64,000 nucleotides of DNA, from NCBI GenBank assembly GCA_016187565.1, contig JACPJR010000035.1, positions 1 to 64,000 on the forward strand. Direction: 5' to 3'. Under the pieces are notes generated by a model that did not search any database, was not told the origin of the DNA, and worked only from the letters and a program-made list of their open reading frames with translations. A program made the translations under genes and the position numbers. Of this stretch, positions 1 through 64,000 are shown in pieces; position 1 is the stretch's first letter, and each line of letters starts with the position of its first letter. The DNA comes from Candidatus Woesearchaeota archaeon. Its GTDB lineage: Archaea > Nanobdellota > Nanobdellia > Woesearchaeales > JACPJR01.

Positions 1-20
1 ACAGTCAGAGGACTCGCCGC

Positions 21-101
21 TGGCGCATGGCGAGCAGGGGGTTGCCCCATTCGGGGTGGCGAGTAGGACATTTTGCGCACAAAATGTCCGTCATGCCGCC
101 A
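21..101 (+). repeat. GC-rich double-hairpin repeat, copy 1
   Basis: This is one of five related GC-rich elements in the window (others at 15128-15203, 15207-15284, 25552-25617, 25747-25819). The shared plan is TGGCG at the start, a first hairpin with a CCCC..TTCGGGG core, the linker GTAGG, a second hairpin (here ACATTTTG/CAAAATGT), then CCGTCA and GCCGCC at the end. The rest of the first 195 bases shows no gene. The function is unknown. Confidence 0.75.
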
Positions 102-195
102 GTCGCGGCGGCATAGGTTAGTTTAAAATCGAATCTACTGCATATGAAGTCCAGAATATGATGCCCATAGTGTGATGCCCATATTATGATACCCT

Positions 196-1272
196 TTACC
201 CTGTGTTTGTATGCTTCACAACAACAATCTGCTTTGTCAATGAACGATGAATGTAGACCGTAAATCGTTGCTTACAATTTAAACGAAAAGAACTCCACAA
301 CTGTTGTAGATCAATGGTATGGGGGAGAACAACAACTGCCCTTTCAAGCAAAACATCCTGTAACCAACGGCCAACATTGAAGTACAGTTCAGATAATCCT
401 TTTTTGCTGGTGTTTCTTCCGTACGGCAAATCCATGACAAGATAAGGAAATGGTGTGGTGAGTGTTAATGCATTTTGCACAAAAAGTTCATACTGTTGAA
501 TACCATAATGAAGAAGATTCTGTTCACATTTAGTAATCATTCGAGGGTCAAGATCATACCCTTTTACCTGAAACCCCATCAATCCTGCTTCGATAAGAAA
601 CCCACCTGTCCCACAAAAAGGATCAACAAGTATTGCATGATGTCCATAGGGAATTTGGGTAAGATTGACAACAGCTCGTGCTAGTTTTGGATGTAAGGAG
701 ACAGGAGAAAAACCTGGACGGAGATGTGCCTTCCGTTCCGCAAATCCCTTGCTCCCTTCATGAATAAGGACAGTAACCCATACAAAAGTTTCACTGCCAA
801 AAGTGCCATTTCCAAAGGTTTCATCCATAAATAAAACAAATGCTGTTTGTGGATTGCGTAGTTGGACAGGAGCATGATTAAGGGATTTCCAAAATAACTT
901 CCCGAGTTCAGATACAGATATCGATACTGAAGAAGGCGAAGAAAGATTGCTTCCTTGTTTCTTTTCCTTATCCCCTAGTCGTATACAACGGACAGAGAAT
1001 GATTTCCCCTGATAAGGATTGTTGTTCCAGACAGAAAGATTTTTTTCTAAAGTGGAGAGTGGACAGGAAAAAAGTATCTGATAAACTGCTTTGGTATAAG
1101 CTAAACGCGAAAAGGTCTGAGATGAAATTTGCTTGTTCACCTTACTCCAAAGATAACATCCCCTCACGTTTACTTGTTCAGGACTACAGACTGCTTCAAT
1201 TTCAGCCTTTGCAAGTTCTCGTTGTTCTCCGGAGAGGTGAAAGATCGTATTCATGGAATTCACGAAATTCAT
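196..1272 (-). CDS. tRNA (guanine10-N2)-methyltransferase, Trm-G10/Trm11 type
   Basis: A 358-aa protein with a THUMP-like N-terminal half (about residues 1-160) and a C-terminal class I methyltransferase. The SAM motif DPFCGTGGFLIEAG lies near residue 217 and the catalytic motif IV is DLPYG near residue 282. This combination is typical of archaeal Trm-G10, which methylates N2 of G10 in tRNA. The start lies 12 nt after the trmJ stop, so the two tRNA-modification genes probably share a transcript. A second in-frame ATG is six codons downstream. The assignment is by motif; a related THUMP methyltransferase is the main alternative. Confidence 0.85.
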   Translation of the reverse strand: MNFVNSMNTIFHLSGEQRELAKAEIEAVCSPEQVNVRGCYLWSKVNKQISSQTFSRLAYTKAVYQILFSCPLSTLEKNLSVWNNNPYQGKSFSVRCIRLGDKEKKQGSNLSSPSSVSISVSELGKLFWKSLNHAPVQLRNPQTAFVLFMDETFGNGTFGSETFVWVTVLIHEGSKGFAERKAHLRPGFSPVSLHPKLARAVVNLTQIPYGHHAILVDPFCGTGGFLIEAGLMGFQVKGYDLDPRMITKCEQNLLHYGIQQYELFVQNALTLTTPFPYLVMDLPYGRNTSKKGLSELYFNVGRWLQDVLLERAVVVLPHTIDLQQLWSSFRLNCKQRFTVYIHRSLTKQIVVVKHTNTG

Positions 1273-1284
1273 GGAGTGTAATAC

Positions 1285-1986
1285 TTATTGTTGACGGTAT
1301 TTACGGAAAAAACCCATAAGGACAAAGGCCTCTCGTTTTGTCAGCAATCCTTTGTTAATCAAGCGTTTCCATACTCGTTGCTGTGATGCTTGTTTATCTT
1401 CACTTTCAAAACGCAATTGATGAAGACACTCGTCAATATAGTTAAGGAGTACCTCTTTCTCTTTCTTTGATGCAAATGGATGCGGAGAAGCTTTCGAACT
1501 GTGAAGAGATGTATGAAGAAACAGCTCATAGAAAAGAATACCTGCTGCATGACTAATGTTAAGGGCAGCGTAATCGCTGGTCGTAGGAATAGTAACCATA
1601 AAATCACACGCTCTAATCTCTGCAAGGGTTAGCCCATTTCCCTCTCTGCCAAAGAGAATACCAATGTTTTGGGTCGCTGCAAGTTTGGCAATACGTTCTG
1701 CCATCTGTTGTGGTGTTAATGGATGTCGTGAAAGATTATAGGAAGTTCCACGAATAGCGGTCGTACCAACAAGATAGTCAAAGCTCTTGAGAACAGTTTT
1801 ATCAGTTCGTGTCGCTTTCTTGAGAAGATCCTTTGCATGTTTTGCTCGACAAAAAGCCTCATCACACAAGTAATCACATTTTGGTTCAATCAGTACTAAT
1901 GAAGACAAGTTAAAGTTTTTCATAGCACGAGCAATAGCACCAATATTGCCTGGTTCCTCTGGTTCGAGAAGGATAACCGTAATCAT
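1285..1986 (-). CDS. trmJ: SPOUT-class tRNA 2'-O-methyltransferase, TrmJ family
   Basis: A 233-aa protein with the SPOUT knot signatures: LEPEEPGNIGAIARAMKNF at the N-terminus, LFGREGNGL in the middle and AALNISHAAGILFYEL in the knot. The family methylates ribose 2'-O at position 32 of tRNA. The reading frame is open upstream to 2100, but the homologous part starts at the ATG at 1986. The longer version would overlap the preceding trmB-like gene and adds low-complexity basic sequence. The C-terminal about 70 residues are helical, as in TrmJ. It sits directly upstream of the Trm-G10 gene. Confidence 0.87.
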   Translation of the reverse strand: MITVILLEPEEPGNIGAIARAMKNFNLSSLVLIEPKCDYLCDEAFCRAKHAKDLLKKATRTDKTVLKSFDYLVGTTAIRGTSYNLSRHPLTPQQMAERIAKLAATQNIGILFGREGNGLTLAEIRACDFMVTIPTTSDYAALNISHAAGILFYELFLHTSLHSSKASPHPFASKKEKEVLLNYIDECLHQLRFESEDKQASQQRVWKRLINKGLLTKREAFVLMGFFRKYRQQ

Positions 1987-2053
1987 ACAGTAGGAGTAGA
2001 ATTTCTCTTTATAAGAATTACGCAAATTAAGGTTTTGTTGAGTAAACACACGC

Positions 2054-2800
2054 TTATAGCTTCTCCGCTTTCTTCCAGACATAATCGAAATAGTGTTCAA
2101 GAGCTTTCGTTAGCTCTCGAGATTCAATAATAAGTGAAACTCGATCCAAGAGATCTTTAGGATTAACAATCATTTGACACGATTCCTTACCGTCAATAAT
2201 CCCTAACCGTAATTCTGTTACTGGATAATATCTCACGTGAACACCAAGTTTCTTAACTTCTCGGATTAGTTTTAGATTTCCCTTCTCTTTCTGCGTAGCT
2301 AACATGTAAATGTTCACACCTCTCTGAATACACTTTTTAATTTCTCTCTGGACAGAAGCTGGTACATAGTCAAATGTAAGCATATCTTTAACGTACTTAT
2401 TCGCTGCTTGAAACCGATGAATAACTAGGGGATGAGTTTCTTTTCTCCCTCGGTAAACAGTTATTAATTCTTCTGTTTTAGGTTGACTTTTTTTCCATAC
2501 TCGTGCTGATATTTTTTTAGGAAGCATTATCTCAAATTGTTCTAGTTCTTCCTTTTTAAAACGTAGATAACTTTTGAGAGCTAATCCTGGTTCTACCGCT
2601 TTAAATATTTTAGGTCTTACTTCTAGAATTGAGACAAAGTTCTTATTTGATAATTTATACAAGGTATCATAAATCTTACTTTGTGGAACACTACTTAATT
2701 TAGCAAGCTTGCTTCCGGTTAGAGAACTATAATCTAAGAGTGTTAAATATACTTTAATCTCATACTCGCTTAAGCCGATCTTTTTTAGTTCTTCATTCAT
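2054..2800 (-). CDS. TrmB-family transcriptional regulator 1
   Basis: A 248-aa protein with an N-terminal winged helix (residues 1-75: EYEIKVYLTLLDY, then SKLAKLSSVPQSKIYDTLYKL as the recognition region). A coiled linker and a C-terminal TrmB effector-type domain end in LEHYFDYVWKKAE. TrmB proteins are archaeal sensors that bind promoter palindromes. It is divergent from the PEP-mobile-domain gene at 2877, and a palindrome lies between the two starts. It is one of four TrmB relatives in the window (also 26949, 40539 and 45116). The ligand is unknown. Confidence 0.88.
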   Translation of the reverse strand: MNEELKKIGLSEYEIKVYLTLLDYSSLTGSKLAKLSSVPQSKIYDTLYKLSNKNFVSILEVRPKIFKAVEPGLALKSYLRFKKEELEQFEIMLPKKISARVWKKSQPKTEELITVYRGRKETHPLVIHRFQAANKYVKDMLTFDYVPASVQREIKKCIQRGVNIYMLATQKEKGNLKLIREVKKLGVHVRYYPVTELRLGIIDGKESCQMIVNPKDLLDRVSLIIESRELTKALEHYFDYVWKKAEKL

Positions 2801-2821
2801 TTTAACTAAGATCAGTGAAAT

Positions 2822-2852
2822 TAACCACTAATAGTGGTAAGTCATATTTAAA
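2822..2852 (+). promoter_or_regulatory. Divergent promoter: palindromic operator and TATA box
   Basis: ACCACT-AAT-AGTGGT (2824-2838) is a perfect 6-bp inverted repeat with a 3-bp spacer. A TATA box, TATTTAAA, follows at 2845-2852, about 29 nt before the ATG at 2877, so the rightward transcript is probably leaderless. The palindrome centre is about 17 bp from the TATA centre, the same distance as in the promoter at 26899-26927. It is the likely binding site of the adjacent TrmB regulator (inference). Confidence 0.65.
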
Positions 2853-2876
2853 TTTTTCTTTTATTTACCTCCATTT

Positions 2877-4277
2877 ATGCAAGAAAAACCTAAAGCACCC
2901 GTAGGGATAAAATATGCACTCAGCGTGTCACAATCTGTTCTTTTTACAGATTTGAGCCTTCAAGGTAATTTAAGGAATTATTTCAAAAGAACGATGGACA
3001 TAGATTATGGGCCAATCTATATTTCTGTTGATGCTGGAGCAATAAGCTGGAATTATGATTCTGATAACCTCTTTCTCAAGAAAATGAACGCACGTGAAGA
3101 CACACAGCTTTCTATAATTCGATTCATTGATACAATGAATAGAACATCGCGCTTACTCAACTCCGTTTCAATGGTTTTATCTCATTCAAGCCGTCGTTTA
3201 AATGTCCCCCAGGATTTAATTCAAGATTTAGAAACCTATTGGGAGACGTACAAATTACACATGACTTCGCTCTTCACCTTTTGGAATATAGAGAATCTTC
3301 TTATTCAAGAGCTGAAGAAGAGAATGCATGAACATAAGGATGATGTAAACAAGATTTTTAATACTATCTTTCAACCAAATGAAGCTAATGCATTTGTTTG
3401 GGAAAAGTGGCATTTGAAAAGAGTAGTAGATAGGTTTACAAAAAAAGAATTACTAAAAGAAGCAATGCAAAATCATCTCAGAACATTTAGCTTCATTCTA
3501 ACACCTTTTAATTTAGGAGAGTTTCCAGATATTAATCAGCAATTAAAACGTGTTGAAGAAGTAAAAGATCTGCAACAGAGTCTTCTACCTGAAAAATACC
3601 TCATACCTCTTCAGTTAAATCTTCCAGATGAGCTAAAGGTATGGGGTAATCTCGCTCAGCAAATGACATTCTGGAGGACAGAACGTCTTGATATCTTATC
3701 ATTATGCGACTCCAGAATGAAAGAGCTGTATCAACAAACAGCAGATTTTCTTAAAATTACAAAAGAGCATTTGTTTTCTATGACCAGTAGAGAGATATTG
3801 GAGTCATTACAACATCAAAAAGTAGTTATTAGTATCGAAGAAAGCCAGCGAAGAAGAAATGCATTTTGTTTAGTGCTTTATAATGGGATTATTGATTTCT
3901 ATACACCGACATTAAAAGAAAATAATAGACAAGAAATTTTAAAAGTTGGAGAAACTATTAACGGGACGTGTGTTTCTCAGGGAAACGTCAAAGGAAAAGT
4001 CCGAATCTTAGATGACCCTGAACGATTTGAAGAGCTGAGGCCAGGAGAAATACTTGTTGCTACAATGACAAGACCTGAAATGGGAGTTGCTTTAGAAAAA
4101 GCTGCTGCGTTTGTAACGAATCAAGGAGGATTACTTTGTCATGCAGCTATTCTTTCAAGAGAGATGAAAAAACCGTGTGTTGTTGGTACGAATAATGCAA
4201 CGCAAATTCTTAAAGATGGAACATTTATAGAAGTCAATGCAACTAAGGGGATTATTAAAGTCCTTGAAATTCTGTAA
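2877..4277 (+). CDS. PEP-utilising-enzyme mobile-domain protein
   Basis: A 466-aa protein. The last about 100 residues are the phosphohistidine swivel domain of PEP synthase and PPDK: GTCVSQGNVKGKVRIL, then TMTRPEMGVALEKAAAFV and GGLLCHAAILSREMKKPCVVG, where the His of CHAA would be the phospho-acceptor. The first about 350 residues are helical and lack a recognisable ATP-grasp or PEP-binding TIM barrel. It is therefore not a complete PEP synthase. It may act with partner domains encoded elsewhere, or on another substrate, as rifampin phosphotransferase-like proteins do. The promoter is shared with a TrmB regulator, which suggests metabolite-controlled expression. The TATA spacing supports this start. 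Confidence 0.75.
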   Translation: MQEKPKAPVGIKYALSVSQSVLFTDLSLQGNLRNYFKRTMDIDYGPIYISVDAGAISWNYDSDNLFLKKMNAREDTQLSIIRFIDTMNRTSRLLNSVSMVLSHSSRRLNVPQDLIQDLETYWETYKLHMTSLFTFWNIENLLIQELKKRMHEHKDDVNKIFNTIFQPNEANAFVWEKWHLKRVVDRFTKKELLKEAMQNHLRTFSFILTPFNLGEFPDINQQLKRVEEVKDLQQSLLPEKYLIPLQLNLPDELKVWGNLAQQMTFWRTERLDILSLCDSRMKELYQQTADFLKITKEHLFSMTSREILESLQHQKVVISIEESQRRRNAFCLVLYNGIIDFYTPTLKENNRQEILKVGETINGTCVSQGNVKGKVRILDDPERFEELRPGEILVATMTRPEMGVALEKAAAFVTNQGGLLCHAAILSREMKKPCVVGTNNATQILKDGTFIEVNATKGIIKVLEIL

Positions 4278-4278
4278 T

Positions 4279-4527
4279 TCAGCGTTGCAGCACAATACTA
4301 TTCCCTGTTTGCATAACAAGGGTGCTCTTGGTAACGTTGCGTAACTGTTCCATAATCTGATGCTTTTCCTCTCTGGATTTCCCTTCAATAAAGCTTTGCA
4401 ACAATTTAATCTTAATAAGATGACGTTTACGGAGCTGCTTGATCATCTCACTAATTTGTGCCTGCGTAATTCCTTGTTTGCCAATTCTTACCGTTGGTTC
4501 CAGTGTATGGATGTTCTGCTCGACCAT
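4279..4527 (-). CDS. YhbY/CRM-domain RNA-binding protein
   Basis: An 82-aa protein formed almost entirely by a CRM domain. It has the family pattern of a start with PTVRIGKQGIT, a helix LRKRHLIKIKLLQ and a closing strand ending in GNSIVLQR. YhbY-like proteins bind rRNA or pre-ribosomes; the archaeal single-domain forms are little studied. It is tightly packed with the Kef antiporter gene upstream on the same strand (2 nt apart) and converges with the PEP-mobile gene. The length fits the family. Confidence 0.85.
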   Translation of the reverse strand: MVEQNIHTLEPTVRIGKQGITQAQISEMIKQLRKRHLIKIKLLQSFIEGKSREEKHQIMEQLRNVTKSTLVMQTGNSIVLQR

Positions 4528-4529
4528 GG

Positions 4530-6284
4530 TTAAAAGAACTGAAATCCTCCTCGTTCTTGATCATGACCCAGTTTTCTGCGATGGTGGAGCTCCTTAATAT
4601 GCTTTACCTTTTTATGGAGGATTTTCTTAAAGTCAGTGCTTACCTCTTCAAGGATCAATGAAACATGATCTCCACCCAGGAAGTGTGGCAGGATAACATA
4701 GTCAGCCCCGGCCTCATAGAGGAGAAGCGCTTCATCAACTTGTTGTGCAGTCACAAAAACCACTACCTCAGGATGAAGAGACTTTGCCTGGCGGATCAAA
4801 AGCATATTGGCGTGCATATCAGTTGCCGTTGAAATCAGTAACTTTACTTGCTTGAGATGAATCCGGTGGAGAATTTCAGGGTCTGCAACATCACCATACA
4901 GACAAGGAACTTTTTTTGCGACCAAATGGCGAATAACCTCTGGATTAAAATCGACAATTAGGGTTGCTTTGCGCAAACTTTTGAGCTTTTGAAAAAGTGC
5001 ATAACCAATGCGATGGTATCCAACAAGGACTACTTCCCTTGTTCCTTTTTGTGGAAGATACTCAAGTTCTTTTTCTAAAAAAGCAATTTTATCAAAGTAC
5101 CGTAAGATCGGAGAAAAAAACAGATACAGTTGTTGGTCATACTTTACGGCATAGGTAGTAATCACAATAGTAACTATAGCAAGCAAGGTAACGAGAGTGA
5201 AAAGGCCATCATCCACAACACCTAAACCTTTTCCGAGTGCAACCAAGATCAGAGAAAACTCTGAGATCTGACAGAGTGCAATACCGCTCAAAAAGGCAGT
5301 ACGCTTTTTGTATCCAAAAAGAATCGTCAGTATAAAAATAAGCAATGGCTTAAAGAGGACTATAATTGCGGTGAAAATCAAAAATGGGATAATTAATGAA
5401 GAGATAGAGCCTAAGTTAAGCTGCATTCCTAACGAGACAAAAAATAAAATAGTAAAAAAGTCTCTTAATGGTGTTATTCTCCCAATTATTTCATAACTAT
5501 ACGGAAGGGTTCCCAAGGCAAGCCCGGCCAAAAATGCACCAATCGCAATCGAAAACCCAAGAAAGTTCGCGAGGAGAGAGAACAAAAAGCACATCGAAAG
5601 AGCAATCAGAAATAAGAGCTCAGGAGTTCGAGCAGCGAACCGAAACAAGGGAGGAAAAAGAATCATGCTACATAAAGAAACAATAGCAAATAAGAAAGCT
5701 GCCTTCAAGAGCGCAACCAAAAAAATAAAAGAGCTAAAGGTTGAAAGTGTTGTCAAAAAAGAAAGCACAAAGATAACGATGATATCTTCGACAAGCAAGA
5801 TGCCTACCACAATACGAGAATGCAATGCATCAAGTTCTCGCTTATCTGAGAAGAGCTTAACAACAACCATGGTTGAACTGAAGGAAAGAGCAAGTCCGAG
5901 ATAGAGTGCCTCAATTGATGAAAAACCAAAATAAGGAGCAAGCAACCATACCAGCAGATACATAATTCCTGTTTTGATAATGCCTCCAAGAACCGTAACA
6001 AGACTCACATCTCGCAGCAGTTTCAGGTTAATCTCAAGACCAACAATAAAAAGTAAAAAAGCAATGCCAATTTCTGAAAGTGTAGCAATCAAGGTTGGAT
6101 TAGTAAGTACAGGAAAGCCTAATTGGGAGATATACCCTGCAATACTCCAAGAGAAATGTGGAGCAAGAAAAAGTCCAGCAAGAACATACGCAGGAATAAG
6201 GGGTTGTTTGAGAAGACGTGCAAGAAGGGCAATGAGTGAGGCAACAATAATCAACAGTGCAATATCAAAAAAAATATTTTCCAT
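4530..6284 (-). CDS. Kef-type cation:proton antiporter (CPA2) with RCK domain
   Basis: A 584-aa membrane protein with about 12 hydrophobic segments in residues 1-390, including the CPA2-like LLVEDIIVIFVL segment near 160-172. A cytosolic TrkA-N/RCK nucleotide-binding domain starts near residue 417 (VVLVGYHRIGYALF, then VDFNPEVIRHL and GDVADPEIL). This is the Kef/RosB architecture for K+ or Na+/H+ exchange gated by nucleotide binding. The C-terminal tail is basic and His-rich. It lies between the YhbY and NAD(P)HX-dehydratase genes on the same strand. The ion specificity cannot be read from the sequence. Confidence 0.88.
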   Translation of the reverse strand: MENIFFDIALLIIVASLIALLARLLKQPLIPAYVLAGLFLAPHFSWSIAGYISQLGFPVLTNPTLIATLSEIGIAFLLFIVGLEINLKLLRDVSLVTVLGGIIKTGIMYLLVWLLAPYFGFSSIEALYLGLALSFSSTMVVVKLFSDKRELDALHSRIVVGILLVEDIIVIFVLSFLTTLSTFSSFIFLVALLKAAFLFAIVSLCSMILFPPLFRFAARTPELLFLIALSMCFLFSLLANFLGFSIAIGAFLAGLALGTLPYSYEIIGRITPLRDFFTILFFVSLGMQLNLGSISSLIIPFLIFTAIIVLFKPLLIFILTILFGYKKRTAFLSGIALCQISEFSLILVALGKGLGVVDDGLFTLVTLLAIVTIVITTYAVKYDQQLYLFFSPILRYFDKIAFLEKELEYLPQKGTREVVLVGYHRIGYALFQKLKSLRKATLIVDFNPEVIRHLVAKKVPCLYGDVADPEILHRIHLKQVKLLISTATDMHANMLLIRQAKSLHPEVVVFVTAQQVDEALLLYEAGADYVILPHFLGGDHVSLILEEVSTDFKKILHKKVKHIKELHHRRKLGHDQERGGFQFF

Positions 6285-6307
6285 GATCTACCTCTTTTTA
6301 TACTTTT

Positions 6308-7255
6308 TTATCTCTTTCTCCTTCTCACGATTTCGACATCTTGATGACGAGGGACTGAAGTAGCAATAGCTTTTATAGCTTTTGGTATCCAGGGTAAAAA
6401 ATCACTGGCAATAAAGCCATAACCTAGTTCTTCTTTCAACAGATCGCCAATCCATCCGTTGAGATATGCTGCACAACAAGCGCTTGAGAAAGGATCATTT
6501 GTTCGACAGAGAAAACCTGCGCATATCCCTGCAAGGACATCACCAGTACCACCAACCGTCATTCCCGGATTACCGGTATGATTGTAGCAAATGTTGTTAC
6601 TTGAGACAATAGTATCCACTGATCCTTTCAGTAAAAGAACATTTGTTCCAAGCAATTCTTGAAATTTTTTTTGCATGAAAATGGTTGCATAGGCCTCTTG
6701 AGAAACATACTGCTCAAGAATCCCTGAATGGTTGAGGAGGATTTGTAATTCTGCAGCATGAGGAGTGAGAATTGCATGCTTGATTTCTTGGAGGGAAACA
6801 ACTTTAAGAGCATCTGCATCAATAACAAGGGATTTGTTGCGTATGACTAGTTCTCTTACTACCTTTGTCACAAACCGTTGTGTCTCTAGATGTAATCCTA
6901 ATCCAGGGCCAATAAGGACAACATCGTGCTTTTCGCTCAATTGAAGAATACGGTACACATGATCTGTCGTGAGATGAGGCCAGTTAAGTTTAACAGTTAT
7001 GAGATCAGGCGTTAAGGTGTTCATGGCCCAGGCAACCTTGCTCGGACTGGCTACGGTAACAATATCAATACCAACACGAAGCGCACTTAAACTTTTGACA
7101 GCAAGACTCCCGAGTGCAATGGCACCAATATACTGTTCTGATCCACCAACCACAAGAACGCGGCCAAAATCCCCTTTATGAGCTGTTTTTTTTCTGCGAA
7201 GCAATTGCTTGAGAAATCGCTGAGCCTCTTTATGAGTAATGACCTTTTTTCCCAT
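6308..7255 (-). CDS. nnrD: ADP/ATP-dependent NAD(P)H-hydrate dehydratase (C-terminal domain type)
   Basis: A 315-aa ribokinase-like protein that repairs hydrated NAD(P)H. Recognisable signatures are KGDFGRVLVVGGSEQYIGA at the N-terminus, DADAL near residue 145 and NPGMTVGGTGDVLAG near residue 230, the family phosphate-binding/catalytic loop. The epimerase domain (NnrE) that is fused in many organisms is absent, so this is a stand-alone dehydratase. The basic tail overlaps nothing. It lies just upstream of the Kef antiporter gene with a 23-nt gap. Confidence 0.9.
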   Translation of the reverse strand: MGKKVITHKEAQRFLKQLLRRKKTAHKGDFGRVLVVGGSEQYIGAIALGSLAVKSLSALRVGIDIVTVASPSKVAWAMNTLTPDLITVKLNWPHLTTDHVYRILQLSEKHDVVLIGPGLGLHLETQRFVTKVVRELVIRNKSLVIDADALKVVSLQEIKHAILTPHAAELQILLNHSGILEQYVSQEAYATIFMQKKFQELLGTNVLLLKGSVDTIVSSNNICYNHTGNPGMTVGGTGDVLAGICAGFLCRTNDPFSSACCAAYLNGWIGDLLKEELGYGFIASDFLPWIPKAIKAIATSVPRHQDVEIVRRRKR

Positions 7256-7314
7256 GAAAGAGCATCCAGCATAACGAAGTTAAAAATCTTTCGCTAGATC
7301 ACAGAAAAACAACG

Positions 7315-7731
7315 TCAAAAAAGCTGGTTATTGTGATCAAGAAAAATCTTTGTGCTGCCAAATTTATTCTTCATAAATACTTTGTATTCTTCACTGACTG
7401 GATCAATGTATTTTTTAGGAAGTAATTCCTCAGTGCTTGGCCTAGCTGAAGAGCCCCCAGTACCGGGAAGGCTGGTTTGAGGATGTGCATTTTCAAGGAG
7501 TAGAGGATTATGATGTTGGGGTAGACGTGCAGTTGGTCGATGATCTAATCCACTCATAACAGGGATATTTTCACGAGTAGTAGTAGGAAGAGGGACGAAC
7601 TTCTCGGCCATTACCGCCTGCTCTAAATCTTTGGGCTTCTGTGGAGAGCTATCTACCTGTTTAACGGTTGTAATACTCGGTTTCTCAGCGGATTTTTCAT
7701 CAGATGCCTGCTGCGGTGCTTCATCAGCCAT
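7315..7731 (-). CDS. Small disordered protein, unknown
   Basis: A 138-aa protein rich in Pro, Ser, Glu and Gln over residues 1-95 and probably disordered. It ends in a short ordered-looking tail (YIDPVSEEYKVFMKNKFG). The start at 7731 is chosen over an ATG at 7743 because the TATA box (TTTATAAA, about 7751-7758) is about 23 nt from 7731, and 7743 would fall before the expected transcription start. No family is recognised. It lies in a run of unknown genes up to 9956. Confidence 0.6.
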   Translation of the reverse strand: MADEAPQQASDEKSAEKPSITTVKQVDSSPQKPKDLEQAVMAEKFVPLPTTTRENIPVMSGLDHRPTARLPQHHNPLLLENAHPQTSLPGTGGSSARPSTEELLPKKYIDPVSEEYKVFMKNKFGSTKIFLDHNNQLF

Positions 7732-7877
7732 GACGCTGAACATAAGAGGGGGTTTATAAACCTATTGACAAAAGAAGGGATTCTGTTGACAAGATATGTT
7801 CACTGCCAGCATAAACCGTTCTGAGAAGAGAAAAAATGCCCATGGGCGGTCATACAGGCGTTCAAATTTTGTAAAAA

Positions 7878-8507
7878 TTATGCCCATCCCGTATTTGTAG
7901 GGTCTCTTCCTCGAGGAGGTCCTCGGTCGATAGAAGCATAGCTAAACTGTTTTTTGTACTTTCCCAGATGAATCTCATGGGTATAACCATCTTTAAGCGC
8001 ATACCAACAGAGAATCTGGAAATCTGGACTTTTTTTATCAAGCAGAATGTCATGACTGTAGATCATTTTTACTTTTTTCTCGAGGGGATCAAGCTGAAGC
8101 ATCAAGACATAGGTCATTTGGCCAATCACATACTTTAGTCGGGCTGTAGTTGTCATGTGCTTGATGGTTCGCTCGATAATCTCTGGAGAGACACCTTTCA
8201 TTGATGTTTCGCCGAGAGCGACAAGTCCAGGAAGATTTACTGCATGTCTCACGATTTCCTGAAGTGCATCGCCCTTGAAATAGAGGGTAATACTAAAGGT
8301 TTCACGCAAAAATGCACGAACAAAGAGGTTATGAGAATATTTTTTATTGAATTCTTCAATAAAAGACTTAAAGGTAGGAAGGTTTTCGTACACATTCGTT
8401 GAGAGGTTCCCTACTTCTTGATCAATCTCATAGGCAACGCTCACTAGAATACGCAAATCATCGTAAAATTCATTTATTTCTGCAGCAGAGAATTTCTTGA
8501 GGAGCAT
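7878..8507 (-). CDS. Conserved-looking hypothetical protein
   Basis: A 209-aa soluble, mainly helical protein (residues 1-120) followed by a beta-rich section (VIGQMTYVLMLQLDPLEKK, then KMIYSHDILLDKK). The tail is Arg/Gly/Pro-rich. There is no signal peptide and no recognised family. A TATA-like TTAATATAG lies about 26 nt upstream of the ATG, so the transcript is probably leaderless. The normal amino-acid composition and good start context argue that the gene is real. Confidence 0.6.
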   Translation of the reverse strand: MLLKKFSAAEINEFYDDLRILVSVAYEIDQEVGNLSTNVYENLPTFKSFIEEFNKKYSHNLFVRAFLRETFSITLYFKGDALQEIVRHAVNLPGLVALGETSMKGVSPEIIERTIKHMTTTARLKYVIGQMTYVLMLQLDPLEKKVKMIYSHDILLDKKSPDFQILCWYALKDGYTHEIHLGKYKKQFSYASIDRGPPRGRDPTNTGWA

Positions 8508-8574
8508 ACTACACTCATATTCCTCGCCACTATATTAATTTTCTGGTGATTTTCTGATATAATGCTGTTTTTGG

Positions 8575-9213
8575 TTATGCAGCCAGTCGCTCAATGCCAC
8601 TTCCAAACGATCCTTCAAGACGATCATCAAGTGAAGCAGGTTGTTGAACAACACGGGATCTGGGAGAATGTAATCGTGGAACGGTCCTTCTGTGAGCGGT
8701 ATAAGGAATTGTTGAGGATGAACTATCTAGATAGATGGGAAGTAAAATAACACCATACACGACTGGTTGATTGGTACTTTTCGGTTGTCCATCCTGATTC
8801 CTCCCTTGATGGTTTTGACTATTAAAATTATGCTTTGCTGGATCAGAGGATGGATTTCCTAGAACAAGAACATAGTTAGGTTGTCCGTCAGGTTCATAAT
8901 GCTGTGTCCTTGAATGGACCGTATTATAGGCTGCTGATCCCGGGCTCGAAGTAGGCTCATACAGTGGTAATCCTCTCGAGTTATGCTCATAAGGCATTTG
9001 AGGAGAAGCAACATACGAAGAGCCAAAACTAGCTTCAAGGTTGCCATAGGTTGGTGAGGGAGAATGTTGGGAAGCATGTACAAGAGCATGGGCTATCAAA
9101 TCGCTCATGTTTCCTCTTACCTGTGTTGTTCCTGGTTGAAGAGGAGAGAGGACATCAGAACAACACGTTTGTCTGTTTGAAGGGGGAAATAAGCTCTGAT
9201 AGACAGGATGCAT
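8575..9213 (-). CDS. Disordered Ser/Pro/Asn/Gln-rich protein, unknown
   Basis: A 212-aa protein of low complexity with many Ser, Pro, Tyr, Gln and Asn and no long helices. One hydrophobic stretch, VVYGVILLPIYL, lies near residue 150. A purine-rich GCGAGGTAA precedes the ATG as a plausible ribosome-binding site. No family is recognised. The composition resembles the neighbour at 7315, which suggests that the cluster encodes flexible surface or scaffold proteins (inference). Confidence 0.5.
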   Translation of the reverse strand: MHPVYQSLFPPSNRQTCCSDVLSPLQPGTTQVRGNMSDLIAHALVHASQHSPSPTYGNLEASFGSSYVASPQMPYEHNSRGLPLYEPTSSPGSAAYNTVHSRTQHYEPDGQPNYVLVLGNPSSDPAKHNFNSQNHQGRNQDGQPKSTNQPVVYGVILLPIYLDSSSSTIPYTAHRRTVPRLHSPRSRVVQQPASLDDRLEGSFGSGIERLAA

Positions 9214-9404
9214 AGTTTACCTCGCTTTACCGTAAGAGTATTAGGATACTCTTTAGGTCATCTTAGTCATAACTGTGCTATCAACGTAAGGCTAGTTTAT
9301 AAATAAGAGTGAGGAAGAAACACTAAAAGTGCGACAAAAAAGTCATAGTCCCCCATTTATAAGTATTCATAGAATTCACGATGAATTCTAGGACAAATCA
9401 GGAA

Positions 9405-9956
9405 TTACTTAGCAACTTGCTTTGCATACAAGGGTGCTTCCACAGGCTGTGGATCTTTGTGCATATGTTGAACCCAGACAACATCGTCAACAATCCGAGA
9501 AACTGATACACGATTAGAATTCTCTGGAACGACTCTATCGAACATCCCTTCGAGTCCATTTTTATGCCCATGTTTATCTAAAAGGGATTGAAAGATACGA
9601 TATTCGTTACATGCAACATTAAGTTTTCCGATGAGTTCTACTGTGTCTCCCTCTGCAATCTCACTCCATCTTGTTTCGTCTCCTGTTCCTACATGATAAT
9701 ATCTCTCCGGGGAGAAGGCGTATGTTCTACCCTCAAACTCGTATTCACCAGGAAGAGGACGAATGAGAAAATCCCGCATATCACGAGGAGAACCATTGGG
9801 ATAAGCACCTCGTGGGGCTTCTACTTTTTCGACAACCGTACCTTTGACACGAAACTCATCACTGTAGTGAGGATGATCAGGAGCACTCGATAAAGAATAA
9901 ACAAGTCCTGTCAAAGCTCCTACGAGGGCCGCACCCATCAGTTTAGGGTTGTTCAT
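9405..9956 (-). CDS. Putative secreted or membrane-anchored beta-rich protein, unknown
   Basis: A 183-aa protein with a short hydrophobic N-terminus (MGAALVGALTGLVYSL, about residues 7-22) that may be a signal or anchor. Next comes a beta-rich domain with FRVKGTVVEKVEAP, YEFEGRTYAFSPERYYHV and DTVELIGKLNV, the last OB-fold-like. No family is named with confidence. A TATA box (TTTAAATA, about 9985-9992) lies upstream. It ends the run of unknown genes. Confidence 0.6.
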   Translation of the reverse strand: MNNPKLMGAALVGALTGLVYSLSSAPDHPHYSDEFRVKGTVVEKVEAPRGAYPNGSPRDMRDFLIRPLPGEYEFEGRTYAFSPERYYHVGTGDETRWSEIAEGDTVELIGKLNVACNEYRIFQSLLDKHGHKNGLEGMFDRVVPENSNRVSVSRIVDDVVWVQHMHKDPQPVEAPLYAKQVAK

Positions 9957-10009
9957 GGTAATCTTACCGAGTAAACAGGAACTACTATTTAAATCTTTTG
10001 CTTTTGGTA

Positions 10010-10663
10010 CTACTTATTAGTGACCAAAAAATGTTTGAGCTTTCGATGGAGAGTTTCAAAACGTACTCCAATTGCTCGTGCTGTTTGGGCAGTATTTCCG
10101 CTATGCTCCTGCAAAGCCCGTGAAAGGAATCTTCGTTCAAACTCTGCTTCAGCTTGAGCAAAGGACAAAAACGGTTCGGGAAGTTCTTTGACAAGGTTCT
10201 TGGTAACATCAGGAACATGGTGGTACATCCTGTCAAAGCGCTGGGGATGAATGACTCCTTCAAAATCACGAAGACTATCCTGAATGATGCGGGTAACGGT
10301 TTCCTGCTTGATATAATCTGGCTTAATCATCTCATGCCGGATCTTCTGAATATCAATGCCAAGACCATTTATTGCCCGATGAATGGTTCTGCGTTCAAGG
10401 CCTGTTTGCTGTGCAGTACGCTGAACATTACCATAATTAAGTAAAAGTATTTTACGGAGATATTCACGTTTAAACTGTTGTTTAGCTTTTTTGAAGGGAA
10501 GACTTGTATCAATGGTATAAGGAAAAGGCCGCTCTAATTTATCAGCAATACTTTTATTGAGCTCAGCAATAGTAACACCTAAGAATTTTAAAGTTGCCTC
10601 CTCCACTAATGGCTCGATCTTTTTTTTGATGAGTAATTCAAGATCATTCGGATCTGAGCTCAT
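10010..10663 (-). CDS. Tandem Fis/NtrC-type helix-turn-helix DNA-binding protein
   Basis: A 217-aa protein with two copies of the Fis-like HTH known from NtrC-type regulators. The first is near residues 65-95 (YLRKILLLNYGNVQRTAQQTG, then RRTIHRAINGLG). The second is at the C-terminus (RFLSRALQEHSGNTAQTARAI, then ETLHRKLKHFL). There is no AAA+ or receiver domain, so this is not a sigma54 activator. The TATA box (TTTAAATA, about 10683-10690) is about 25 nt from the ATG, so the transcript is probably leaderless. The Fis-type HTH is mostly bacterial, which suggests an old transfer or a lineage-specific archaeal regulator. Confidence 0.75.
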   Translation of the reverse strand: MSSDPNDLELLIKKKIEPLVEEATLKFLGVTIAELNKSIADKLERPFPYTIDTSLPFKKAKQQFKREYLRKILLLNYGNVQRTAQQTGLERRTIHRAINGLGIDIQKIRHEMIKPDYIKQETVTRIIQDSLRDFEGVIHPQRFDRMYHHVPDVTKNLVKELPEPFLSFAQAEAEFERRFLSRALQEHSGNTAQTARAIGVRFETLHRKLKHFLVTNK

Positions 10664-10821
10664 GCCGGTCTTAACTTCTCTATTATTTAAATATCTTTGT
10701 TAATCTGGAGAGATCGACGTAACATTTTTATAACAGAACAGAAGCAACGCTGCATCAGTGATATGATTGTGGCAATAGTGCACAAAAAAGGTAAAAAAAG
10801 AATGCAAATAAGGTGAGTGCT

Positions 10822-11937
10822 ATGAACATTGGCGTGGTAAAAGAGATTAAGGATAAAGAAAACAGAGTTTCTGTTACCCCTGATGGGGTCAAGATATTAA
10901 CCAAAGCTGGTCATATGGTTTTTGTTGAGGAAAACGCAGGTGCAAATTCTGGTTTCAGTAATGAAGAATACCACGTTGCGGGAGCAAAGATAGTAGACAC
11001 GGCAACAGTGTGGAGCGCAGCACTTGTCGTCAAAGTAAAAGAACCTATGGAAAGAGAATATCAGTATTTCAAACCAGGCAAACTGGTCTTCACGTATTTT
11101 CATCTTGCCGGTGTGACCAAGAGCTTAACTGATGCATTACTCAAGAACAAGGTAACGGCAATTGCCTATGAAACTGTTGAAGACAACGCTGGCAGATTAC
11201 CCTTATTAGCACCCATGTCAGCAGTTGCAGGGAATATGGCAGTGACCGTCGGCAGTTACTATCTCACCAAGTTTACCAATGGCAAGGGAATGCAGCTGGG
11301 AACCGTTATGGGAAAGCCCTATGGAAAGGTGATGGTTATCGGCGATGGTGTTGTCGGGAAACACGCTGCACGAACTGCACTTGGAATGGGAACCAATGTT
11401 TATCTCTTCACCAGACGCCAGGAACGGATTGCTCAGCTTAAACAAGAGCTTGGACAACAGCTCAATGTCGTGCTTTCAACACCAGAAAACATTGCCTCAC
11501 ACGTTACGGATACTGATCTTCTCATCGGTGGTGTCCTTCTGGAGGGAGCAAAAGCGCCATTCGTGGTAACAGAAAAAATGGTCATAACCATGCAGCCAGG
11601 AAGTGTCATTGTTGATGTCAGCATTGATCAGGGGGGTTGCATTGAGACATCAAAACCAACATCACATTCGAATCCAGTATATACCCTTCACGGAGTTACC
11701 CATTATTGTGTAACCAATATGCCCGGAGCATATCCACGTACCTCAACCTTTGCCTTGACAGATGCAACCTTTGCTTATCTTCTGAAACTCGCAAATCTAG
11801 AATTCATGAAAGCAATGAGCAGTGACAAAGGATTTGCAAAGGGAATCAACACACACGAAGGCAAGATCACCTACAAACCCGTAGCAGAAGCATTAGGTAT
11901 GCTGGATCACTACAATAAGCTAGAAAATAGGGTGTAA
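10822..11937 (+). CDS. ald: Alanine dehydrogenase
   Basis: A 371-aa enzyme that reversibly deaminates L-alanine to pyruvate with NAD. The N-terminal AlaDH/PNT domain begins with IGVVKEIKDKENRVSVTPDGV and contains KVKEP near residue 72. The Rossmann motif VMVIGDGVVGKHAARTALGMG lies near residues 170-190. The C-terminal part has the family TNMPGAYPRTST motif. An in-frame GTG lies at 10813, but the AGGTGA there is better read as the ribosome-binding site for the ATG at 10822. It is a single gene on the plus strand, not in an obvious operon. Confidence 0.93.
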   Translation: MNIGVVKEIKDKENRVSVTPDGVKILTKAGHMVFVEENAGANSGFSNEEYHVAGAKIVDTATVWSAALVVKVKEPMEREYQYFKPGKLVFTYFHLAGVTKSLTDALLKNKVTAIAYETVEDNAGRLPLLAPMSAVAGNMAVTVGSYYLTKFTNGKGMQLGTVMGKPYGKVMVIGDGVVGKHAARTALGMGTNVYLFTRRQERIAQLKQELGQQLNVVLSTPENIASHVTDTDLLIGGVLLEGAKAPFVVTEKMVITMQPGSVIVDVSIDQGGCIETSKPTSHSNPVYTLHGVTHYCVTNMPGAYPRTSTFALTDATFAYLLKLANLEFMKAMSSDKGFAKGINTHEGKITYKPVAEALGMLDHYNKLENRV

Positions 11938-12006
11938 AATAACGAAAAGAATAAGTCCCACATTTTTCGTAGATAATATCTAAAGAACAGCATAAAACAT
12001 CTGTCC

Positions 12007-12581
12007 ATGGATAACTCATTATATCAAGGATTTTTACAAGTGAAATTCAAGAAAGTCTCGAGGTTCTTGCTAATTCAGAACCAAATACTGAGATTGATAT
12101 CCCATCTCCTATAGTTGGAGAGGTCGTATGGGGTTTAGGTTATGGTAATTGTAGAATTGATTTTGATGGAACAGTTAAAGCACAAAGACACCCTAGTTTC
12201 AATGAAGCGTATGATCAATTAAAAGAAACTCAATTTTGGAGTGATATTTTGAGCAGAAGAGCTGAAGCTTCAGTCGGAATTGAAGAAGTAGTGGGTTCTG
12301 AATTATATGGTCGTTTTATTTCACGTTTTGCTAAATCAATATACAGAATAATAGAAACTTTGAATGAAGGTTTAAATGTTGTTGATGGTGATCCTGCTAT
12401 TGTTGATGTATTACAAAAGATGGGTTATGCAAGTATGCTCCCATATTCTGTTAAAGGAGAAATAGGTTTTGTGAAAACAGAATCTTTTGATGAATTCTAT
12501 CAACGGTTTAAGCAAACTACATTCTTTAAGGATGTTGAGAAAAAGGTGGGACGAAAAGAGGATACGGTTCCACCGTCATAA
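12007..12581 (+). pseudogene. Frameshifted unknown gene (about 191 codons)
   Basis: An ATG at 12007, with a TATA-like GATAATATC about 29 nt upstream, opens a frame that stops early. A second frame is open from about 12015 to 12581 without a good start. Adding one T to the T5 run at 12031-12035 joins them into one protein beginning MDNSLYQGFFTSEIQESLEV and ending KVGRKEDTVPPS. The joined protein is helical, acidic and has no recognised family. Either the gene is truly frameshifted or a base was lost in the assembly. A TTG start at 12249 would give only the C-terminal 110 residues. Confidence 0.65.
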
Positions 12582-12668
12582 AAACACGAGAAAAATTGCA
12601 CATAACTAAGGTTATATGTACTGATGAACTCATATTGTAATTACCTTATCCCCCCTAACTCGTCTTCC

Positions 12669-14486
12669 TCAAACACCCCAAACAGGATTTTGCTTTCGCA
12701 TCATTTCAGCGACTTCCTTCATTATTTCGATTTCAGCTGCTGAAAGATATTGCCGCAGCCGTTTCAGTTGCCTGAAGTCATTTTCTGGAATGGCAGCGTA
12801 GAATACATCACCCTCAAAAATCTGTCTCCCGATCGTAACATGGGGAAGGGATATGGCTACTTGCTTTCCCTTTTCCACAATCGTAAGACTTTCCTTTTCA
12901 GCCTGGATGCTCTTGATGACCGTTATTATTTTCCCGTCTTTCATAAGCGGAGTTCCTACCTTGATTTTACCTTCAAGAACTTCCACGCCAACAACAGCTG
13001 GATTATTCTGGCGAAAAACATAGCCACGTAAAAATTCAATCTTTGCAGGTCTAATCAGTGTTTCTAACTCCCTTGCTTCTACGGCCTTCTTCTGCTCAAT
13101 CTGCCACTGTTCAAACTGCTCAAGGAGTCTATAGATAACATCACTGGTAATAACTTTGACGTATTCATGACGCATACCAGCATTATCAGGAACATTAAAT
13201 CCCATGACAACGGCAGTAAGGGGATCCTTTTCAAAATTACTCTCTGCATCAATGATATCTTTTTTAGTAATAGGACCAATCGATGCCTTCCGTACAGGAA
13301 TCTTTTTTTCTTGTAATAATTTTACTAATGCTTCGATACTTCCTAAGGTATCTGCCTTAATGACAATACCTTCTTGGTCAGTGGTAACCAGTGCTTCCTT
13401 TACTTCACGTTGGACATCACGCTTCACTTTTTCAAGATTTTCTTTGGAACACGCCCGTAAAGGCATACCTGCAATAGCTGCTTCAAGTTCTGGAGCTGCA
13501 ATCTTTACGCCTGTAGCAGCATTGACTTTCTTAACCGTTATAAACTTACTTTTTTTATCCCGCATCTCAGCGAGAGGAGCTGGCTCAAATAAGGCTCTTA
13601 CTTTAGTAACTAGTGGTTCGTCTAAGGTTCCAATAACAATCACATCGTTTACCTTCAAAGAACCATCATAAATGATTACATCAAGCGTTGTTCCTAAACC
13701 CGTCTCTTCCTTAACTTCCAAAAGAGTTCCTTTTGCATACCCCTTGACATCACATGCTAAGCAATTTTCCAAAAACTTCTGGGTTAATCCAGTGAGAACC
13801 ATTAATACTTCTGGTAATCCTTCGGTGGTCTTTGCACTACAAGGGACAATAGCAATCTGTTTGGTATAATCAACAACTCGATCAAAGCGTTCTGCCTGAA
13901 ATCCTAATTCATAGAGTTTTCCCACCAGTTCATAGAGCTTCTCATCAAATTTTCTTTGTACTTCTTTTGGCTGTGCTTGCATTCTTTGTAATAAAAATCC
14001 TTCTCCCTGTTTCCATCCGGGGATGAGATCTATTTTATTCGCTGCAATAATAAAAGGAGTTTTATATGCCTTAAGAATATCTAAAGCTTCAAGTGTTTGT
14101 GGCATAAATCCTTCATTGATGTCAACAACCAAGATAGCGATGTCTGCTAAATTCCCCCCTCGTTTTCGTAAGGTTGTAAACGCAGCATGACCTGGCGTGT
14201 CAATAAACAATAATCCAGGAATACTGAAGGTAAATTTCATTACGGTAACAAGGTTGCCGCATTTCTGCTTAATGGTTTCCAAAGGGATAAGCGAAGCGCC
14301 TATGGCTTGGGTAATTGCACCTGCTTCGCTGGCAACAATATTTGTCCCGCGAATAGCATCTAGAATACTTGATTTTCCATGGTCAACATGACCTAAGACA
14401 CAAATGATCGGGCTCCGTAAGACAGATGCATTTTCCATACGGCTCAAGAATGAGGCGTCCTTTTTAAGCTTTGCTTTGAGCAACAT
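12669..14486 (-). CDS. infB: Translation initiation factor aIF5B
   Basis: A 605-aa GTPase that promotes subunit joining. The G-domain motifs are GHVDHGKSS (residues 32-40), DTPGH (96-100) and NKID (150-153), followed by SAK. Domain II has the archaeal/eukaryotic insert, then come domain III and domain IV, which ends near EAEIEIMKEVAEMMRKQNP. There is no long eukaryotic N-terminal extension. The start is uncertain: the ATG at 14486 lies in or beside a possible TATA element, and an in-frame ATG at 14438 (MENASVLRSP) would still retain the whole domain. It is divergent from the hydrolase gene at 14534. Confidence 0.95.
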   Translation of the reverse strand: MLLKAKLKKDASFLSRMENASVLRSPIICVLGHVDHGKSSILDAIRGTNIVASEAGAITQAIGASLIPLETIKQKCGNLVTVMKFTFSIPGLLFIDTPGHAAFTTLRKRGGNLADIAILVVDINEGFMPQTLEALDILKAYKTPFIIAANKIDLIPGWKQGEGFLLQRMQAQPKEVQRKFDEKLYELVGKLYELGFQAERFDRVVDYTKQIAIVPCSAKTTEGLPEVLMVLTGLTQKFLENCLACDVKGYAKGTLLEVKEETGLGTTLDVIIYDGSLKVNDVIVIGTLDEPLVTKVRALFEPAPLAEMRDKKSKFITVKKVNAATGVKIAAPELEAAIAGMPLRACSKENLEKVKRDVQREVKEALVTTDQEGIVIKADTLGSIEALVKLLQEKKIPVRKASIGPITKKDIIDAESNFEKDPLTAVVMGFNVPDNAGMRHEYVKVITSDVIYRLLEQFEQWQIEQKKAVEARELETLIRPAKIEFLRGYVFRQNNPAVVGVEVLEGKIKVGTPLMKDGKIITVIKSIQAEKESLTIVEKGKQVAISLPHVTIGRQIFEGDVFYAAIPENDFRQLKRLRQYLSAAEIEIMKEVAEMMRKQNPVWGV

Positions 14487-14533
14487 TTATATCATAAATA
14501 GAAATTTTAAATGCACAAAGACAGGTAAAGAGC

Positions 14534-15079
14534 ATGAGAACCGTTTTTATTTTCCATGGAGTCTACGGACATCCAAAAGAAAATTGGTTTGATTGGCTGA
14601 AGCTGCAATTAGAACGTGAAGGATGGAACGTCATTGTTCCGCAATTTCCGACGCCAAAGGATCAAACACTAGAAAACTGGCTCAGGGTTTTTGAAGATTA
14701 CCGTAATCTACTGACGCAAGAAAGTATCATCATTGCTCATAGTTTAGGAGTTGCCTTCGCACTACAGATTATTGAACAATATCCGGTGAAGGCTGCTTTC
14801 TTTGTCGCCGGGTTTACTAGTAGCACAGGAAACAAATTCGATGAAAGTATGAAGAGCTTTACTCAAAGAACTTTCGCTTGGGAGGCCATACAGCGTCACT
14901 GTCCAAGGTTTTATGTTTTTCACGCAGATAACGATCCCTATGTGCCGCTCAAGAAAGCAACGGAATTAGCAAACCATCTCAATGTCCAGGTTACGCTGGT
15001 CAACAATGCAGGTCACTTTAATGAAGCCTCTGGCTACACAACATTTCCACTTTTGCTTGAAAGCATATTGAAAGCATAG
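14534..15079 (+). CDS. RBBP9/YdeN-like serine hydrolase
   Basis: A 181-aa alpha/beta hydrolase. The family start FIFHGVYGHPKENWFDWLK is followed by the nucleophile elbow IIAHSLGVAFAL near residue 75, an Asp in HADNDPYVP near residue 138 and the catalytic His in NAGHFNEASG near residue 156. These complete the Ser-Asp-His triad. The length fits the small RBBP9/YdeN group of esterase-like proteins of unknown substrate. A TATA-like TTTTAAAT lies about 26 nt upstream, so the transcript is likely leaderless. Confidence 0.85.
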   Translation: MRTVFIFHGVYGHPKENWFDWLKLQLEREGWNVIVPQFPTPKDQTLENWLRVFEDYRNLLTQESIIIAHSLGVAFALQIIEQYPVKAAFFVAGFTSSTGNKFDESMKSFTQRTFAWEAIQRHCPRFYVFHADNDPYVPLKKATELANHLNVQVTLVNNAGHFNEASGYTTFPLLLESILKA

Positions 15080-15127
15080 TCAGTGTAAAGTAAGTAGGTG
15101 AACCTTTACCATTACAGCGCCACTGAA

Positions 15128-15203
15128 GGCGGTGCTACGGTCATTTTGCTCTGCAAAATGCCCTACTCGCCACCCCGAAGGGGTCCTGGCTCGCCGCACG
15201 CCA
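15128..15203 (-). repeat. GC-rich double-hairpin repeat, copy 2
   Basis: Read on the minus strand it shows TGGCG, the CCCCTTCGGGG hairpin core, the GTAGG linker, the hairpin GCATTTTGC/GCAAAATG and the closing CACCGCC, matching copy 1. It lies back to back with copy 3, which is inverted, and together they fill the gap between the hydrolase and trm1 genes. No gene is seen from 15080 to 15375. Confidence 0.75.
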
Positions 15204-15206
15204 TGG

Positions 15207-15284
15207 TGGCGCTGATGGCTAGGGGGTAGGCCCCTCCGGGGTGAGCCATAGGGCAGCTGTTTTGCAGCTGCCCGTCAGCCGCCA
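15207..15284 (+). repeat. GC-rich double-hairpin repeat, copy 3
   Basis: Starts TGGCGCTGA and ends TCAGCCGCCA, so the ends themselves pair. Inside are hairpin 1 (ATGGCT..AGCCAT, with a GGCCCCTCCGGGGT core) and hairpin 2 (GGGCAGCTG..CAGCTGCCC). The arms differ in sequence from the other copies but still pair, as expected if structure is selected. It is inverted relative to copy 2, with 3 bp between them. Confidence 0.75.
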
Positions 15285-15375
15285 CTAACGTAGCGTGCGT
15301 AGTCTTTTTTGTCCAGTTAAACACTTGACGTCATACTAAAGGAGCTTTTTTAAATGCTGCTTATTTTCTTTAATT

Positions 15376-16440
15376 ATGCCTCTGATACATGAAGGAAAAG
15401 CAACCATAACATACTATGAAGGAAAGATCTCTAAAAAACTTCCTGTGTTTTATAACCCGATCATGAAGCTCAATAGGGATATTTCTATACTTCTTCTGAA
15501 TACCATTGAAAAAACACAACTCCAGATAGGGTTACCATTAGCCGGTACGGGCATACGGGGAATACGATTTTTGCTTGAGCTTCAGCAGGGGAAGATCAAA
15601 TATATTCACTTTAATGACATTAACCCTCAAGCAGTGCAGGCAATTAAAGAAAATCTCGCACGCAATATCCCCCAAAATAGCGAGAACATTGAGAGAGAAG
15701 AACGTGAGAAGGGAAACAGAGAAATAAAAGTCACGCAAGAAGATGCCTCATTAGTGCTGTTACAGAGTAATGGTTTTGACTATATTGATATTGATCCATT
15801 CGGAGATCCCTGTCCCTTTCTCGATGCTGCCATGGTACGCATTGCACGAAAAGGCATTGTTGCGGTAACTGCAACAGATACTGGTGCACTTTGTGGAACC
15901 TTTCCTCTGGCATGCCAACGAAAGTATTGGTCCAAGCCATTGCATAATGAACAAATGCACGAGTTTGGGCTTCGCATTCTCATTCGCAGGGTTCAGCTGG
16001 TTGCTGCATCCTATGAGAAAGCACTCACCCCTATCTTTTCTTATGCAAAAGATCATTATATGCGAGTTTTTTTTTCTGTAGAAAAAGGACGGCAGAAAGT
16101 TGATGTAATACTTGCCCAGCACGGTCCTGTAGATGAGGGAGGCCCGTTTTGGCTCGGTCAATTATGGGATGATGCACTCCTTAAGAAAATGATTACCCTT
16201 CCCCTGGAAGAAAATATTCGCGATTGGCTTAGTATTCTCCAAAAGGAATCTGACGTCAAAACCGTTGGATTTTACGAGCTCCCTGTTCTTGCAAAGAAAT
16301 TCAAGAAACAGTTGATAAAAAAGAAAGAGCTCATCCAACGCATAGAGGCAAAAGGGTATAAAGCAGCACCAACCCACTTCTCTGGGCAAGGGATACGAAG
16401 TACGATTCCTCTCAAAGAATTGGTAGAACTTCTTCCTTAA
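15376..16440 (+). CDS. trm1: tRNA (guanine26-N2)-dimethyltransferase Trm1
   Basis: A 354-aa enzyme that dimethylates G26 of tRNA. Motifs include FYNPIMKLNRDISILLL near the N-terminus, LPLAGTGIRGIRFLLE for SAM binding (about residues 54-69), FNDINPQAV, and the catalytic IDIDPFGDPCPFLDAA near 137-152. TATDTGALCGT follows. The length and C-terminal region fit archaeal Trm1. A TATA element (TTTTTAAAT) lies about 26 nt upstream of the ATG, so the transcript is likely leaderless. Confidence 0.94.
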   Translation: MPLIHEGKATITYYEGKISKKLPVFYNPIMKLNRDISILLLNTIEKTQLQIGLPLAGTGIRGIRFLLELQQGKIKYIHFNDINPQAVQAIKENLARNIPQNSENIEREEREKGNREIKVTQEDASLVLLQSNGFDYIDIDPFGDPCPFLDAAMVRIARKGIVAVTATDTGALCGTFPLACQRKYWSKPLHNEQMHEFGLRILIRRVQLVAASYEKALTPIFSYAKDHYMRVFFSVEKGRQKVDVILAQHGPVDEGGPFWLGQLWDDALLKKMITLPLEENIRDWLSILQKESDVKTVGFYELPVLAKKFKKQLIKKKELIQRIEAKGYKAAPTHFSGQGIRSTIPLKELVELLP

Positions 16441-16452
16441 ATTATACGAGAG

Positions 16453-16731
16453 CTAACCAACTGCTCTTCGCACATCAACAACAGAAACTGATTGGACCTC
16501 GTCAAGCTGTTCAATAGTATGCTCGAGATCTTCAGTATCTCCGAGGGATTCATCAATCACAAAAATTAATTTTATGGCCTTTAAGCCAAAAGCAATAGGC
16601 TCAAGCTCTGTTTGGAGATCAGTTTTTCCAGCAAAGTCATAAATCATGACTTTGATCTGTTCAGTAAGCGCAAGAAGGTCAACATCAACAGACTCAGGCA
16701 TGACTTTTAAGGTAACAACAACCCGTGCCAT
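16453..16731 (-). CDS. Translation elongation factor 1-beta (aEF1B)
   Basis: A 92-aa ferredoxin-like protein, the archaeal nucleotide-exchange factor for aEF1A. It starts ARVVVTLKVMPESVDVDL and has the family GLKAIKLIFVIDESLG, ending EVQSVSVVDVRRAVG. The length (about 90 residues) matches archaeal aEF1B. It lies immediately downstream of a zinc-ribbon gene, an arrangement often seen in archaea, and converges with trm1. Confidence 0.92.
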   Translation of the reverse strand: MARVVVTLKVMPESVDVDLLALTEQIKVMIYDFAGKTDLQTELEPIAFGLKAIKLIFVIDESLGDTEDLEHTIEQLDEVQSVSVVDVRRAVG

Positions 16732-16752
16732 GGTATTTTTCCTCTTAACCTA

Positions 16753-16926
16753 TTAATTTGGCCCTACAAAACCACAGGATGGACACTGGTACTTCGCAAC
16801 AATCTCTCGACAGTGTTTACATCTCACCATGGTTGATTTGGCACACTTAGGACAGGGAAAAGCAGTAGTCCCTTGAACATTGGTTATTCTTCGATTACAG
16901 GATGTACAAAACTCTTTCTCAGTCAT
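16753..16926 (-). CDS. Small zinc-ribbon protein, aEF1B-linked
   Basis: A 57-aa protein with four CxxC knuckles (CTSCNRRI, CPKCAKS, CKHCREI, CPSCGFVG), enough for two zinc sites. This family of small archaeal zinc fingers is usually encoded just upstream of aEF1B and is thought to bind RNA. The start at 16926 is chosen because the longer open frame upstream (to 17115) runs into the promoter of the divergent gene and has no homologous character. Confidence 0.88.
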   Translation of the reverse strand: MTEKEFCTSCNRRITNVQGTTAFPCPKCAKSTMVRCKHCREIVAKYQCPSCGFVGPN

Positions 16927-17080
16927 GGTAATTTCCTCCGTAAGTAGGGAATTGTGACGGTACTTAAAAAGATTTTGTTTTCTCATTTCAAGAGATGTTT
17001 TATTTGCCATTTTGAAGATACGACAAAAGTATATAAAGGAGAAAACCTCCCAAAACGAGGTAAAAGCGCGGGGAAGAGGT

Positions 17081-18235
17081 ATGAAAAAAGATGAATTGAA
17101 GGATGCACTGCTCAAAGCTCCACCAAAGCCTCCCGAAGAGTTGTTAGTACCACAGAAAAAAGGTATCTTTGGCGGTTTTTTTATCCAAGATAAGGGTTAC
17201 GCATCCTCACTTGAGGAAATAAAGGAATATAAAGAACGGCTCAAGAACAGTCAGCTACGTGAAACGGCGCTACAAAAGAGAATAGATGAGCTTGAGAGTA
17301 CCATTACAGCGAATTCTACAAAGTCCACGCAGACCTCACTGTCAACGCAACAAACCTTACAGCAAAATGAGCAAAATATGAGGCAAAAAGGACTCGATCT
17401 TGAAAAAAGATTTCGTGAGCTGTATGAAGAGAAAAAACTGCTCCAGACAAAAGAGGAGGAACTAGAAAAGCTCAGACAAAGTCTGGATAACAGAACAAAA
17501 GAACTGCAGCAAAAACAAGAAACTGTCGAGCGAGAAGAACAGGAATGGGAAGTAAAAGCAAAGACAATTGCACAAAAACAGCAACAGTTGATAGAAACCA
17601 TGGGTCAGCTTCACCGTGAAGAAGATGCCATTATTGCAAAGATCAATGTGCTTGAACAAAAGCAAGAAGAAAACCAAAAGAGTAGACAATTAGAAGGAAC
17701 CATAGAGGAAAGACAAAGCCAATTAACAAAACTAGAGCAACAGATTCATGATCTTACACCGTTGAAAGAAAAGCTTGAAACAAGCATTAGTGAGGATCAT
17801 CGTAAGTTTAAAGAAGAAACAAAATCAGTTCTTGCACGATTAAATCAGCTCCACATCCTCGAGCAAAAACTTACTGAAAAAGAAGCGTTCCTTGCCAAGA
17901 AGGAACAAGCAGCAAAAGCATTGCTTGCTGAGGTTGAACATAAGGGGATACAGCAGCCAGTTTATGGTCAGCCGTTGCGTGAGGAGTCCGTGAAGCCAGC
18001 TATAGATCTCCAACAGAGGATGGTTCAAGCAAAAAATCCTCAGGTATTTGATACCTATGCTGCAGTTGCCGCTATTAAAAAGAAACTGCAAGAACGAAAT
18101 ATTGATACAGCATCAGCGATGATGAACGAACTACGCCAAAAGATTGCTTTGACCAAGGATAAAAAAATAAAAGAAGAGATGGATCCTTTATTACTTGAAC
18201 TAAACACTGATCTTGAATTAGCTAAACTCTCATAA
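17081..18235 (+). CDS. Long coiled-coil protein, unknown
   Basis: A 384-aa protein, mostly coiled coil from about residue 45 to 290 and rich in Glu, Gln and Lys heptads. A short proline-rich head (LLKAPPKPPEELLVPQKKG) precedes it and a helical tail domain (FDTYAAVAAIKKKLQERNID) closes it. The ATG at 17081 is preferred over one at 17012 because a TATA box (TATATAAA, about 17030-17037) lies between them. It has no membrane segment. It may be a structural or scaffold protein; no function can be named. Confidence 0.7.
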   Translation: MKKDELKDALLKAPPKPPEELLVPQKKGIFGGFFIQDKGYASSLEEIKEYKERLKNSQLRETALQKRIDELESTITANSTKSTQTSLSTQQTLQQNEQNMRQKGLDLEKRFRELYEEKKLLQTKEEELEKLRQSLDNRTKELQQKQETVEREEQEWEVKAKTIAQKQQQLIETMGQLHREEDAIIAKINVLEQKQEENQKSRQLEGTIEERQSQLTKLEQQIHDLTPLKEKLETSISEDHRKFKEETKSVLARLNQLHILEQKLTEKEAFLAKKEQAAKALLAEVEHKGIQQPVYGQPLREESVKPAIDLQQRMVQAKNPQVFDTYAAVAAIKKKLQERNIDTASAMMNELRQKIALTKDKKIKEEMDPLLLELNTDLELAKLS

Positions 18236-18274
18236 GACAATAACCAATACAATATAATCTCGAAGGCTAACGAT

Positions 18275-18466
18275 ATGTCTCCGCTTCACCAACAAAAAAA
18301 CAGGGAATACTTGCAACTCTATATCCCTCACGCATTAGCAAAAGGGATAAAATCAGAAATCGTGAAAGAATTACTATTACGAATGGGCTATCAGGAAGAC
18401 CTTGTGCAAGAAGTAATGGTTGAGAGTTTAACAAATCAACAAAAACATCTGAACAGTTTACCTTAA
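18275..18466 (+). CDS. Small helical protein, unknown
   Basis: A 63-aa protein, all helical by composition, with LPHAL-like and EIVKELLLRMGYQEDLVQEV segments that resemble a small UBA- or HTH-like bundle. It begins 40 nt after the coiled-coil gene on the same strand and its end overlaps the convergent rtcA gene by 9 nt. No family is recognised. The codon use and position support a real gene. Confidence 0.55.
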   Translation: MSPLHQQKNREYLQLYIPHALAKGIKSEIVKELLLRMGYQEDLVQEVMVESLTNQQKHLNSLP

Positions 18467-19588
18467 ATGAGAAGATTGCTCGCTGACTTCGGTCGCTCGG
18501 TCGGGTTTCTCTTGAATCGCATTGACTTGTATTACTGGATCATGAACTTCCATAGTAACAGGTAAGAATTTTTCTAAGACATAGTTGTTGGTTATCATGT
18601 GATTGGTTACAGCAGAGGTTTTAAGCTTACTTCCTGGTAAGAGGGCCATGAGCATCAAGAGTTGATCTGCCAAGTGAACATCAACGCCAGCATGCATTTC
18701 TATTTCATAGAGTAATTGTCGAGCTGCATTCTCTCCGACAACCTCAGCTGGTGTTTTTTGCTTGCCTAAAGCATCGCTCCCTAATGAACCCTGTTGAGAT
18801 TCTGTCCATAAGGTAATACTTGAACCAGGAGAAAGACTTTGATGATAACTCGCTTGAATGTTAATCGGAACAGAAAGATTTTTCTCAAGAACTAGTTGCG
18901 CTGCTGTTCCTTGTCGCTCTGCAACCTGAGCAGCTTGCAAGTGCGTTGAGGCAAGAGAGTTTCCCTGAACCATCTGCACTTGAACAGGCAAGGTGAGATC
19001 AAACGGTTGGTAGCTTTGTTGTAATGCACGAAGGAAATCCTCAAACGAGGAGAAGTATCTTCGATTATGTCGAGGAATAATATGTATCAAGACATTACCA
19101 CCACCTTTAGGATAAAAGCCACGCTTTAGCAAGGAACATTCAATGGTTGCAAAGCGGGAATAGTAAGGTAAGCAGACATAGTGAAAATAATCAAAGGTTG
19201 GGCTCCAGGGTACATCAGTTCCACCAGAAAGTTCTATCTGTAGAGGAGCATCAGCAAAACAACAAGGAAGCAAAAGAGATTGGAGTGCCAAAGTAACAGA
19301 TCCAGCAGTTCCTATGTCAACCGTATAGGTCCCTCCTTGAATCGAACCCGGAACATAGGTCAGGTTCATGGATCCCAATGCTGCTCCACTAACTTCTGCA
19401 TGACACATTTTTTGCAAGGCAAGAACACTCTGCAGATGCTGGGCCTTTAGCCCTGGCTCAGACCTTCCTTTTCGGATGTCAGTAACAGAAAATCCTTTTC
19501 CGGTGATGGTGGAAATCGCCAAAGCTGTTCGTACTAATGAACCACCTCCTTCACCAGAGGTACCATCCAACTGAATCAAGTTTGTCAT
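18458..19588 (-). CDS. rtcA: RNA 3'-terminal phosphate cyclase
   Basis: A 376-aa enzyme that converts RNA 3'-phosphate ends to 2',3'-cyclic phosphate using ATP. It starts with the family signature IQLDGTSGEGGGSLVRTALA and has IRKGRSEPGLKAQHL. The FYPKGGG segment is near residue 160, and the C-terminal VDVHLADQLLMLMAL (near 315) contains the His adenylated in the reaction. The last about 15 residues (Glu/Lys/Ser-rich, overlapping the small gene at 18275) are extra. No rtcB is seen in the window. Confidence 0.93.
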   Translation of the reverse strand: MTNLIQLDGTSGEGGGSLVRTALAISTITGKGFSVTDIRKGRSEPGLKAQHLQSVLALQKMCHAEVSGAALGSMNLTYVPGSIQGGTYTVDIGTAGSVTLALQSLLLPCCFADAPLQIELSGGTDVPWSPTFDYFHYVCLPYYSRFATIECSLLKRGFYPKGGGNVLIHIIPRHNRRYFSSFEDFLRALQQSYQPFDLTLPVQVQMVQGNSLASTHLQAAQVAERQGTAAQLVLEKNLSVPINIQASYHQSLSPGSSITLWTESQQGSLGSDALGKQKTPAEVVGENAARQLLYEIEMHAGVDVHLADQLLMLMALLPGSKLKTSAVTNHMITNNYVLEKFLPVTMEVHDPVIQVNAIQEKPDRATEVSEQSSHLR

Positions 19589-19669
19589 TCATCCCCAAAA
19601 TTCCTCATTCCCACAGGTAAATCCTGTAAAGAAAGAATAAAAAAGAAAGCTTAAAGAGATTTAATAAGC

Positions 19670-19993
19670 TTACTCCACAACATAATCAACACTGGCATCA
19701 CTGTCAGCGTCACTATCTAAGGAATCTGCATCATCTAATCCACCTGAAACATCATTCAACAAAGACTCATCAAAGAGATCAGCTCCTTCATATTGAGTTC
19801 CATCAAAATCGTTAGGATCAATATTATAGTCAACATCTTGCCCATCACTAATATCTGCATCTGGATCACTATCATCAAGATCGTCAACATTATCGATCTG
19901 GCCATTTTCTTTTGGTTGTTGCTTGTTCCCACGGCATCCTACCAGTAACACAGCAATAAGAAGGACCAGCACCAAGGTCATTATTTTTTTCAT
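19670..19993 (-). CDS. Acidic lipoprotein, unknown
   Basis: A 107-aa protein with a lipoprotein-like signal: KK at residues 2-3, a hydrophobic core and the lipobox-like LLVGC with Cys at about residue 20. The mature part is extremely acidic (repeated DD, DSD and DPNDFD). The ATG at 19993 is chosen because AGGAGGTG sits 5-7 nt upstream; an upstream ATG would lack this. A TATA box (TTTATATAAG) lies about 20052-20061. It precedes the secreted protein at 20184 in reverse order and may also act at the cell surface. Confidence 0.7.
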   Translation of the reverse strand: MKKIMTLVLVLLIAVLLVGCRGNKQQPKENGQIDNVDDLDDSDPDADISDGQDVDYNIDPNDFDGTQYEGADLFDESLLNDVSGGLDDADSLDSDADSDASVDYVVE

Positions 19994-20183
19994 ACAAACA
20001 CCTCCTGGGATTGTCATTGAATTGGTGAATATTGTCAGCTACAAAAATTTCATCTTATATAAACTTTTGTATTGTGAAATTCTTCATCCATAACTCAACG
20101 AGTTTATGGAAGATCTAGGCTATAAACCATTATGGTCTTGAGCAGTCAAAAATAAGAGATAAAAAGAAAAAAAGCTGAGAAAT

Positions 20184-21455
20184 TTACTCAGCAGGTATTT
20201 CAACGCTTACTGGACCAGTGAAGGTAATGGTTTGTCCTTTTCCCTTCTTGTAGGTTCCTGTCCCGTCAAGGTTGACCTCTCCTGTACCCTTTGCATAGAA
20301 CTTGGTAACGGTTCCATCAAGGCTTACGTCGAGGTTACTTCCGGTAACCATGGCAGATCCAGCTCCTGTGTACTGGTAGTGGTTGGCTGCAAGTTCTGTT
20401 TTGTTACCAAAACCATCTACAATAGTCACTGAAAGAGTGTCGTCTCCTTTAACGGTTAAAACTCCATCTCCCTCAACCTCAACCTTTCCACCAACAACAG
20501 TAAGGGTTGATCCTGTTACACTGATGGTACCTTCGCCACTTGCCTCAATCCAGCCAGTTCCTTCCGCGGTAGTCGATCCGTTTTTAGGACCAATTGTTCC
20601 TCCTCCTGTAGTGGTATAACTGTTATACTGCTTAACGAGCTTTTGAGCAGTTGCGTAGAAGGTTCGAATATCACGGTTGATATCTTTAAGTTCCTTCATA
20701 ACAACCAACACATCACTCGATGCCTTAGGCAAGTTGTTGATATTTTTGTACTTAGCCTGAGCAGTTGCATAATCAGCCTCGATTGCATCAAGGTCTGCAC
20801 GCAAGGTAGTCATGGTAGCACGCATCTCAGCAAGTGTAGGGTCGCTTGGCTTCAAGGTTTCTTGCTTGACAAGCTTTTCATCAAGCTTTGCATACACCTT
20901 GTTGAGTTTGTCAACTAATTCGCCTGCTTTTCTGTTCAGGACACTTGCAACACCCCATTTTAAGAGTGCTTTATCATCATTCCATTCATTCATGACTTTG
21001 TTCTTGACAGCCACAAGATCGCTGATGGTTGTTGCAGCTTCTATCTCCTGATAGAGGCTACTTCCCTCTGCAGTATCAGCCAAGTGCTTCTGAACCTCTG
21101 CCATTAAAGCAGCTTCCTCTGGGTCATCAGCAACGCCGTAAAGTTCAAGGGCTTTATTCAAAAATTCAAGATGACCATGTATTCGGTTAAGGGTTTTTCT
21201 TCCATACTCTTGAGCTGTTGTAAAAGCCTCTTCGAGATTCTGAGCGTTCTTTGCTTTCTGCAATAGTTCTTTTGCTTTTAAATAATCGCTTCGTGCTTTG
21301 TTGTACTCAGCAACACCCTGTTGGTATCGTTGCTTATACGTATTGTACTGGTTTCGTGCATTTGCATCCATACTTGCAAGGCTTTGTGCCAAAGCCATAG
21401 GCACTATACTTATGATAAACAGTGCCAGAACCACCAATGTGGCAAATCGTTTCAT
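20184..21455 (-). CDS. Secreted coiled-coil/beta-repeat protein, paralogue A
   Basis: A 423-aa protein with a classical signal peptide (residues 1-23, ending MALAQ), a helical region with KAKELLQKAKN-type heptads (30-285), then a Gly/Thr-rich beta domain (300-423) of short strands such as GTGWIEASGEGTISVTG and KVEVEGDGVLTVKGD, resembling a beta-solenoid. GGAGGTG precedes the ATG. It is a clear paralogue of the protein at 23912 (shared KALELYGVADD, ALLKWGVASVLNRKA, GFGNKT, QYTG and FYAKG). It is probably a cell-surface protein; no named family is recognised. Confidence 0.75.
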   Translation of the reverse strand: MKRFATLVVLALFIISIVPMALAQSLASMDANARNQYNTYKQRYQQGVAEYNKARSDYLKAKELLQKAKNAQNLEEAFTTAQEYGRKTLNRIHGHLEFLNKALELYGVADDPEEAALMAEVQKHLADTAEGSSLYQEIEAATTISDLVAVKNKVMNEWNDDKALLKWGVASVLNRKAGELVDKLNKVYAKLDEKLVKQETLKPSDPTLAEMRATMTTLRADLDAIEADYATAQAKYKNINNLPKASSDVLVVMKELKDINRDIRTFYATAQKLVKQYNSYTTTGGGTIGPKNGSTTAEGTGWIEASGEGTISVTGSTLTVVGGKVEVEGDGVLTVKGDDTLSVTIVDGFGNKTELAANHYQYTGAGSAMVTGSNLDVSLDGTVTKFYAKGTGEVNLDGTGTYKKGKGQTITFTGPVSVEIPAE

Positions 21456-21727
21456 TATTACACCTCCAATGCGGACTTGTTTACTTGTTACTGTGTTTCT
21501 GCTTCTCTTAGGAAAAGCATAGAGTCTTTTGAGAACCAGTCATTTATAAAATTGCTTGTTTTTAAGAGGCAAGTAAAACTTTAGGAACTAATTTAACCCT
21601 TTACGCAGATTGAAGAAAGTCTCTAAGGGTTTATTAAGCTGAGAAACAGCTTCGCTTCTTAAAATACGCCTTATTTAGTTTGATCCAGTTAGAAATTATC
21701 GAAAGGTATTTATAGGAAGGTAGGTTC

Positions 21728-22579
21728 ATGGATGATATGAAGGGTTGCAAGTGCTTTCATGTTCATCAGAAGCAAACAGGAAAGACAAGAAGATGGGACG
21801 TTTTGGTTATATACGCTGCTTTCTCGCTACTACTTTTGTTCATTGGTTCTGCTCCTGAAGTCAGTGCAGCTACGATCTACGGAACGATCTATGATATCGG
21901 CTTTGAAGAATTTAAGAATGTTATTGTTGAGATCAATACCACGCCAAAGCAATACTTTGTTTCTAAAACCGGGAACTATTCGTTTAATGTGCCTGAGGGT
22001 AGCTATACCTTGGAGGGAAGCTATATCTTAGGGAATGAAACCTTAGCCTCGCATGAGGAGAGTATTGTCGTTGAGGGAGATGGGGAATATGTCCTCGACA
22101 TGATTCTTTTCATTGATATTGATGTTGGTAAAGATATCGAGCAAGATAATGAAACCATTGACTTTACTCTTGACCCTAATGATAATACAAAACCACAGCC
22201 TTTTGTAAGTAGATCTTTTTTGTTGGGGATAATGATCTTTATCGTTGTAGGAGGATTAGGCTACGGCCTCTTTCGCTTTCTCAAAAAGCCACTGCATGAA
22301 ACAGAAGGGACGGAAAAAGAAACTGACGTTGAACTTCAGCAAAAGAATGCACGAACAGATATAAGTAAGGTTATCGAAACCGTGGAGCTTCCTGACGATG
22401 CAAAAGAGGTATTGAAGATCATCAAGGAAAAAGAGGGAAGAGTGACACAGAAAGAGATTCGCAAAGAGATCCCTCTTTCAGAGGCAAAGATAAGTTTGAT
22501 TCTGACCGAGCTAGAACAGCGTGGATTTGTCCGAAAAATAAAAAAAGGAAGAGGTAATATCGTCATTCTTAATGCATAA
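21728..22579 (+). CDS. Membrane-anchored winged-helix regulator with extracellular beta domain
   Basis: A 283-aa protein. A hydrophobic segment (VIYAAFSLLLLFIGSAPEVSA, roughly residues 27-47) leads to an exterior carboxypeptidase-regulatory-like domain (TIYGTIYDIGFEEFKNVIVE, then GNYSFNVPEGSYTLEG). A second membrane span lies near 163-182 (LLGIMIFIVVGGLGYGLFRF). The cytosolic end is a winged helix (VLKIIKEKEGRVTQKEIRKE, then KISLILTELEQRGFVRKIKKG). This is a one-component surface sensor. It lies between the two secreted paralogues and overlaps the DUF460 gene by 8 nt. Confidence 0.78.
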   Translation: MDDMKGCKCFHVHQKQTGKTRRWDVLVIYAAFSLLLLFIGSAPEVSAATIYGTIYDIGFEEFKNVIVEINTTPKQYFVSKTGNYSFNVPEGSYTLEGSYILGNETLASHEESIVVEGDGEYVLDMILFIDIDVGKDIEQDNETIDFTLDPNDNTKPQPFVSRSFLLGIMIFIVVGGLGYGLFRFLKKPLHETEGTEKETDVELQQKNARTDISKVIETVELPDDAKEVLKIIKEKEGRVTQKEIRKEIPLSEAKISLILTELEQRGFVRKIKKGRGNIVILNA

Positions 22580-23789
22580 ACCGCTTCTCATTATGGGGAT
22601 TGATCCTGGCACAACACTTGGGTATGCGCTCATTGATCTTGAAGGAAATCCTGTCCAGATTGCATCATCAAAAGAACTCGATCTTAGTCTTCTCCTCGCT
22701 ACAGCTATAGAATGGGGAAGAATTATTATTGTCGGCTGTGATAAACGACCTGTTCCTACATTCGTTGAAAAATTTAGCACAAAAATTGGTGCACGCCTTG
22801 TTTGTCCAAAACATGATCTTAAAGTAGCAGACAAGAAAGAAATGACCCAAGGCTTTAATTTTCGTAATAATCATGAGATGGATGCGCTTGCTGCTGCCTT
22901 ACTGGCCTATAAGGAATATCGTTCTCTGTTTCAGAAGATTAAGGCGTATGTCACAAGAATTGGAAAACAAGATGATAAAGAACTGTTTGATAGCATTGTT
23001 GAACGACTGGTGAAGGGAAAGATGAACATTCATGAGGCTCATCAGCAAATAGAACAGCTAGAAATAACAGAACCAAAGGCACCAATAACAGCAGTAAAAG
23101 CACCAGCAGCACGAACGCATGCTGTTGATCCCACCATAAGAAATCTCGTGGACAGAATCAAAAGACTCAAGAAAGAAAATAAACTGATACGCGAACAAAA
23201 TAAAATCCTTGTGCAACGGACACAAAACCTCTTGAAACAGCGAAAACAAGAATGGGCAAAAGACGTACAAAAAATACCTGAAGAAAAAGTGAAACAATTA
23301 CTTTCCCACAAGGAAAAAAATATCTACCATCTTGAACATGATGTTGAGGAGCGAGAACAAACAATAAAAAGATTACAAGAATCTCTTACGAACATTGCTG
23401 CTCTGCTTACCCATCTTCCTGAATACCGGCTTGCAAAAAGAATGCGTAGCTTAAGTTTGCGAGAATATACAAGCGTCGCTGAAAAGCTCTCGCTCAGAAA
23501 AGATGATATCCTTGTTGTGAAGGACGCAAGCATCATCAGTAGAGAAGTTCTCGAAAAATTAGAAGGAACAGTAAGCGTCATTCTGTATGAGGAAAGAGTG
23601 AGCAAGGAAGTCCAACAACGATTTACCGCAATTCCTCTCAAAGGATTATCCACCATTCTCTTTGATCCACTCATCTTTATACCCAAGAAAGAACTTGATG
23701 AGATTATTAGTCGTTACACCTTACCTAAAAACCTCGTGAAAAATATTGTTACGCAATATCAGAAAGAACGACAGCAAGAGGAGAACTGA
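22572..23789 (+). CDS. DUF460 protein, RNase H/RuvC-like fold with coiled coil
   Basis: A 405-aa protein. The N-terminal about 120 residues have the RNase H-like plan: MGIDPGTTLGYALID with the first Asp, VGCDKRP with a second acidic residue, and NNHEMDALAAALLAY with closing Glu/Asp. Long coiled coil follows (about 185-290), then a C-terminal domain (DILVVKDASIISREVLEKL). This matches the archaeal DUF460 (COG2433) predicted nucleases, although many members are longer. It is translationally coupled to the upstream membrane regulator (ATG inside its last codons). The physiological substrate is unknown. Confidence 0.85.
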   Translation: MHKPLLIMGIDPGTTLGYALIDLEGNPVQIASSKELDLSLLLATAIEWGRIIIVGCDKRPVPTFVEKFSTKIGARLVCPKHDLKVADKKEMTQGFNFRNNHEMDALAAALLAYKEYRSLFQKIKAYVTRIGKQDDKELFDSIVERLVKGKMNIHEAHQQIEQLEITEPKAPITAVKAPAARTHAVDPTIRNLVDRIKRLKKENKLIREQNKILVQRTQNLLKQRKQEWAKDVQKIPEEKVKQLLSHKEKNIYHLEHDVEEREQTIKRLQESLTNIAALLTHLPEYRLAKRMRSLSLREYTSVAEKLSLRKDDILVVKDASIISREVLEKLEGTVSVILYEERVSKEVQQRFTAIPLKGLSTILFDPLIFIPKKELDEIISRYTLPKNLVKNIVTQYQKERQQEEN

Positions 23790-23911
23790 AAAAGAGGACA
23801 TCAGGAACCCGCCTCTGGGGGTGATTGGTAGAAACATGGTTCCTGATGCCAATGATCAACAATGTGATAGGAATAAGGAGATTATAAAAAAGAAAAAAAG
23901 CTAAGCAGAGC

Positions 23912-25150
23912 TTAGCTCATGGAAACCTCAACTGCACTGCTGCTATTGAAGACGACTGATGGGGATTTACCTTTTCGGTAGCCACCATCTCCTTCAAGGT
24001 TGACGGTTCCAATGCCCTTTGCATAGAATCGATCAACGGTTCCGCTCACCATAACGGTAAGGTTTTCTCCCTTGATAACAGCAGTACCATCTCCGGTGTA
24101 CTGGTATCCTCCTGGAACAGCAGTCTTATTACCAAAACCATCAATGTCAAGTGAGGTGGTATTCCCAATAATGGTTAAGGTTCCATTACCATCAACCTCG
24201 ACTCTTCCGTTCGAAACGCCAAAGGTTGTTCCTACAGCCGTAATGTTCCCTACACCCCATGCTTCGACATAACCAGTACCATTCAACTCTTTCTCACCAC
24301 TAACACTTCTGGCAAAACTGTTGTACTGATTAACAAGTTCAACAGCATCCTTGTGGAAGGCTCGTAGTTTCTGGTTAATGATTCTGGCCTTGCTGATCAT
24401 CTCTTGTGCTAAACGATCAGCATCCTTGAGGTCCTTTATCTGTGTGTAGCTTTGCTTTGCTTCTTCATACTCTGCTTCAAGTTGGTCAAGGTCAGCACGT
24501 GCTTGAGTCAGGGTTGTACGCATAGCGCTAACGGTTGGGTCTTGAGGGTACAAGGTTTCTTGCTTGGTAACTTTTTCATCAAGCTTTGCATACACATTGT
24601 TCATCTTCTCAAGAGCAATGTCAGCTTTTCTGTTCAAGACACTTGCAACACCCCATTTTAAGAGTGCCTTATCATTGTTCCACTCGTTCATAATGTCATT
24701 CTTTACGGCAACAAGATCTGCAATGGTCTGTGCGCTGTCAACTCGTTGCTGTAATATTCCGTTTTCTGCAGTAGCAGCCAAATGTTTCTCAACTTCAGCC
24801 ATTAAAGCAGCTTCTTTGGAATCATCAGCAACCCCGTAAAGCTCAAGGGCCTTGTCTAAAAATGCAAGGTGGCTGTGTATTCGGTTAATGGTTTTTCTCC
24901 CATATTCCTGAGCTACTGGAAAAGCCTCTGAAAGATTTTCCTTGTTTTTTGCTTTGCCCAATAGTTCCTTTGCTTTCATATAATCAGCTCGTGCGTCTTC
25001 ATATTCCTCCACGCTCTGATGATACCTCTCTTTATAGGTTTGGTACTGGTTTTTTGCATGCTGGTCTAAACCAGCAAGATTTGCTACGGCGCCTGGCACC
25101 ATACTTACCATAAGCACGGCCATCAGCACCAGTGCAATCAATTGTTTCAT
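23912..25150 (-). CDS. Secreted coiled-coil/beta-repeat protein, paralogue B
   Basis: A 412-aa protein with a signal peptide (residues 1-23, MVPGAVA), a helical region (DQHAKNQYQTYKERYHQSVE; KALELYGVADDS; ALLKWGVASVLNRKA) and a Gly-rich C-terminal beta domain (GTGYVEAWGVGNITAVG, DGFGNKT, QYTGDGTAVIKG). It is collinear with the protein at 20184, so the pair arose by duplication. GAGGTG lies 6 nt before the ATG and a TATA box, TTTATAAA, about 25260-25268, so the leader is about 85 nt. It is likely abundant at the cell surface (inference from signal and codon context). Confidence 0.75.
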   Translation of the reverse strand: MKQLIALVLMAVLMVSMVPGAVANLAGLDQHAKNQYQTYKERYHQSVEEYEDARADYMKAKELLGKAKNKENLSEAFPVAQEYGRKTINRIHSHLAFLDKALELYGVADDSKEAALMAEVEKHLAATAENGILQQRVDSAQTIADLVAVKNDIMNEWNNDKALLKWGVASVLNRKADIALEKMNNVYAKLDEKVTKQETLYPQDPTVSAMRTTLTQARADLDQLEAEYEEAKQSYTQIKDLKDADRLAQEMISKARIINQKLRAFHKDAVELVNQYNSFARSVSGEKELNGTGYVEAWGVGNITAVGTTFGVSNGRVEVDGNGTLTIIGNTTSLDIDGFGNKTAVPGGYQYTGDGTAVIKGENLTVMVSGTVDRFYAKGIGTVNLEGDGGYRKGKSPSVVFNSSSAVEVSMS

Positions 25151-25551
25151 GCTTCACACCTCGTTGTGTTTTATGTTCTCTATCTATTTATTTAACATTC
25201 ATCTCCTTGCTAACTGGGTTTTTCCCAATGAACTAGGATATAAGGATGAAAGCAGGTATTGTTTATAAACAAACTTGTTTTAAATAGGAAAAGAAGCTTT
25301 ATTAAAGGAGATTAAACTTTAAAAAGGTTTAAAATGCTTTATTTTTATTTATGGACCGTAAAAACTTATTATTTAGGTGAAATAATTCTTCAAAGTGCTC
25401 TTTTTTATTGAAAGCTTTAGTAAGCCTCAAAGCAGTACAGAAGATTGCGCAGTAGTTAGATTAAGAAGAACTCGAAAGGCTTTTTTAGTTCTGGTAATAG
25501 TTCTGGTAAGATTGTTAAGATAAATAATTCTACTGTTACAACGCCGTTATA
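25151..25551. other. AT-rich intergenic region
   Basis: The first about 120 bases hold the leader and promoter of the secreted paralogue B, including a palindromic TATA element (TTGTTTATAAACAA, about 25257-25270). From 25290 to 25551 there is AT-rich sequence with no credible gene on either strand. The GC-rich repeat copy 4 follows at once. Confidence 0.6.
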
Positions 25552-25617
25552 GGCGGTGCGACGGCTGCTCTGCAGCCTACGAGCCACTCCGTAGGAGCCT
25601 CGGCTCGCCGCACGCCA
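25552..25617 (-). repeat. GC-rich double-hairpin repeat, copy 4
   Basis: On the minus strand it reads TGGCGTGC, then hairpin 1 with CGAGCC/GGCTCG arms, GTAGG, hairpin 2 (GGCTGC-AGA-GCAGCC), then CCGTCGCACCGCC. The order is the same as in copies 1-3, with different but still pairing arms. It is inverted relative to copy 5, and the 129 bp between them hold a further hairpin (CGCGGC..GCCGCG, about 25668-25697). Confidence 0.72.
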
Positions 25618-25746
25618 CCAAACGTTACCAAAGTTTGATCAAATGGGTGCAATATGAGTTGCACATCGCGGCCTGCCTGCTGGTAGGATAGCCGCGTCGA
25701 AACACTTCATGCGCTTCCTTCCGTGTCAACTGAGCGTAACCAGTTG

Positions 25747-25819
25747 TGGCGCTGACGAAGCGGGTCCCCTTCGGGGTGCTTCGTAGGATTTGCTCGTCAA
25801 GCAAATCCGTCAGCCGCCA
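25747..25819 (+). repeat. GC-rich double-hairpin repeat, copy 5
   Basis: TGGCGCTGA opens the element and TCAGCCGCCA closes it. Hairpin 1 has ACGAAGC/GCTTCGT arms with a CCCCTTCGGGG core. The linker is GTAGG and hairpin 2 is GGATTTGC/GCAAATCC. It ends 28 bp from the stop of the methyltransferase gene at 25848, so it could also act as its terminator. Confidence 0.75.
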
Positions 25820-25847
25820 TCGGCGTGGTATGCATAAACTCTGACGT

Positions 25848-26861
25848 TTATCTACTGCTAACCAAAGCATGACCTATATGCGCGACAGGCTTTCCTTGTT
25901 GGGCTTGTGCATACGCTTCTCGAGCAGAAATTCGTGCTGGTCTAAGTATTTCTTTTAATTCCGCATCTGTTTTTGTTGAAATCCCCGGCATTGGTAACTG
26001 CTGTGCTTCCATTAATGAGTGAGCTTTCTGATAATGATAAAAATCAAAAGTATCTCCGTGAAGAAATGTTGCTTCATACTGGGCGTAGTGCTGTAAATAA
26101 AGAGGATCCTGTTGTTTCTTAACAATGGAATAGGCAACGTCAAGCGCCAAGTTTGCTCGTGCATGTGCTTCAGCAATAACCGGAAAAGGAATGCGGCCTG
26201 AATAAAGGCCAACAATTTTTCCATGAGCTGTTAACTTCTGTTTCACCGCTGTTAGAAAACAATACCACGGAAGCACTGACCATTTCAGGAGGGGATCATC
26301 CTCTCCTTGTGCATATCGTGCATAATAGTCACGTTCAATTAAGGTAGTCCGAGCAAGACCATGTTCAAGAGCATGGGCATCATCAACCATCAACGGTGGT
26401 GGGCTAAACGTCACCAGATCAAGGCCATAATCTGGAAGTGGCTCAGCATCTCTTCCCATGGAAAGGACAAGATCGGGTACATAACCTTGATCAAGAAGAG
26501 GGATGCTATTCATCATAATATTTTGTCTGCTTGGCTCTAAAACCTCTTCAATAATATCAGTCAGATAAATAGTTGTTGGCTTAAACAGATATGCCATTCC
26601 GAGAGCAAGGATACCATTACCTGTTCCTACATCGGCAACTCGCTGTGGAGAAAATTCTTGCTCACCGAGTTTTCGTAAGGTTGCGAGTCCGAGGGTAATC
26701 CACTCATCATAAGGATTTTCCTCTGGAATCTCCATACGATCATATAATGTTACACATCCAGGTTCTGGAGGAATAATACCAGCAGCTCTAAATAAAGGTT
26801 TAAGGTCATAGACTACAGGGTTGTAATGCGAGTTGTGGGTGTGATAATCCATTGTAATCAC
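25848..26861 (-). CDS. SAM-dependent methyltransferase (MTS/PrmC-like), unknown target
   Basis: A 337-aa class I methyltransferase. The SAM motif VADVGTGNGILALGMAYLF lies near residue 77, the acidic residue in YLTDIIEEVL follows, and motif IV is FSPPPL near residue 151, close to the NPPY of MTS-type enzymes that modify amino or amide nitrogens. The N-terminal about 60 residues and the large C-terminal part are not recognised. It is divergent from a TrmB regulator (26949), the same arrangement as the methyltransferase/TrmB pair at 39687-41297. An ATG three codons downstream is an alternative start. Confidence 0.75.
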   Translation of the reverse strand: MITMDYHTHNSHYNPVVYDLKPLFRAAGIIPPEPGCVTLYDRMEIPEENPYDEWITLGLATLRKLGEQEFSPQRVADVGTGNGILALGMAYLFKPTTIYLTDIIEEVLEPSRQNIMMNSIPLLDQGYVPDLVLSMGRDAEPLPDYGLDLVTFSPPPLMVDDAHALEHGLARTTLIERDYYARYAQGEDDPLLKWSVLPWYCFLTAVKQKLTAHGKIVGLYSGRIPFPVIAEAHARANLALDVAYSIVKKQQDPLYLQHYAQYEATFLHGDTFDFYHYQKAHSLMEAQQLPMPGISTKTDAELKEILRPARISAREAYAQAQQGKPVAHIGHALVSSR

Positions 26862-26898
26862 TAAAGAAGAGCTACATTATCCCATAAATATTTTTGTT

Positions 26899-26927
26899 GT
26901 ACTTTTAAAGTACGAAAGATTTAAATA
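26899..26927 (+). promoter_or_regulatory. Palindromic operator and TATA box of the TrmB 2 gene
   Basis: GTACTT-TTA-AAGTAC (26899-26913) is an exact inverted repeat with 6-bp arms and a 3-bp spacer. TTTAAATA (26920-26927) is the TATA box, 26 nt from the ATG at 26949. The palindrome lies where a repressor or activator would contact the BRE/TATA region. It is the likely site for autoregulation and for control of the divergent methyltransferase (inference). Confidence 0.65.
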
Positions 26928-26948
26928 GAATGAGCCCTTATCAAAAGT

Positions 26949-27713
26949 ATGTACGAGTGTGAAACAATATTGATGAGAGCGGGTTTGTCGTTACGGGAAG
27001 TAAAAATCTATCTTGCCCTGCTTACTGAAGGCGAGCTCATGGCGAGTGAGCTGTCAAAAAAGACAGGCATTATTCGAACAAATGTTTATGACATCCTGCA
27101 CACACTCCTCAAGAAAGGAACTGCTTCCTCAGTTATTCGCAGTGGTAAACAATATTTCCGTGCAGCTCCGTTAGACAAGGTCATTGATTACATAGACACT
27201 CAACAAAAAAATCTTGAAGAGGTAAAGGGGGAAATAAATACCATCATGCCTCAGCTACATCCCCTTCGAGAGAAATCAACAGAACCTATTATCGAGGTTT
27301 ACGAGGGCAGAGAAGGTCTTAAGACTATTCTCGCACGATCAGTAAAAGAATCATTGAAGACAGGGAAAGAGATATTAGGCATCTCCGTGCAGCAACAAAA
27401 ATGTCGAGAGCTTGCTGGCCCTTACCATGTGCGGTGGTACACTGACCGTGGAAAATATAAAATAAAAAGCAGGTATCTCATGTCGGCTGAAGAGGATATC
27501 ATCCCCGTTAACTACACGGAGTTTAAAGTCCTTCCCCCCGATGCCAAGAACCCCAATGAAATATTTGTTTTCGGGGACATTACTTCCCAATTCCTCTTTG
27601 TAAGAAATTGTTTTAGCGCAATTGTCATTGACAATGCAGAAATCACCAGAAGGTACCGAGAATATTTTGAATTCCTCTGGAACATTGTTCCGAGTCCTGA
27701 AAGGAAAACGTAA
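26949..27713 (+). CDS. TrmB-family transcriptional regulator 2
   Basis: A 254-aa protein with an N-terminal winged helix (SLREVKIYLALLTEGELMASEL, then GIIRTNVYDILHTLLKKG), a coiled linker (near 80-105) and a C-terminal effector domain with IIEVYEGREGLKTIL and YREYFEFLWNIV. The ligand is unknown. It is divergently paired with the methyltransferase at 25848. It lies just upstream of the rRNA operon, with the rRNA promoter beginning about 60 nt after its stop. The start is supported by the TATA position. Confidence 0.88.
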   Translation: MYECETILMRAGLSLREVKIYLALLTEGELMASELSKKTGIIRTNVYDILHTLLKKGTASSVIRSGKQYFRAAPLDKVIDYIDTQQKNLEEVKGEINTIMPQLHPLREKSTEPIIEVYEGREGLKTILARSVKESLKTGKEILGISVQQQKCRELAGPYHVRWYTDRGKYKIKSRYLMSAEEDIIPVNYTEFKVLPPDAKNPNEIFVFGDITSQFLFVRNCFSAIVIDNAEITRRYREYFEFLWNIVPSPERKT

Positions 27714-27770
27714 AAATCCTCAAAAGGAGTTTTCATAATCATCAAAAAAGGCATTTGTCGTATAACACAA

Positions 27771-27784
27771 GCTTTAAATATAAG
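27771..27784 (+). promoter_or_regulatory. rRNA operon promoter (TATA box)
   Basis: GCTTTAAATATAAG matches a strong archaeal TATA box, and it is the only good candidate between the TrmB stop and the 16S gene. Transcription would start near 27807 and give a leader of about 165 nt before 16S. The leader contains a short hairpin near 27880-27900 and the 5' strand of the 16S processing stem. Confidence 0.6.
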
Positions 27785-27904
27785 TTAGTTTTACACAATC
27801 CTTTTGTTGTGTACTGTGTACACAAATCATCTCCAACGATTCTCTTGGTTTTTATCAAGATGTCATTTTCATATGTATGCTCAATTATGCAATTGAGTAT
27901 GAAA

Positions 27905-27923
27905 GATATTTTTGGTAAGTGCT
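27905..27923 (+). other. 16S rRNA processing stem, 5' strand
   Basis: GATATTTTTGGTAAGTGCT (27905-27923) pairs with AGCACTTACCAAGAATATTT at 29470-29489 after the 16S gene. It forms the long helix that brackets archaeal pre-16S and is cut by the splicing endonuclease at a bulge-helix-bulge motif. The pairing is seen directly; the cutting is known for archaea. Confidence 0.75.
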
Positions 27924-27973
27924 CGAATGCCAAGTTAAAAGTTAAGTTTCTTACGTAAAGCGACCACTTTATA

Positions 27974-29446
<1,473 letters not shown>

Positions 29447-29502
29447 TTTTTTCCTTTGATTGGACGTAAAGCACTTACCAAGAATATTTTTATGATCATT
29501 GT

Positions 29503-29644
29503 GGGCCCGTAGCTCAGCCTGGGAGAGCATCGCCCTTGCATGGACATGAGCTTTGCTTTGTCTCGAGAGAGGCGGGGGCCTCGGGTTCAAATCATTTTTG
29601 ATTATGCGAAAAGTAATCAAAAGGTGAAGGTCCCGACGGGTCCA
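29503..29644 (+). tRNA. tRNA-Ala (TGC) with two introns
   Basis: The exons fold into a normal tRNA-Ala: acceptor GGGCCCG (29503-29509) with CGGGTCC (29637-29643), D-arm GCTC..GAGC, anticodon TGC at 29537-29539 and T-arm TCGGG..CCCGA. Intron 1 (29541-29569, 29 nt) follows position 37, the usual archaeal site. Intron 2 (39 nt, about 29593-29631; the boundaries can shift by one base) splits the T-loop at about position 59/60 or 60/61. It folds as an almost complete hairpin (TTTTGATTA..TAATCAAAA). The position between 16S and 23S is common for archaeal tRNA-Ala. Two introns in one tRNA are unusual outside some Thermoproteota. Confidence 0.92.
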
Positions 29645-29751
29645 TTTTCACTTCATAATCATTCCTGAGGGTATCCAATAGACTATTGGATATCTATGTC
29701 TGAATAACGATATTCCTTATCGTTGTAATGAGACTATGTACACGAACGAGG

Positions 29752-32963
<3,212 letters not shown>

Positions 32964-32985
32964 CTTTGTTCGTGTACATAGTCTC

Positions 32986-33012
32986 TTCTTTTTTTTTATC
33001 TTTCTTTTTTCC
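32986..33012 (+). terminator. T-rich terminator of the rRNA operon
   Basis: Just after the 23S processing stem the plus strand has runs of T (a T9 run followed by ATC and a T6 run). This is the usual archaeal intrinsic termination signal. No 5S rRNA or tRNA follows before it. Confidence 0.6.
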
Positions 33013-33124
33013 TGAAAGTGACCAAAACCTTTTTATAGTTCTCTTCCATGAAGGAGGTAATTGTGTTAGAATCTTTATACAATTATTAATCAAAAATAGA
33101 GTCAAACCTTACGGAGATGATACT

Positions 33125-33814
33125 ATGGATGTAGAGCATGCCATTCACCGACCATTTTCTGATGCAAAAAAACTGGGTATTGGTGTCCTTCTTTCGGTGA
33201 TTCCTCTTGTCAATATCATTACGAGCATCTTTGTTTCAGGATACCTCTTCTATTGTGCACAAACAGCCATGAAAAAGAAAAAGCCACTCCCTGAATGGAA
33301 AGATTGGGGTGATTTAGCTGTTAAGGGTATTCTTGTCTTCTTGATATGGATAATCTACATGCTACCCTTAGTTGTTGTTGCGATTATCCTGCTTGGATCT
33401 ACCCTTCTAAAAATAGGTAGTATGATGGTTTCTCCAGCACAGGAGGCAATGCCCATGGTTGCGCAGGTACTGGGAACAATTGGTTTTGCTCTTGTCTTCC
33501 TTATCCTTCTCTTGCTGCTCACGTTCTATATAATACCTGCTGCTATTCTTCGTTTCGTTGCATACGGAAATTGGAAAAGTGCTTTTGCTATTCCCGAAGT
33601 CTTTAAAGAAGCATTTACCGGAACCTATGCTAGCGCATGGTTCATGGCAGCATTCATCACCCTTGTGTTAGGAGTCATCAATGGGTTGCTCAATTTCGCA
33701 CTGATGATAACCATGGTTTTGCCCTTTGTTGTTACTGCTTTTATCAGTACAGTAAGTGGTATTATCACCATGACCTTATTCGGACAGGCATACGCAGAAA
33801 TAAAAAAACGCTAA
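33125..33814 (+). CDS. DUF4013 family membrane protein
   Basis: A 229-aa integral membrane protein with about five hydrophobic segments. It has the family motif KPLPEWKDWGDLAVKGILVF near residue 60, and its start (FSDAKKLGIGVLLSVIPLVNII) is typical of DUF4013. The function of the family is unknown. The ATG at 33125 is chosen over one at 32966 because the longer version would overlap the rRNA terminator, and GGAGATGA lies about 5-8 nt upstream of 33125. It converges with the truncated helicase gene, with 6 nt between the stops. Confidence 0.82.
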   Translation: MDVEHAIHRPFSDAKKLGIGVLLSVIPLVNIITSIFVSGYLFYCAQTAMKKKKPLPEWKDWGDLAVKGILVFLIWIIYMLPLVVVAIILLGSTLLKIGSMMVSPAQEAMPMVAQVLGTIGFALVFLILLLLLTFYIIPAAILRFVAYGNWKSAFAIPEVFKEAFTGTYASAWFMAAFITLVLGVINGLLNFALMITMVLPFVVTAFISTVSGIITMTLFGQAYAEIKKR

Positions 33815-33820
33815 GCAAAC

Positions 33821-34537
33821 TTACGATGGATAAAAGGTAATTTTATTCTGGTTGTAGATGCCTTTCTTTAATGGTACTGGTCGCCAGGTATCTTCCACAA
33901 GTTTGGCTTCTAACCAGGTGGCTAATTCTTGAGGATTCCCTATGGTCGCAGATAATCCGATAATCTGTGCCTTGGGAATAAGTTGTTTCAAGAGGGTTAT
34001 TAACAGCTCTAAGGTTGGTCCTCTACTCGGATCATTTAACAGATGGATCTCATCAATAACAATGACCTTAATCTCAGTAATCCAAGGGGTATGATGACGC
34101 AAGAGCGAATCAATTTTTTCTGGAACTGATACAATCAAATCATAGGTGTGGAGATAACCGTCACGCGCATCAAGATCTGCAATGGAAAGTGCAATTCTTA
34201 CTAATGCTTGATATCGTGCCTGAAACTGTTTGTACTTCTCGCTTGCCAGCGCTTTCAAGGGAACTAAATAAAGTACTTTTCCCTTATGCTGGAGTAATGT
34301 CGTCATCATGGCAAGTTCTGCAATAAGCGTCTTTCCACTTGCTGTTGGCGTGCACACCAGAAGGTTTTTTCCATTGAGTAACCCTGCATCAATTGCTTTG
34401 GCCTGTGCAGGTCTCAGCTCTTGAACCTCTTTTTCCAAAATGCAGTATAATGCAGGAGGAAGTACTGTTTGAAGGGTGGTAAATTTCATGTGATTCATGG
34501 CCGAGGAAAACATCGTGTCCATATAAACTTTATTCAC
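33821..34537 (-). pseudogene. Truncated Hel308/Ski2-type helicase (first RecA domain only)
   Basis: A 238-aa reading frame holding the N-terminal part of a Hel308-like helicase: Q-like RPAQAKAI, Walker A PTASGKT (near residue 68), PLKALA, the DEIH box VIVIDEIHLL (near 160) and motif III LSATIGN. It stops at KKGIYNQNKITFYPS, where the second RecA domain should begin. Hel308 is normally about 700 aa, so motifs IV-VI, the winged helix and the ratchet domain are missing. The remainder is not nearby; DUF4013 lies there convergently. The start is uncertain: a GTG at 34537 or downstream ATGs. It is probably a remnant, although a reused domain is possible. Confidence 0.75.
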
Positions 34538-34688
34538 TCCCCTGCCTAAATTTAACGACTAACCTTTCTAATTCTTTCAAATCTCTTGGGGAAATATCTC
34601 CATGACCGTGATAATATTGTGCAGCTAATAACGCAAGCCGATAGTTCTCTCCGAGGACAGGAGCCAGCTCAGATTCTCTGTTTTTCAT
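34530..34688 (-). CDS. 52-aa small protein, unknown
   Basis: A short frame, ATG at 34688 to TAA at 34530, encoding MKNRESELAPVLGENYRLAL and ending ERLVVKFRQGSE. It is helical, with a central QYYHGHGD. Its stop overlaps the GTG start region of the truncated helicase and it follows the 46-aa gene by 7 nt, so the three appear coupled. No family is recognised. The regular packing supports translation. Confidence 0.5.
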   Translation of the reverse strand: MKNRESELAPVLGENYRLALLAAQYYHGHGDISPRDLKELERLVVKFRQGSE

Positions 34689-34695
34689 TTCTCTT

Positions 34696-34836
34696 TCAAA
34701 GTGAGTTTACTCTTTTAACGACATCGACAGGAGGTGCATAGGTAACAATCCCACCAATACCCTCTACTTCAGTGAGATTTCCTCTGAGGGCATATGCCTC
34801 TTGTCCAGATCCTATTTCCTTCCAAAGTGGATTCAT
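34696..34836 (-). CDS. 46-aa small protein, unknown
   Basis: The ATG at 34836 overlaps the stop of the CDF transporter gene (ATGA), a typical translational coupling. The product starts MNPLWKEIGSGQEAYALRGN and ends PPVDVVKRVNSL. No family or membrane segment is seen. The overlap with the transporter stop is the main evidence that it is expressed. Confidence 0.5.
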   Translation of the reverse strand: MNPLWKEIGSGQEAYALRGNLTEVEGIGGIVTYAPPVDVVKRVNSL

Positions 34837-35783
34837 GGTTTTCCGTACCAACTCTTTCTGTTTGGTTCAATATGAATAAGCACGTTGGCAATTCTTTCAT
34901 TTGCATGGCGAAGAGTATCTTTAACTCTGTGTGAGATTGCATGGCCTTTTGAGACTGATATCCTCCCATCAACAATCACATGCAGATCAACGTAATAATC
35001 AAAACCAATTTTACGGACAAAACATTTTTCTATAGCAACAACACCCAATACAGATTTTGCGACTCTTCGTACCTCGTGATTTATTTCAGAAGAAGGAGAG
35101 GCGTCCATTAATTCGCCAATCGCTGGCGTCAGAAGTTTCCATGCATTGTAGACAATAATAAATGAAGCCAACAATGCAGCCCAATCATCGGCACTTTCAT
35201 AACCCTTCCCGCCTATCAACGCAACCGAAATTCCCACAAATGCAGCAGCAGAAGTAAGAGCATCACTTCGATGGTGCCATGCATCGGTCTTAACTGCAAT
35301 GCTATTTACGGTATTCCCAACATGCTGAACAAAACGAAATAACGCTTCTTTGGTGATAACAACAACAGCTAATACCAGAAGAGTAAAGGGAGCTGGAGCA
35401 TGGTGCGGCGTGATTATTTCTTTGATGCTTTGGATAGCGATTATAATTGCAGCTCCCACCAACACAAGAGCAACAATGGTTGCTGTCAATGGTTCTGCTT
35501 TTCCATGACCATACGGATGATCCTCATCAGGAGGCTTTGACGCTATTTTAAGGCCATTCCAGACAATAAACGACGTCAAAACATCTAACGATGATTCGAT
35601 AGCATCAGCAATCAAGGCATATGAATTACCCAAGAACCCTGCTACTCCTTTGATGATTGCCAGAATTCCATTAACAAAGATTCCAATAATTATCGAGCGC
35701 ATCCCTTTCTGCGAAGGATGTCCTGTTGGCACACGAAGGGCTTTTGTTTTAACAGCACTCTTTTTACGATTAGTCTTTCTCAT
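34833..35783 (-). CDS. Cation diffusion facilitator (CDF) transporter
   Basis: A 316-aa metal/H+ antiporter with six membrane segments (residues 28-205). Metal-site residues are visible in YALIADAIESS (TM2) and DAWHHRSDALTSA (TM5, with the H-x3-D pattern). HPYGHGKAEPL precedes TM3. A cytosolic ferredoxin-like domain ends in VLIHIEPN. The likely substrate is Zn2+, Fe2+ or Mn2+; the sequence does not decide. The N-terminus is basic. It lies downstream of the ureohydrolase/carbamoyltransferase cluster with a 36-nt gap and may share its transcript. Confidence 0.92.
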   Translation of the reverse strand: MRKTNRKKSAVKTKALRVPTGHPSQKGMRSIIIGIFVNGILAIIKGVAGFLGNSYALIADAIESSLDVLTSFIVWNGLKIASKPPDEDHPYGHGKAEPLTATIVALVLVGAAIIIAIQSIKEIITPHHAPAPFTLLVLAVVVITKEALFRFVQHVGNTVNSIAVKTDAWHHRSDALTSAAAFVGISVALIGGKGYESADDWAALLASFIIVYNAWKLLTPAIGELMDASPSSEINHEVRRVAKSVLGVVAIEKCFVRKIGFDYYVDLHVIVDGRISVSKGHAISHRVKDTLRHANERIANVLIHIEPNRKSWYGKP

Positions 35784-35819
35784 CGAGCGTAGAGGATAGA
35801 TAAAGAAAGATATAATAAT

Positions 35820-36716
35820 TTATCTTATTTTGTGAGAACACATGATTAGCTGTAATACTTTTGTGATAATCCTTAAAGTCTTTCCCTGTGCATCAAGAGA
35901 AGGAAGATAGTTTCCTATGCTCAATGTAATGATATCAAAATGCTGTTGGATATGTTCTATAAAGGAATAAAACTCTGCATCGGTAATGCCGCCTGACTCT
36001 CGGCAGAGAGAAGCACCACTCAACAAAGGATCAACAACATCCTGATCAAAGTGAATATAGACGGTTGTTATTTTTTGCTTTTTGAACATATGGGTTATCT
36101 GCCGTACTATGAATGAAAGAGAATCATGAATCTTTTGGGGAGTAAAGACAGCTATCTTTTTCTCTTTAATCAATGCCATTTCACCAGGATCAAGATTTCG
36201 CTGCCCAATCATAATAAGGTGCCGAGGATCAACTGCAGGTAGATGTTTATTCAACGCCAACAGTTCAGGATGCCCTCTTCCGAGAAGATGGGTTAGTCCC
36301 TGCCCATAGAGATAGCCGCTTATGGTTGTTTCCGGAGTGTTCAGATCTCCGTGTGCATCACAGTAAATAACCCCAAATGGCTCGTACACTTTTTGCATTT
36401 CTTGGAGCGATTGATAGATCCCATAGCCAACACCAATTACGGAAGAATCATCTCCTTGAAGAATAATAGGCACATCTCCCTGTGTAACGACCTTTTTGAT
36501 TACCTTCAGTAGTGCATCATTGATCTGTTTTATTTCTGGGAGATGCTTAGCTTTTTCATATTTTCCCAAGCGATGTCTCTTATTTTCTTTTGGAATGTCT
36601 ATTTCAATGACATTCTTCAATCCCAGTGATGTTATAATAGTATCAGGTCCTTGATCCGTGCCCTTATGTGGAGCACCGAGATGATTTGCAACCTTGATTA
36701 TTTGGTACATGTTCAT
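35820..36716 (-). CDS. Ureohydrolase (arginase/agmatinase) family protein with altered metal motif
   Basis: A 298-aa arginase-fold protein. Metal-binding motifs are YCDAHGDLN (about residues 118-126) and HFDQDVVDP (about 223-231), both intact. The usual GGDHS is LQGDDSSVIG here, with the first His ligand replaced by Asp. The substrate loop after DVVDP (LLSGASLCRESGGIT) also differs from agmatinase. It probably hydrolyses a guanidino or related C-N bond, but arginine or agmatine is not assured. It is the last gene of a tight four-gene cluster (35820-40421). Confidence 0.8.
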   Translation of the reverse strand: MNMYQIIKVANHLGAPHKGTDQGPDTIITSLGLKNVIEIDIPKENKRHRLGKYEKAKHLPEIKQINDALLKVIKKVVTQGDVPIILQGDDSSVIGVGYGIYQSLQEMQKVYEPFGVIYCDAHGDLNTPETTISGYLYGQGLTHLLGRGHPELLALNKHLPAVDPRHLIMIGQRNLDPGEMALIKEKKIAVFTPQKIHDSLSFIVRQITHMFKKQKITTVYIHFDQDVVDPLLSGASLCRESGGITDAEFYSFIEHIQQHFDIITLSIGNYLPSLDAQGKTLRIITKVLQLIMCSHKIR

Positions 36717-36719
36717 ACC

Positions 36720-37904
36720 TCAGTTATGGGGAACATACAGTGAGTCATAGTGGTAAGATTTGAATGTATAACTGTTCGGAATCAATTCTTGCAAAAGTTC
36801 AAATGATAATGACGTTTGAAATGCTTCCTCAATACATCGGTCAACAAATGCCTCATCCCAATCTTTCTTCTTAATTTCATGCATGAATGCCTTACGGTAT
36901 GCTCCATACAGAGAACTATTTTTTCGATAATATGCTGCTAACATCGTATGCATTTCAGCTTTGCTTTTTCCTTTTCCATCAATATAATCCACAAAAGGAA
37001 GACTTGTCTTTATGAGTTCAAGAAACGCATCGATGGTAAAGTGTCGTATTTCCTCATGAGTTTCAGGAATCTTTCGTAAGGTAAAGGTATCAAAATCACC
37101 GAGTGAGGAGAGTTTTTCATTCTGTACAACATCATTGCCAATATTGCTATTTAATATCCCCCTAAATCCACCATGAAAGTTGAACACCATGAGTAATGTT
37201 ACTTTTGTATGTATATAGAGATCTTTATCCATGCTGATTAAATCCGTTTCTCTTCCCTCCAAGCCTTTTCTTGTAAGCCTAACAAGATCATGAACAGTAT
37301 AACCTGAATAATCAACAAAACTTTCTATTCTTGTATCGTTCCTGCTATTATCCCCTGTAGCATTCACTAATTTCTGGACTAATGCATAGCCAAGATCTTT
37401 TCCTGTGGGTTTATAGTGAAATACAGACACTGGCTTAGAAGAAGGATTAATACCCAATTGTCTCATGAAAAGAAATCCAAGTATCTCCCCGATTACTGCT
37501 CTTTTTGATAACACACCAAAAGGAATTTGCTCAATAACAAGATTAAAGTTGTTGTCAACCCGCCAATGAGGAAAGGTTATGCCTTCAGGTCTGCATCCTT
37601 TTAGTTTGAGGAAAGTGCCTTTCACATAGGCAGATCGTATTCCTCCACGTAATGCAGATACGGTTTTTTTCCCATTGAAATATTTTTTTGTTCTCGCTAA
37701 GGGAAGGTCTATCAAAAACGTTTCTTCCTCAAAATAAAACAGCTGTTTTTCAACAGTTTCAACAAATGCTCGCTCAACATCGGTGAGTAAATCAAGATGA
37801 TTTTTGAGAAACGTTGTTATGGGAATTACCTCTCCGTCGATACTATACAAAGTAAGTTCTTTTTCTTCTTTGAGGTTTATGTTGCCTGATTTTTTTGATT
37901 GCAT
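36720..37904 (-). CDS. Unknown protein in carbamoyltransferase cluster
   Basis: A 394-aa soluble protein. It has TKKYFNGKKTVSALRGGIRS near residue 80, a basic TFPHWRVDNNFNLVIEQIPFG segment and MVFNFHGGFRGILNSNIG followed by SLGDFDTFTLRK. The last pair vaguely recalls the catalytic loop and metal motif of kinase-like folds (as in HipA or SelO), but I cannot assign it. The ATG at 37904 is chosen because it follows the carbamoyltransferase stop by one base; an upstream ATG would overlap that gene. The close packing implies a shared pathway. Confidence 0.7.
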   Translation of the reverse strand: MQSKKSGNINLKEEKELTLYSIDGEVIPITTFLKNHLDLLTDVERAFVETVEKQLFYFEEETFLIDLPLARTKKYFNGKKTVSALRGGIRSAYVKGTFLKLKGCRPEGITFPHWRVDNNFNLVIEQIPFGVLSKRAVIGEILGFLFMRQLGINPSSKPVSVFHYKPTGKDLGYALVQKLVNATGDNSRNDTRIESFVDYSGYTVHDLVRLTRKGLEGRETDLISMDKDLYIHTKVTLLMVFNFHGGFRGILNSNIGNDVVQNEKLSSLGDFDTFTLRKIPETHEEIRHFTIDAFLELIKTSLPFVDYIDGKGKSKAEMHTMLAAYYRKNSSLYGAYRKAFMHEIKKKDWDEAFVDRCIEEAFQTSLSFELLQELIPNSYTFKSYHYDSLYVPHN

Positions 37905-37905
37905 A

Positions 37906-39693
37906 TTATCGTAACCCCTCAAAATATTGCTGCAATGAAATATCTTTACGAAACTCGGGTACGAGATTTTCTTTTCGTGGTACAAGGTAATCTCCTATAA
38001 TCAAAAAGTCAATATCACTCTTGAGAAATGTTGCTACAGCCTCTTCAGGCCCGGAGATAATGGGTTCTTGAACATTAAATGAGGTGTTCAATACTAAAGG
38101 AACCCCCGTTATTTTTTTAAATGCAACAAGCAGCTTATGAAATCTCGGATTTATTGTTGCAGAAACAATCTGTATCCTACTCGTGCCATCTTCATGAACT
38201 ACTGCTGGAATTATTTTTCTCTTTTCTTCATTGACATGATGTGCTACTACCATGTATTGAGAAGCATTTGTTAGGTTTCCCTCAAACCAATCTTTTACAT
38301 CTTCTGCCAAAATCGAAGGACAAAATGGCCGAAAGGGTTCTCTAAATTTTACTTTGTGATTCAGAATGTTTCTGACTTTTTTCTGTCGTGGATCTGCAAG
38401 AATGCTCCTATTTCCCAAAGCTCGAGGGCCTACTTCCATCCTCCCTTGATGCCAAGCAATAATGTTACCTTGAGCAATAAGCAAAGCAGCAGCTTTTTCT
38501 GGTTCTGAGGAGGAGGTGTAGGTTAATCCTTTTTTATCCAAGAAAGTTTTTATTTCATCAGATGAATGCGTAATGCCAAGATACGGACTTTCTTGGACAT
38601 ACCGTCGTGATTTACCGAGTATAATGTTCCAAATAACGTATGCCGCTCCGATTGCAGTTCCTGCATCATGGGCAGCTGGCTGAATAAAAATATCATCAAA
38701 AAGATTTTGCTCAACGAGTTTTCCATTTGCTGCACAATTTAAAGCAACGCCACCAGCAAGACAGAGATATTTTTCTTTTGTTTCTTCTTTAAGATATTTT
38801 GCTAATCTGATCATTATTGTTTCAGTAACCTCCTGCAATGCAGCTGCAAGATCTGCATATCTCTTGGTTTTTTCAGTAACTTGTCTGATTGGTTTATTTC
38901 TTTTTGGTAAGCCGAAAAGGTTTATTATTTCAGTATAATCCTCTATTCTGAATTTCATGATTGCATCATCAACCGTAAAAACGCCATGGTTATCAACAGT
39001 TACAATTTCAGCAAACTGATTTCGATAAATTGAAGCGTCACCATACGCTGCAAGCCCCATTACTTTACATGCGTCATACTCACTGAATCCTAAAAACGTT
39101 GAAAACTTCTCCCAGAGGAATCCTAAAGAATGAGGGTAATCTATTGACAGGATCTTCTTCATACTGTTATTTCTGCCATGATAGAGTGTTGTTGATTCGT
39201 ATTCACCAATTCCATCAATGACCATAATGGCAGCAGTGCCAAAGGGAGAAACAAAAAAAGTGCTTGCTGCGTGACAATCGTGATGATCAAGAAAAAAAAA
39301 TTCTCCTCTAAACCCCTGCTTGCGTAGCTTCATTTCAACACTCATTGCCTTTTCACAGAAAAGTTCCTCTGCTTTTGCTTCTCCAAAATCATTAGTAATG
39401 GTGTAAGGATGTACATGATGAAGATGAAAGTCAAGTCTCTTTTGAGGATTAAAAGAAAACCCAATAGAATCTATATCTCCAAGACTTATTTTTCTCTTTT
39501 CGTGTTTACTTGCTTCTTCGAGACAATACCGAATAGCCTGCTCAGGTAATTGGTCAGGATTATCTATGCGTGCTTTTTTTCCGTGTTTGATTCTATTAAG
39601 CCGTTCTTCTTCTATAGCTGCAATTATTTTTCCATTGTTGATCAAACATGCAGCTGATTCATGATAGACTGCATTGACGCCGAGAATTAACAT
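37906..39693 (-). CDS. NodU/CmcH-type O-carbamoyltransferase
   Basis: A 595-aa enzyme of the NodU/CmcH/TobZ family, which transfers carbamoyl from carbamoyl phosphate through carbamoyl-AMP to a hydroxyl group. The N-terminal Kae1-like domain has ILGVNAVYHESAACLI, HHDCHAASTFFVSPF (metal His residues) and MVIDGIGE. The middle has LAGGVALNCAANGKL. The C-terminal YrdC-like domain has AWHQGRMEVGPRALGNRS and FREPFRPFCPSIL. The length is typical. Such enzymes usually decorate sugars, nodulation factors or antibiotics. It overlaps the methyltransferase gene by 7 nt. Confidence 0.93.
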   Translation of the reverse strand: MLILGVNAVYHESAACLINNGKIIAAIEEERLNRIKHGKKARIDNPDQLPEQAIRYCLEEASKHEKRKISLGDIDSIGFSFNPQKRLDFHLHHVHPYTITNDFGEAKAEELFCEKAMSVEMKLRKQGFRGEFFFLDHHDCHAASTFFVSPFGTAAIMVIDGIGEYESTTLYHGRNNSMKKILSIDYPHSLGFLWEKFSTFLGFSEYDACKVMGLAAYGDASIYRNQFAEIVTVDNHGVFTVDDAIMKFRIEDYTEIINLFGLPKRNKPIRQVTEKTKRYADLAAALQEVTETIMIRLAKYLKEETKEKYLCLAGGVALNCAANGKLVEQNLFDDIFIQPAAHDAGTAIGAAYVIWNIILGKSRRYVQESPYLGITHSSDEIKTFLDKKGLTYTSSSEPEKAAALLIAQGNIIAWHQGRMEVGPRALGNRSILADPRQKKVRNILNHKVKFREPFRPFCPSILAEDVKDWFEGNLTNASQYMVVAHHVNEEKRKIIPAVVHEDGTSRIQIVSATINPRFHKLLVAFKKITGVPLVLNTSFNVQEPIISGPEEAVATFLKSDIDFLIIGDYLVPRKENLVPEFRKDISLQQYFEGLR

Positions 39694-40421
39694 CTTTGCC
39701 TCCGCAATTCATATATCTTGAATAGTGCCTGCTGTATACCTTGAGATACAGGTGTCTGTTCAACAACCCGGATAATCTCGTAACCATGTTCAATTGCTCT
39801 TTTTCCTGGATCGTTATCTCGTACATCTTCATTTTCTGCAAGAGTTAGCCATGGAAGAAGGTAATGTGCATCATGAGTAGCATATGTAGATACTTGGGTA
39901 AAGTATTGTCCAAGTAACTCTGTTCCACCCAACATCATTCTTGTCCAATCCTTCCCCGCAACAGGATCTGCTGCAAAGAAAGGATGATTGAAGATATGAA
40001 CCTCTGATAGAGGTCGTTCACCATAATGTTGAAACAGATCACTTTGAAAAACATCACAGATATGATCTAAACTATTAGATCTCACATTTCGCCGTGCATT
40101 GTTGACTGCACGTTCATCAATATCAGGCATGTACACTTTTCGTGCACCAAGTAAAGCAGCGGCTATACCCACAATTCCCGAACCTGTTCCCATATCAGTG
40201 ACTCTTTTATCTCTCACAAGATCAAGAAAATCGCAGAGATAATTGACCATCTGCATTCCAGAATTCATAATCATAGGATTGGCAACATAGGGATCGACAT
40301 CTAATAGTAACGTACCACCCCTCAAAGGGAGAACGATGGTTTCAGTCTGATGCTGTTGTTCATACGCTGTGATTTGTTTCCTGACTTGTTCTTCTTGTGC
40401 TTGAGTAAGCATGTTTCTCAT
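39687..40421 (-). CDS. SAM-dependent methyltransferase in carbamoyltransferase cluster
   Basis: A 244-aa class I methyltransferase with the SAM motif VTDMGTGSGIVGIAAALLG near residue 80, YMPDIDERAVNNARRN, and motif IV FNHPFF, a variation on the NPPF/NPPY of MTS enzymes. The Pro-to-His change makes the target uncertain. It is the first gene of the cluster and is divergent from a TrmB regulator at 40539. The upstream region holds the CCCC-TTA-GGGG palindrome. An in-frame ATG three codons downstream is possible. Confidence 0.75.
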   Translation of the reverse strand: MRNMLTQAQEEQVRKQITAYEQQHQTETIVLPLRGGTLLLDVDPYVANPMIMNSGMQMVNYLCDFLDLVRDKRVTDMGTGSGIVGIAAALLGARKVYMPDIDERAVNNARRNVRSNSLDHICDVFQSDLFQHYGERPLSEVHIFNHPFFAADPVAGKDWTRMMLGGTELLGQYFTQVSTYATHDAHYLLPWLTLAENEDVRDNDPGKRAIEHGYEIIRVVEQTPVSQGIQQALFKIYELRRQRC

Positions 40422-40479
40422 GATATGACCCCCTCAATTGTTACTACCTAGTTGGGACTCTTTTGATATAAATATTATT

Positions 40480-40515
40480 GTCCCCTTAGGGGGTCGTAAA
40501 TAGAAAGATTTATAA
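40480..40515 (+). promoter_or_regulatory. Palindromic operator and TATA box, TrmB 3/carbamoyltransferase cluster
   Basis: GTCCCC-TTA-GGGGGT (40480-40494) is a GC-rich inverted repeat with a TTA spacer in an AT-rich promoter. A TATA box TTTATAA (40509-40515) lies 27 nt before the ATG at 40539. A second half-site-like GACCCCCT is at 40429-40436, just ahead of the methyltransferase start. It is the likely operator for both divergent transcripts (inference). Confidence 0.62.
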
Positions 40516-40538
40516 CAAAGCGCCCATAATGGACATGT

Positions 40539-41297
40539 ATGGATCAAAAATTACTCCAAGAAATTGGTCTTACCACTGGAGAAACAAAGGTATACCTTGC
40601 ACTCCTCCACCTAGGAGAGACAAAAACAGGACCACTAGCAAAAGAAGCACAGGTATCATCCTCCAAGGTCTATAAAATTCTGGATAGGCTTATGAAAAAG
40701 GGTCTGGCTGGGTATATGACGAAAGGCAAGATAAAATATTTTACCGGTGTTGAGCCAAAAAGGATTTTGGATTATATAGAAGAACGAGAAAAGGAACTAC
40801 AAAGAAAGAAAGAGCTCGTGAAGCAGATCATTCCCCAACTGGAAATAGAACAACAACTAGCAGATAAGAGAACAAAAGCAACGCTCTATGAAGGATTCAA
40901 AGCAATAAGTAATTTTTATCGTCAGATTCTTTCTGAACTCAAGGCTAGTGATCACTACTTTGTTCTTGGTGCCCAGTATGGAGAAGAAATGCCAGGTGTG
41001 CGTGCGTTTTTTCATAATTATCACACCCAACGGATAAAAAAGAAGATCAAGGTAAAGATGCTCGCAAATTTCGGAACAAGAGATAACTTGGAACCACCAA
41101 CGTTTGTCTATGCTGATGTCCGATTTCTGCCTGAATATTTAGTCCCAAAAATGACAGTTGTGTTCTACCGCAATAAAACATTCATTTTCTTTTTAACCAA
41201 GAATCCACAGGGATTCCTCTTAGAAAGTGAAGAAGTTACCAAGAGTTTTAAGATCTACTTTGAAACACTTTGGAAAATGAGCACAAAAACAAGGTAA
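40539..41297 (+). CDS. TrmB-family transcriptional regulator 3
   Basis: A 252-aa protein with a winged helix (GLTTGETKVYLALLHLGETK, then VSSSKVYKILDRLMKKGL), a charged coiled linker (LDYIEEREKELQRKKELV) and an effector domain with ATLYEGFKAISNFYRQIL and IYFETLWKMS. It resembles TrmB 4 at 45116 in this C-terminal pattern. It is divergent from the carbamoyltransferase cluster and probably controls it. The leaderless start is supported by the TATA box. Confidence 0.88.
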   Translation: MDQKLLQEIGLTTGETKVYLALLHLGETKTGPLAKEAQVSSSKVYKILDRLMKKGLAGYMTKGKIKYFTGVEPKRILDYIEEREKELQRKKELVKQIIPQLEIEQQLADKRTKATLYEGFKAISNFYRQILSELKASDHYFVLGAQYGEEMPGVRAFFHNYHTQRIKKKIKVKMLANFGTRDNLEPPTFVYADVRFLPEYLVPKMTVVFYRNKTFIFFLTKNPQGFLLESEEVTKSFKIYFETLWKMSTKTR

Positions 41298-41377
41298 CAC
41301 ATTTATAGAATGCTATAATAGAAAACCTAAATTTTTAATATTATAAAATTGTAGGGCGAATACCCACTGATTCACTA

Positions 41378-41437
41378 AAAAATTTCTTTGAAATTTTTGG
41401 TGTCCCAGAAATTGCTTTGCAATTTCTTAGGATATCT
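41378..41437. repeat. AT-rich double-hairpin element, copy 1
   Basis: Hairpin 1, AAAAATTTC-ttt-GAAATTTTT, then GGTGTCCC, then hairpin 2, AGAAATTGC-ttt-GCAATTTCT, then AGGATAT. The same order (TTTTTGG, TCCCAGAAAT, ATTTCT, GATAT) occurs at 43204-43254, where the element interrupts the transposase gene. Here it lies at the broken end of the reverse transcriptase remnant. Confidence 0.65.
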
Positions 41438-41484
41438 GTGGGATGAAGCCCGTCGCCTCCTTCTCGTGTTTGTGCAAAAAGCAG

Positions 41485-41631
41485 GAGAAGCTCTGAGCGA
41501 AGCAAAAGCAGATTTTCTTTGAGATTCTTCTCAAACTCAATAATATAAGGTTTTGTCGTCTTGCGCTTTCTTGCTTTTTTGTAAGCGAGAAAAAGATTAT
41601 CGTAAGAGCATAATGCGCCATATAAATCCAT
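41485..41631 (-). pseudogene. Reverse transcriptase remnant of a diversity-generating retroelement
   Basis: About 49 codons from the ATG at 41631 encode MDLYGALCSYDNLFLAYKKA and FEKNLKENLLLLRSELL. This resembles the N-terminus of DGR and related reverse transcriptases, where a Y/F-x-NL-x-LAYxxARxxK segment is followed by an FExNLxxNL helix. Beyond 41485 the similarity stops, and the frame runs on to 41341 through repeat-derived sequence. The palm domain and the YxDD active site are absent. It lies 27 nt after the template repeat, the normal DGR order. The family call from this short piece is moderate on its own and is strengthened by the TR/VR pair. Confidence 0.68.
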
Positions 41632-41658
41632 AATGAAAATCCTCGACAAAAGGTCATT

Positions 41659-41740
41659 CCGAAAGCGCCATTGTTGTTGTCGAGGTTCCTGTTGTTGCCA
41701 TTGACATTGAAGCCGTTGTCAGGGCCATAGACACGCAACC
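41659..41740 (-). repeat. DGR template repeat (TR)
   Basis: An 82-bp segment nearly identical to the 3' end of the variable-protein gene (VR, 41968-42052). On the minus strand it would encode LRVYGPDNGFNVNGNN and RNLDNNNGAFG, with many AAC codons. By hand alignment 13 of 14 substitutions between TR and VR fall on adenines of TR (11 of 12 if the two beside a 3-nt indel are left out). This is the mark of adenine-directed mutagenic retrohoming. The last identical block is TGGCGCTTTCGG. The 184 bp between TR and the variable gene contain no recognisable gene, and no Avd-type accessory gene is seen. Confidence 0.9.
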
Positions 41741-41924
41741 CAAGCGCTAGCCATTTTACTTATCTCTCACCGCAGGTTCAGCCGTATAACCCTAGGATTA
41801 TGTGTCCCTGCTGAATTTCATAGCTTCCAATGGACAGCCTTAGTAAAATGGCGTGTGGCCTTTAAACCATTGTTCATGGCTGTCGAGGCAAAAATAAAAT
41901 AAGAAGGATTATATTTAATTCTTT

Positions 41925-42644
41925 CTACTTTTTTGCGCCGCCTCCGGCGGTTTTTTCAAAACGCACCCCGAAAGCGCCACCGTCGTTGCAGTCGAGGAAC
42001 CTGACGTCGCCATCGACATTGACGCCGAAGTCAGGGCCAAAGACACGCAACCTATTTACATACGGACCTCCTTGAAATTTAGCATAATCCTTATTGCCAA
42101 AAACCATTGATTGGGAGCCTCTTCCTTGTTCTTTTAGCCAATCGCCATAATCCTGAGCTTTGATTCTCAAACTTTCATCAGAAAACAATCTAGATGTTAA
42201 TTCAAACTGACCAAATTCAGAAACGAGTATGTCTGTTTGTCCATGATTAGCAGTAAATGCAGTGCCTTTTCCTAGCATTTCATCAACAATACCATAAACC
42301 GAATCTCTTTGATTATTAGGAAGAACACATTCTCTGCCTTGCTTATGTGCTTCAACTAAATTAGGTATGCCGACGAGGTTGCTTATTGCTCCATCTGGGA
42401 CTATAACAACCTGATTGGTTCTATCATCATAAAATACATCAGCATTTGTCCTGCTGTAAGGGTTAAATGTATCTTTTGGTCCTTGTACTCGAAGAAAACC
42501 TAATTCTGCTGGGGAAACCATATGCATGCCATGAACTGCAAAAGCCGCTTCCTGGACATCCAATGGCGCTTCTTTGTAGCCATAAGTAACAGTGTATAAT
42601 CCTGCTTGCGTTTTACTGACCTTCATTTCCAGATTAGGATTCAT
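41925..42644 (-). CDS. DGR variable (target) protein
   Basis: A 239-aa protein with no signal peptide or membrane segment, so probably cytosolic. The N-terminal about 170 residues (LYTVTYGYKEAPLDVQEAAF, NPYSRTNADVFYDD, VVIVPDGAISNLVG) are of unknown fold. The C-terminal about 60 residues (NRLRVFGPDFGVNVDGDVRF, then DCNDGGAFGVRF) look like the C-type-lectin/FGE-like ligand-binding fold of DGR targets, with variable codons at VF, DF, GD and DV. A TATA-like GATATATAAATC (about 42691-42702) and GGAGG before the ATG show intact expression signals. It ends in a Gly/Lys tail. Confidence 0.85.
   Translation of the reverse strand: MNPNLEMKVSKTQAGLYTVTYGYKEAPLDVQEAAFAVHGMHMVSPAELGFLRVQGPKDTFNPYSRTNADVFYDDRTNQVVIVPDGAISNLVGIPNLVEAHKQGRECVLPNNQRDSVYGIVDEMLGKGTAFTANHGQTDILVSEFGQFELTSRLFSDESLRIKAQDYGDWLKEQGRGSQSMVFGNKDYAKFQGGPYVNRLRVFGPDFGVNVDGDVRFLDCNDGGAFGVRFEKTAGGGAKK
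41968..42052 (-). repeat. DGR variable repeat (VR)
   Basis: An 85-bp 3' segment of the variable-protein gene (about codons 198-225) aligned to TR. Template AAC codons have become TTC, GAC, GTC, TTC and TGC, AAT became GAT, and TAT became TTT. One change is not at an adenine (TTC to GTC), and VR has one extra codon near the 3' end. The outer blocks GGTTGCGTGTCT and TGGCGCTTTCGG are unchanged. Confidence 0.9.
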
Positions 42645-42730
42645 TTTGTTAAGCCTCCAATAAGAGTATGTAAGACTAGAAAAATGCTTTGATATATAAA
42701 TCTTTCTTTTTTGATGTTACTACAAAGTGG

Positions 42731-43302
42731 CTAATGCTCTTGTGTGAAGCCGCCTATTTTAAGCTGCCCTTTCAATTCTTGCGGGCATCCATAAATATCA
42801 AACTCAAAAACAGATTTGCCCATCTGCTCCTGAATATATCTCTTGACTTGCTCTTGCGAAACGTGTCCAGCAGAGCCGCAGTAACAACCTCTTGCCCAGA
42901 GAGCATCAAATCCTTTTCCAAAATCTGCTTGTATCCCAAGTATTTCAAATCTGGAAATACCCGCCTTAATTGAATTGAAGTATTACCCTTTAACTTATGA
43001 ATGATTTTGAAAGGTGTTACTGTCGGTTTTGTGCCTACAAACAAGTGCAAATGGTCTGGCATTATCTCCAGAGCAAGATTGTTTAAGCTCAATTCTTGGC
43101 ATTGTCCGTCAATAATTGTTTTTAAGACTTCTCTTACTTTGCCTATCAAAATTGGTTTCCTGTACTTTGGAATCCAAATAATATGATAATTGATATTGTG
43201 CACAAAAATCGGAGATTTTTGGCATCCCAGAAATCATTGATTTCTGTGATATTTGCAATGATGAGAAGTTCTCACCGTTGCTATTTTACTCTCGATTTTG
43301 TA
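42731..43302 (-). pseudogene. tnpA: IS200/IS605-type Y1 transposase TnpA, disrupted twice
   Basis: An HUH transposase for single-strand transposition. The longest frame (42772-43203) has YHIIWIPKYRKPIL and the HUH motif IMPDHLHLFVG. After LRRVFPDLKYLGYKQ the homologous protein continues in another frame as GKGFDALWARGCYCGSAGHV, VKRYIQEQMGK (with the catalytic Tyr) and GGFTQEH, ending at 42731. One missing G (AAGGCA to AAGCA, near 42923) explains the shift. At the N-terminus VRTSHHC is separated from VHNINYH by a 51-bp double-hairpin insertion (43204-43254) carrying a stop. The gene is therefore inactive. Its true start is uncertain. Confidence 0.85.
43204..43254. repeat. AT-rich double-hairpin element, copy 2, inserted in tnpA
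   Basis: A 51-bp insertion between the codons for SHHC and VHNINYH of the transposase. It consists of hairpin CAAAAATC-gga-GATTTTTG, GCATCC, and hairpin CAGAAATCA/TGATTTCTG, then TGATATTT. It shares order and linkers with the copy at 41378-41437, although the hairpin arms differ. A single clean insertion into a gene suggests that the element moves, or was moved, as a unit. Confidence 0.65.
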
Positions 43303-43342
43303 CACTTCAGGATTGAAGTGCGGATATTTGTTTTTAGTCATT

Positions 43343-43440
43343 GCGACCACCTCACTTTGAAGGTGGTTGCTTGTATCAAGAGGGAAAAGTTTAAGTAAAA
43401 TGGTTTGCGTGAGAAACCCCCAGCTTTAGCTGGATTTATT
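43343..43440. mobile_element. Probable end of the IS200-type element
   Basis: Upstream of tnpA (to the right on the map) are two hairpins: ACCACCT..AGGTGGT (about 43347-43370) and CCAGCT-tt-AGCTGG (about 43420-43433), preceded by GAGAAACCC. Subterminal hairpins of this kind mark IS200/IS605 ends. The exact tips are not determined. No tnpB was found beside it. Between here and 43532 there is AT-rich sequence without a gene. Confidence 0.45.
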
Positions 43441-43532
43441 TTGGGAGTATGTTATTTGTTAGGTTTTCTAGTATATAATAGAGGAAAAAACATAGTAAAT
43501 ACTATTATCCTCTATTATAGTTCCCGAATGAT

Positions 43533-44147
43533 TTAGGTTATGAACTCCTTTGTGATTTCTACAAATATTTCTTTATTTCGCTCAGATTTATAATTTTTGG
43601 TAAGTTTAAGTACACGCTCATCATTGATCTGAAATCCTTTTTGAGAGAGCATTTTCCTAAGCTTTTTTCCCAGTAAAAATTGGCAAAATTGGGTAACATT
43701 CTGTGGCTTTTCAGTGTACCTGCAACGCTCAAAATCAATCATTATGGGCTTTCCTTCGTGAGTAACAAGAATGTGTTTTACTGGATGATGCATCTCTTCT
43801 TTGGTTAAGCCATGCTGGTCAAGAAGATAACATTGATCAAAAATATCTTTCAAGACATTACCGATCTGTGCCTTGGTTGCAGAAGCAATGAAATCAAGGA
43901 TTGCGACACCATCAACAAACTCGTAGATAAGTTCATGCTCCGACGAAGCAATCAGTCGAGGACCAATGCCATACTGATTTACCTTTTGAAGCATTTTTCC
44001 TTCATACTCAATACGAAAGTATGCATGACTGTGTGGATTCTTCTGCTTAATACAGACTTTTCTATCCTCTAATTCAGCAGTGTAAACAACTCCACGTTTT
44101 CCTTTGGCAAGAAAGGTTTTATTGGTAAGCTGGTCAGTAAGCTGCAT
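43533..44147 (-). CDS. Small archaeal Ser/Thr protein kinase-like protein (COG2112 type)
   Basis: A 204-aa single-domain kinase-like protein. It has FLAKGKRGVVYTAELEDRKV (glycine loop), CIKQKNP with the ATP-site Lys, FRIEYEGKMLQKVNQYGIGP, LIYEFVDGV as hinge, and LTKEEMHHPVKHILVTHEGK followed by MIDFERC, where HRD and DFG are replaced by HHP and DFE. This matches the short archaeal kinase group related to Bud32/RIO. Activity is likely but unproven because the catalytic Asp of HRD is altered. It stands alone on the minus strand. Confidence 0.8.
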   Translation of the reverse strand: MQLTDQLTNKTFLAKGKRGVVYTAELEDRKVCIKQKNPHSHAYFRIEYEGKMLQKVNQYGIGPRLIASSEHELIYEFVDGVAILDFIASATKAQIGNVLKDIFDQCYLLDQHGLTKEEMHHPVKHILVTHEGKPIMIDFERCRYTEKPQNVTQFCQFLLGKKLRKMLSQKGFQINDERVLKLTKNYKSERNKEIFVEITKEFIT

Positions 44148-44206
44148 CGAAAAAAATAAAATACACCAGGCTATAAAAGTGTTGCGGAAAACCGAGATAA
44201 ACTAAA

Positions 44207-44842
44207 TTACTGCATGTTCAATCTGAGGAAGGCTCCGAGATTGTAGTCAAACTTATTCGTTTCAGTCATGTCAAGGGCAACACCTAACTCAAAGGGATCT
44301 TTACCTAAACCAGCTCTCAGTCTTTGCAGACTGAAATTATGTTGCCTTCCCACATTGGAAATACCCTCTGCATTCAGAACTAAGTGTACATCCCCCCTCA
44401 AAAAAGGACGATAACCTGCATTAACAAGCATCTCAGCATTTGTTTCTCCTTTAAGGCTACCAGTACCTAACACATAAGCGGTTAGGTCTCCATGTTTCTT
44501 AAAGTATTCAAACCCTAACCGCGGAACAACGCCCATGCCTGGAGCAGCTTGTGTTTCTAAAACAAGAGCAGATCCAACAAGAGATCCAACAGGAAGATCA
44601 TAGCTAAGGTCAGCTAAACCGAAGTAGCGTACTTGATTATGATAATCAACGGTTGTTCTATTTCGAGCAAAGAGATCCAGATGTGGTAAAATCTCGCTAC
44701 TGGTCTTAAGATCTACGGTGGTATGCTGAGGAGTACTCATTACCTCTGCTGACCCTGCATTGGTGCCATATGGTGTTCCTGCAATCAACGATGTTACTAT
44801 TCCTGTACTGCATATTATGTTTTTTGCTTTTTGTTTTATCAT
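44207..44842 (-). CDS. Putative secreted beta-rich protein, unknown
   Basis: A 211-aa protein with a signal-like N-terminus (NIICSTGIVTSLIAGTPYG, about residues 6-24) and alternating strands reminiscent of beta-barrel proteins (LADLSYDLPVGSLVGSALVL, RPFLRGDVHLVLNAEG, KFDYNLGAFLRLNMQ), ending in an aromatic-poor strand. The ATG at 44842 is chosen over a TTG at 44851 because AGAGGTT sits before it. No family is recognised. A 32-aa gene precedes it by 24 nt, probably in the same transcript. Confidence 0.6.
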   Translation of the reverse strand: MIKQKAKNIICSTGIVTSLIAGTPYGTNAGSAEVMSTPQHTTVDLKTSSEILPHLDLFARNRTTVDYHNQVRYFGLADLSYDLPVGSLVGSALVLETQAAPGMGVVPRLGFEYFKKHGDLTAYVLGTGSLKGETNAEMLVNAGYRPFLRGDVHLVLNAEGISNVGRQHNFSLQRLRAGLGKDPFELGVALDMTETNKFDYNLGAFLRLNMQ

Positions 44843-44866
44843 CGTAATCAACCTCTGTCTATCTTG

Positions 44867-44965
44867 TTACTTAGGTAATATGACCGTACTCACGCCACTT
44901 GGTGCATTTCCTCCTCCATCATATCTTGCACCTTCTATTTCGTCGTTTTCTATTTCCATTACCAT
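44867..44965 (-). CDS. 32-aa small peptide, unknown
   Basis: The ATG at 44965, with GAGGTG about 6 nt upstream, encodes MVMEIENDEIEGARYDGGGN, then APSGVSTVILPK and a TAA stop. It has an acidic first half and a Gly-rich second half, with no signal peptide. The good ribosome-binding site and the position just before the secreted protein gene support translation. It could be a small regulator or a precursor peptide; nothing in it decides. Confidence 0.5.
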   Translation of the reverse strand: MVMEIENDEIEGARYDGGGNAPSGVSTVILPK

Positions 44966-45059
44966 AGTTCACACCTCACTTACATTCACTTAAATTTTGA
45001 ATGTTGTGTAAGATCTTAACCAAGCAGTAGCAAAAGGAAACTATTAAAATATTTATAAC

Positions 45060-45093
45060 CACAATTGTGATCACAAATAGGAATGTTTAAATA
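45060..45093 (+). promoter_or_regulatory. Overlapping palindromes and TATA box, TrmB 4 gene
   Basis: CACAATTGTG (45060-45069) and TTGTGATCACAA (45065-45076) are overlapping perfect palindromes. TTTAAATA (45086-45093) is the TATA box, about 26 nt before the ATG at 45116. The layout matches the other TrmB promoters. It is the likely operator for TrmB 4 and for the divergent small-peptide gene (inference). Confidence 0.6.
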
Positions 45094-45115
45094 GACAAGG
45101 GTATTGGATACCACT

Positions 45116-45847
45116 ATGGATACCTCAATCCTTAAAGAGATCGGATTAACCGGGGCTGAAATCACTGTTTTTTTGACATCTATAGAACTCGGTTTATCAT
45201 CTGCCGGTCCGCTTGTCGAAAAATCAGGGTTACAAAATGCAGTTGTCCACAGAACCCTTCACAGCATGATTGAAAAGGGACTGATGACCTATATTCTTGA
45301 AGGGAAACGACGATATTATCAAACAGTAAAACCCGAGGTGTTGCTCACCGTTTTAGAAGAAAAAAAAGAGCGCTTGCAGAAAATTCTTCCTGAACTCAAA
45401 ACAAAATACCACTTTGCAAAGAAAAAATCTCAGGCAACAATCTATCAAGGGATTAAGGGAGTAAAGGAAATACTCTATCAAATGCTGGATACTCATGCAA
45501 AACAATACACAGCCTATGGAGGTGCACAAATTTCAGATGATATGCTCGGTACTTATTTTTGGGAATCATTCCATAAAAGACGAATGAAAAAACATATCCA
45601 TGCGAAACTCGTGTTTCATCATTCATTGCGATGGTGGGGTAAGGAACTCATGAAAAAAGGCATCAGTAAAGTGAGATACACATCTAAGGATTTTGAAGAG
45701 CTTACCGAAACAGTTATCTGCGGTGATCGTGTTGGGATCATTATTTACACAGAAAAGCCCTTTGGTTTTCTTCTTGAAGAAAAAGCTGCAGCGAATTCGT
45801 ATAACAAATTCTTTGAGATTCTATGGAAAAATAGTAAAGCAGAATGA
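45116..45847 (+). CDS. TrmB-family transcriptional regulator 4
   Basis: A 243-aa protein with a winged helix (GLTGAEITVFLTSIELGLSS, then GLQNAVVHRTLHSMIEKGL), a basic linker (LEEKKERLQKILPELKTKYH) and an effector domain with ATIYQGIKGVKEILYQML and YNKFFEILWKNS. An in-frame TTG at 45104 would add MDTT, but it lies before the expected transcription start, so the ATG is preferred. It resembles TrmB 3 (40539) over its whole length. Confidence 0.88.
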   Translation: MDTSILKEIGLTGAEITVFLTSIELGLSSAGPLVEKSGLQNAVVHRTLHSMIEKGLMTYILEGKRRYYQTVKPEVLLTVLEEKKERLQKILPELKTKYHFAKKKSQATIYQGIKGVKEILYQMLDTHAKQYTAYGGAQISDDMLGTYFWESFHKRRMKKHIHAKLVFHHSLRWWGKELMKKGISKVRYTSKDFEELTETVICGDRVGIIIYTEKPFGFLLEEKAAANSYNKFFEILWKNSKAE

Positions 45848-45894
45848 TAAACAAAAGTATGCTGCGAATATAAAGGATTTGTACCTATACCTTT

Positions 45895-46986
45895 CTATGA
45901 GAAACAATGCTTGTGAATGTATTGTTCAAGAATATGGTAGTAAGGAGCAATGCTTTTGATCTCAAGATATTCGTTGCTTTGATGATGGTTCTTGCCAACA
46001 GGACCAAAATTAACACCAGCTATTCCTTGAGTAGTAAAATATCTCGTATCAGAACCTCCTGAACTCCTTATCAAGCTTACTTTTGTGCCAAGGATTTTTG
46101 TTGCTATTTTTTGTAAAGAAGTGATGTGATGATCATGCTCATCATTGATCATCAAAGAGCTATCTTGAAGAACTGCAACCGTGAAGCCAATCTCTTTCAT
46201 GAGTTGCATCATCTGCTTATTCGTAACGTTTTCTGTTGTCCTGATATCAAGAATCATTTCTGCTTTTTCAGGAGTTACATTAACTGGACCTTGTGCAAAA
46301 ATGTTTGTTACATTGACCGAGGGTAACCATTCATTAGCTTGGTGTGCAGTTGTACCTACGCGTTTGCAAAAAGTAGAGTACTGAAAAAAGAGTTTTTCAA
46401 TCGCATTTTCACCCAGCCAAGGACGGCATGCATGGCAAGATCTTCCACAGGCAGTTACTTTCACTTGAAGAATGCCTTTATGCCTTGTCTCTATCCCCAG
46501 ACTGGTTGGTTCTCCAGTAATAACAAAATCTCCTGCATATCCTTTGTTTAGCAGATACTCAGTACCGTGATGACCACCAATCTCTTCGTCGGAAACAATC
46601 ATTAAACCTACCTTCGGATGTTTTTGTTGCTGTGCCATTGTTTTAAGAAGAACAACCATAATAGCGAGCGCTGCCTTCATATCAGAACTTCCTCTTCCCC
46701 AGAGTTTTCCATTGCTAACCGTAGGGAGAAATTGGGTATCATCTCCTGCAACAACATCAAGATGACCATTCAAGAGAAGTTTTTGGTGTTTTTTTCCATC
46801 GAAACTTATAAAGAGGGACGGTTTTTTGTTTGAGTGAAATTCCTTGACAACAAGAGGAGTTGCAGCAAAATACTGTTTAAGAAAGGTAATGCAATGGGTA
46901 AACTCATCATGCTGTTCTTCAGTAGTCTGATAATGCATCAATTTCTTTGTTAATGCTACACATTCTTCAACAGGAGTTTTGTCCAT
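45895..46986 (-). CDS. M20-family metallopeptidase (ArgE/DapE/CPG2-like)
   Basis: A 363-aa di-zinc hydrolase. Metal and catalytic motifs are LLNGHLDVVAG, WGRGSSDMKAALA, VSDEEIGGHHG (catalytic Glu), VITGEPTSLG and the C-terminal KNHHQSNEYLEI. The dimerisation domain (GILQVKVTACGRSCHACRPW) is present. The family removes acyl or peptide groups from amino acids; acetylornithine, succinyl-diaminopimelate or dipeptides are all possible. The start at 46986 is chosen because the upstream extension overlaps the preceding gene without homology. Confidence 0.9.
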   Translation of the reverse strand: MDKTPVEECVALTKKLMHYQTTEEQHDEFTHCITFLKQYFAATPLVVKEFHSNKKPSLFISFDGKKHQKLLLNGHLDVVAGDDTQFLPTVSNGKLWGRGSSDMKAALAIMVVLLKTMAQQQKHPKVGLMIVSDEEIGGHHGTEYLLNKGYAGDFVITGEPTSLGIETRHKGILQVKVTACGRSCHACRPWLGENAIEKLFFQYSTFCKRVGTTAHQANEWLPSVNVTNIFAQGPVNVTPEKAEMILDIRTTENVTNKQMMQLMKEIGFTVAVLQDSSLMINDEHDHHITSLQKIATKILGTKVSLIRSSGGSDTRYFTTQGIAGVNFGPVGKNHHQSNEYLEIKSIAPYYHILEQYIHKHCFS

Positions 46987-47039
46987 ATTTTTCCCTTGTC
47001 TCAGATGTTGCTCTTGAGAGTTATTCGCTGCAGAAAAAA

Positions 47040-47702
47040 TCATGCCAATCGCTGAGTAAATGGTTTTGTGCTCATGAGCTGTCGTCCAAGCTTGATAAAC
47101 TGTTTTCCAAGCTCATTTGCGTGGATTTGGTACGATTGATGGCAATGACGCAAGGAATGGAGGTGTTTTTGGTACGTACCCTCTCCAACGTGAAGCTTTG
47201 TTTCAAGAGGGGCAATACTATGGAAATGGTTCTCCAATTTCCAACATCCCTGCTCAAGTGATCCAAGGCTTTTCTTCATTGTTTCAAGTTGTTCCATGAC
47301 ATCAACCAACCTGAGATCTTTTTGCTGGGTAAACCGTCTTGTTAGTCGAGAACAGGTTGCATAATCCTGCTGAAAACTGGCAATCTTTAAGCGAACAAGA
47401 GAATCAGTCAGAATATCAAGACGCTCATGAATATTATGAGTCTGGTAGAGAGCATTGTATGCCTCGCTAAACTGTTTGATATCCTCCTTTACCCCTTTTC
47501 CTTTATGTTCTCGTAAGGGGTGAGCAAAATTTTCCTTAAGAGTAGTATAGACCGGAACAAACCAAGAGGTACGAAGCTGGATCAATGAGGGTTTCATACT
47601 CTTCAGTACAAGAAGATTCTCCTGCAATGCCCGTAATCCCATTTCGTTCAATAGTGACTTATCCTGAAATTTATCCTCTTTTTTCATCGCATCACCCATC
47701 AT
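47040..47702 (-). CDS. Helical coiled-coil protein, unknown
   Basis: A 220-aa soluble, all-helical protein with heptad segments (LRALQENLLVLKSMKPSLIQ, then LVDVMEQLETMKKSLGSLEQ) and a His-rich stretch (HLHSLRHCHQSYQIHANELG). No family is recognised. A TATA box (CTATATAAAC, about 47732-47741) places the start at 47702 or 47687, not at the ATG at 47759. It slightly overlaps the upstream extension of the M20 gene, which suggests co-transcription. Confidence 0.6.
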   Translation of the reverse strand: MMGDAMKKEDKFQDKSLLNEMGLRALQENLLVLKSMKPSLIQLRTSWFVPVYTTLKENFAHPLREHKGKGVKEDIKQFSEAYNALYQTHNIHERLDILTDSLVRLKIASFQQDYATCSRLTRRFTQQKDLRLVDVMEQLETMKKSLGSLEQGCWKLENHFHSIAPLETKLHVGEGTYQKHLHSLRHCHQSYQIHANELGKQFIKLGRQLMSTKPFTQRLA

Positions 47703-47811
47703 GGGCAAAATAGGTAACTCTGAGCGTAAAGTGTTTATATAGTTTTCGCTAAGAAACATTTATTAAGATGCATTCTTTAAATTTGTCTACAAAGAGAAAA
47801 AGGATGAACTC

Positions 47812-48138
47812 ATGCGTATTGTTTATATTACCTGTAAAAACAAGAATGAAGCAAAGCACATTGTTACTCAGCTTCTCGAGCAACGATTAATCGCTTGTGC
47901 TACTATGATCCGTGCAAAAAGCATGTACTGGTGGCAGCAGAAGAAAGAAACAACAAGTGAAGTCATTATCTTTGCTAAAACCACTGAAAAAAGAGTTTCA
48001 GCAGTGATGAGAGAAGTTAAGAAGATCCACAGTTATAAGATCCCCTGCATCATCAGTTGGAAGCCAACTCTGGTAGATAAATCCTATCTGCAGTGGGTAG
48101 GTAAAGAAACAACAACAAAACCAGATAAAAGAACATAA
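47812..48138 (+). CDS. cutA: Divalent-cation tolerance protein CutA
   Basis: A 108-aa protein of the trimeric CutA1 family. It has VYITCKNKNEAKHIVTQLLE, QRLIACATMIRAKSMYWWQQ, SEVIIFAKTTEKRVSAVMRE and the C-terminal YKIPCIISWKPTLVDKSYL with the closing LQWV. The length is typical. The family is widespread and linked to metal tolerance, although its true role is unsettled. AAAAGGATGA precedes the ATG. It is a single gene divergent from the helical unknown at 47040. Confidence 0.92.
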   Translation: MRIVYITCKNKNEAKHIVTQLLEQRLIACATMIRAKSMYWWQQKKETTSEVIIFAKTTEKRVSAVMREVKKIHSYKIPCIISWKPTLVDKSYLQWVGKETTTKPDKRT

Positions 48139-48166
48139 GAAAGATCAAATAGCAAATGGTATTGAA

Positions 48167-48865
48167 TTATTGTCCAAACCTCCGTTGACGTTTGCTGTAT
48201 TCTGCCAAACAATCCATAAGATGTTCTTTGGTGAATTCTGGCCACATAATATCAAGAAAGATATATTCAGCATAGGCTCCCTGAAAACTCAGGAAGTTTG
48301 AGATACGATGTTCACCGCTGGTTCTAATGATAAGCTCTGGTTCATCAGGCAGATAAAGATACTGGCGAAAGGTTTCTTTATCAATGGACTCTGGTTCAAG
48401 AACTCCTTGTTTCACCTGTTCTGCAATTCGCTTTGTGGCATCTATGATCTCTTCTTGGCCGCCATAGGCCATGGCAAAATTAACACAATACTGGTCGTAG
48501 TATTTTGTCCGTTCCATAATCGCAAAAAGCTTTTGCTGAAGATCTTCAGGAAACAGAGATAATCTACCAATAACACGAATCCGTGCTTGGTATTCATCAA
48601 TTCTTGTATCCTTCATCAGTTTATCAAAACTTTCTTTAAAGATCTTCATGAGATACAGAAACTCCTCACGAGGGCGGTTAAAGTTTTGAACAGAAAAACA
48701 ATAAAGCGTCAATTCACGGATACCAAGCTCTTTACACCACATAAACAGTTCTTCGACCTTCTTTGCGCCCCATTCATGACCTTTCCATGGTTCGAGCAGC
48801 AATCGCTTTGCAAATCTTCTATTACCATCTAGGATAATACCTACGTGGTGGGGAATAGATGTCAT
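48167..48865 (-). CDS. uppS: Cis-prenyltransferase (undecaprenyl-diphosphate synthase family)
   Basis: A 232-aa enzyme that extends prenyl diphosphates in cis to make the lipid carrier for glycosylation. The signatures are VGIILDGNRRFAKR, FSVQNFNRPREEF, FAMAYGGQEEI and IIRTSGEHRISNFLSFQGAY, then EYIFLDIMWPEF. The GNRR and RTSGE..RISNF motifs bind the diphosphates and Mg2+. The length is near the family norm. In archaea the product is usually a C50-C60 polyprenyl phosphate used for protein N-glycosylation. Confidence 0.94.
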   Translation of the reverse strand: MTSIPHHVGIILDGNRRFAKRLLLEPWKGHEWGAKKVEELFMWCKELGIRELTLYCFSVQNFNRPREEFLYLMKIFKESFDKLMKDTRIDEYQARIRVIGRLSLFPEDLQQKLFAIMERTKYYDQYCVNFAMAYGGQEEIIDATKRIAEQVKQGVLEPESIDKETFRQYLYLPDEPELIIRTSGEHRISNFLSFQGAYAEYIFLDIMWPEFTKEHLMDCLAEYSKRQRRFGQ

Positions 48866-48929
48866 AAGGATGGAAGGCTCAAAAGGCTATAAAAATCTTT
48901 GCTCAAGAAAGATGAGACAAGATTATTAC

Positions 48930-49340
48930 TCACTTTTTCTTTGGGGATTTCCTTGCTTTGCGTTTTATGTTTTTGTTTTTTCGTTGATTTCCCCGAGCAT
49001 AGCGTGAGAATGTTGCAGATCTTTTTTGCAGATCTTTGGCTACTTTCTCCAGTGTCTTCAGAGCTTCAGCTCTTCCCTCCTGAACCACTTCTTTTTCTGT
49101 CTGACGAAATCTCGTGACAAGAGCACGCACCTTTCTCTTTGTCTCAGCATCAATCTTCTTTGCAAGCCTAACCTGTTCACGCTTTGCCTTTGTTACCATT
49201 GTTTTCAGCAAAACTTTTCCCTCTTTACTCGTGATATGGTTGTCCTTCACCAATGTTTTGATTCGCTTCTGTGCAGCCTCTCGGGTTAAATCAGCTAATC
49301 CAACACCAAGAAGAAGTCCCTTTTTCAATTGACGTAACAT
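48930..49340 (-). CDS. Phasin/PhaF-like basic coiled-coil protein
   Basis: A 136-aa, very basic protein. The N-terminus KKGLLLGVGLADLTREAAQK and KEGKVLLKTMVTKAKREQVR resemble phasin-family proteins (PhaF/PhaI type) found on polyhydroxyalkanoate granules. The tail (RKNKNIKRKARKSPKKK) is histone-like. It lies just upstream of the UbiB-like kinase gene end, on the same strand. No polyhydroxyalkanoate synthase was seen, so a membrane or lipid-surface role is more likely than granule binding (inference). Confidence 0.65.
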   Translation of the reverse strand: MLRQLKKGLLLGVGLADLTREAAQKRIKTLVKDNHITSKEGKVLLKTMVTKAKREQVRLAKKIDAETKRKVRALVTRFRQTEKEVVQEGRAEALKTLEKVAKDLQKRSATFSRYARGNQRKNKNIKRKARKSPKKK

Positions 49341-49423
49341 ATAATCACCTCTGTAAATAGTTCTAGGATCACTGCATTATTAAATATTTCGGTTTAGAAA
49401 GCTTCATCGAAGAAAAAGAGTAA

Positions 49424-51136
49424 TTAGAAGGTAAATCTCTTTTCACGAACAATAGAAATACAAAGCAGAAGAAAAAAGAGAAGAGCAACAGTAAAAAAGA
49501 TGACTGAAAGAAAAGGAAATCCAAACAACTGTTGCTGATCAAAAGGGTAGAGATATGCACCTGCAATAATAAACGCTGCACTTAAAACAACCAGAGCGAT
49601 TCTATTACTCGATTTGTCAAGTTCAATGGTTAAGATTTTAATATCCGTATCCATCTGCTTGAGATCCTTGTCAGTTTCTCGTATTTTGCTGATGAATTCT
49701 GATGCTTGTCGAGGAACGCTTGCAACAAAATACCTAATCTCTTGAGCTGCTTTCTTGAGTTTCGCCCATTTTTCCCGAGGATCATATTGTTTTTTGACCA
49801 ATTGGTTGAGATACGGTTTACCCACAGCAACCAGATTAAAGTGTGGGTTTAATTCCATACCCAAACCTTGAAGGGTAATGATTGCCTTACAAAGCAAGAT
49901 AAGATTGATGGGCAATACAATTGCATGCCGCTTTGCAATGCCGACAACTTTCGTAAGTACTTGTGCAAGATCGATCTGATGGAGCTCTGCACCATAGTAG
50001 CTGCCAAACTCATGTTTAAGATCTTCAATAAAACGTTGACGATCAACATCAGGAGGAACAGCACCTAATCCCAACAATGCGTCTGCCATTCCCTCAACAT
50101 TTTTTTCCATCATTGCGATAAATAATTGAGACAAGGTTTCTTTGGTAGGAGAGTCCAGCATACCTACAATGCCATAATCAAGAAGCCCTATACGTCTCTT
50201 CCTGAGCACAAAGATATTTCCTGGATGAGGATCAGCATGGAAAAATCCCTCTTCAAAGATCTGTCGAAAGATCATATCAGCAATAACCACTGAAATCTCT
50301 TTCTTCTGTTCAGGTGAAAGATCTGCATGCGTAATATTTTTTCCGTCGAGATACTCAAGCACTAAAACCCTTGTAGTGGTAAGATTGAGGTAAGGCTTGG
50401 GAATGGTAATTTTCCGGTCGCCCTGAAAAAAGGCATAAAACTTTTCTGCATTCTTTGCTTCATGGTTATAATCCAGTTCGTTCTTCGTATATGCCTCAAA
50501 TTCCTGAATGATCTTTGTTGGTTGGATAAAATCCTGAGGAAATTTTTTTTCAAACAACGATGCCAACCGATAGAGAATATCAATATCAGTCTGCATAATT
50601 TCTTGGATATGTGGACGTTGTACCTTGACCACAACTTTTGTTCCATCCCGTAATGTTGCTCGATGAACTTGTCCAATAGAGGCTGCAGCAAGAGGTTTGT
50701 CATCGAATGAAGAAAAAAGTAGGTGGATGGGCTTGCCCAATTCTTGCTCAATAATTTTCTTTGCTTCTGAAGACGGAAAGGGTTTTACCTGATCCTGTAG
50801 TTTACTGAACTCGTCGCAATATTCCTTTGGAATGAGATCTGGTCGTAGACTTAACAGTTGACCAAGTTTGATAAACGTTCCACCAAGTTCCTCAAAGATA
50901 GTTCGTAGGACAACCGGACGTGTTTTCTGCAGCTTAAATTTTACCGGTGACAAACGTTCTTTTAACGGCAGATATCGTTTCAGATTTGCCTCCTCAATGA
51001 AATAACCAAGTCCATGCTTAGCAAAGACTGTCAGAATCTTTTCAAACCGCTGCATATCCCTTATTTCACGCATAAAATGCATTACTTGCATAAACGCACC
51101 CAAAACAGCGAGATATTTAAATGTTTGGAAAGACAA
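49424..51136 (-). CDS. ABC1/UbiB (AarF) atypical kinase
   Basis: A 570-aa protein of the UbiB/ADCK family. It has GGTFIKLGQLLSLRPDLIPK (the KxGQ motif region), AAASIGQVHRATLRDG (Ala-rich loop replacing the glycine loop), VVKVQRP with the Lys, VLEYLDGKNI, FFHADPHPGNIFVL (catalytic loop) and LLDYGIVGML (metal-binding DYG). Two C-terminal membrane segments (IALVVLSAAFIIAGAYLY and GFPFLSVIFFTVALLFFLLL) anchor it. The family acts on quinone and isoprenoid lipid homeostasis. The nearby cis-prenyltransferase and phasin-like genes suggest a lipid-linked role here. Confidence 0.92.
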   Translation of the reverse strand: MSFQTFKYLAVLGAFMQVMHFMREIRDMQRFEKILTVFAKHGLGYFIEEANLKRYLPLKERLSPVKFKLQKTRPVVLRTIFEELGGTFIKLGQLLSLRPDLIPKEYCDEFSKLQDQVKPFPSSEAKKIIEQELGKPIHLLFSSFDDKPLAAASIGQVHRATLRDGTKVVVKVQRPHIQEIMQTDIDILYRLASLFEKKFPQDFIQPTKIIQEFEAYTKNELDYNHEAKNAEKFYAFFQGDRKITIPKPYLNLTTTRVLVLEYLDGKNITHADLSPEQKKEISVVIADMIFRQIFEEGFFHADPHPGNIFVLRKRRIGLLDYGIVGMLDSPTKETLSQLFIAMMEKNVEGMADALLGLGAVPPDVDRQRFIEDLKHEFGSYYGAELHQIDLAQVLTKVVGIAKRHAIVLPINLILLCKAIITLQGLGMELNPHFNLVAVGKPYLNQLVKKQYDPREKWAKLKKAAQEIRYFVASVPRQASEFISKIRETDKDLKQMDTDIKILTIELDKSSNRIALVVLSAAFIIAGAYLYPFDQQQLFGFPFLSVIFFTVALLFFLLLCISIVREKRFTF

Positions 51137-51139
51137 AAT

Positions 51140-51826
51140 TTACTTCGAAATAATCGTGCCCTTGAAGGGTTTGCCATAGAGTGCGTTTTTCAAGTTTGCT
51201 AAATCTTGACCACCACAGATGTAAACGGTTAATCCTAATGCTTGTGCTTTCTTGCTGGCAACAGGATCAAAGGGCATGTTTAAGCCTGGAGACCAACGCT
51301 GGCCAACTAACGTTGTAAAGGTTGACCAACTCATTTGTTTTAAGGGTTTTGCATGGTGATATATTTTGGGATCTTTATCATAAACATAGGCTACATTTGT
51401 TGCATTGATAATCGTTTTTGCTTTAACATTTGCGGCAAGGAGAACAGCATCATAATCAGTAGAGCATCCGGGCTTCCATCCCGAGGCAATGAAGAGTTTT
51501 TCCTTTCCTTTGAGAGGTTGTGTTGGATTGTGGATAACCTCTTTTGCAGCAATACTTGAGAAAAGAACACGCAAGAGTTCTGCGTTAAGGCGCGTTGCCA
51601 TAATCCCAATCCAGTCTAACTCTTCCTCAGAAATAAAGGTAACCTGGGTAGCTGCATGATGATAATGACGAGCAAGAGAACCCCCACCAACCACAATGAC
51701 CAGACGATGTTCTGGATAGTCTTTTCCATAGCGTATAATCATCCCGGTAAAGTCTTTCAAAAAAGAAACATTTACTTGATCTTGGATAACCATAGATCCA
51801 CCCAACGAAAGAATGACGGTTTGCAT
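51140..51826 (-). CDS. pyrH: UMP kinase
   Basis: A 228-aa amino-acid-kinase-fold enzyme that phosphorylates UMP. It has TVILSLGGSMVIQDQVNVSF, VIVVGGGSLARHYHHAA, WIGIMATRLNAELLR, SGWKPGCSTDYDAVLLAANV and ATNVAYVYDKDPKIY, the archaeal UMP kinase set. The ATG at 51826 overlaps the stop of the transporter gene upstream (TAATG), so translation is coupled. The His-rich longer frame upstream is not part of the protein. Confidence 0.92.
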   Translation of the reverse strand: MQTVILSLGGSMVIQDQVNVSFLKDFTGMIIRYGKDYPEHRLVIVVGGGSLARHYHHAATQVTFISEEELDWIGIMATRLNAELLRVLFSSIAAKEVIHNPTQPLKGKEKLFIASGWKPGCSTDYDAVLLAANVKAKTIINATNVAYVYDKDPKIYHHAKPLKQMSWSTFTTLVGQRWSPGLNMPFDPVASKKAQALGLTVYICGGQDLANLKNALYGKPFKGTIISK

Positions 51827-52182
51827 TACCCTTGCACCCCAATAAGAATAACGCCGATGATGATGCTGATGATGCCTAACCAACGGTAGATATTCAGCCG
51901 TTCTTTAAGATAAATCAGAGAAAGTATCACAATCCAGATATACGTTAAGGATGTTACTGGATAGAGGACAGAAAGCGGTCCCCCCTTTAATCCGAGGATG
52001 AAAAATGCTGTTGCGATACCAAAGAAAAAGAATCCAAGAATCAGTTTGGTGTTCTGCATAAGAACCTTTAGCTTCAATTGCACGTTCTGTGCGCCTAATT
52101 TGAGATAGAGAGAGCCAATAGCACCAAATATCGTTGATACAACAATCAATCCAAATCCCCACCAGGTTGTTTCCATTGTCAT
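51826..52182 (-). CDS. Small four-helix EamA/SMR-like transporter subunit 1
   Basis: A 118-aa membrane protein with four hydrophobic segments. It has the EamA/DMT half-size pattern: GAIGSLYLKLGAQN, FFFGIATAFFILGLKGGPLS, VLYPVTSLTYIWIVILSLIY, and ERLNIYRWLGIISIIIGVIL. It is probably a dimer or heterodimer with the similar gene at 52252. The gene arrangement recalls paired small multidrug-resistance or ArnE/ArnF-like flippase subunits. The substrate is unknown. Confidence 0.82.
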   Translation of the reverse strand: MTMETTWWGFGLIVVSTIFGAIGSLYLKLGAQNVQLKLKVLMQNTKLILGFFFFGIATAFFILGLKGGPLSVLYPVTSLTYIWIVILSLIYLKERLNIYRWLGIISIIIGVILIGVQG

Positions 52183-52251
52183 TCCTTTTTTATGTTATTT
52201 TGTGCTCTCTTGTTTTATTTTTTTTATTTTTTTGTTTTTCTTTGTTTTCCC

Positions 52252-52626
52252 TTAAACTTGTTGGCTTCCGTAACTGATAAGGAAAACGCCAACAATGATC
52301 AATCCAATACCAAACCATTTGGTTGTGCTCATGGAATCCTGAAAGAATCGCATGGATAAAAAACTTACCCAGACAAAACTGAGTGATACCAGTGGATATA
52401 ACACCGAAAGCTCTCCGCCTTTAAGGGCAATAACTAACAGGACTGCTGCACTGAAGTAAGCAAGCAACCCAAAGATAAGATAACCATTCAGAAGAATTTG
52501 AACAACATCGCTCGTTAAGGTTACTGCAGCATATTTATACAGGATTTGGCCAGTTGAGGTAAGAATCGTTGAGAACAACATCAGACCAATTGCCCAGAGC
52601 TTGGTCTTTGCTTGTGTTTGTGCCAC
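52252..52626 (-). CDS. Small four-helix EamA/SMR-like transporter subunit 2
   Basis: A 124-aa membrane protein paralogous to the one at 51826: STGQILYKYAAVTL, LVIALKGGELSVLYPLVSL, FVWVSFLSMRFF, and KWFGIGLIIVGVFLISYGSQ. The shared KGG-(E/P)-LSVLYP motif shows a common origin. The 69 bp between the two genes are very T-rich and may hold a terminator or promoter. Paired half-size transporters often work as heterodimers. Confidence 0.82.
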   Translation of the reverse strand: MAQTQAKTKLWAIGLMLFSTILTSTGQILYKYAAVTLTSDVVQILLNGYLIFGLLAYFSAAVLLVIALKGGELSVLYPLVSLSFVWVSFLSMRFFQDSMSTTKWFGIGLIIVGVFLISYGSQQV

Positions 52627-52640
52627 TCCATTAACCTCAC

Positions 52641-53294
52641 TTACTTTAACCTCTTAATTAATCGCTTGATATCTGCATCAAGCATACTACCCGTTCGATA
52701 ATGAACTAGTTTTTTGCGCACAAACTTTAAGACCTGATCATACCGTGTACTCAACCCTCCTTGGATTAAGATCTGTCCGGTTGTTACTCGCTCACAGAGG
52801 GTTAAAATCTCCTCTTTTGTTGCCTTTCTGTCTTTTCCTGCCAGAAATTTTTGAAACAGCAAGGTGACCTTACGCTTAAATTCTAGATTCGTTATGTCCT
52901 TAAGACAGAGAATGTGAAGAGGGATGTTCTCAATCTGTTCACGACACGTACATCGTAATGTCCCTGTATAATCCTTATCGATCTTTTTATAGTTTACACG
53001 TAAAAGTATCTCTTTAGTCTGCCCCTTCTGAAGAATTACTTTAGGAGGAACCTTGACGACCTCATGCTTAGCAAAGGAGAGGGAAATTGAACGAGGAACA
53101 AGATTTTCGAGTCGTAAGGTATATCTCCCAATAGCATTGGCAAATGCCTTGACTTCAAGCGAATTTCGTGCAACAAGCCCTTTATCCTTCTCTTCCAAGA
53201 GAATAACATATCTAAAGTACTTCTTAGCTCCAGAAGAGCGTCCTACTGCACGTTTTTTTAACGATTGGCGCTTTCTTGCCGCTTTGGTGGGCAT
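52641..53294 (-). CDS. Unknown basic protein with a beta-rich middle
   Basis: A 217-aa protein with a strongly basic start (PTKAARKRQSLKKRAVGRSS), a beta-sandwich-like middle (RYTLRLENLVPRSISLSFAK, KVILQKGQTKEILLRVNYKK, close to an MSP/ASPM-type immunoglobulin fold) and a helical C-terminus (KDRKATKEEILTLCERVTTG). There is no signal peptide. No family is named. It ends 14 nt before the transporter pair begins, so they may form one operon. Confidence 0.6.
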   Translation of the reverse strand: MPTKAARKRQSLKKRAVGRSSGAKKYFRYVILLEEKDKGLVARNSLEVKAFANAIGRYTLRLENLVPRSISLSFAKHEVVKVPPKVILQKGQTKEILLRVNYKKIDKDYTGTLRCTCREQIENIPLHILCLKDITNLEFKRKVTLLFQKFLAGKDRKATKEEILTLCERVTTGQILIQGGLSTRYDQVLKFVRKKLVHYRTGSMLDADIKRLIKRLK

Positions 53295-53376
53295 ATCCGT
53301 CCTCTGGGAAGAAATAGTTTATATGCTTTGCGCTTTTGAGAGCTTTCACAAGCATTTGCATAAAAGGAGTTTGTTT

Positions 53377-54978
53377 TCAAGCGTCAGATTCATCTTTAAA
53401 GATGTTTTCCATCAAGGCTGCATAGGCAGGTCGTGTGATAAAAACTCCAAACGTAACGCCAAAGATAGTGGTAATGGCAAATCCTCGAAGAAGACCGGCA
53501 CCAGCAAACCACAGTGGGAGCATGGAAACAACCGCTGTCAGATAAGCGCCCATAATGATGAAGAACGCCCGCTTAATCCGTTCTCTGAATGTCCCACTCG
53601 TACTTCGGTCTCCGCGCAAGAGTTCATCAGTTATAACTATTTGATCATCAACGCCAGTACCAATAGCAACAATAATTCCTGCAATAGCAGCAATATCAAT
53701 ATTCCAACCAATAAATGCCGCAAGCCCTAGCAGGAGAATAAGCTCAGAGAGCATGGTGATGATAATCGGGACAGAAATAATCAGTTTTCCATAACGAAAG
53801 ACAATAACCGCAGTTACGCCAAGTATAGCAACAAATCCCATAATAAATGCGCTCTTGACAAATTCCTTTCCGAGAGACGGAGAAATGGTATCGGTCTGGA
53901 CAACCTCTACTTTTGCTGGAAGTGAACCAGTAACGAGGATGGTCTGCAGGCGTTTCATGTTTTGGAGCGCATCAAAAATAGCATCTTGTTGGGTAGCTCC
54001 AATGCCACTCCCAGAGATTTGGATGTCTGTTACCGCTCTTCCTTGTAAATCTTCCCCAATAAGGAGCGAGTCTACCTCTTCATCATCAAGATAGAGATAA
54101 ATTCGTTCGCTCAAATACTGCTCATTGTTTTCGGTAACTATTTCAAGATCTTTGGTGAGTTCAGCCTGACGCTCAGCAGCCTCTTGACGTAAGGTAATAC
54201 TAAAACGGAAACGGCAGGTCCATCCATTGCCAATAGGGCCGCATCCTCCACTCGGGTCAATACCAGAACAATCTGCACTTCTGCAGACATAGGTAATGTC
54301 TTGTCCTCCGCGGAAGACCGTTTCATTCGTTATTTTTGCTTCAAATTTTCCCTGATTTCCCAGCAGTTGGCGGACTTCCTCTTCATTAACACCGGCAATT
54401 TCAACTCTGACATACTGACCACCAGACAGATCTCCTGCTTTACTAACAACCACATCACTCAAACCATAGACATTTAAGCGCTCCTTCATATTATCGATGA
54501 GGAGATCCATATCCTCATCTGACAGAGCCCGATCTGGCTGTAACAGGACTCGAGTACCACCCTCCAAATCAAGGCCTTTGCGAATATTTGTTTTTGGAGC
54601 AGGATATACCTTAATACCAATATCCTCAGTACCGAGCATTTCAGTTTTTGTTTTAGCACGAGGAACAAGGCTATAACTCTGCTTATTGGTTTGGATAAGA
54701 TAAGACATCTGGGGTTGCATCTTCCCGACTTCACGATAGAAATCTGCTTCACTTCGGATAGGTATGTCATTAATAGTTAGGATTCGTTCTCTACTCATCG
54801 GCAGATCGGTTGGTTTTGGACTGGTAAAGCCAGCCCATTGTGCTGAACTGTTTCTCGCAACACTTCGAATTGCTACGCCGTCTGCAAAGGGATTTGGCTG
54901 AATGGCAACCAATGCAATAATAAGGAACACCGCTAAGATAATAATACGAGGATTGGTGAACAATTTTTTTGCATTCAT
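53377..54978 (-). CDS. secD: Protein-export membrane protein SecD
   Basis: A 533-aa subunit of the Sec translocon that uses the proton gradient to help protein export. It has an N-terminal membrane segment (IIILAVFLIIALVAI), the D1 motif region (GLDLEGGTRVLLQPD), a large exterior domain and five C-terminal spans with FVKSAFIMGFVAILGVTAVI, DDQIVITDELLRG and AFFIIMGAYLTAVVSMLPL. A cysteine pair cluster (CRSADCSGIDPSGGCGPIG) lies in the exterior loop. It overlaps the secF stop by 4 nt (ATGA). Confidence 0.95.
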   Translation of the reverse strand: MNAKKLFTNPRIIILAVFLIIALVAIQPNPFADGVAIRSVARNSSAQWAGFTSPKPTDLPMSRERILTINDIPIRSEADFYREVGKMQPQMSYLIQTNKQSYSLVPRAKTKTEMLGTEDIGIKVYPAPKTNIRKGLDLEGGTRVLLQPDRALSDEDMDLLIDNMKERLNVYGLSDVVVSKAGDLSGGQYVRVEIAGVNEEEVRQLLGNQGKFEAKITNETVFRGGQDITYVCRSADCSGIDPSGGCGPIGNGWTCRFRFSITLRQEAAERQAELTKDLEIVTENNEQYLSERIYLYLDDEEVDSLLIGEDLQGRAVTDIQISGSGIGATQQDAIFDALQNMKRLQTILVTGSLPAKVEVVQTDTISPSLGKEFVKSAFIMGFVAILGVTAVIVFRYGKLIISVPIIITMLSELILLLGLAAFIGWNIDIAAIAGIIVAIGTGVDDQIVITDELLRGDRSTSGTFRERIKRAFFIIMGAYLTAVVSMLPLWFAGAGLLRGFAITTIFGVTFGVFITRPAYAALMENIFKDESDA

Positions 54979-55967
54979 TTCCTTTCCCTCGTTGCCTGCT
55001 TTTCAGCATACCACCGTAAAATACCCGCATTCTGGAGCCAGGTATTGATAATGTCAAAGATAAGACCAATGAACAAGACAATCATAATCTGACGTAAGAC
55101 CTCTGAAGGGGTTAAGATCATAGCAGCAAGAACAGCAACCATGGTTGTAACGGTCATAGTAAGCCCTGTTTTCATGGCATCTATCGTGCGTTGAAACACG
55201 GTTCCTTTGGTTCTCTTTAAGACTCGGGTAGTGAGTAAGATATCAGTATCAACAGAATAACCAATGAGCATCAGGAATGCTGCTATCCCTGCCGAAGAAA
55301 GCTTCAGCCCCAGAAGATTAAAGACCGCTAAGGTCATGACGATGTCAGAAAAGGCCGCGAGAATAACCGCAATAGAGGGAACCCATAAACGAAAATACAA
55401 CGTAACAACAATGGCCATGAATAAGAATGCAAGGCCCAGGGCAATAAGAATTTCCTTAAAAAAGCTCTGTCCTAAACTGCTTCCCATGACCGCCACATTA
55501 TAGTAGTCTGGAGAGCTAATGCCTGTTTTTTCCTGAATTTTAGCTAATAGCTCATCAAATCCCTCTTTGGTTTGGATGTCTGCATCAACGATAAATCCAG
55601 AAGCAGCTCCTGCGGTTGAAAGAGAACGGACCTCAATGTCATTGCCGGGAAACTGTTCGAGCAGATATTCCCGTAATTCTGGCGCATCTATCGGAGCACC
55701 AGATACCGTAACCGTAATGCCGCCCTTTAAGGAGACTCCCCGATTGACAAAATCTCCGGTAAACGCAAACTTCAAGGCAATGCTGAAAAGAGCCAATGCC
55801 AAAAGAATTAACGGAAGAATAGTCAGGATTTTATAGTGACGATAATAGACTCCTTTAAGCCCGGTATAATGCTCAGTCTCTTCAGGCTGTGCTTCCTGCT
55901 GTACCCCTGGCTGTTCTGTTTCCTGTTGGAGTCGCCAGAGTTTTTTTCGTCTACTCCTTTTCGACAT
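54975..55967 (-). CDS. secF: Protein-export membrane protein SecF
   Basis: A 330-aa partner of SecD. It has a first span (ILTILPLILLALALFSIALK), the exterior RGVSLKGGITVTVSG motif and five C-terminal spans with YNVAVMGSSLGQSFFKEILI, IAAFLMLIGYSVDTDILLTT and GLTMTVTTMVAVLAAMIL. The order secF-secD is usual in archaea. The N-terminus (MSKRSRRKKLWRLQQETEQP) is basic and disordered. Confidence 0.95.
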   Translation of the reverse strand: MSKRSRRKKLWRLQQETEQPGVQQEAQPEETEHYTGLKGVYYRHYKILTILPLILLALALFSIALKFAFTGDFVNRGVSLKGGITVTVSGAPIDAPELREYLLEQFPGNDIEVRSLSTAGAASGFIVDADIQTKEGFDELLAKIQEKTGISSPDYYNVAVMGSSLGQSFFKEILIALGLAFLFMAIVVTLYFRLWVPSIAVILAAFSDIVMTLAVFNLLGLKLSSAGIAAFLMLIGYSVDTDILLTTRVLKRTKGTVFQRTIDAMKTGLTMTVTTMVAVLAAMILTPSEVLRQIMIVLFIGLIFDIINTWLQNAGILRWYAEKQATRERK

Positions 55968-56022
55968 AACACGAGGAACCCCTGTTTATTAATAAATCTT
56001 ACGCTAAAATTAGGGGGAGTTC

Positions 56023-56499
56023 TTACCGTAGAATTTTGTTAATGTTTTTGAAAAAGAAAGAAGCGTTGGTTAGTGATTCTTGAGCTGGTTTTTTGTTTGC
56101 TTGGGGAAGTTTCTGGTACGTAAATTCTCCTCGCTTTCGTTTTTCCAGGGAGAAGATTCCCAAAAGAGCATCGGCGCGGACAATCATCTTCTTATAGACG
56201 GTGAGCAGTTCAATATCTAATTTTCCTGTGTTTACCAAATGCTGTTCAAATGCGTCGAGTGTTTTCTTATGGACTTCTGGCGCTTCGGTTTTAACTCCAT
56301 TTTTGATTAAAATTGCCTTTGCCGAATAGAAGATAGAATAATAGGAATGACCAATAACTGTACTGTAAAAGGTGAAGCCTTTCTCTAGTTTAAACTGTTC
56401 TTTCTGAAGTTTTGGGTTACTGGAAACCTCAAACAGCACTTGTGCCGCTATCAATTCGTTCTCTGCTCTTTGAAGATAAAGTTCTGCTTCATCACTCAT
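56023..56499 (-). CDS. HEPN-domain protein, partner of MNT nucleotidyltransferase
   Basis: A 158-aa helical HEPN protein: AELYLQRAENELIAAQVLFE, GHSYYSIFYSAKAILIKNG, and KKMIVRADALLGIFSLEKRK followed by RGEFTYQKLPQ. Such HEPN proteins form pairs with MNT nucleotidyltransferases in toxin-antitoxin or regulatory modules. The Rx4-6H ribonuclease motif is not obvious, so toxicity by RNA cleavage is doubtful. It overlaps the MNT gene by 8 nt. Confidence 0.82.
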   Translation of the reverse strand: MSDEAELYLQRAENELIAAQVLFEVSSNPKLQKEQFKLEKGFTFYSTVIGHSYYSIFYSAKAILIKNGVKTEAPEVHKKTLDAFEQHLVNTGKLDIELLTVYKKMIVRADALLGIFSLEKRKRGEFTYQKLPQANKKPAQESLTNASFFFKNINKILR

Positions 56500-57106
56500 T
56501 TTTTCTTCCCCGTATCAGGTTACAATACTCAATAAATCCATAATAAATAAGGTTGTTTTTATAAATCTGTTTACCAACGTTTTCATAATCAACGGTGAGC
56601 ATCTCTAAAAACTCGTTTCTCGTAAAGATATGATAATCTATTGGTTTTATTTCTCTTCGTTTGACTGTTTCCAAAAGTGGAGCTATTTCTTTTTTGTTTT
56701 GTTCAGATTCAACAATAACTGCTATATCTAAATCTGATTTTTCAGTCGCTTTGTTTTTTGCATAACTACCAAATATGATTAAAATAAAGAAATTAGTCTG
56801 TTTCGAAATTCTCTTTTGAATTTCTCTTATTATTTCTTTTTGGAATTTTCTTTTTTTTGTTTCTAAGTCATTAATTAAATTAAGGTAGGATAAGGTTACA
56901 TTATTATCAAGATTCAAAGAATAGGTTGTTACATCACCGGTTAGGTTAGTCTTTACTAAATTCTGTTTCTTGAACTCTTGTAACGCAATCTGAACAATAT
57001 TATTTGATTTTTGGTTGCTTTGTTCTTTTATCTGCTTAAATGTCAAACTGGTAAAAATGTCTTTGTTAAAGACACCTAAAATCGTCTGTTGTTGTTTGGT
57101 GAGCAT
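56492..57106 (-). CDS. MNT-type nucleotidyltransferase with N-terminal winged helix
   Basis: A 204-aa protein: a winged helix at residues 1-75 (LTKQQQTILGVFNKDIFTSL), a linker, then a minimal nucleotidyltransferase with FFILIIFGSYAKNKATEKSD followed by LDIAVIVE, the GSYA..SDLD motif of the MNT fold. These antitoxins AMPylate or bind their HEPN partner and often autoregulate. The frame is open to 57133, but the TATA box (57149-57158) puts the transcript start near 57127, so the ATG at 57106 is preferred. Confidence 0.8.
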   Translation of the reverse strand: MLTKQQQTILGVFNKDIFTSLTFKQIKEQSNQKSNNIVQIALQEFKKQNLVKTNLTGDVTTYSLNLDNNVTLSYLNLINDLETKKRKFQKEIIREIQKRISKQTNFFILIIFGSYAKNKATEKSDLDIAVIVESEQNKKEIAPLLETVKRREIKPIDYHIFTRNEFLEMLTVDYENVGKQIYKNNLIYYGFIEYCNLIRGRKNE

Positions 57107-57131
57107 TCTACCTAATCTTCGGTAATGTTTC

Positions 57132-57158
57132 ACCTAAAAATAGGTAGCCACTATATAA
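57132..57158 (-). promoter_or_regulatory. MNT/HEPN promoter with palindrome
   Basis: ACCTA-AAAA-TAGGT (57132-57145) is an inverted repeat between a minus-strand TATA box (TTTTATATAG, 57149-57158 read in reverse) and the MNT start. It is a likely operator for autoregulation by the MNT winged helix (inference). The opposite gene at 57229 has its own TATA (TTTATA, about 57199) about 27 nt before its ATG. Confidence 0.5.
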
Positions 57159-57228
57159 AACTTGCTATTTTTAAAGTTGATTAGCGAAAACATAACATTT
57201 TTATACTATTGGTAATTATTCATACCAT

Positions 57229-57843
57229 ATGGTCGATAAAGCAACCGATATTAAACTAAGGATTTTGAATCTTTACTGCTCAGATTACTTGGTCCAACAT
57301 CATATCCGAGAGATGGCTACATTAATTAAAAAAAGCCATGTTACGCTTCTTTCTCACCTGAGTGCGTTGGAGAAAGACAAAGTTCTGAATGCTAAGACCA
57401 TAGGCAAAAACAAAGTTTATACCTTAAATCTTGAGAATACCCTCACCAAACATTATCTGATAATGAGCGAAGTTTTTGAATCAATACGTTATCAAGAACA
57501 ACTATTTCTGATTAAGAGAATAACCACGGAAATTGCTAACCATAATATTCCTGGCTCAGTCATCTTGTTTGGTTCTTATGCTAAAAAAACGTTCACCGGA
57601 GATAGTGATATAGATCTCTTTTATTTGGGCGATAGTAACGAGAAAGATATCAGCAAAATAAAAACCATTGGGAAGATGTACGGAAAAACTATCGCTATTA
57701 AGACCGCAACAGTACAAAACTTTGCGAAGGGATTGAGAAAAAAGGATGCTTTAATTATGGAAATCCTAAAATACCACATCATTTTACTCAATCACGATAG
57801 TTTTATCAATGCATTATGGAGCTACTACGGTGAGATTTCATGA
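57229..57843 (+). CDS. Second winged-helix/MNT nucleotidyltransferase
   Basis: A 204-aa protein of the same plan as the one at 56492: a winged helix (HIREMATLIKKSHVTLLSHL, then SALEKDKVLNAKTIGKNKVY) and an MNT domain (GSVILFGSYAKKTFTGDSDI followed by DLFYLGDSN). The C-terminal ALIMEILKYHIILLNHDSFI part is typical of HEPN-linked antitoxins. Its partner is probably the short gene at 57887. The leaderless start is supported by the TATA position. Confidence 0.82.
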   Translation: MVDKATDIKLRILNLYCSDYLVQHHIREMATLIKKSHVTLLSHLSALEKDKVLNAKTIGKNKVYTLNLENTLTKHYLIMSEVFESIRYQEQLFLIKRITTEIANHNIPGSVILFGSYAKKTFTGDSDIDLFYLGDSNEKDISKIKTIGKMYGKTIAIKTATVQNFAKGLRKKDALIMEILKYHIILLNHDSFINALWSYYGEIS

Positions 57844-57886
57844 AGAAAAAGTTTCTAAAGACACAACATTTCTAAGGTGATTTTTC

Positions 57887-58045
57887 ATGTCAGATGGTAA
57901 AGATCCAAAAAAACATGTTTTTTGGTGCTGGAAGCAAAACCGAGGTATAAAGCTTGAAGATCCAAATGATAATCTATGCAAAGCTTACATCGAGAAAGCA
58001 AAAAGTGCATTGAGAATATTTCGGAAAGTCACACCAAGAAGATAA
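57887..58045 (+). CDS. Truncated HEPN-like protein (52 aa)
   Basis: The ATG at 57887, with AAGGTGA 6 nt upstream, encodes VFWCWKQNRGIKLEDPNDNL and CKAYIEKAKSALRIFRKV, then stops. The segment looks like the N-terminus of HEPN partner proteins (a W-x-K-Q-x-G-I-K-L-x-x-P-N-x-N-L opening and an AYIEKA helix). The remaining about 80-100 residues of a HEPN domain are missing. It is either a degenerate toxin or a minimal form. It lies 43 nt after its nucleotidyltransferase. Confidence 0.62.
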   Translation: MSDGKDPKKHVFWCWKQNRGIKLEDPNDNLCKAYIEKAKSALRIFRKVTPRR

Positions 58046-58092
58046 GAAAAAAACTTATGAATCTCTTTCCCTAAAAACATTCGCTTCACACT

Positions 58093-59283
58093 TCAACACA
58101 AACATTGCTGGCCATGCCCATGCTGGTATTGCTGGCCAAATGCCTGGATTTTCTCAACAACAAGCTGGCGTGGGTTTCCGTCGATAGCTCCAGTAAATGC
58201 CGCTTCCCATTCGTTTGATTTCTGTGACCAGTTATCATGCAACCATTGATGAACCTGGAGCACACTATGGTTATAGACCTTGACCAGGAAACGCAATGTT
58301 TCTGGCTCATTCCAGTGTTCGTGACAGGCACGGTGTAAGGTATACAAATGATCCCTAACATAGGCTTGTAGTCCGGGTAAGCCTCCTTTTTGATGATGGG
58401 CAAAGGCATTGTTGAGTTTTACGGCATTAAGTCCGTATTGATAAGCAATCTTCTGTCGTTCCACAGTCTGTTCATGGATGATGTGTTGATAATCCTTGCC
58501 TTGGAGAACATGCCCCAGAACTGGACCAACTTTTGTTACCCAAAGATCGTGTGTTCCGGTTGCCTCGGTCCTAATATGTCCCTGATGATAGCCAGTTATC
58601 TTCACCTTGCCTTTGAACCATTCTCGGCCTTTATCCCTGCCAATGAGGAATTTCCCCGGTAAAATGCGTTCGAGCTCTGCTTGATTGACGTTGGTTAATC
58701 GTACCAAGAAGTAGAGCTGTTCAAGGGTTATGTCAGGAAGGCTGATGTAAAGGTCTGCCCGTTGTTTGTTGCCTGCAAGCTGATCGAGCTTTTTGATGAG
58801 TTCCATCTGCACCTGCGTTGTTTGTTCATTTTCCTCAAGCAAACGAATGATCTGCTCACTGGTTTCTGCATAATTTCCTTGATGCATGCCACGATCACAG
58901 AGCTGGAGAGCGCTCTTAATCGCTGTTGTACTCGGAATATGGAACTGAGGAAGGAGCTGCTCAGGGTAATAGGTGTACAAGGCAGCGCCACTTCCTTGCC
59001 TGCTCCATGTTGCATGCGTTCGACACCGTTCTTCAATAAGCTGCATGATTTCCAAAAGATGGTTGAGGAGAATCTTGGTAACTCTGAGTCGTCTTTCCTG
59101 CACCGGTGTAAGCCTTCCTTCTTCTGCTTGAGGTTGTCCCTGCTCTGCTGCATCGAGTTGTGCAAGGGTTTGCTTTGCTGCCTCTACTTGATGGACGATC
59201 CGCTCTAAGTCTCGGCGAAATGCCTCTTCACTCTCACGCTGCTGTGTTTCTAGTACTTGTTCCGGATCTTTGATTGCTACCAT
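58093..59283 (-). CDS. Unknown soluble helical protein in surface operon
   Basis: A 396-aa protein with a coiled N-terminal half (LERIVHQVEAAKQTLAQLDA; LLNHLLEIMQLIEERCRTHA), a middle with DLYISLPDITLEQLYFLVRL and a C-terminal His/Gln-rich end (FGQQYQHGHGQQCLC). It has no signal peptide or membrane segment. The start is the ATG at 59283; it follows the 1046-aa gene stop by 7 nt, so it is part of the same operon. No family is recognised. Confidence 0.65.
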   Translation of the reverse strand: MVAIKDPEQVLETQQRESEEAFRRDLERIVHQVEAAKQTLAQLDAAEQGQPQAEEGRLTPVQERRLRVTKILLNHLLEIMQLIEERCRTHATWSRQGSGAALYTYYPEQLLPQFHIPSTTAIKSALQLCDRGMHQGNYAETSEQIIRLLEENEQTTQVQMELIKKLDQLAGNKQRADLYISLPDITLEQLYFLVRLTNVNQAELERILPGKFLIGRDKGREWFKGKVKITGYHQGHIRTEATGTHDLWVTKVGPVLGHVLQGKDYQHIIHEQTVERQKIAYQYGLNAVKLNNAFAHHQKGGLPGLQAYVRDHLYTLHRACHEHWNEPETLRFLVKVYNHSVLQVHQWLHDNWSQKSNEWEAAFTGAIDGNPRQLVVEKIQAFGQQYQHGHGQQCLC

Positions 59284-59290
59284 GGTGTGT

Positions 59291-62200
59291 TTATTCTCTT
59301 GGTGGAACAAAAGGATGGATTCTGGGTGGATCAACAATAGGACCAGATGCAGGAATATTCACTGCTGCCAACTCATCAATGCCTGCTTGAAGGGTTTGTA
59401 GTACCCTACCAATTTGTATAGTTGCTTCATCAGAAGGAACTCCAGTAAAGAGCGTTTCATAACTACTAGTAAGCTTTCTCCCCAATCGAGGGAGATCAGT
59501 CCCACTAATGTCAGATCGTATCTGCACAAGTTGCTGTATACTCGTCCGGAGGTCTACGGAAGAATCAAAACGGACCCAATTACTGAATTTGTTACTGTAC
59601 CGAGATATCGCCTGAAGAATAGAGTCTCGCAAGAACTCCCTAAACGCCATGAATCTATTATCATTTTCCAAGCTATACCGTATGCCTTCCACCCCTCTGC
59701 TTATGTCATCAGTTATACGTACACAGTCCCTCTGTGCTTTTCTGCACGCTTGTAACTGTGCATCATCAGCTCCTGAAGCTGATCTCGGTGGAAGACTGGA
59801 AGGTGGAGGAGCACGATCACCGCTCGGTGGAACAACACTAGGGATCACTGTTGGAGTAATTGGCTCAGCATATGGAATATCCACTGCTGCTAACTCATTA
59901 ATGCCTGTTTGAAGGATGTCTATGACTTCGTTTGCTCTCGCAACCGCTTCATCAGCAGGAATTCCAGCAAAGAGTTCTCCATACTTTTCTGTAAACGTTG
60001 CCCCTTGTTGAGGCAGAACATAACTACACAAATGATATCTTATAGTAGTCAGTGCACTACCGTCTGTGTCGAGGTGATCTAATGACTCAAACGTGATGTT
60101 CTTGAGTCTGAGCTCATAACGATCTATGTCTGCAAGAACTACGTTTAAGTATGTCCTTAGATTACCATCTGCCAAGCTACGCCGTATGCTGTCCACCCCT
60201 CTCTCTATGTTATTAGTGATGCGTAGACAGTTCCGAAGTGCACTTCTGTACGGTCGTAACTCTGCATCACCATCAGTTCCTGAACGTGGAGGAGTATCCC
60301 AATCAGCACTTCCTGAATGACTTCCACCAGCATCTTCTGGAGGATGTCCACCAAGTTCTCGCAAGATTGCTTCCAATTGTGGGATTGCACGTCGAAGTTC
60401 TGAGTGTATTGTCTGTAAAGAGGATATTCTTTCACGAGTGAGGCGATATCTATCAGGGTAAGGGATCATATCCGTAAGCTGTACGGCGTACTGACCCAGA
60501 GTTGGAAGAGCACCACCCTCCCCTGAAAGGAGGTCAATGATTCTTGGAATGACTCGCTCTTCAAATGCCTTGCTTGCCCAATGCGCCCCATAAATAAAGC
60601 GCATAATCTGATAGTGAAGATTGAACGTTTCGTTAAAGAAAGCGTCTTGGTTCAATCCAGTCGCTATAAATTCATTAACAAAACCATCAGAACCATCAAA
60701 AACATAACCAATTGACAATACCCGGATAACATCATCATGAATTTCAGGAGTAGCGTTTGATCGTATCCGTTCTTCAACCACGCGATTCAACGAGGTAAGG
60801 ATATGAGTAATACGATGAATCGAATTTGTCACGTGAGCTTGTCTTGCACGTTCATTTCTCGCAGCAACAGGTTCTAGTGTTGTTCTACGGAATCCTCTAC
60901 GCCATGTTCTTTTACCTCGCTGATCACTTTCATCATTATCAACCAAAAGAGGTGGTGGGATGTCTAGTCCTCTCAGTTCTTCAATAGCATGTTTAATGAC
61001 ATTGATTATCTGCGTACAGGCACCTTTTTCAGAGTCAGCTAATCCTTCGTTTACCTCAGGAAATCCGTCTAAGTAAGATTGCAAGCCGAAAATAGAATCG
61101 TCTCTCAAATCCGAGAGTTGATTAAAGAAGTGTACTGGATGTTTCTCGCTCTTAAGTGCATCACATTGTTTGATAGTCTTCTTGATCCACGCAATAAGCC
61201 ACTTTAGTCGCTCTGCAAAAGGTGTTTCAGTAGCTGAACGGAATCTTTTTCTCGGTTTGTATAAATCCTCTGCATTGTCGCGCACATTAGCAAGAATTTC
61301 TCTTATGTTCAGACGTATCTCATGATACCTTGTTACCAATTCCTCCGGATTGAATCCTCCAGCAGCACCCCCACCTCCTCTCGGTAGTCCTCTGGCCCCC
61401 CCACCAAGCGCATCTTCTACGGTTCCCGTTGCTGCATGAACAGCACCTTCTACATCTTCTGCTCCTGCTCGTCTTATTCTGGATTCTCGAGCACTTGATA
61501 TTCCTCTCTGTATTCGGAGGGCAACAAACAATAGTAGAGCAGCGATAATAAGCGAATATGCAGACCGACCAACCAGCGTATTTGGGTTCACAATGTCACC
61601 AGCTACGCTAAGAGCTTTACTTCCGAAATCAACAGTTTTGTCTCCTACACCACATGATTCGACGGTAAAGGATACTACCATTGAATCACTGAGCTGATTT
61701 TGGTTATAGAATACTTCCACAACGAGACTATAGTCTCCCTCATCAGCATCGTCATCAACGGTGATGGGATAAACCACCACTATTCCGGTACCTCTCTCCA
61801 ATGAATAGGCAGAAGTTGGTTCCCAATTAACAATACCATCAGTGCTCCTTATGTCAACAACAATCCCTTCTTCATCATAACCACCAACATTATCTATGTT
61901 GAAAGATAACTCTGCGTTACGTTCACATTTCAGGTTATCAGGGATAAGCTCAGGATTTGTAATGGTGATCTTATGTTCTTCTGTACCTCCTCCTGGTGGT
62001 GTGGTTCCTGGTGGTGTGGTTCCTGGTGGTGTGGTTCCTGGTGGTGTGGTTCCTGGTGGTGTGGTTCCTGGTGGTGTGGTTCCTGGTGGTGTGGTTCCTG
62101 GTGGTGTGGTTCTTGGAGGTGGTGCTACTCCGGTAATATTCCCGATCTTTTGGTTTAAATCCTGAATCTCCTGTTGGTATTTCGACGTGCCACTAAGGGA

Positions 62201-62431
62201 ATCACTCGCCAAATAATAGTCGACCGCTTTTTTGTAGAGGGTGGTGTCAGGCAGTGTACTAGGAGTAACATCATCTGCAATCTTTTTGAGTTGATCTGCA
62301 GTGGTTTTTGCTGATGCTGAACGCTTTGCTCGGATTTCTTCAGGTGTAGGGACTGCAGCAACCAGACTGAGAACTAGTAACATGATGACTATACTCGTTC
62401 CGAACATCAGCCACTTATTCATTTCCTGCAT
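59291..62431 (-). CDS. Large membrane-anchored surface protein with PGTTP repeats
   Basis: A 1046-aa protein. A hydrophobic N-terminal segment or signal (LMFGTSIVIMLLVLSLVAAV) is followed by a helical stretch, then seven PGTTP repeats (about residues 112-150), then a CARDB/Ig-like exterior domain (LKCERNAELSFNIDNVGGYD; VVYPITVDDDADEGDYSLVV). A membrane span follows near 287-303 (SLIIAALLLFVALRI). The long C-terminal part (about 330-1046) is helical and contains an internal duplication (YRSALRNCLRITNNIERGVD and CRKAQRDCVRITDDISRGVE). No family is recognised. It overlaps the OmpA-like gene by 13 nt. Confidence 0.75.
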   Translation of the reverse strand: MQEMNKWLMFGTSIVIMLLVLSLVAAVPTPEEIRAKRSASAKTTADQLKKIADDVTPSTLPDTTLYKKAVDYYLASDSLSGTSKYQQEIQDLNQKIGNITGVAPPPRTTPPGTTPPGTTPPGTTPPGTTPPGTTPPGTTPPGTTPPGGGTEEHKITITNPELIPDNLKCERNAELSFNIDNVGGYDEEGIVVDIRSTDGIVNWEPTSAYSLERGTGIVVVYPITVDDDADEGDYSLVVEVFYNQNQLSDSMVVSFTVESCGVGDKTVDFGSKALSVAGDIVNPNTLVGRSAYSLIIAALLLFVALRIQRGISSARESRIRRAGAEDVEGAVHAATGTVEDALGGGARGLPRGGGGAAGGFNPEELVTRYHEIRLNIREILANVRDNAEDLYKPRKRFRSATETPFAERLKWLIAWIKKTIKQCDALKSEKHPVHFFNQLSDLRDDSIFGLQSYLDGFPEVNEGLADSEKGACTQIINVIKHAIEELRGLDIPPPLLVDNDESDQRGKRTWRRGFRRTTLEPVAARNERARQAHVTNSIHRITHILTSLNRVVEERIRSNATPEIHDDVIRVLSIGYVFDGSDGFVNEFIATGLNQDAFFNETFNLHYQIMRFIYGAHWASKAFEERVIPRIIDLLSGEGGALPTLGQYAVQLTDMIPYPDRYRLTRERISSLQTIHSELRRAIPQLEAILRELGGHPPEDAGGSHSGSADWDTPPRSGTDGDAELRPYRSALRNCLRITNNIERGVDSIRRSLADGNLRTYLNVVLADIDRYELRLKNITFESLDHLDTDGSALTTIRYHLCSYVLPQQGATFTEKYGELFAGIPADEAVARANEVIDILQTGINELAAVDIPYAEPITPTVIPSVVPPSGDRAPPPSSLPPRSASGADDAQLQACRKAQRDCVRITDDISRGVEGIRYSLENDNRFMAFREFLRDSILQAISRYSNKFSNWVRFDSSVDLRTSIQQLVQIRSDISGTDLPRLGRKLTSSYETLFTGVPSDEATIQIGRVLQTLQAGIDELAAVNIPASGPIVDPPRIHPFVPPRE
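61992..62110. repeat. 15-bp tandem repeat encoding PGTTP
   Basis: A nearly perfect tandem array of about eight GGTGGTGTGGTTCCT units (plus-strand reading) inside the 1046-aa gene, encoding the Pro/Thr spacer on the minus strand. Identical copies suggest recent expansion by slippage. Pro/Thr spacers are often glycosylated in archaeal surface proteins. Confidence 0.85.
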
Positions 62432-63630
62432 CCCTCACGATCATATTCTTGTGAAAGAGCATCAGCGTCTTCATAGAGCTTGTCAGCTTCATCAGCGTAT
62501 TCCATTTTTTTGGTAGGATCTGTTGCTTTATCTCTGTTATTTTCAGCGTTTTCGGCTGCTTTGATTTTTTCATCAATCTGCTTCTCCAAAGCTTTGCAGT
62601 TTGGTTTCTGAGAAGGATCAGTTGTTGTGCTTTGTTTACAGGTACATTGGATGACATATCTTCGGTTTGGTTTCAGAGTTTCCTCAGGGGCAGTATCAGG
62701 ATCTGCTCGATCATCGGCACTAGGAGAACTAAATGCCCAGGTAGACCCTTCTCCAGAGGCACTGATTGACCCATATCCTGGACCCCATTCTTCGAGAATG
62801 GCTTGCTTAACCGCCTCTGCACGATCAGATGAAAGTTGTGTATTATACGACTCATCACCCTCCATGCTTGCATAGCCATAAATACGGATGGTTCCTGACT
62901 GACAATTGATACCATCTGCACTCACCTGTGTTGCAGGATTTTCCTCACCCTCAATGATATCACCAAGAGAGGCTTTGTTTACTGCGAAAATACCTTCGAT
63001 TTTACAATCCCCTCTACCTTTCCCTCCAGTTCCTGGAAGATGAACATCAGGTAATCCTGGACGTGGAAGATCAACACGGCCAAAGGACGTGTCAAAGAGA
63101 CCACCAAATCCTCCACCAGTGCCATCAGACAAGAGATAGCCTGCTAACAAAAACATCAAAAAGGTTAATAGCAAGGCCAACAAGAAGGCTCTCCATTTGC
63201 TCATGCCTGCCTTAACCAAGACATTCCAGATGAGCCAGACAATAATCATAAACAAGAATGCCTTAGCAAAGGGAAAGAGTAATGCTACGGAAACATTAGT
63301 GTACAGCACAAGGGGAATAGCCATGGCTAATCCCAAAGAAACAGCAACACCAACAACAGCACCGTGCGGAGTTTTATCACCTGCCCATTTATGCAGCCCC
63401 ATGTAACAGGCTGCGGTAAACATAATAAAGAAAATAGCAAAATCAATGATCTTAGCATAGCTCTGGTATTGATTGTTGCTAAAGAAACTATTCAAATCAT
63501 AAAGTATATTTTCAAGAGAATTGGCAAGGCCAGCAGACACGTCTACAGCAAGAAGGCTCATAAACACAAGGACTGCTCCTACCATGAAAACCGTTTTCAG
63601 GGTTATCATCCCGCTCTTTTCCAGCTGCAT
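62419..63630 (-). CDS. Membrane protein with OmpA-like C-terminal domain
   Basis: A 403-aa protein with five to six membrane segments in residues 1-170 (TVFMVGAVLVFMSLLAVDVS, IDFAIFFIMFTAACYMGLHK, AFLLALLLTFLMFLLAGYLL). A Gly-rich linker (GTGGGFGGLFDTSFGRVDLP) leads to a domain with IRIYGYASMEGDESYNTQLS followed by SDRAEAVKQAIL, SGEGSTW and PNRRYVIQC, the pattern of OmpA/MotB domains (alpha/beta, LSxxRAxAVxxxL, NRRV). The end is a charged helix (KAAENAENNRDKATDPTKKM). OmpA domains normally bind peptidoglycan, so its presence in an archaeon is notable. Confidence 0.75.
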   Translation of the reverse strand: MQLEKSGMITLKTVFMVGAVLVFMSLLAVDVSAGLANSLENILYDLNSFFSNNQYQSYAKIIDFAIFFIMFTAACYMGLHKWAGDKTPHGAVVGVAVSLGLAMAIPLVLYTNVSVALLFPFAKAFLFMIIVWLIWNVLVKAGMSKWRAFLLALLLTFLMFLLAGYLLSDGTGGGFGGLFDTSFGRVDLPRPGLPDVHLPGTGGKGRGDCKIEGIFAVNKASLGDIIEGEENPATQVSADGINCQSGTIRIYGYASMEGDESYNTQLSSDRAEAVKQAILEEWGPGYGSISASGEGSTWAFSSPSADDRADPDTAPEETLKPNRRYVIQCTCKQSTTTDPSQKPNCKALEKQIDEKIKAAENAENNRDKATDPTKKMEYADEADKLYEDADALSQEYDREGCRK

Positions 63631-63631
63631 C

Positions 63632-64000
63632 TTAAAAATACCCCTTGATTTTCTTCACTTCCTGAATAATTATCTCTTCACCATGAAGGATTGCTGCATC
63701 CCGCAATAAGGTAAGTGTTTCTTTATCCCGTTTGAGAAGGTTTTGATAAAATTCTTCAACAGTTGAACAGACAAGATTTTCCGGTGCAAATTCTCCAAAC
63801 ACAGGGCTAGGGATTGGAGGATCAAGAAATAATGCTACCCTTTTCTGATCCGTAACAAGCAATGCAGCACAATGAGGAAATTCCAACATCTTTTGGTACT
63901 TTTTCTCATCAAGCTCATGCTGCGCAAGAATAAAGGCCAGTAAGTTTCGTACAACCTTTGAGCCAAGATTTAACGTGTAAAAGATTCCCGTACCAATCTT
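63632..64000 (-). CDS. Partial gene, winged-helix type protein (start outside the window)
   Basis: At least 122 codons, open to the right edge. The first visible part (KIGTGIFYTLNLGSKVVRNL followed by LAFIL) resembles the wing and linker of winged-helix proteins linked to MNT antitoxins in DPANN archaea. The rest (CAALLVTDQKRVALFLDPPI; EEFYQNLLKRDKETLTLLRD; IIIQEVKKIKGYF) could be a degenerate nucleotidyltransferase or another small domain. The ATG at 63889 is probably internal. It ends 1 nt before the OmpA-like gene starts, so it leads the same operon. Confidence 0.6.
   Translation of the reverse strand, partial: KIGTGIFYTLNLGSKVVRNLLAFILAQHELDEKKYQKMLEFPHCAALLVTDQKRVALFLDPPIPSPVFGEFAPENLVCSTVEEFYQNLLKRDKETLTLLRDAAILHGEEIIIQEVKKIKGYF

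Follow-up and report, generated by a model that had tools for sequence, protein, structure and literature searches.

A degraded diversity-generating retroelement in an apparent IS200/IS605-type transposon of a woesearchaeal archaeon, and a putatively switchable reverse transcriptase among its relatives

We analyzed a 64,000-nt stretch of DNA (hereafter the window), comprising positions 1 to 64,000 of contig JACPJR010000035.1 in assembly GCA_016187565.1, from the DPANN archaeon Candidatus Woesearchaeota archaeon (GTDB lineage Archaea; Nanobdellota; Nanobdellia; Woesearchaeales; JACPJR01). The window was compared with the 1.94-Mb host genome, two contigs of which are named C5 and C26 below, and with 353 genomes of the same order, coded G for genome and L for locus. 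It contains a composite element of ~2.1 kb, the cassette of which consists of a variable gene, an RT-16 RNA, a template repeat (TR) and the remnant of a reverse transcriptase (RT):

41341..43455, minus strand: whole composite element with left end, broken tnpA, DGR cassette and right end (identity to C5; LE and RE scans)
43406..43455, minus strand: left end (LE), from LE scans, with a hairpin CCAGCTAAAGCTGG at 43433-43420
42740..43350, minus strand: tnpA, a broken Y1 (IS200-like) transposase gene (PF01797, E = 5e-24; NF033573)
41925..42644, minus strand: variable (target) gene, an intact ORF of 239 aa with homologues at C5 (48%) and in G073 (73%)
41968..42052, minus strand: variable repeat (VR), 85 nt, at the 3' end of the target gene (TR/VR alignment)
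41742..41907, minus strand: RT-16 structured RNA (Rfam RF03019), the DGR template-RNA leader (covariance-model score)
41659..41740, minus strand: TR, 82 nt (TR/VR alignment)
41481..41649, minus strand: N-terminal remnant, ~55 aa, of a DGR reverse transcriptase (PHROG 1423; match to the C5 RT)
41341..41451, minus strand: right end (RE), GGGCTTCATCCCAC ... GTGGGTATTCGCCCTACAATTTTATAA, with a hairpin

The original prediction had read this locus as a diversity-generating retroelement (DGR) on the basis of adenine-directed differences between TR and VR. A computed pairwise alignment on the minus strand returned the same coordinates for both repeats and a single 3-nt insertion, which lies in the VR. 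Optimal gap placement put 12 of the 13 substitutions on TR adenines (Fisher p = 8.8e-8); the 13 of 14 that had been counted by hand corresponds to one of the equivalent gap placements that are one match worse (p = 1.4e-8), hence substitutions are enriched at A under either. Broken down by template base, changes affected 12 of 22 A, 0 of 22 C, 0 of 21 G and 1 of 17 T, that is, a single one of the 60 non-A positions. When the VR was taken as the reference, the changed letters were G and T, which makes the direction from TR to VR clear. The VR ends ~14 codons before the stop of the target ORF, and the TR lies in non-coding DNA downstream of that ORF. Two further differences beyond the repeats (CGG-AA-TG in the TR, CGG-GG-TG in the VR) look like IMH*/IMH rather than mutagenesis; the same GGAAT/GGGGT pair was seen again in other DGRs of the set. 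Because the TR/VR differences are A-specific, the locus has undergone reverse transcription with errors at A and replacement of the VR, in other words mutagenic retrohoming, in the past. No extra VRs of this TR were found elsewhere in the host genome beyond chance.

We also considered an ordinary duplication of the gene end with no DGR involved, since the two repeats are 312 bp apart and 81% identical. This explanation, which the original prediction had already held to be difficult, has a negligible probability: the substitutions have a direction and a base specificity that refute it, and an RT-16 RNA, an RT remnant and a like architecture in relatives accompany the repeats. The RT-16 RNA lies directly 5' of the TR and scored 67.7 bits against a gathering cut-off of 50 (E = 8.9e-10) with the whole model covered; it shows no difference of note from the RF03019 family. 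The C5 copy of this RNA scored 47.6 bits, under the gathering cut-off of 50. The RT starts just after the TR, so that the order of variable gene, TR and reverse transcriptase is as had been predicted. A-specific repeats, a template RNA above cut-off and an RT remnant together uphold the assignment as a DGR.

The remnant matches the PHROG 1423 reverse transcriptase (E = 1.9e-8) and corresponds to amino acids 12-63 of the C5 RT with 75% identity. After the codons for ...RSELLL the sequence joins directly, at 41480/41481, to the non-coding tail that precedes the RE. The RT is therefore broken by an internal deletion and not by a stop codon, and the window locus is a degraded DGR that is not self-sufficient, its cassette having no DGR-type RT beyond these ~55 N-terminal residues. 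The description of a live-looking target gene next to a broken enzyme thus holds, as the 239-aa ORF is intact. Its dN/dS outside the VR (0.45 against the G073 homologue, 0.40 against that of C5) indicates purifying selection there, which by itself is no proof of current diversification. The target protein had no Pfam, NCBIfam or PHROG match, and an AlphaFold2 model, built from three homologues only and inspected for a C-type lectin fold, reached a pLDDT of 35.

Cassettes homologous to that of the window, at C5 and in G342 and G200, encode nearly full-length RTs that match the BPP-1 RT. The best PDB match of the RT of G342 (L131) was 8ub7, both by sequence (E = 1.5e-46) and by fold (E = 6.8e-25); the title of this entry names a DGR ribonucleoprotein RT, which we take to be that of BPP-1. 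No Avd gene was seen in the DGR-carrying elements. In G006, G007, G115, G157, G178 and G250 we noted RT places showing that many RTs of the order lie in open frames of 550-620 aa, which suggests that these are fused or extended.

Next, we examined the element around the cassette. Its LE starts ATAACATACTCCC, most copies starting ATGACATAC. The tnpA gene carries two lesions, a two-hairpin insert at ~43246-43204 and a 1-nt frameshift at ~42925, and the loop of the RE hairpin is split by a small palindromic insert (about 41370-41437). A near-identical RE was found in L121, an element of another family. Two-hairpin palindromic inserts of the type CAGAAATn..ATTTCTG GGATGC CAAAAATn..ATTTTTG are recurrent, both in tnpA (window 43204-43246, L033) and in RE loops (window, L047, L171, L172). 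A kinase-like gene with weak Bud32/WaaP-type matches (43533-44147) adjoins the LE.

The only PF00078 (RT) match in the host genome is on contig C5, where a Y1 transposase gene, a homologous target gene, an RT-16 RNA, a second TR (82% identical to that of the window) and an RT follow one another in the order seen in the window. At the DNA level the two elements are 73% identical across 1.8 kb, which extend from tnpA as far as the RT remnant, and they have in common a left end ATRACATACTCCCAAAATAAATCCAGCTAAAGCTGGGGGTTTCTCACGCA and a hairpin right end CATCCCAC...GTGGGTATTC. A recent duplication from C5 to the window was considered and rejected, given the 73% DNA identity and 48% target-protein identity between the copies and the closer target (73%) in G073. 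A solo left end, with neither tnpA nor a DGR, lies on C26 (L024:4546-4612; G000:C26:18543-18618).

Elements with a DGR as cargo were found at six loci: the window, C5 and four loci in four other genomes. The copy in G342 (G342:C24, L131) is intact throughout, with tnpA (188 aa, carrying MPDHLHLF), a target of 299 aa, an RT of 366 aa and both ends. G200 (L033/L135) has a tnpA-target-RNA-TR-RT unit between LE and RE. In G198 (L047/L137) the RT of the DGR element is deleted to ~44 N-terminal residues, and G073:C53 (L139) has no tnpA; its RE remains, its left end is degenerate and its RT has lost an internal part. An internal RT deletion with target and TR kept thus occurs in three of the six elements (window, G198 and G073:C53). 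The targets of the window, C5 and G073:C5 form one family, to which the targets of the other elements had no match by tblastn. At G073:C5 (L127:660-2200), an LE and tnpA precede the 73%-identical homologue of the window target, TR and RT having been lost; another DGR, complete and separate, is located 5 kb downstream.

The ends are not confined to DGRs. LE matches occurred in 38 of the 353 genomes. The RE pattern was matched 45 times across 32 genomes, compared with 7 matches of the reversed control, and the LE and RE hairpins are common to DGR and non-DGR elements. Other cargo between like ends (L121-L126, L170-L172) includes Eco57I-type restriction-modification, Fic, DUF2157 and other membrane proteins, and glycosyltransferase-like genes; no tnpB was seen in these elements. 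The element in L033 sits in the last codons of proA. Removal of its 3,229 bp rejoins proA as ...KKNFLHKKIR*, where relatives without the element have ...FTHKRIK*, ...FTHRKLA* and ...FVHRKLV*. Since proA is rejoined precisely, tnpA, target, RNA, TR and RT appear to have entered as one piece. At this one reconstructed empty site no target duplication was evident; ATGAC is constant at the LE.

It could be argued that the DGR and the IS200 transposase are chance neighbours rather than one mobile unit, given that the window tnpA is dead and that a tnpA of this kind is missing from the surroundings of most RTs of the order. Most DGR RTs of the order lie outside such elements, and the element RTs cluster in one neighbourhood of the RT tree alongside RTs without such ends. 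A chance association is nevertheless very improbable: a like gene order between like LE and RE recurs at five loci in four genomes and at a sixth that is without tnpA, the whole unit was inserted precisely in proA, and the same ends occur with other cargo. Judged by its hairpin-bearing ends and gene order, the DGR cassette is cargo of an IS200/IS605-type (Y1 TnpA) element, and such units were very probably moved by TnpA in the past.

With its own RT lost, the window copy would be served only in trans by another DGR RT, for which the C5 RT is the sole candidate in the host genome. In such a scheme, the RT-16/TR transcript would be reverse-transcribed with errors at A, and the mutated cDNA would replace the VR in the adjacent target gene. 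Among the relatives' set we found 119 RT-16 RNAs in 83 of the 353 genomes. An RT match lay within 700 nt downstream for 86 of them, a figure that includes the window and G198 with their RT remnants, and none did for the other 33. Template RNA apart from its RT is therefore common in the order, and 28 of these 33 RNAs sit in genomes with an RT elsewhere. At least nine of the 33 are opposite in strand to an RT on the same contig. Among the RT-deleted elements, those of the host and of G073 lie in genomes with another RT. The recurrent loss of the RT makes use of another RT in trans plausible but unproven; with no more than 82% identity between the TR of C5 and that of the window, recognition in trans is not assured.

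An alternative to this trans step alone is that the window copy is a dead remnant, last retrohomed with its own RT and now acted on by nothing. The deleted RT and doubly broken tnpA are what a decaying copy may look like, and the C5 RT gene, as assembled, has a shifted frame and lacks its GMPLG motif. Yet the near-absence of TR/VR differences outside adenines, in an element otherwise 73% identical to its C5 copy, the intact target ORF with its dN/dS of 0.40-0.45, and the frequency of RT-16 RNAs without a cis RT in genomes with another RT speak against a dead remnant. We regard the dead-remnant explanation as equally likely to be right or wrong; that the C5 RT still acts in trans on the target in the window is a tentative proposal, against which we lean somewhat.

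Upon closer inspection of the C5 RT gene, we noted that it is interrupted by a run of 27 G (L003:6817-6843) in the loop between RT motifs 3 and 4. These 27 G replace conserved codons, and the GMPLG motif beside them is missing; this and the unusual length of the tract raise the possibility that the C5 RT is misassembled or dead. We fetched the RT loci of the order and tabulated the loop in the 116 RTs with both halves. A repeat was present in 12 of the 116, ten being poly-G of 7 to 27 and two (CT)n:

Loop tracts: L003 (C5 RT), L033, L037, L052, L054, L056, L058, L060, L061, L068, L215, L221

Four of the 12 RTs with a tract were in frame and eight out of frame, against 101 in frame of the 104 without (Fisher 1.2e-7). 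The share of four in 12 equals the one third expected under random tract length. In all eight out-of-frame RTs both halves are open, and a change in tract length alone opens the frame. The repeats are concentrated in the loop, with 12 in its 5.0 kb, three in the remaining ~114 kb of the RT genes (a fourth listed there was the C5 tract counted again and was left out) and eight in 263 kb of flank. Repeats noted in RT genes outside the loop are G9 in L251, G9 in L256 and (AG)10 in L272. The RT tree requires at least three tract changes on supported branches, and eight in all. AlphaFold2 modelled the L131 RT with a pLDDT of 89.6; internally, values fell under 50 at residues 184-190 alone, which form the tract loop. 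All three transposon-borne DGRs that keep both RT halves (C5, G200 and G342) have a tract. We found no loop repeat in 73 viral or bacterial DGR RTs with motif 4, a control picked by contiguous match in which frameshifted RTs are under-sampled. A query with the C5 RT alone returned no RT relatives in viral contigs, one with an alignment of 63 RTs returned 80 viral contigs, which were used as control only, and a DNA pattern of poly-G plus motif 4 returned none in viral contigs.

Poly-G is a known artefact of two-colour Illumina sequencing, and the replacement of conserved codons by the C5 tract also fits a sequencing or assembly artefact, such as G calls from dark cycles. We consider this source of the tracts improbable, however, as a single ~45-nt RT loop contains all 12, in metagenome-assembled genomes of different genera, two are (CT)n and not G, both sides are otherwise open, and the 1.94 Mb of the host genome contain one other run of nine or more G. 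Contingency loci are characterized by a simple repeat within the reading frame, an in-frame share near one third and a lesion at the tract only. The RT gene of C5 and its relatives bears this signature, with an in-ORF repeat, a frame set by repeat number and a mix of on and off states. Given a simple-sequence repeat in the flexible motif 3-4 loop, in C5 and 11 others, slipped-strand changes in length should switch the RT on and off, and it is likely that tract length does so in living populations.

Taken together, our results favour, with good though not full confidence, an overall explanation in which the window holds a small IS200/IS605-type transposon with DGR cargo, in a copy whose RT is deleted and whose TnpA is dead, while the RT of the C5 copy would be switchable. 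A broader proposal, that the RT-internal tract gates hypermutation so that a minority of cells would hypermutate, and that RT-less IS200/IS605 copies such as the window's would be trans-diversified satellites, we hold to be possible but, by a narrow measure, questionable.

DGRs of DPANN archaea (clade 5F in PMC10907252; surveyed in PMC8144416) resemble those described here in A-specific TR/VR differences, a VR at the 3' end of the target ORF, a DGR-type RT and the occurrence of several DGRs per genome. Here, by contrast, the DGR is the sole cargo between IS200/IS605 ends, the RT has an internal deletion, we saw no Avd gene in any element, and one loop of the group's RTs holds simple-sequence tracts. 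IS200/IS605 (Y1 HUH) insertion sequences likewise have a PF01797 TnpA and subterminal hairpins at both ends, and the one site in proA suggests precise insertion as well, but the present elements carry cargo (DGR, restriction-modification, Fic, membrane proteins, glycosyltransferases) in place of tnpB. In Thiohalocapsa PB-PSB1, DGR RTs were lost to transposons and MITE-like repeats and some targets are diversified in trans (PMC10907252), and thus RT-less target loci with an RT elsewhere in the genome and degradation by mobile elements occur there too. In that genome, however, mobile elements damage DGR loci, whereas in the present set the DGR is borne by the transposon, and RT-less derivatives arise by internal deletion.

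Transposons are described as common beside DGRs in CPR and DPANN (Paul et al. 2017, as cited in PMC10907252). The DiGReF survey reported DGRs that hitch-hike on mobile elements, as well as A-only VRs next to truncated RTs (PMC3521204), and IS200/IS605 genes lie near variable proteins of cyanobacteria (PMC7517822). Broken RTs beside A-only VRs and an association with mobile elements are thus shared with our set; we found in these two papers no defined LE-tnpA-DGR-RE unit and no phase-variable RT. Bacterial phase-variable contingency loci with poly-G or dinucleotide tracts (reviewed in PMC11868660) resemble the RT tract in its position in the frame, the in-frame share of about one third and the lesion confined to the tract, but the gene switched here would be a mutagenic reverse transcriptase, and archaeal. 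In our literature search, Paul et al. 2017 apart, no DGR was described as lying between IS200/IS605 ends, nor did the search find a DGR with phase variation, a homopolymeric tract or a repeat-switched RT. While DGRs and IS200/IS605 elements are themselves known, the union of the two and the putative RT switch both appear to be new within the literature searched.

Two questions become testable. One is how DGRs spread between cells and genomes, on which a small transposon with target, template and RT as a single mobile unit, along with its RT-less derivatives, bears directly. The other is how constant activity of a mutagenic RT is prevented in the cell. A phase-variable RT, if true, would explain alternating phases of diversification and selection, as considered in PMC8144416, with no regulator needed. 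It would also be, within the literature searched, the first contingency locus to turn on and off a mutator aimed at one gene, and an archaeal one.
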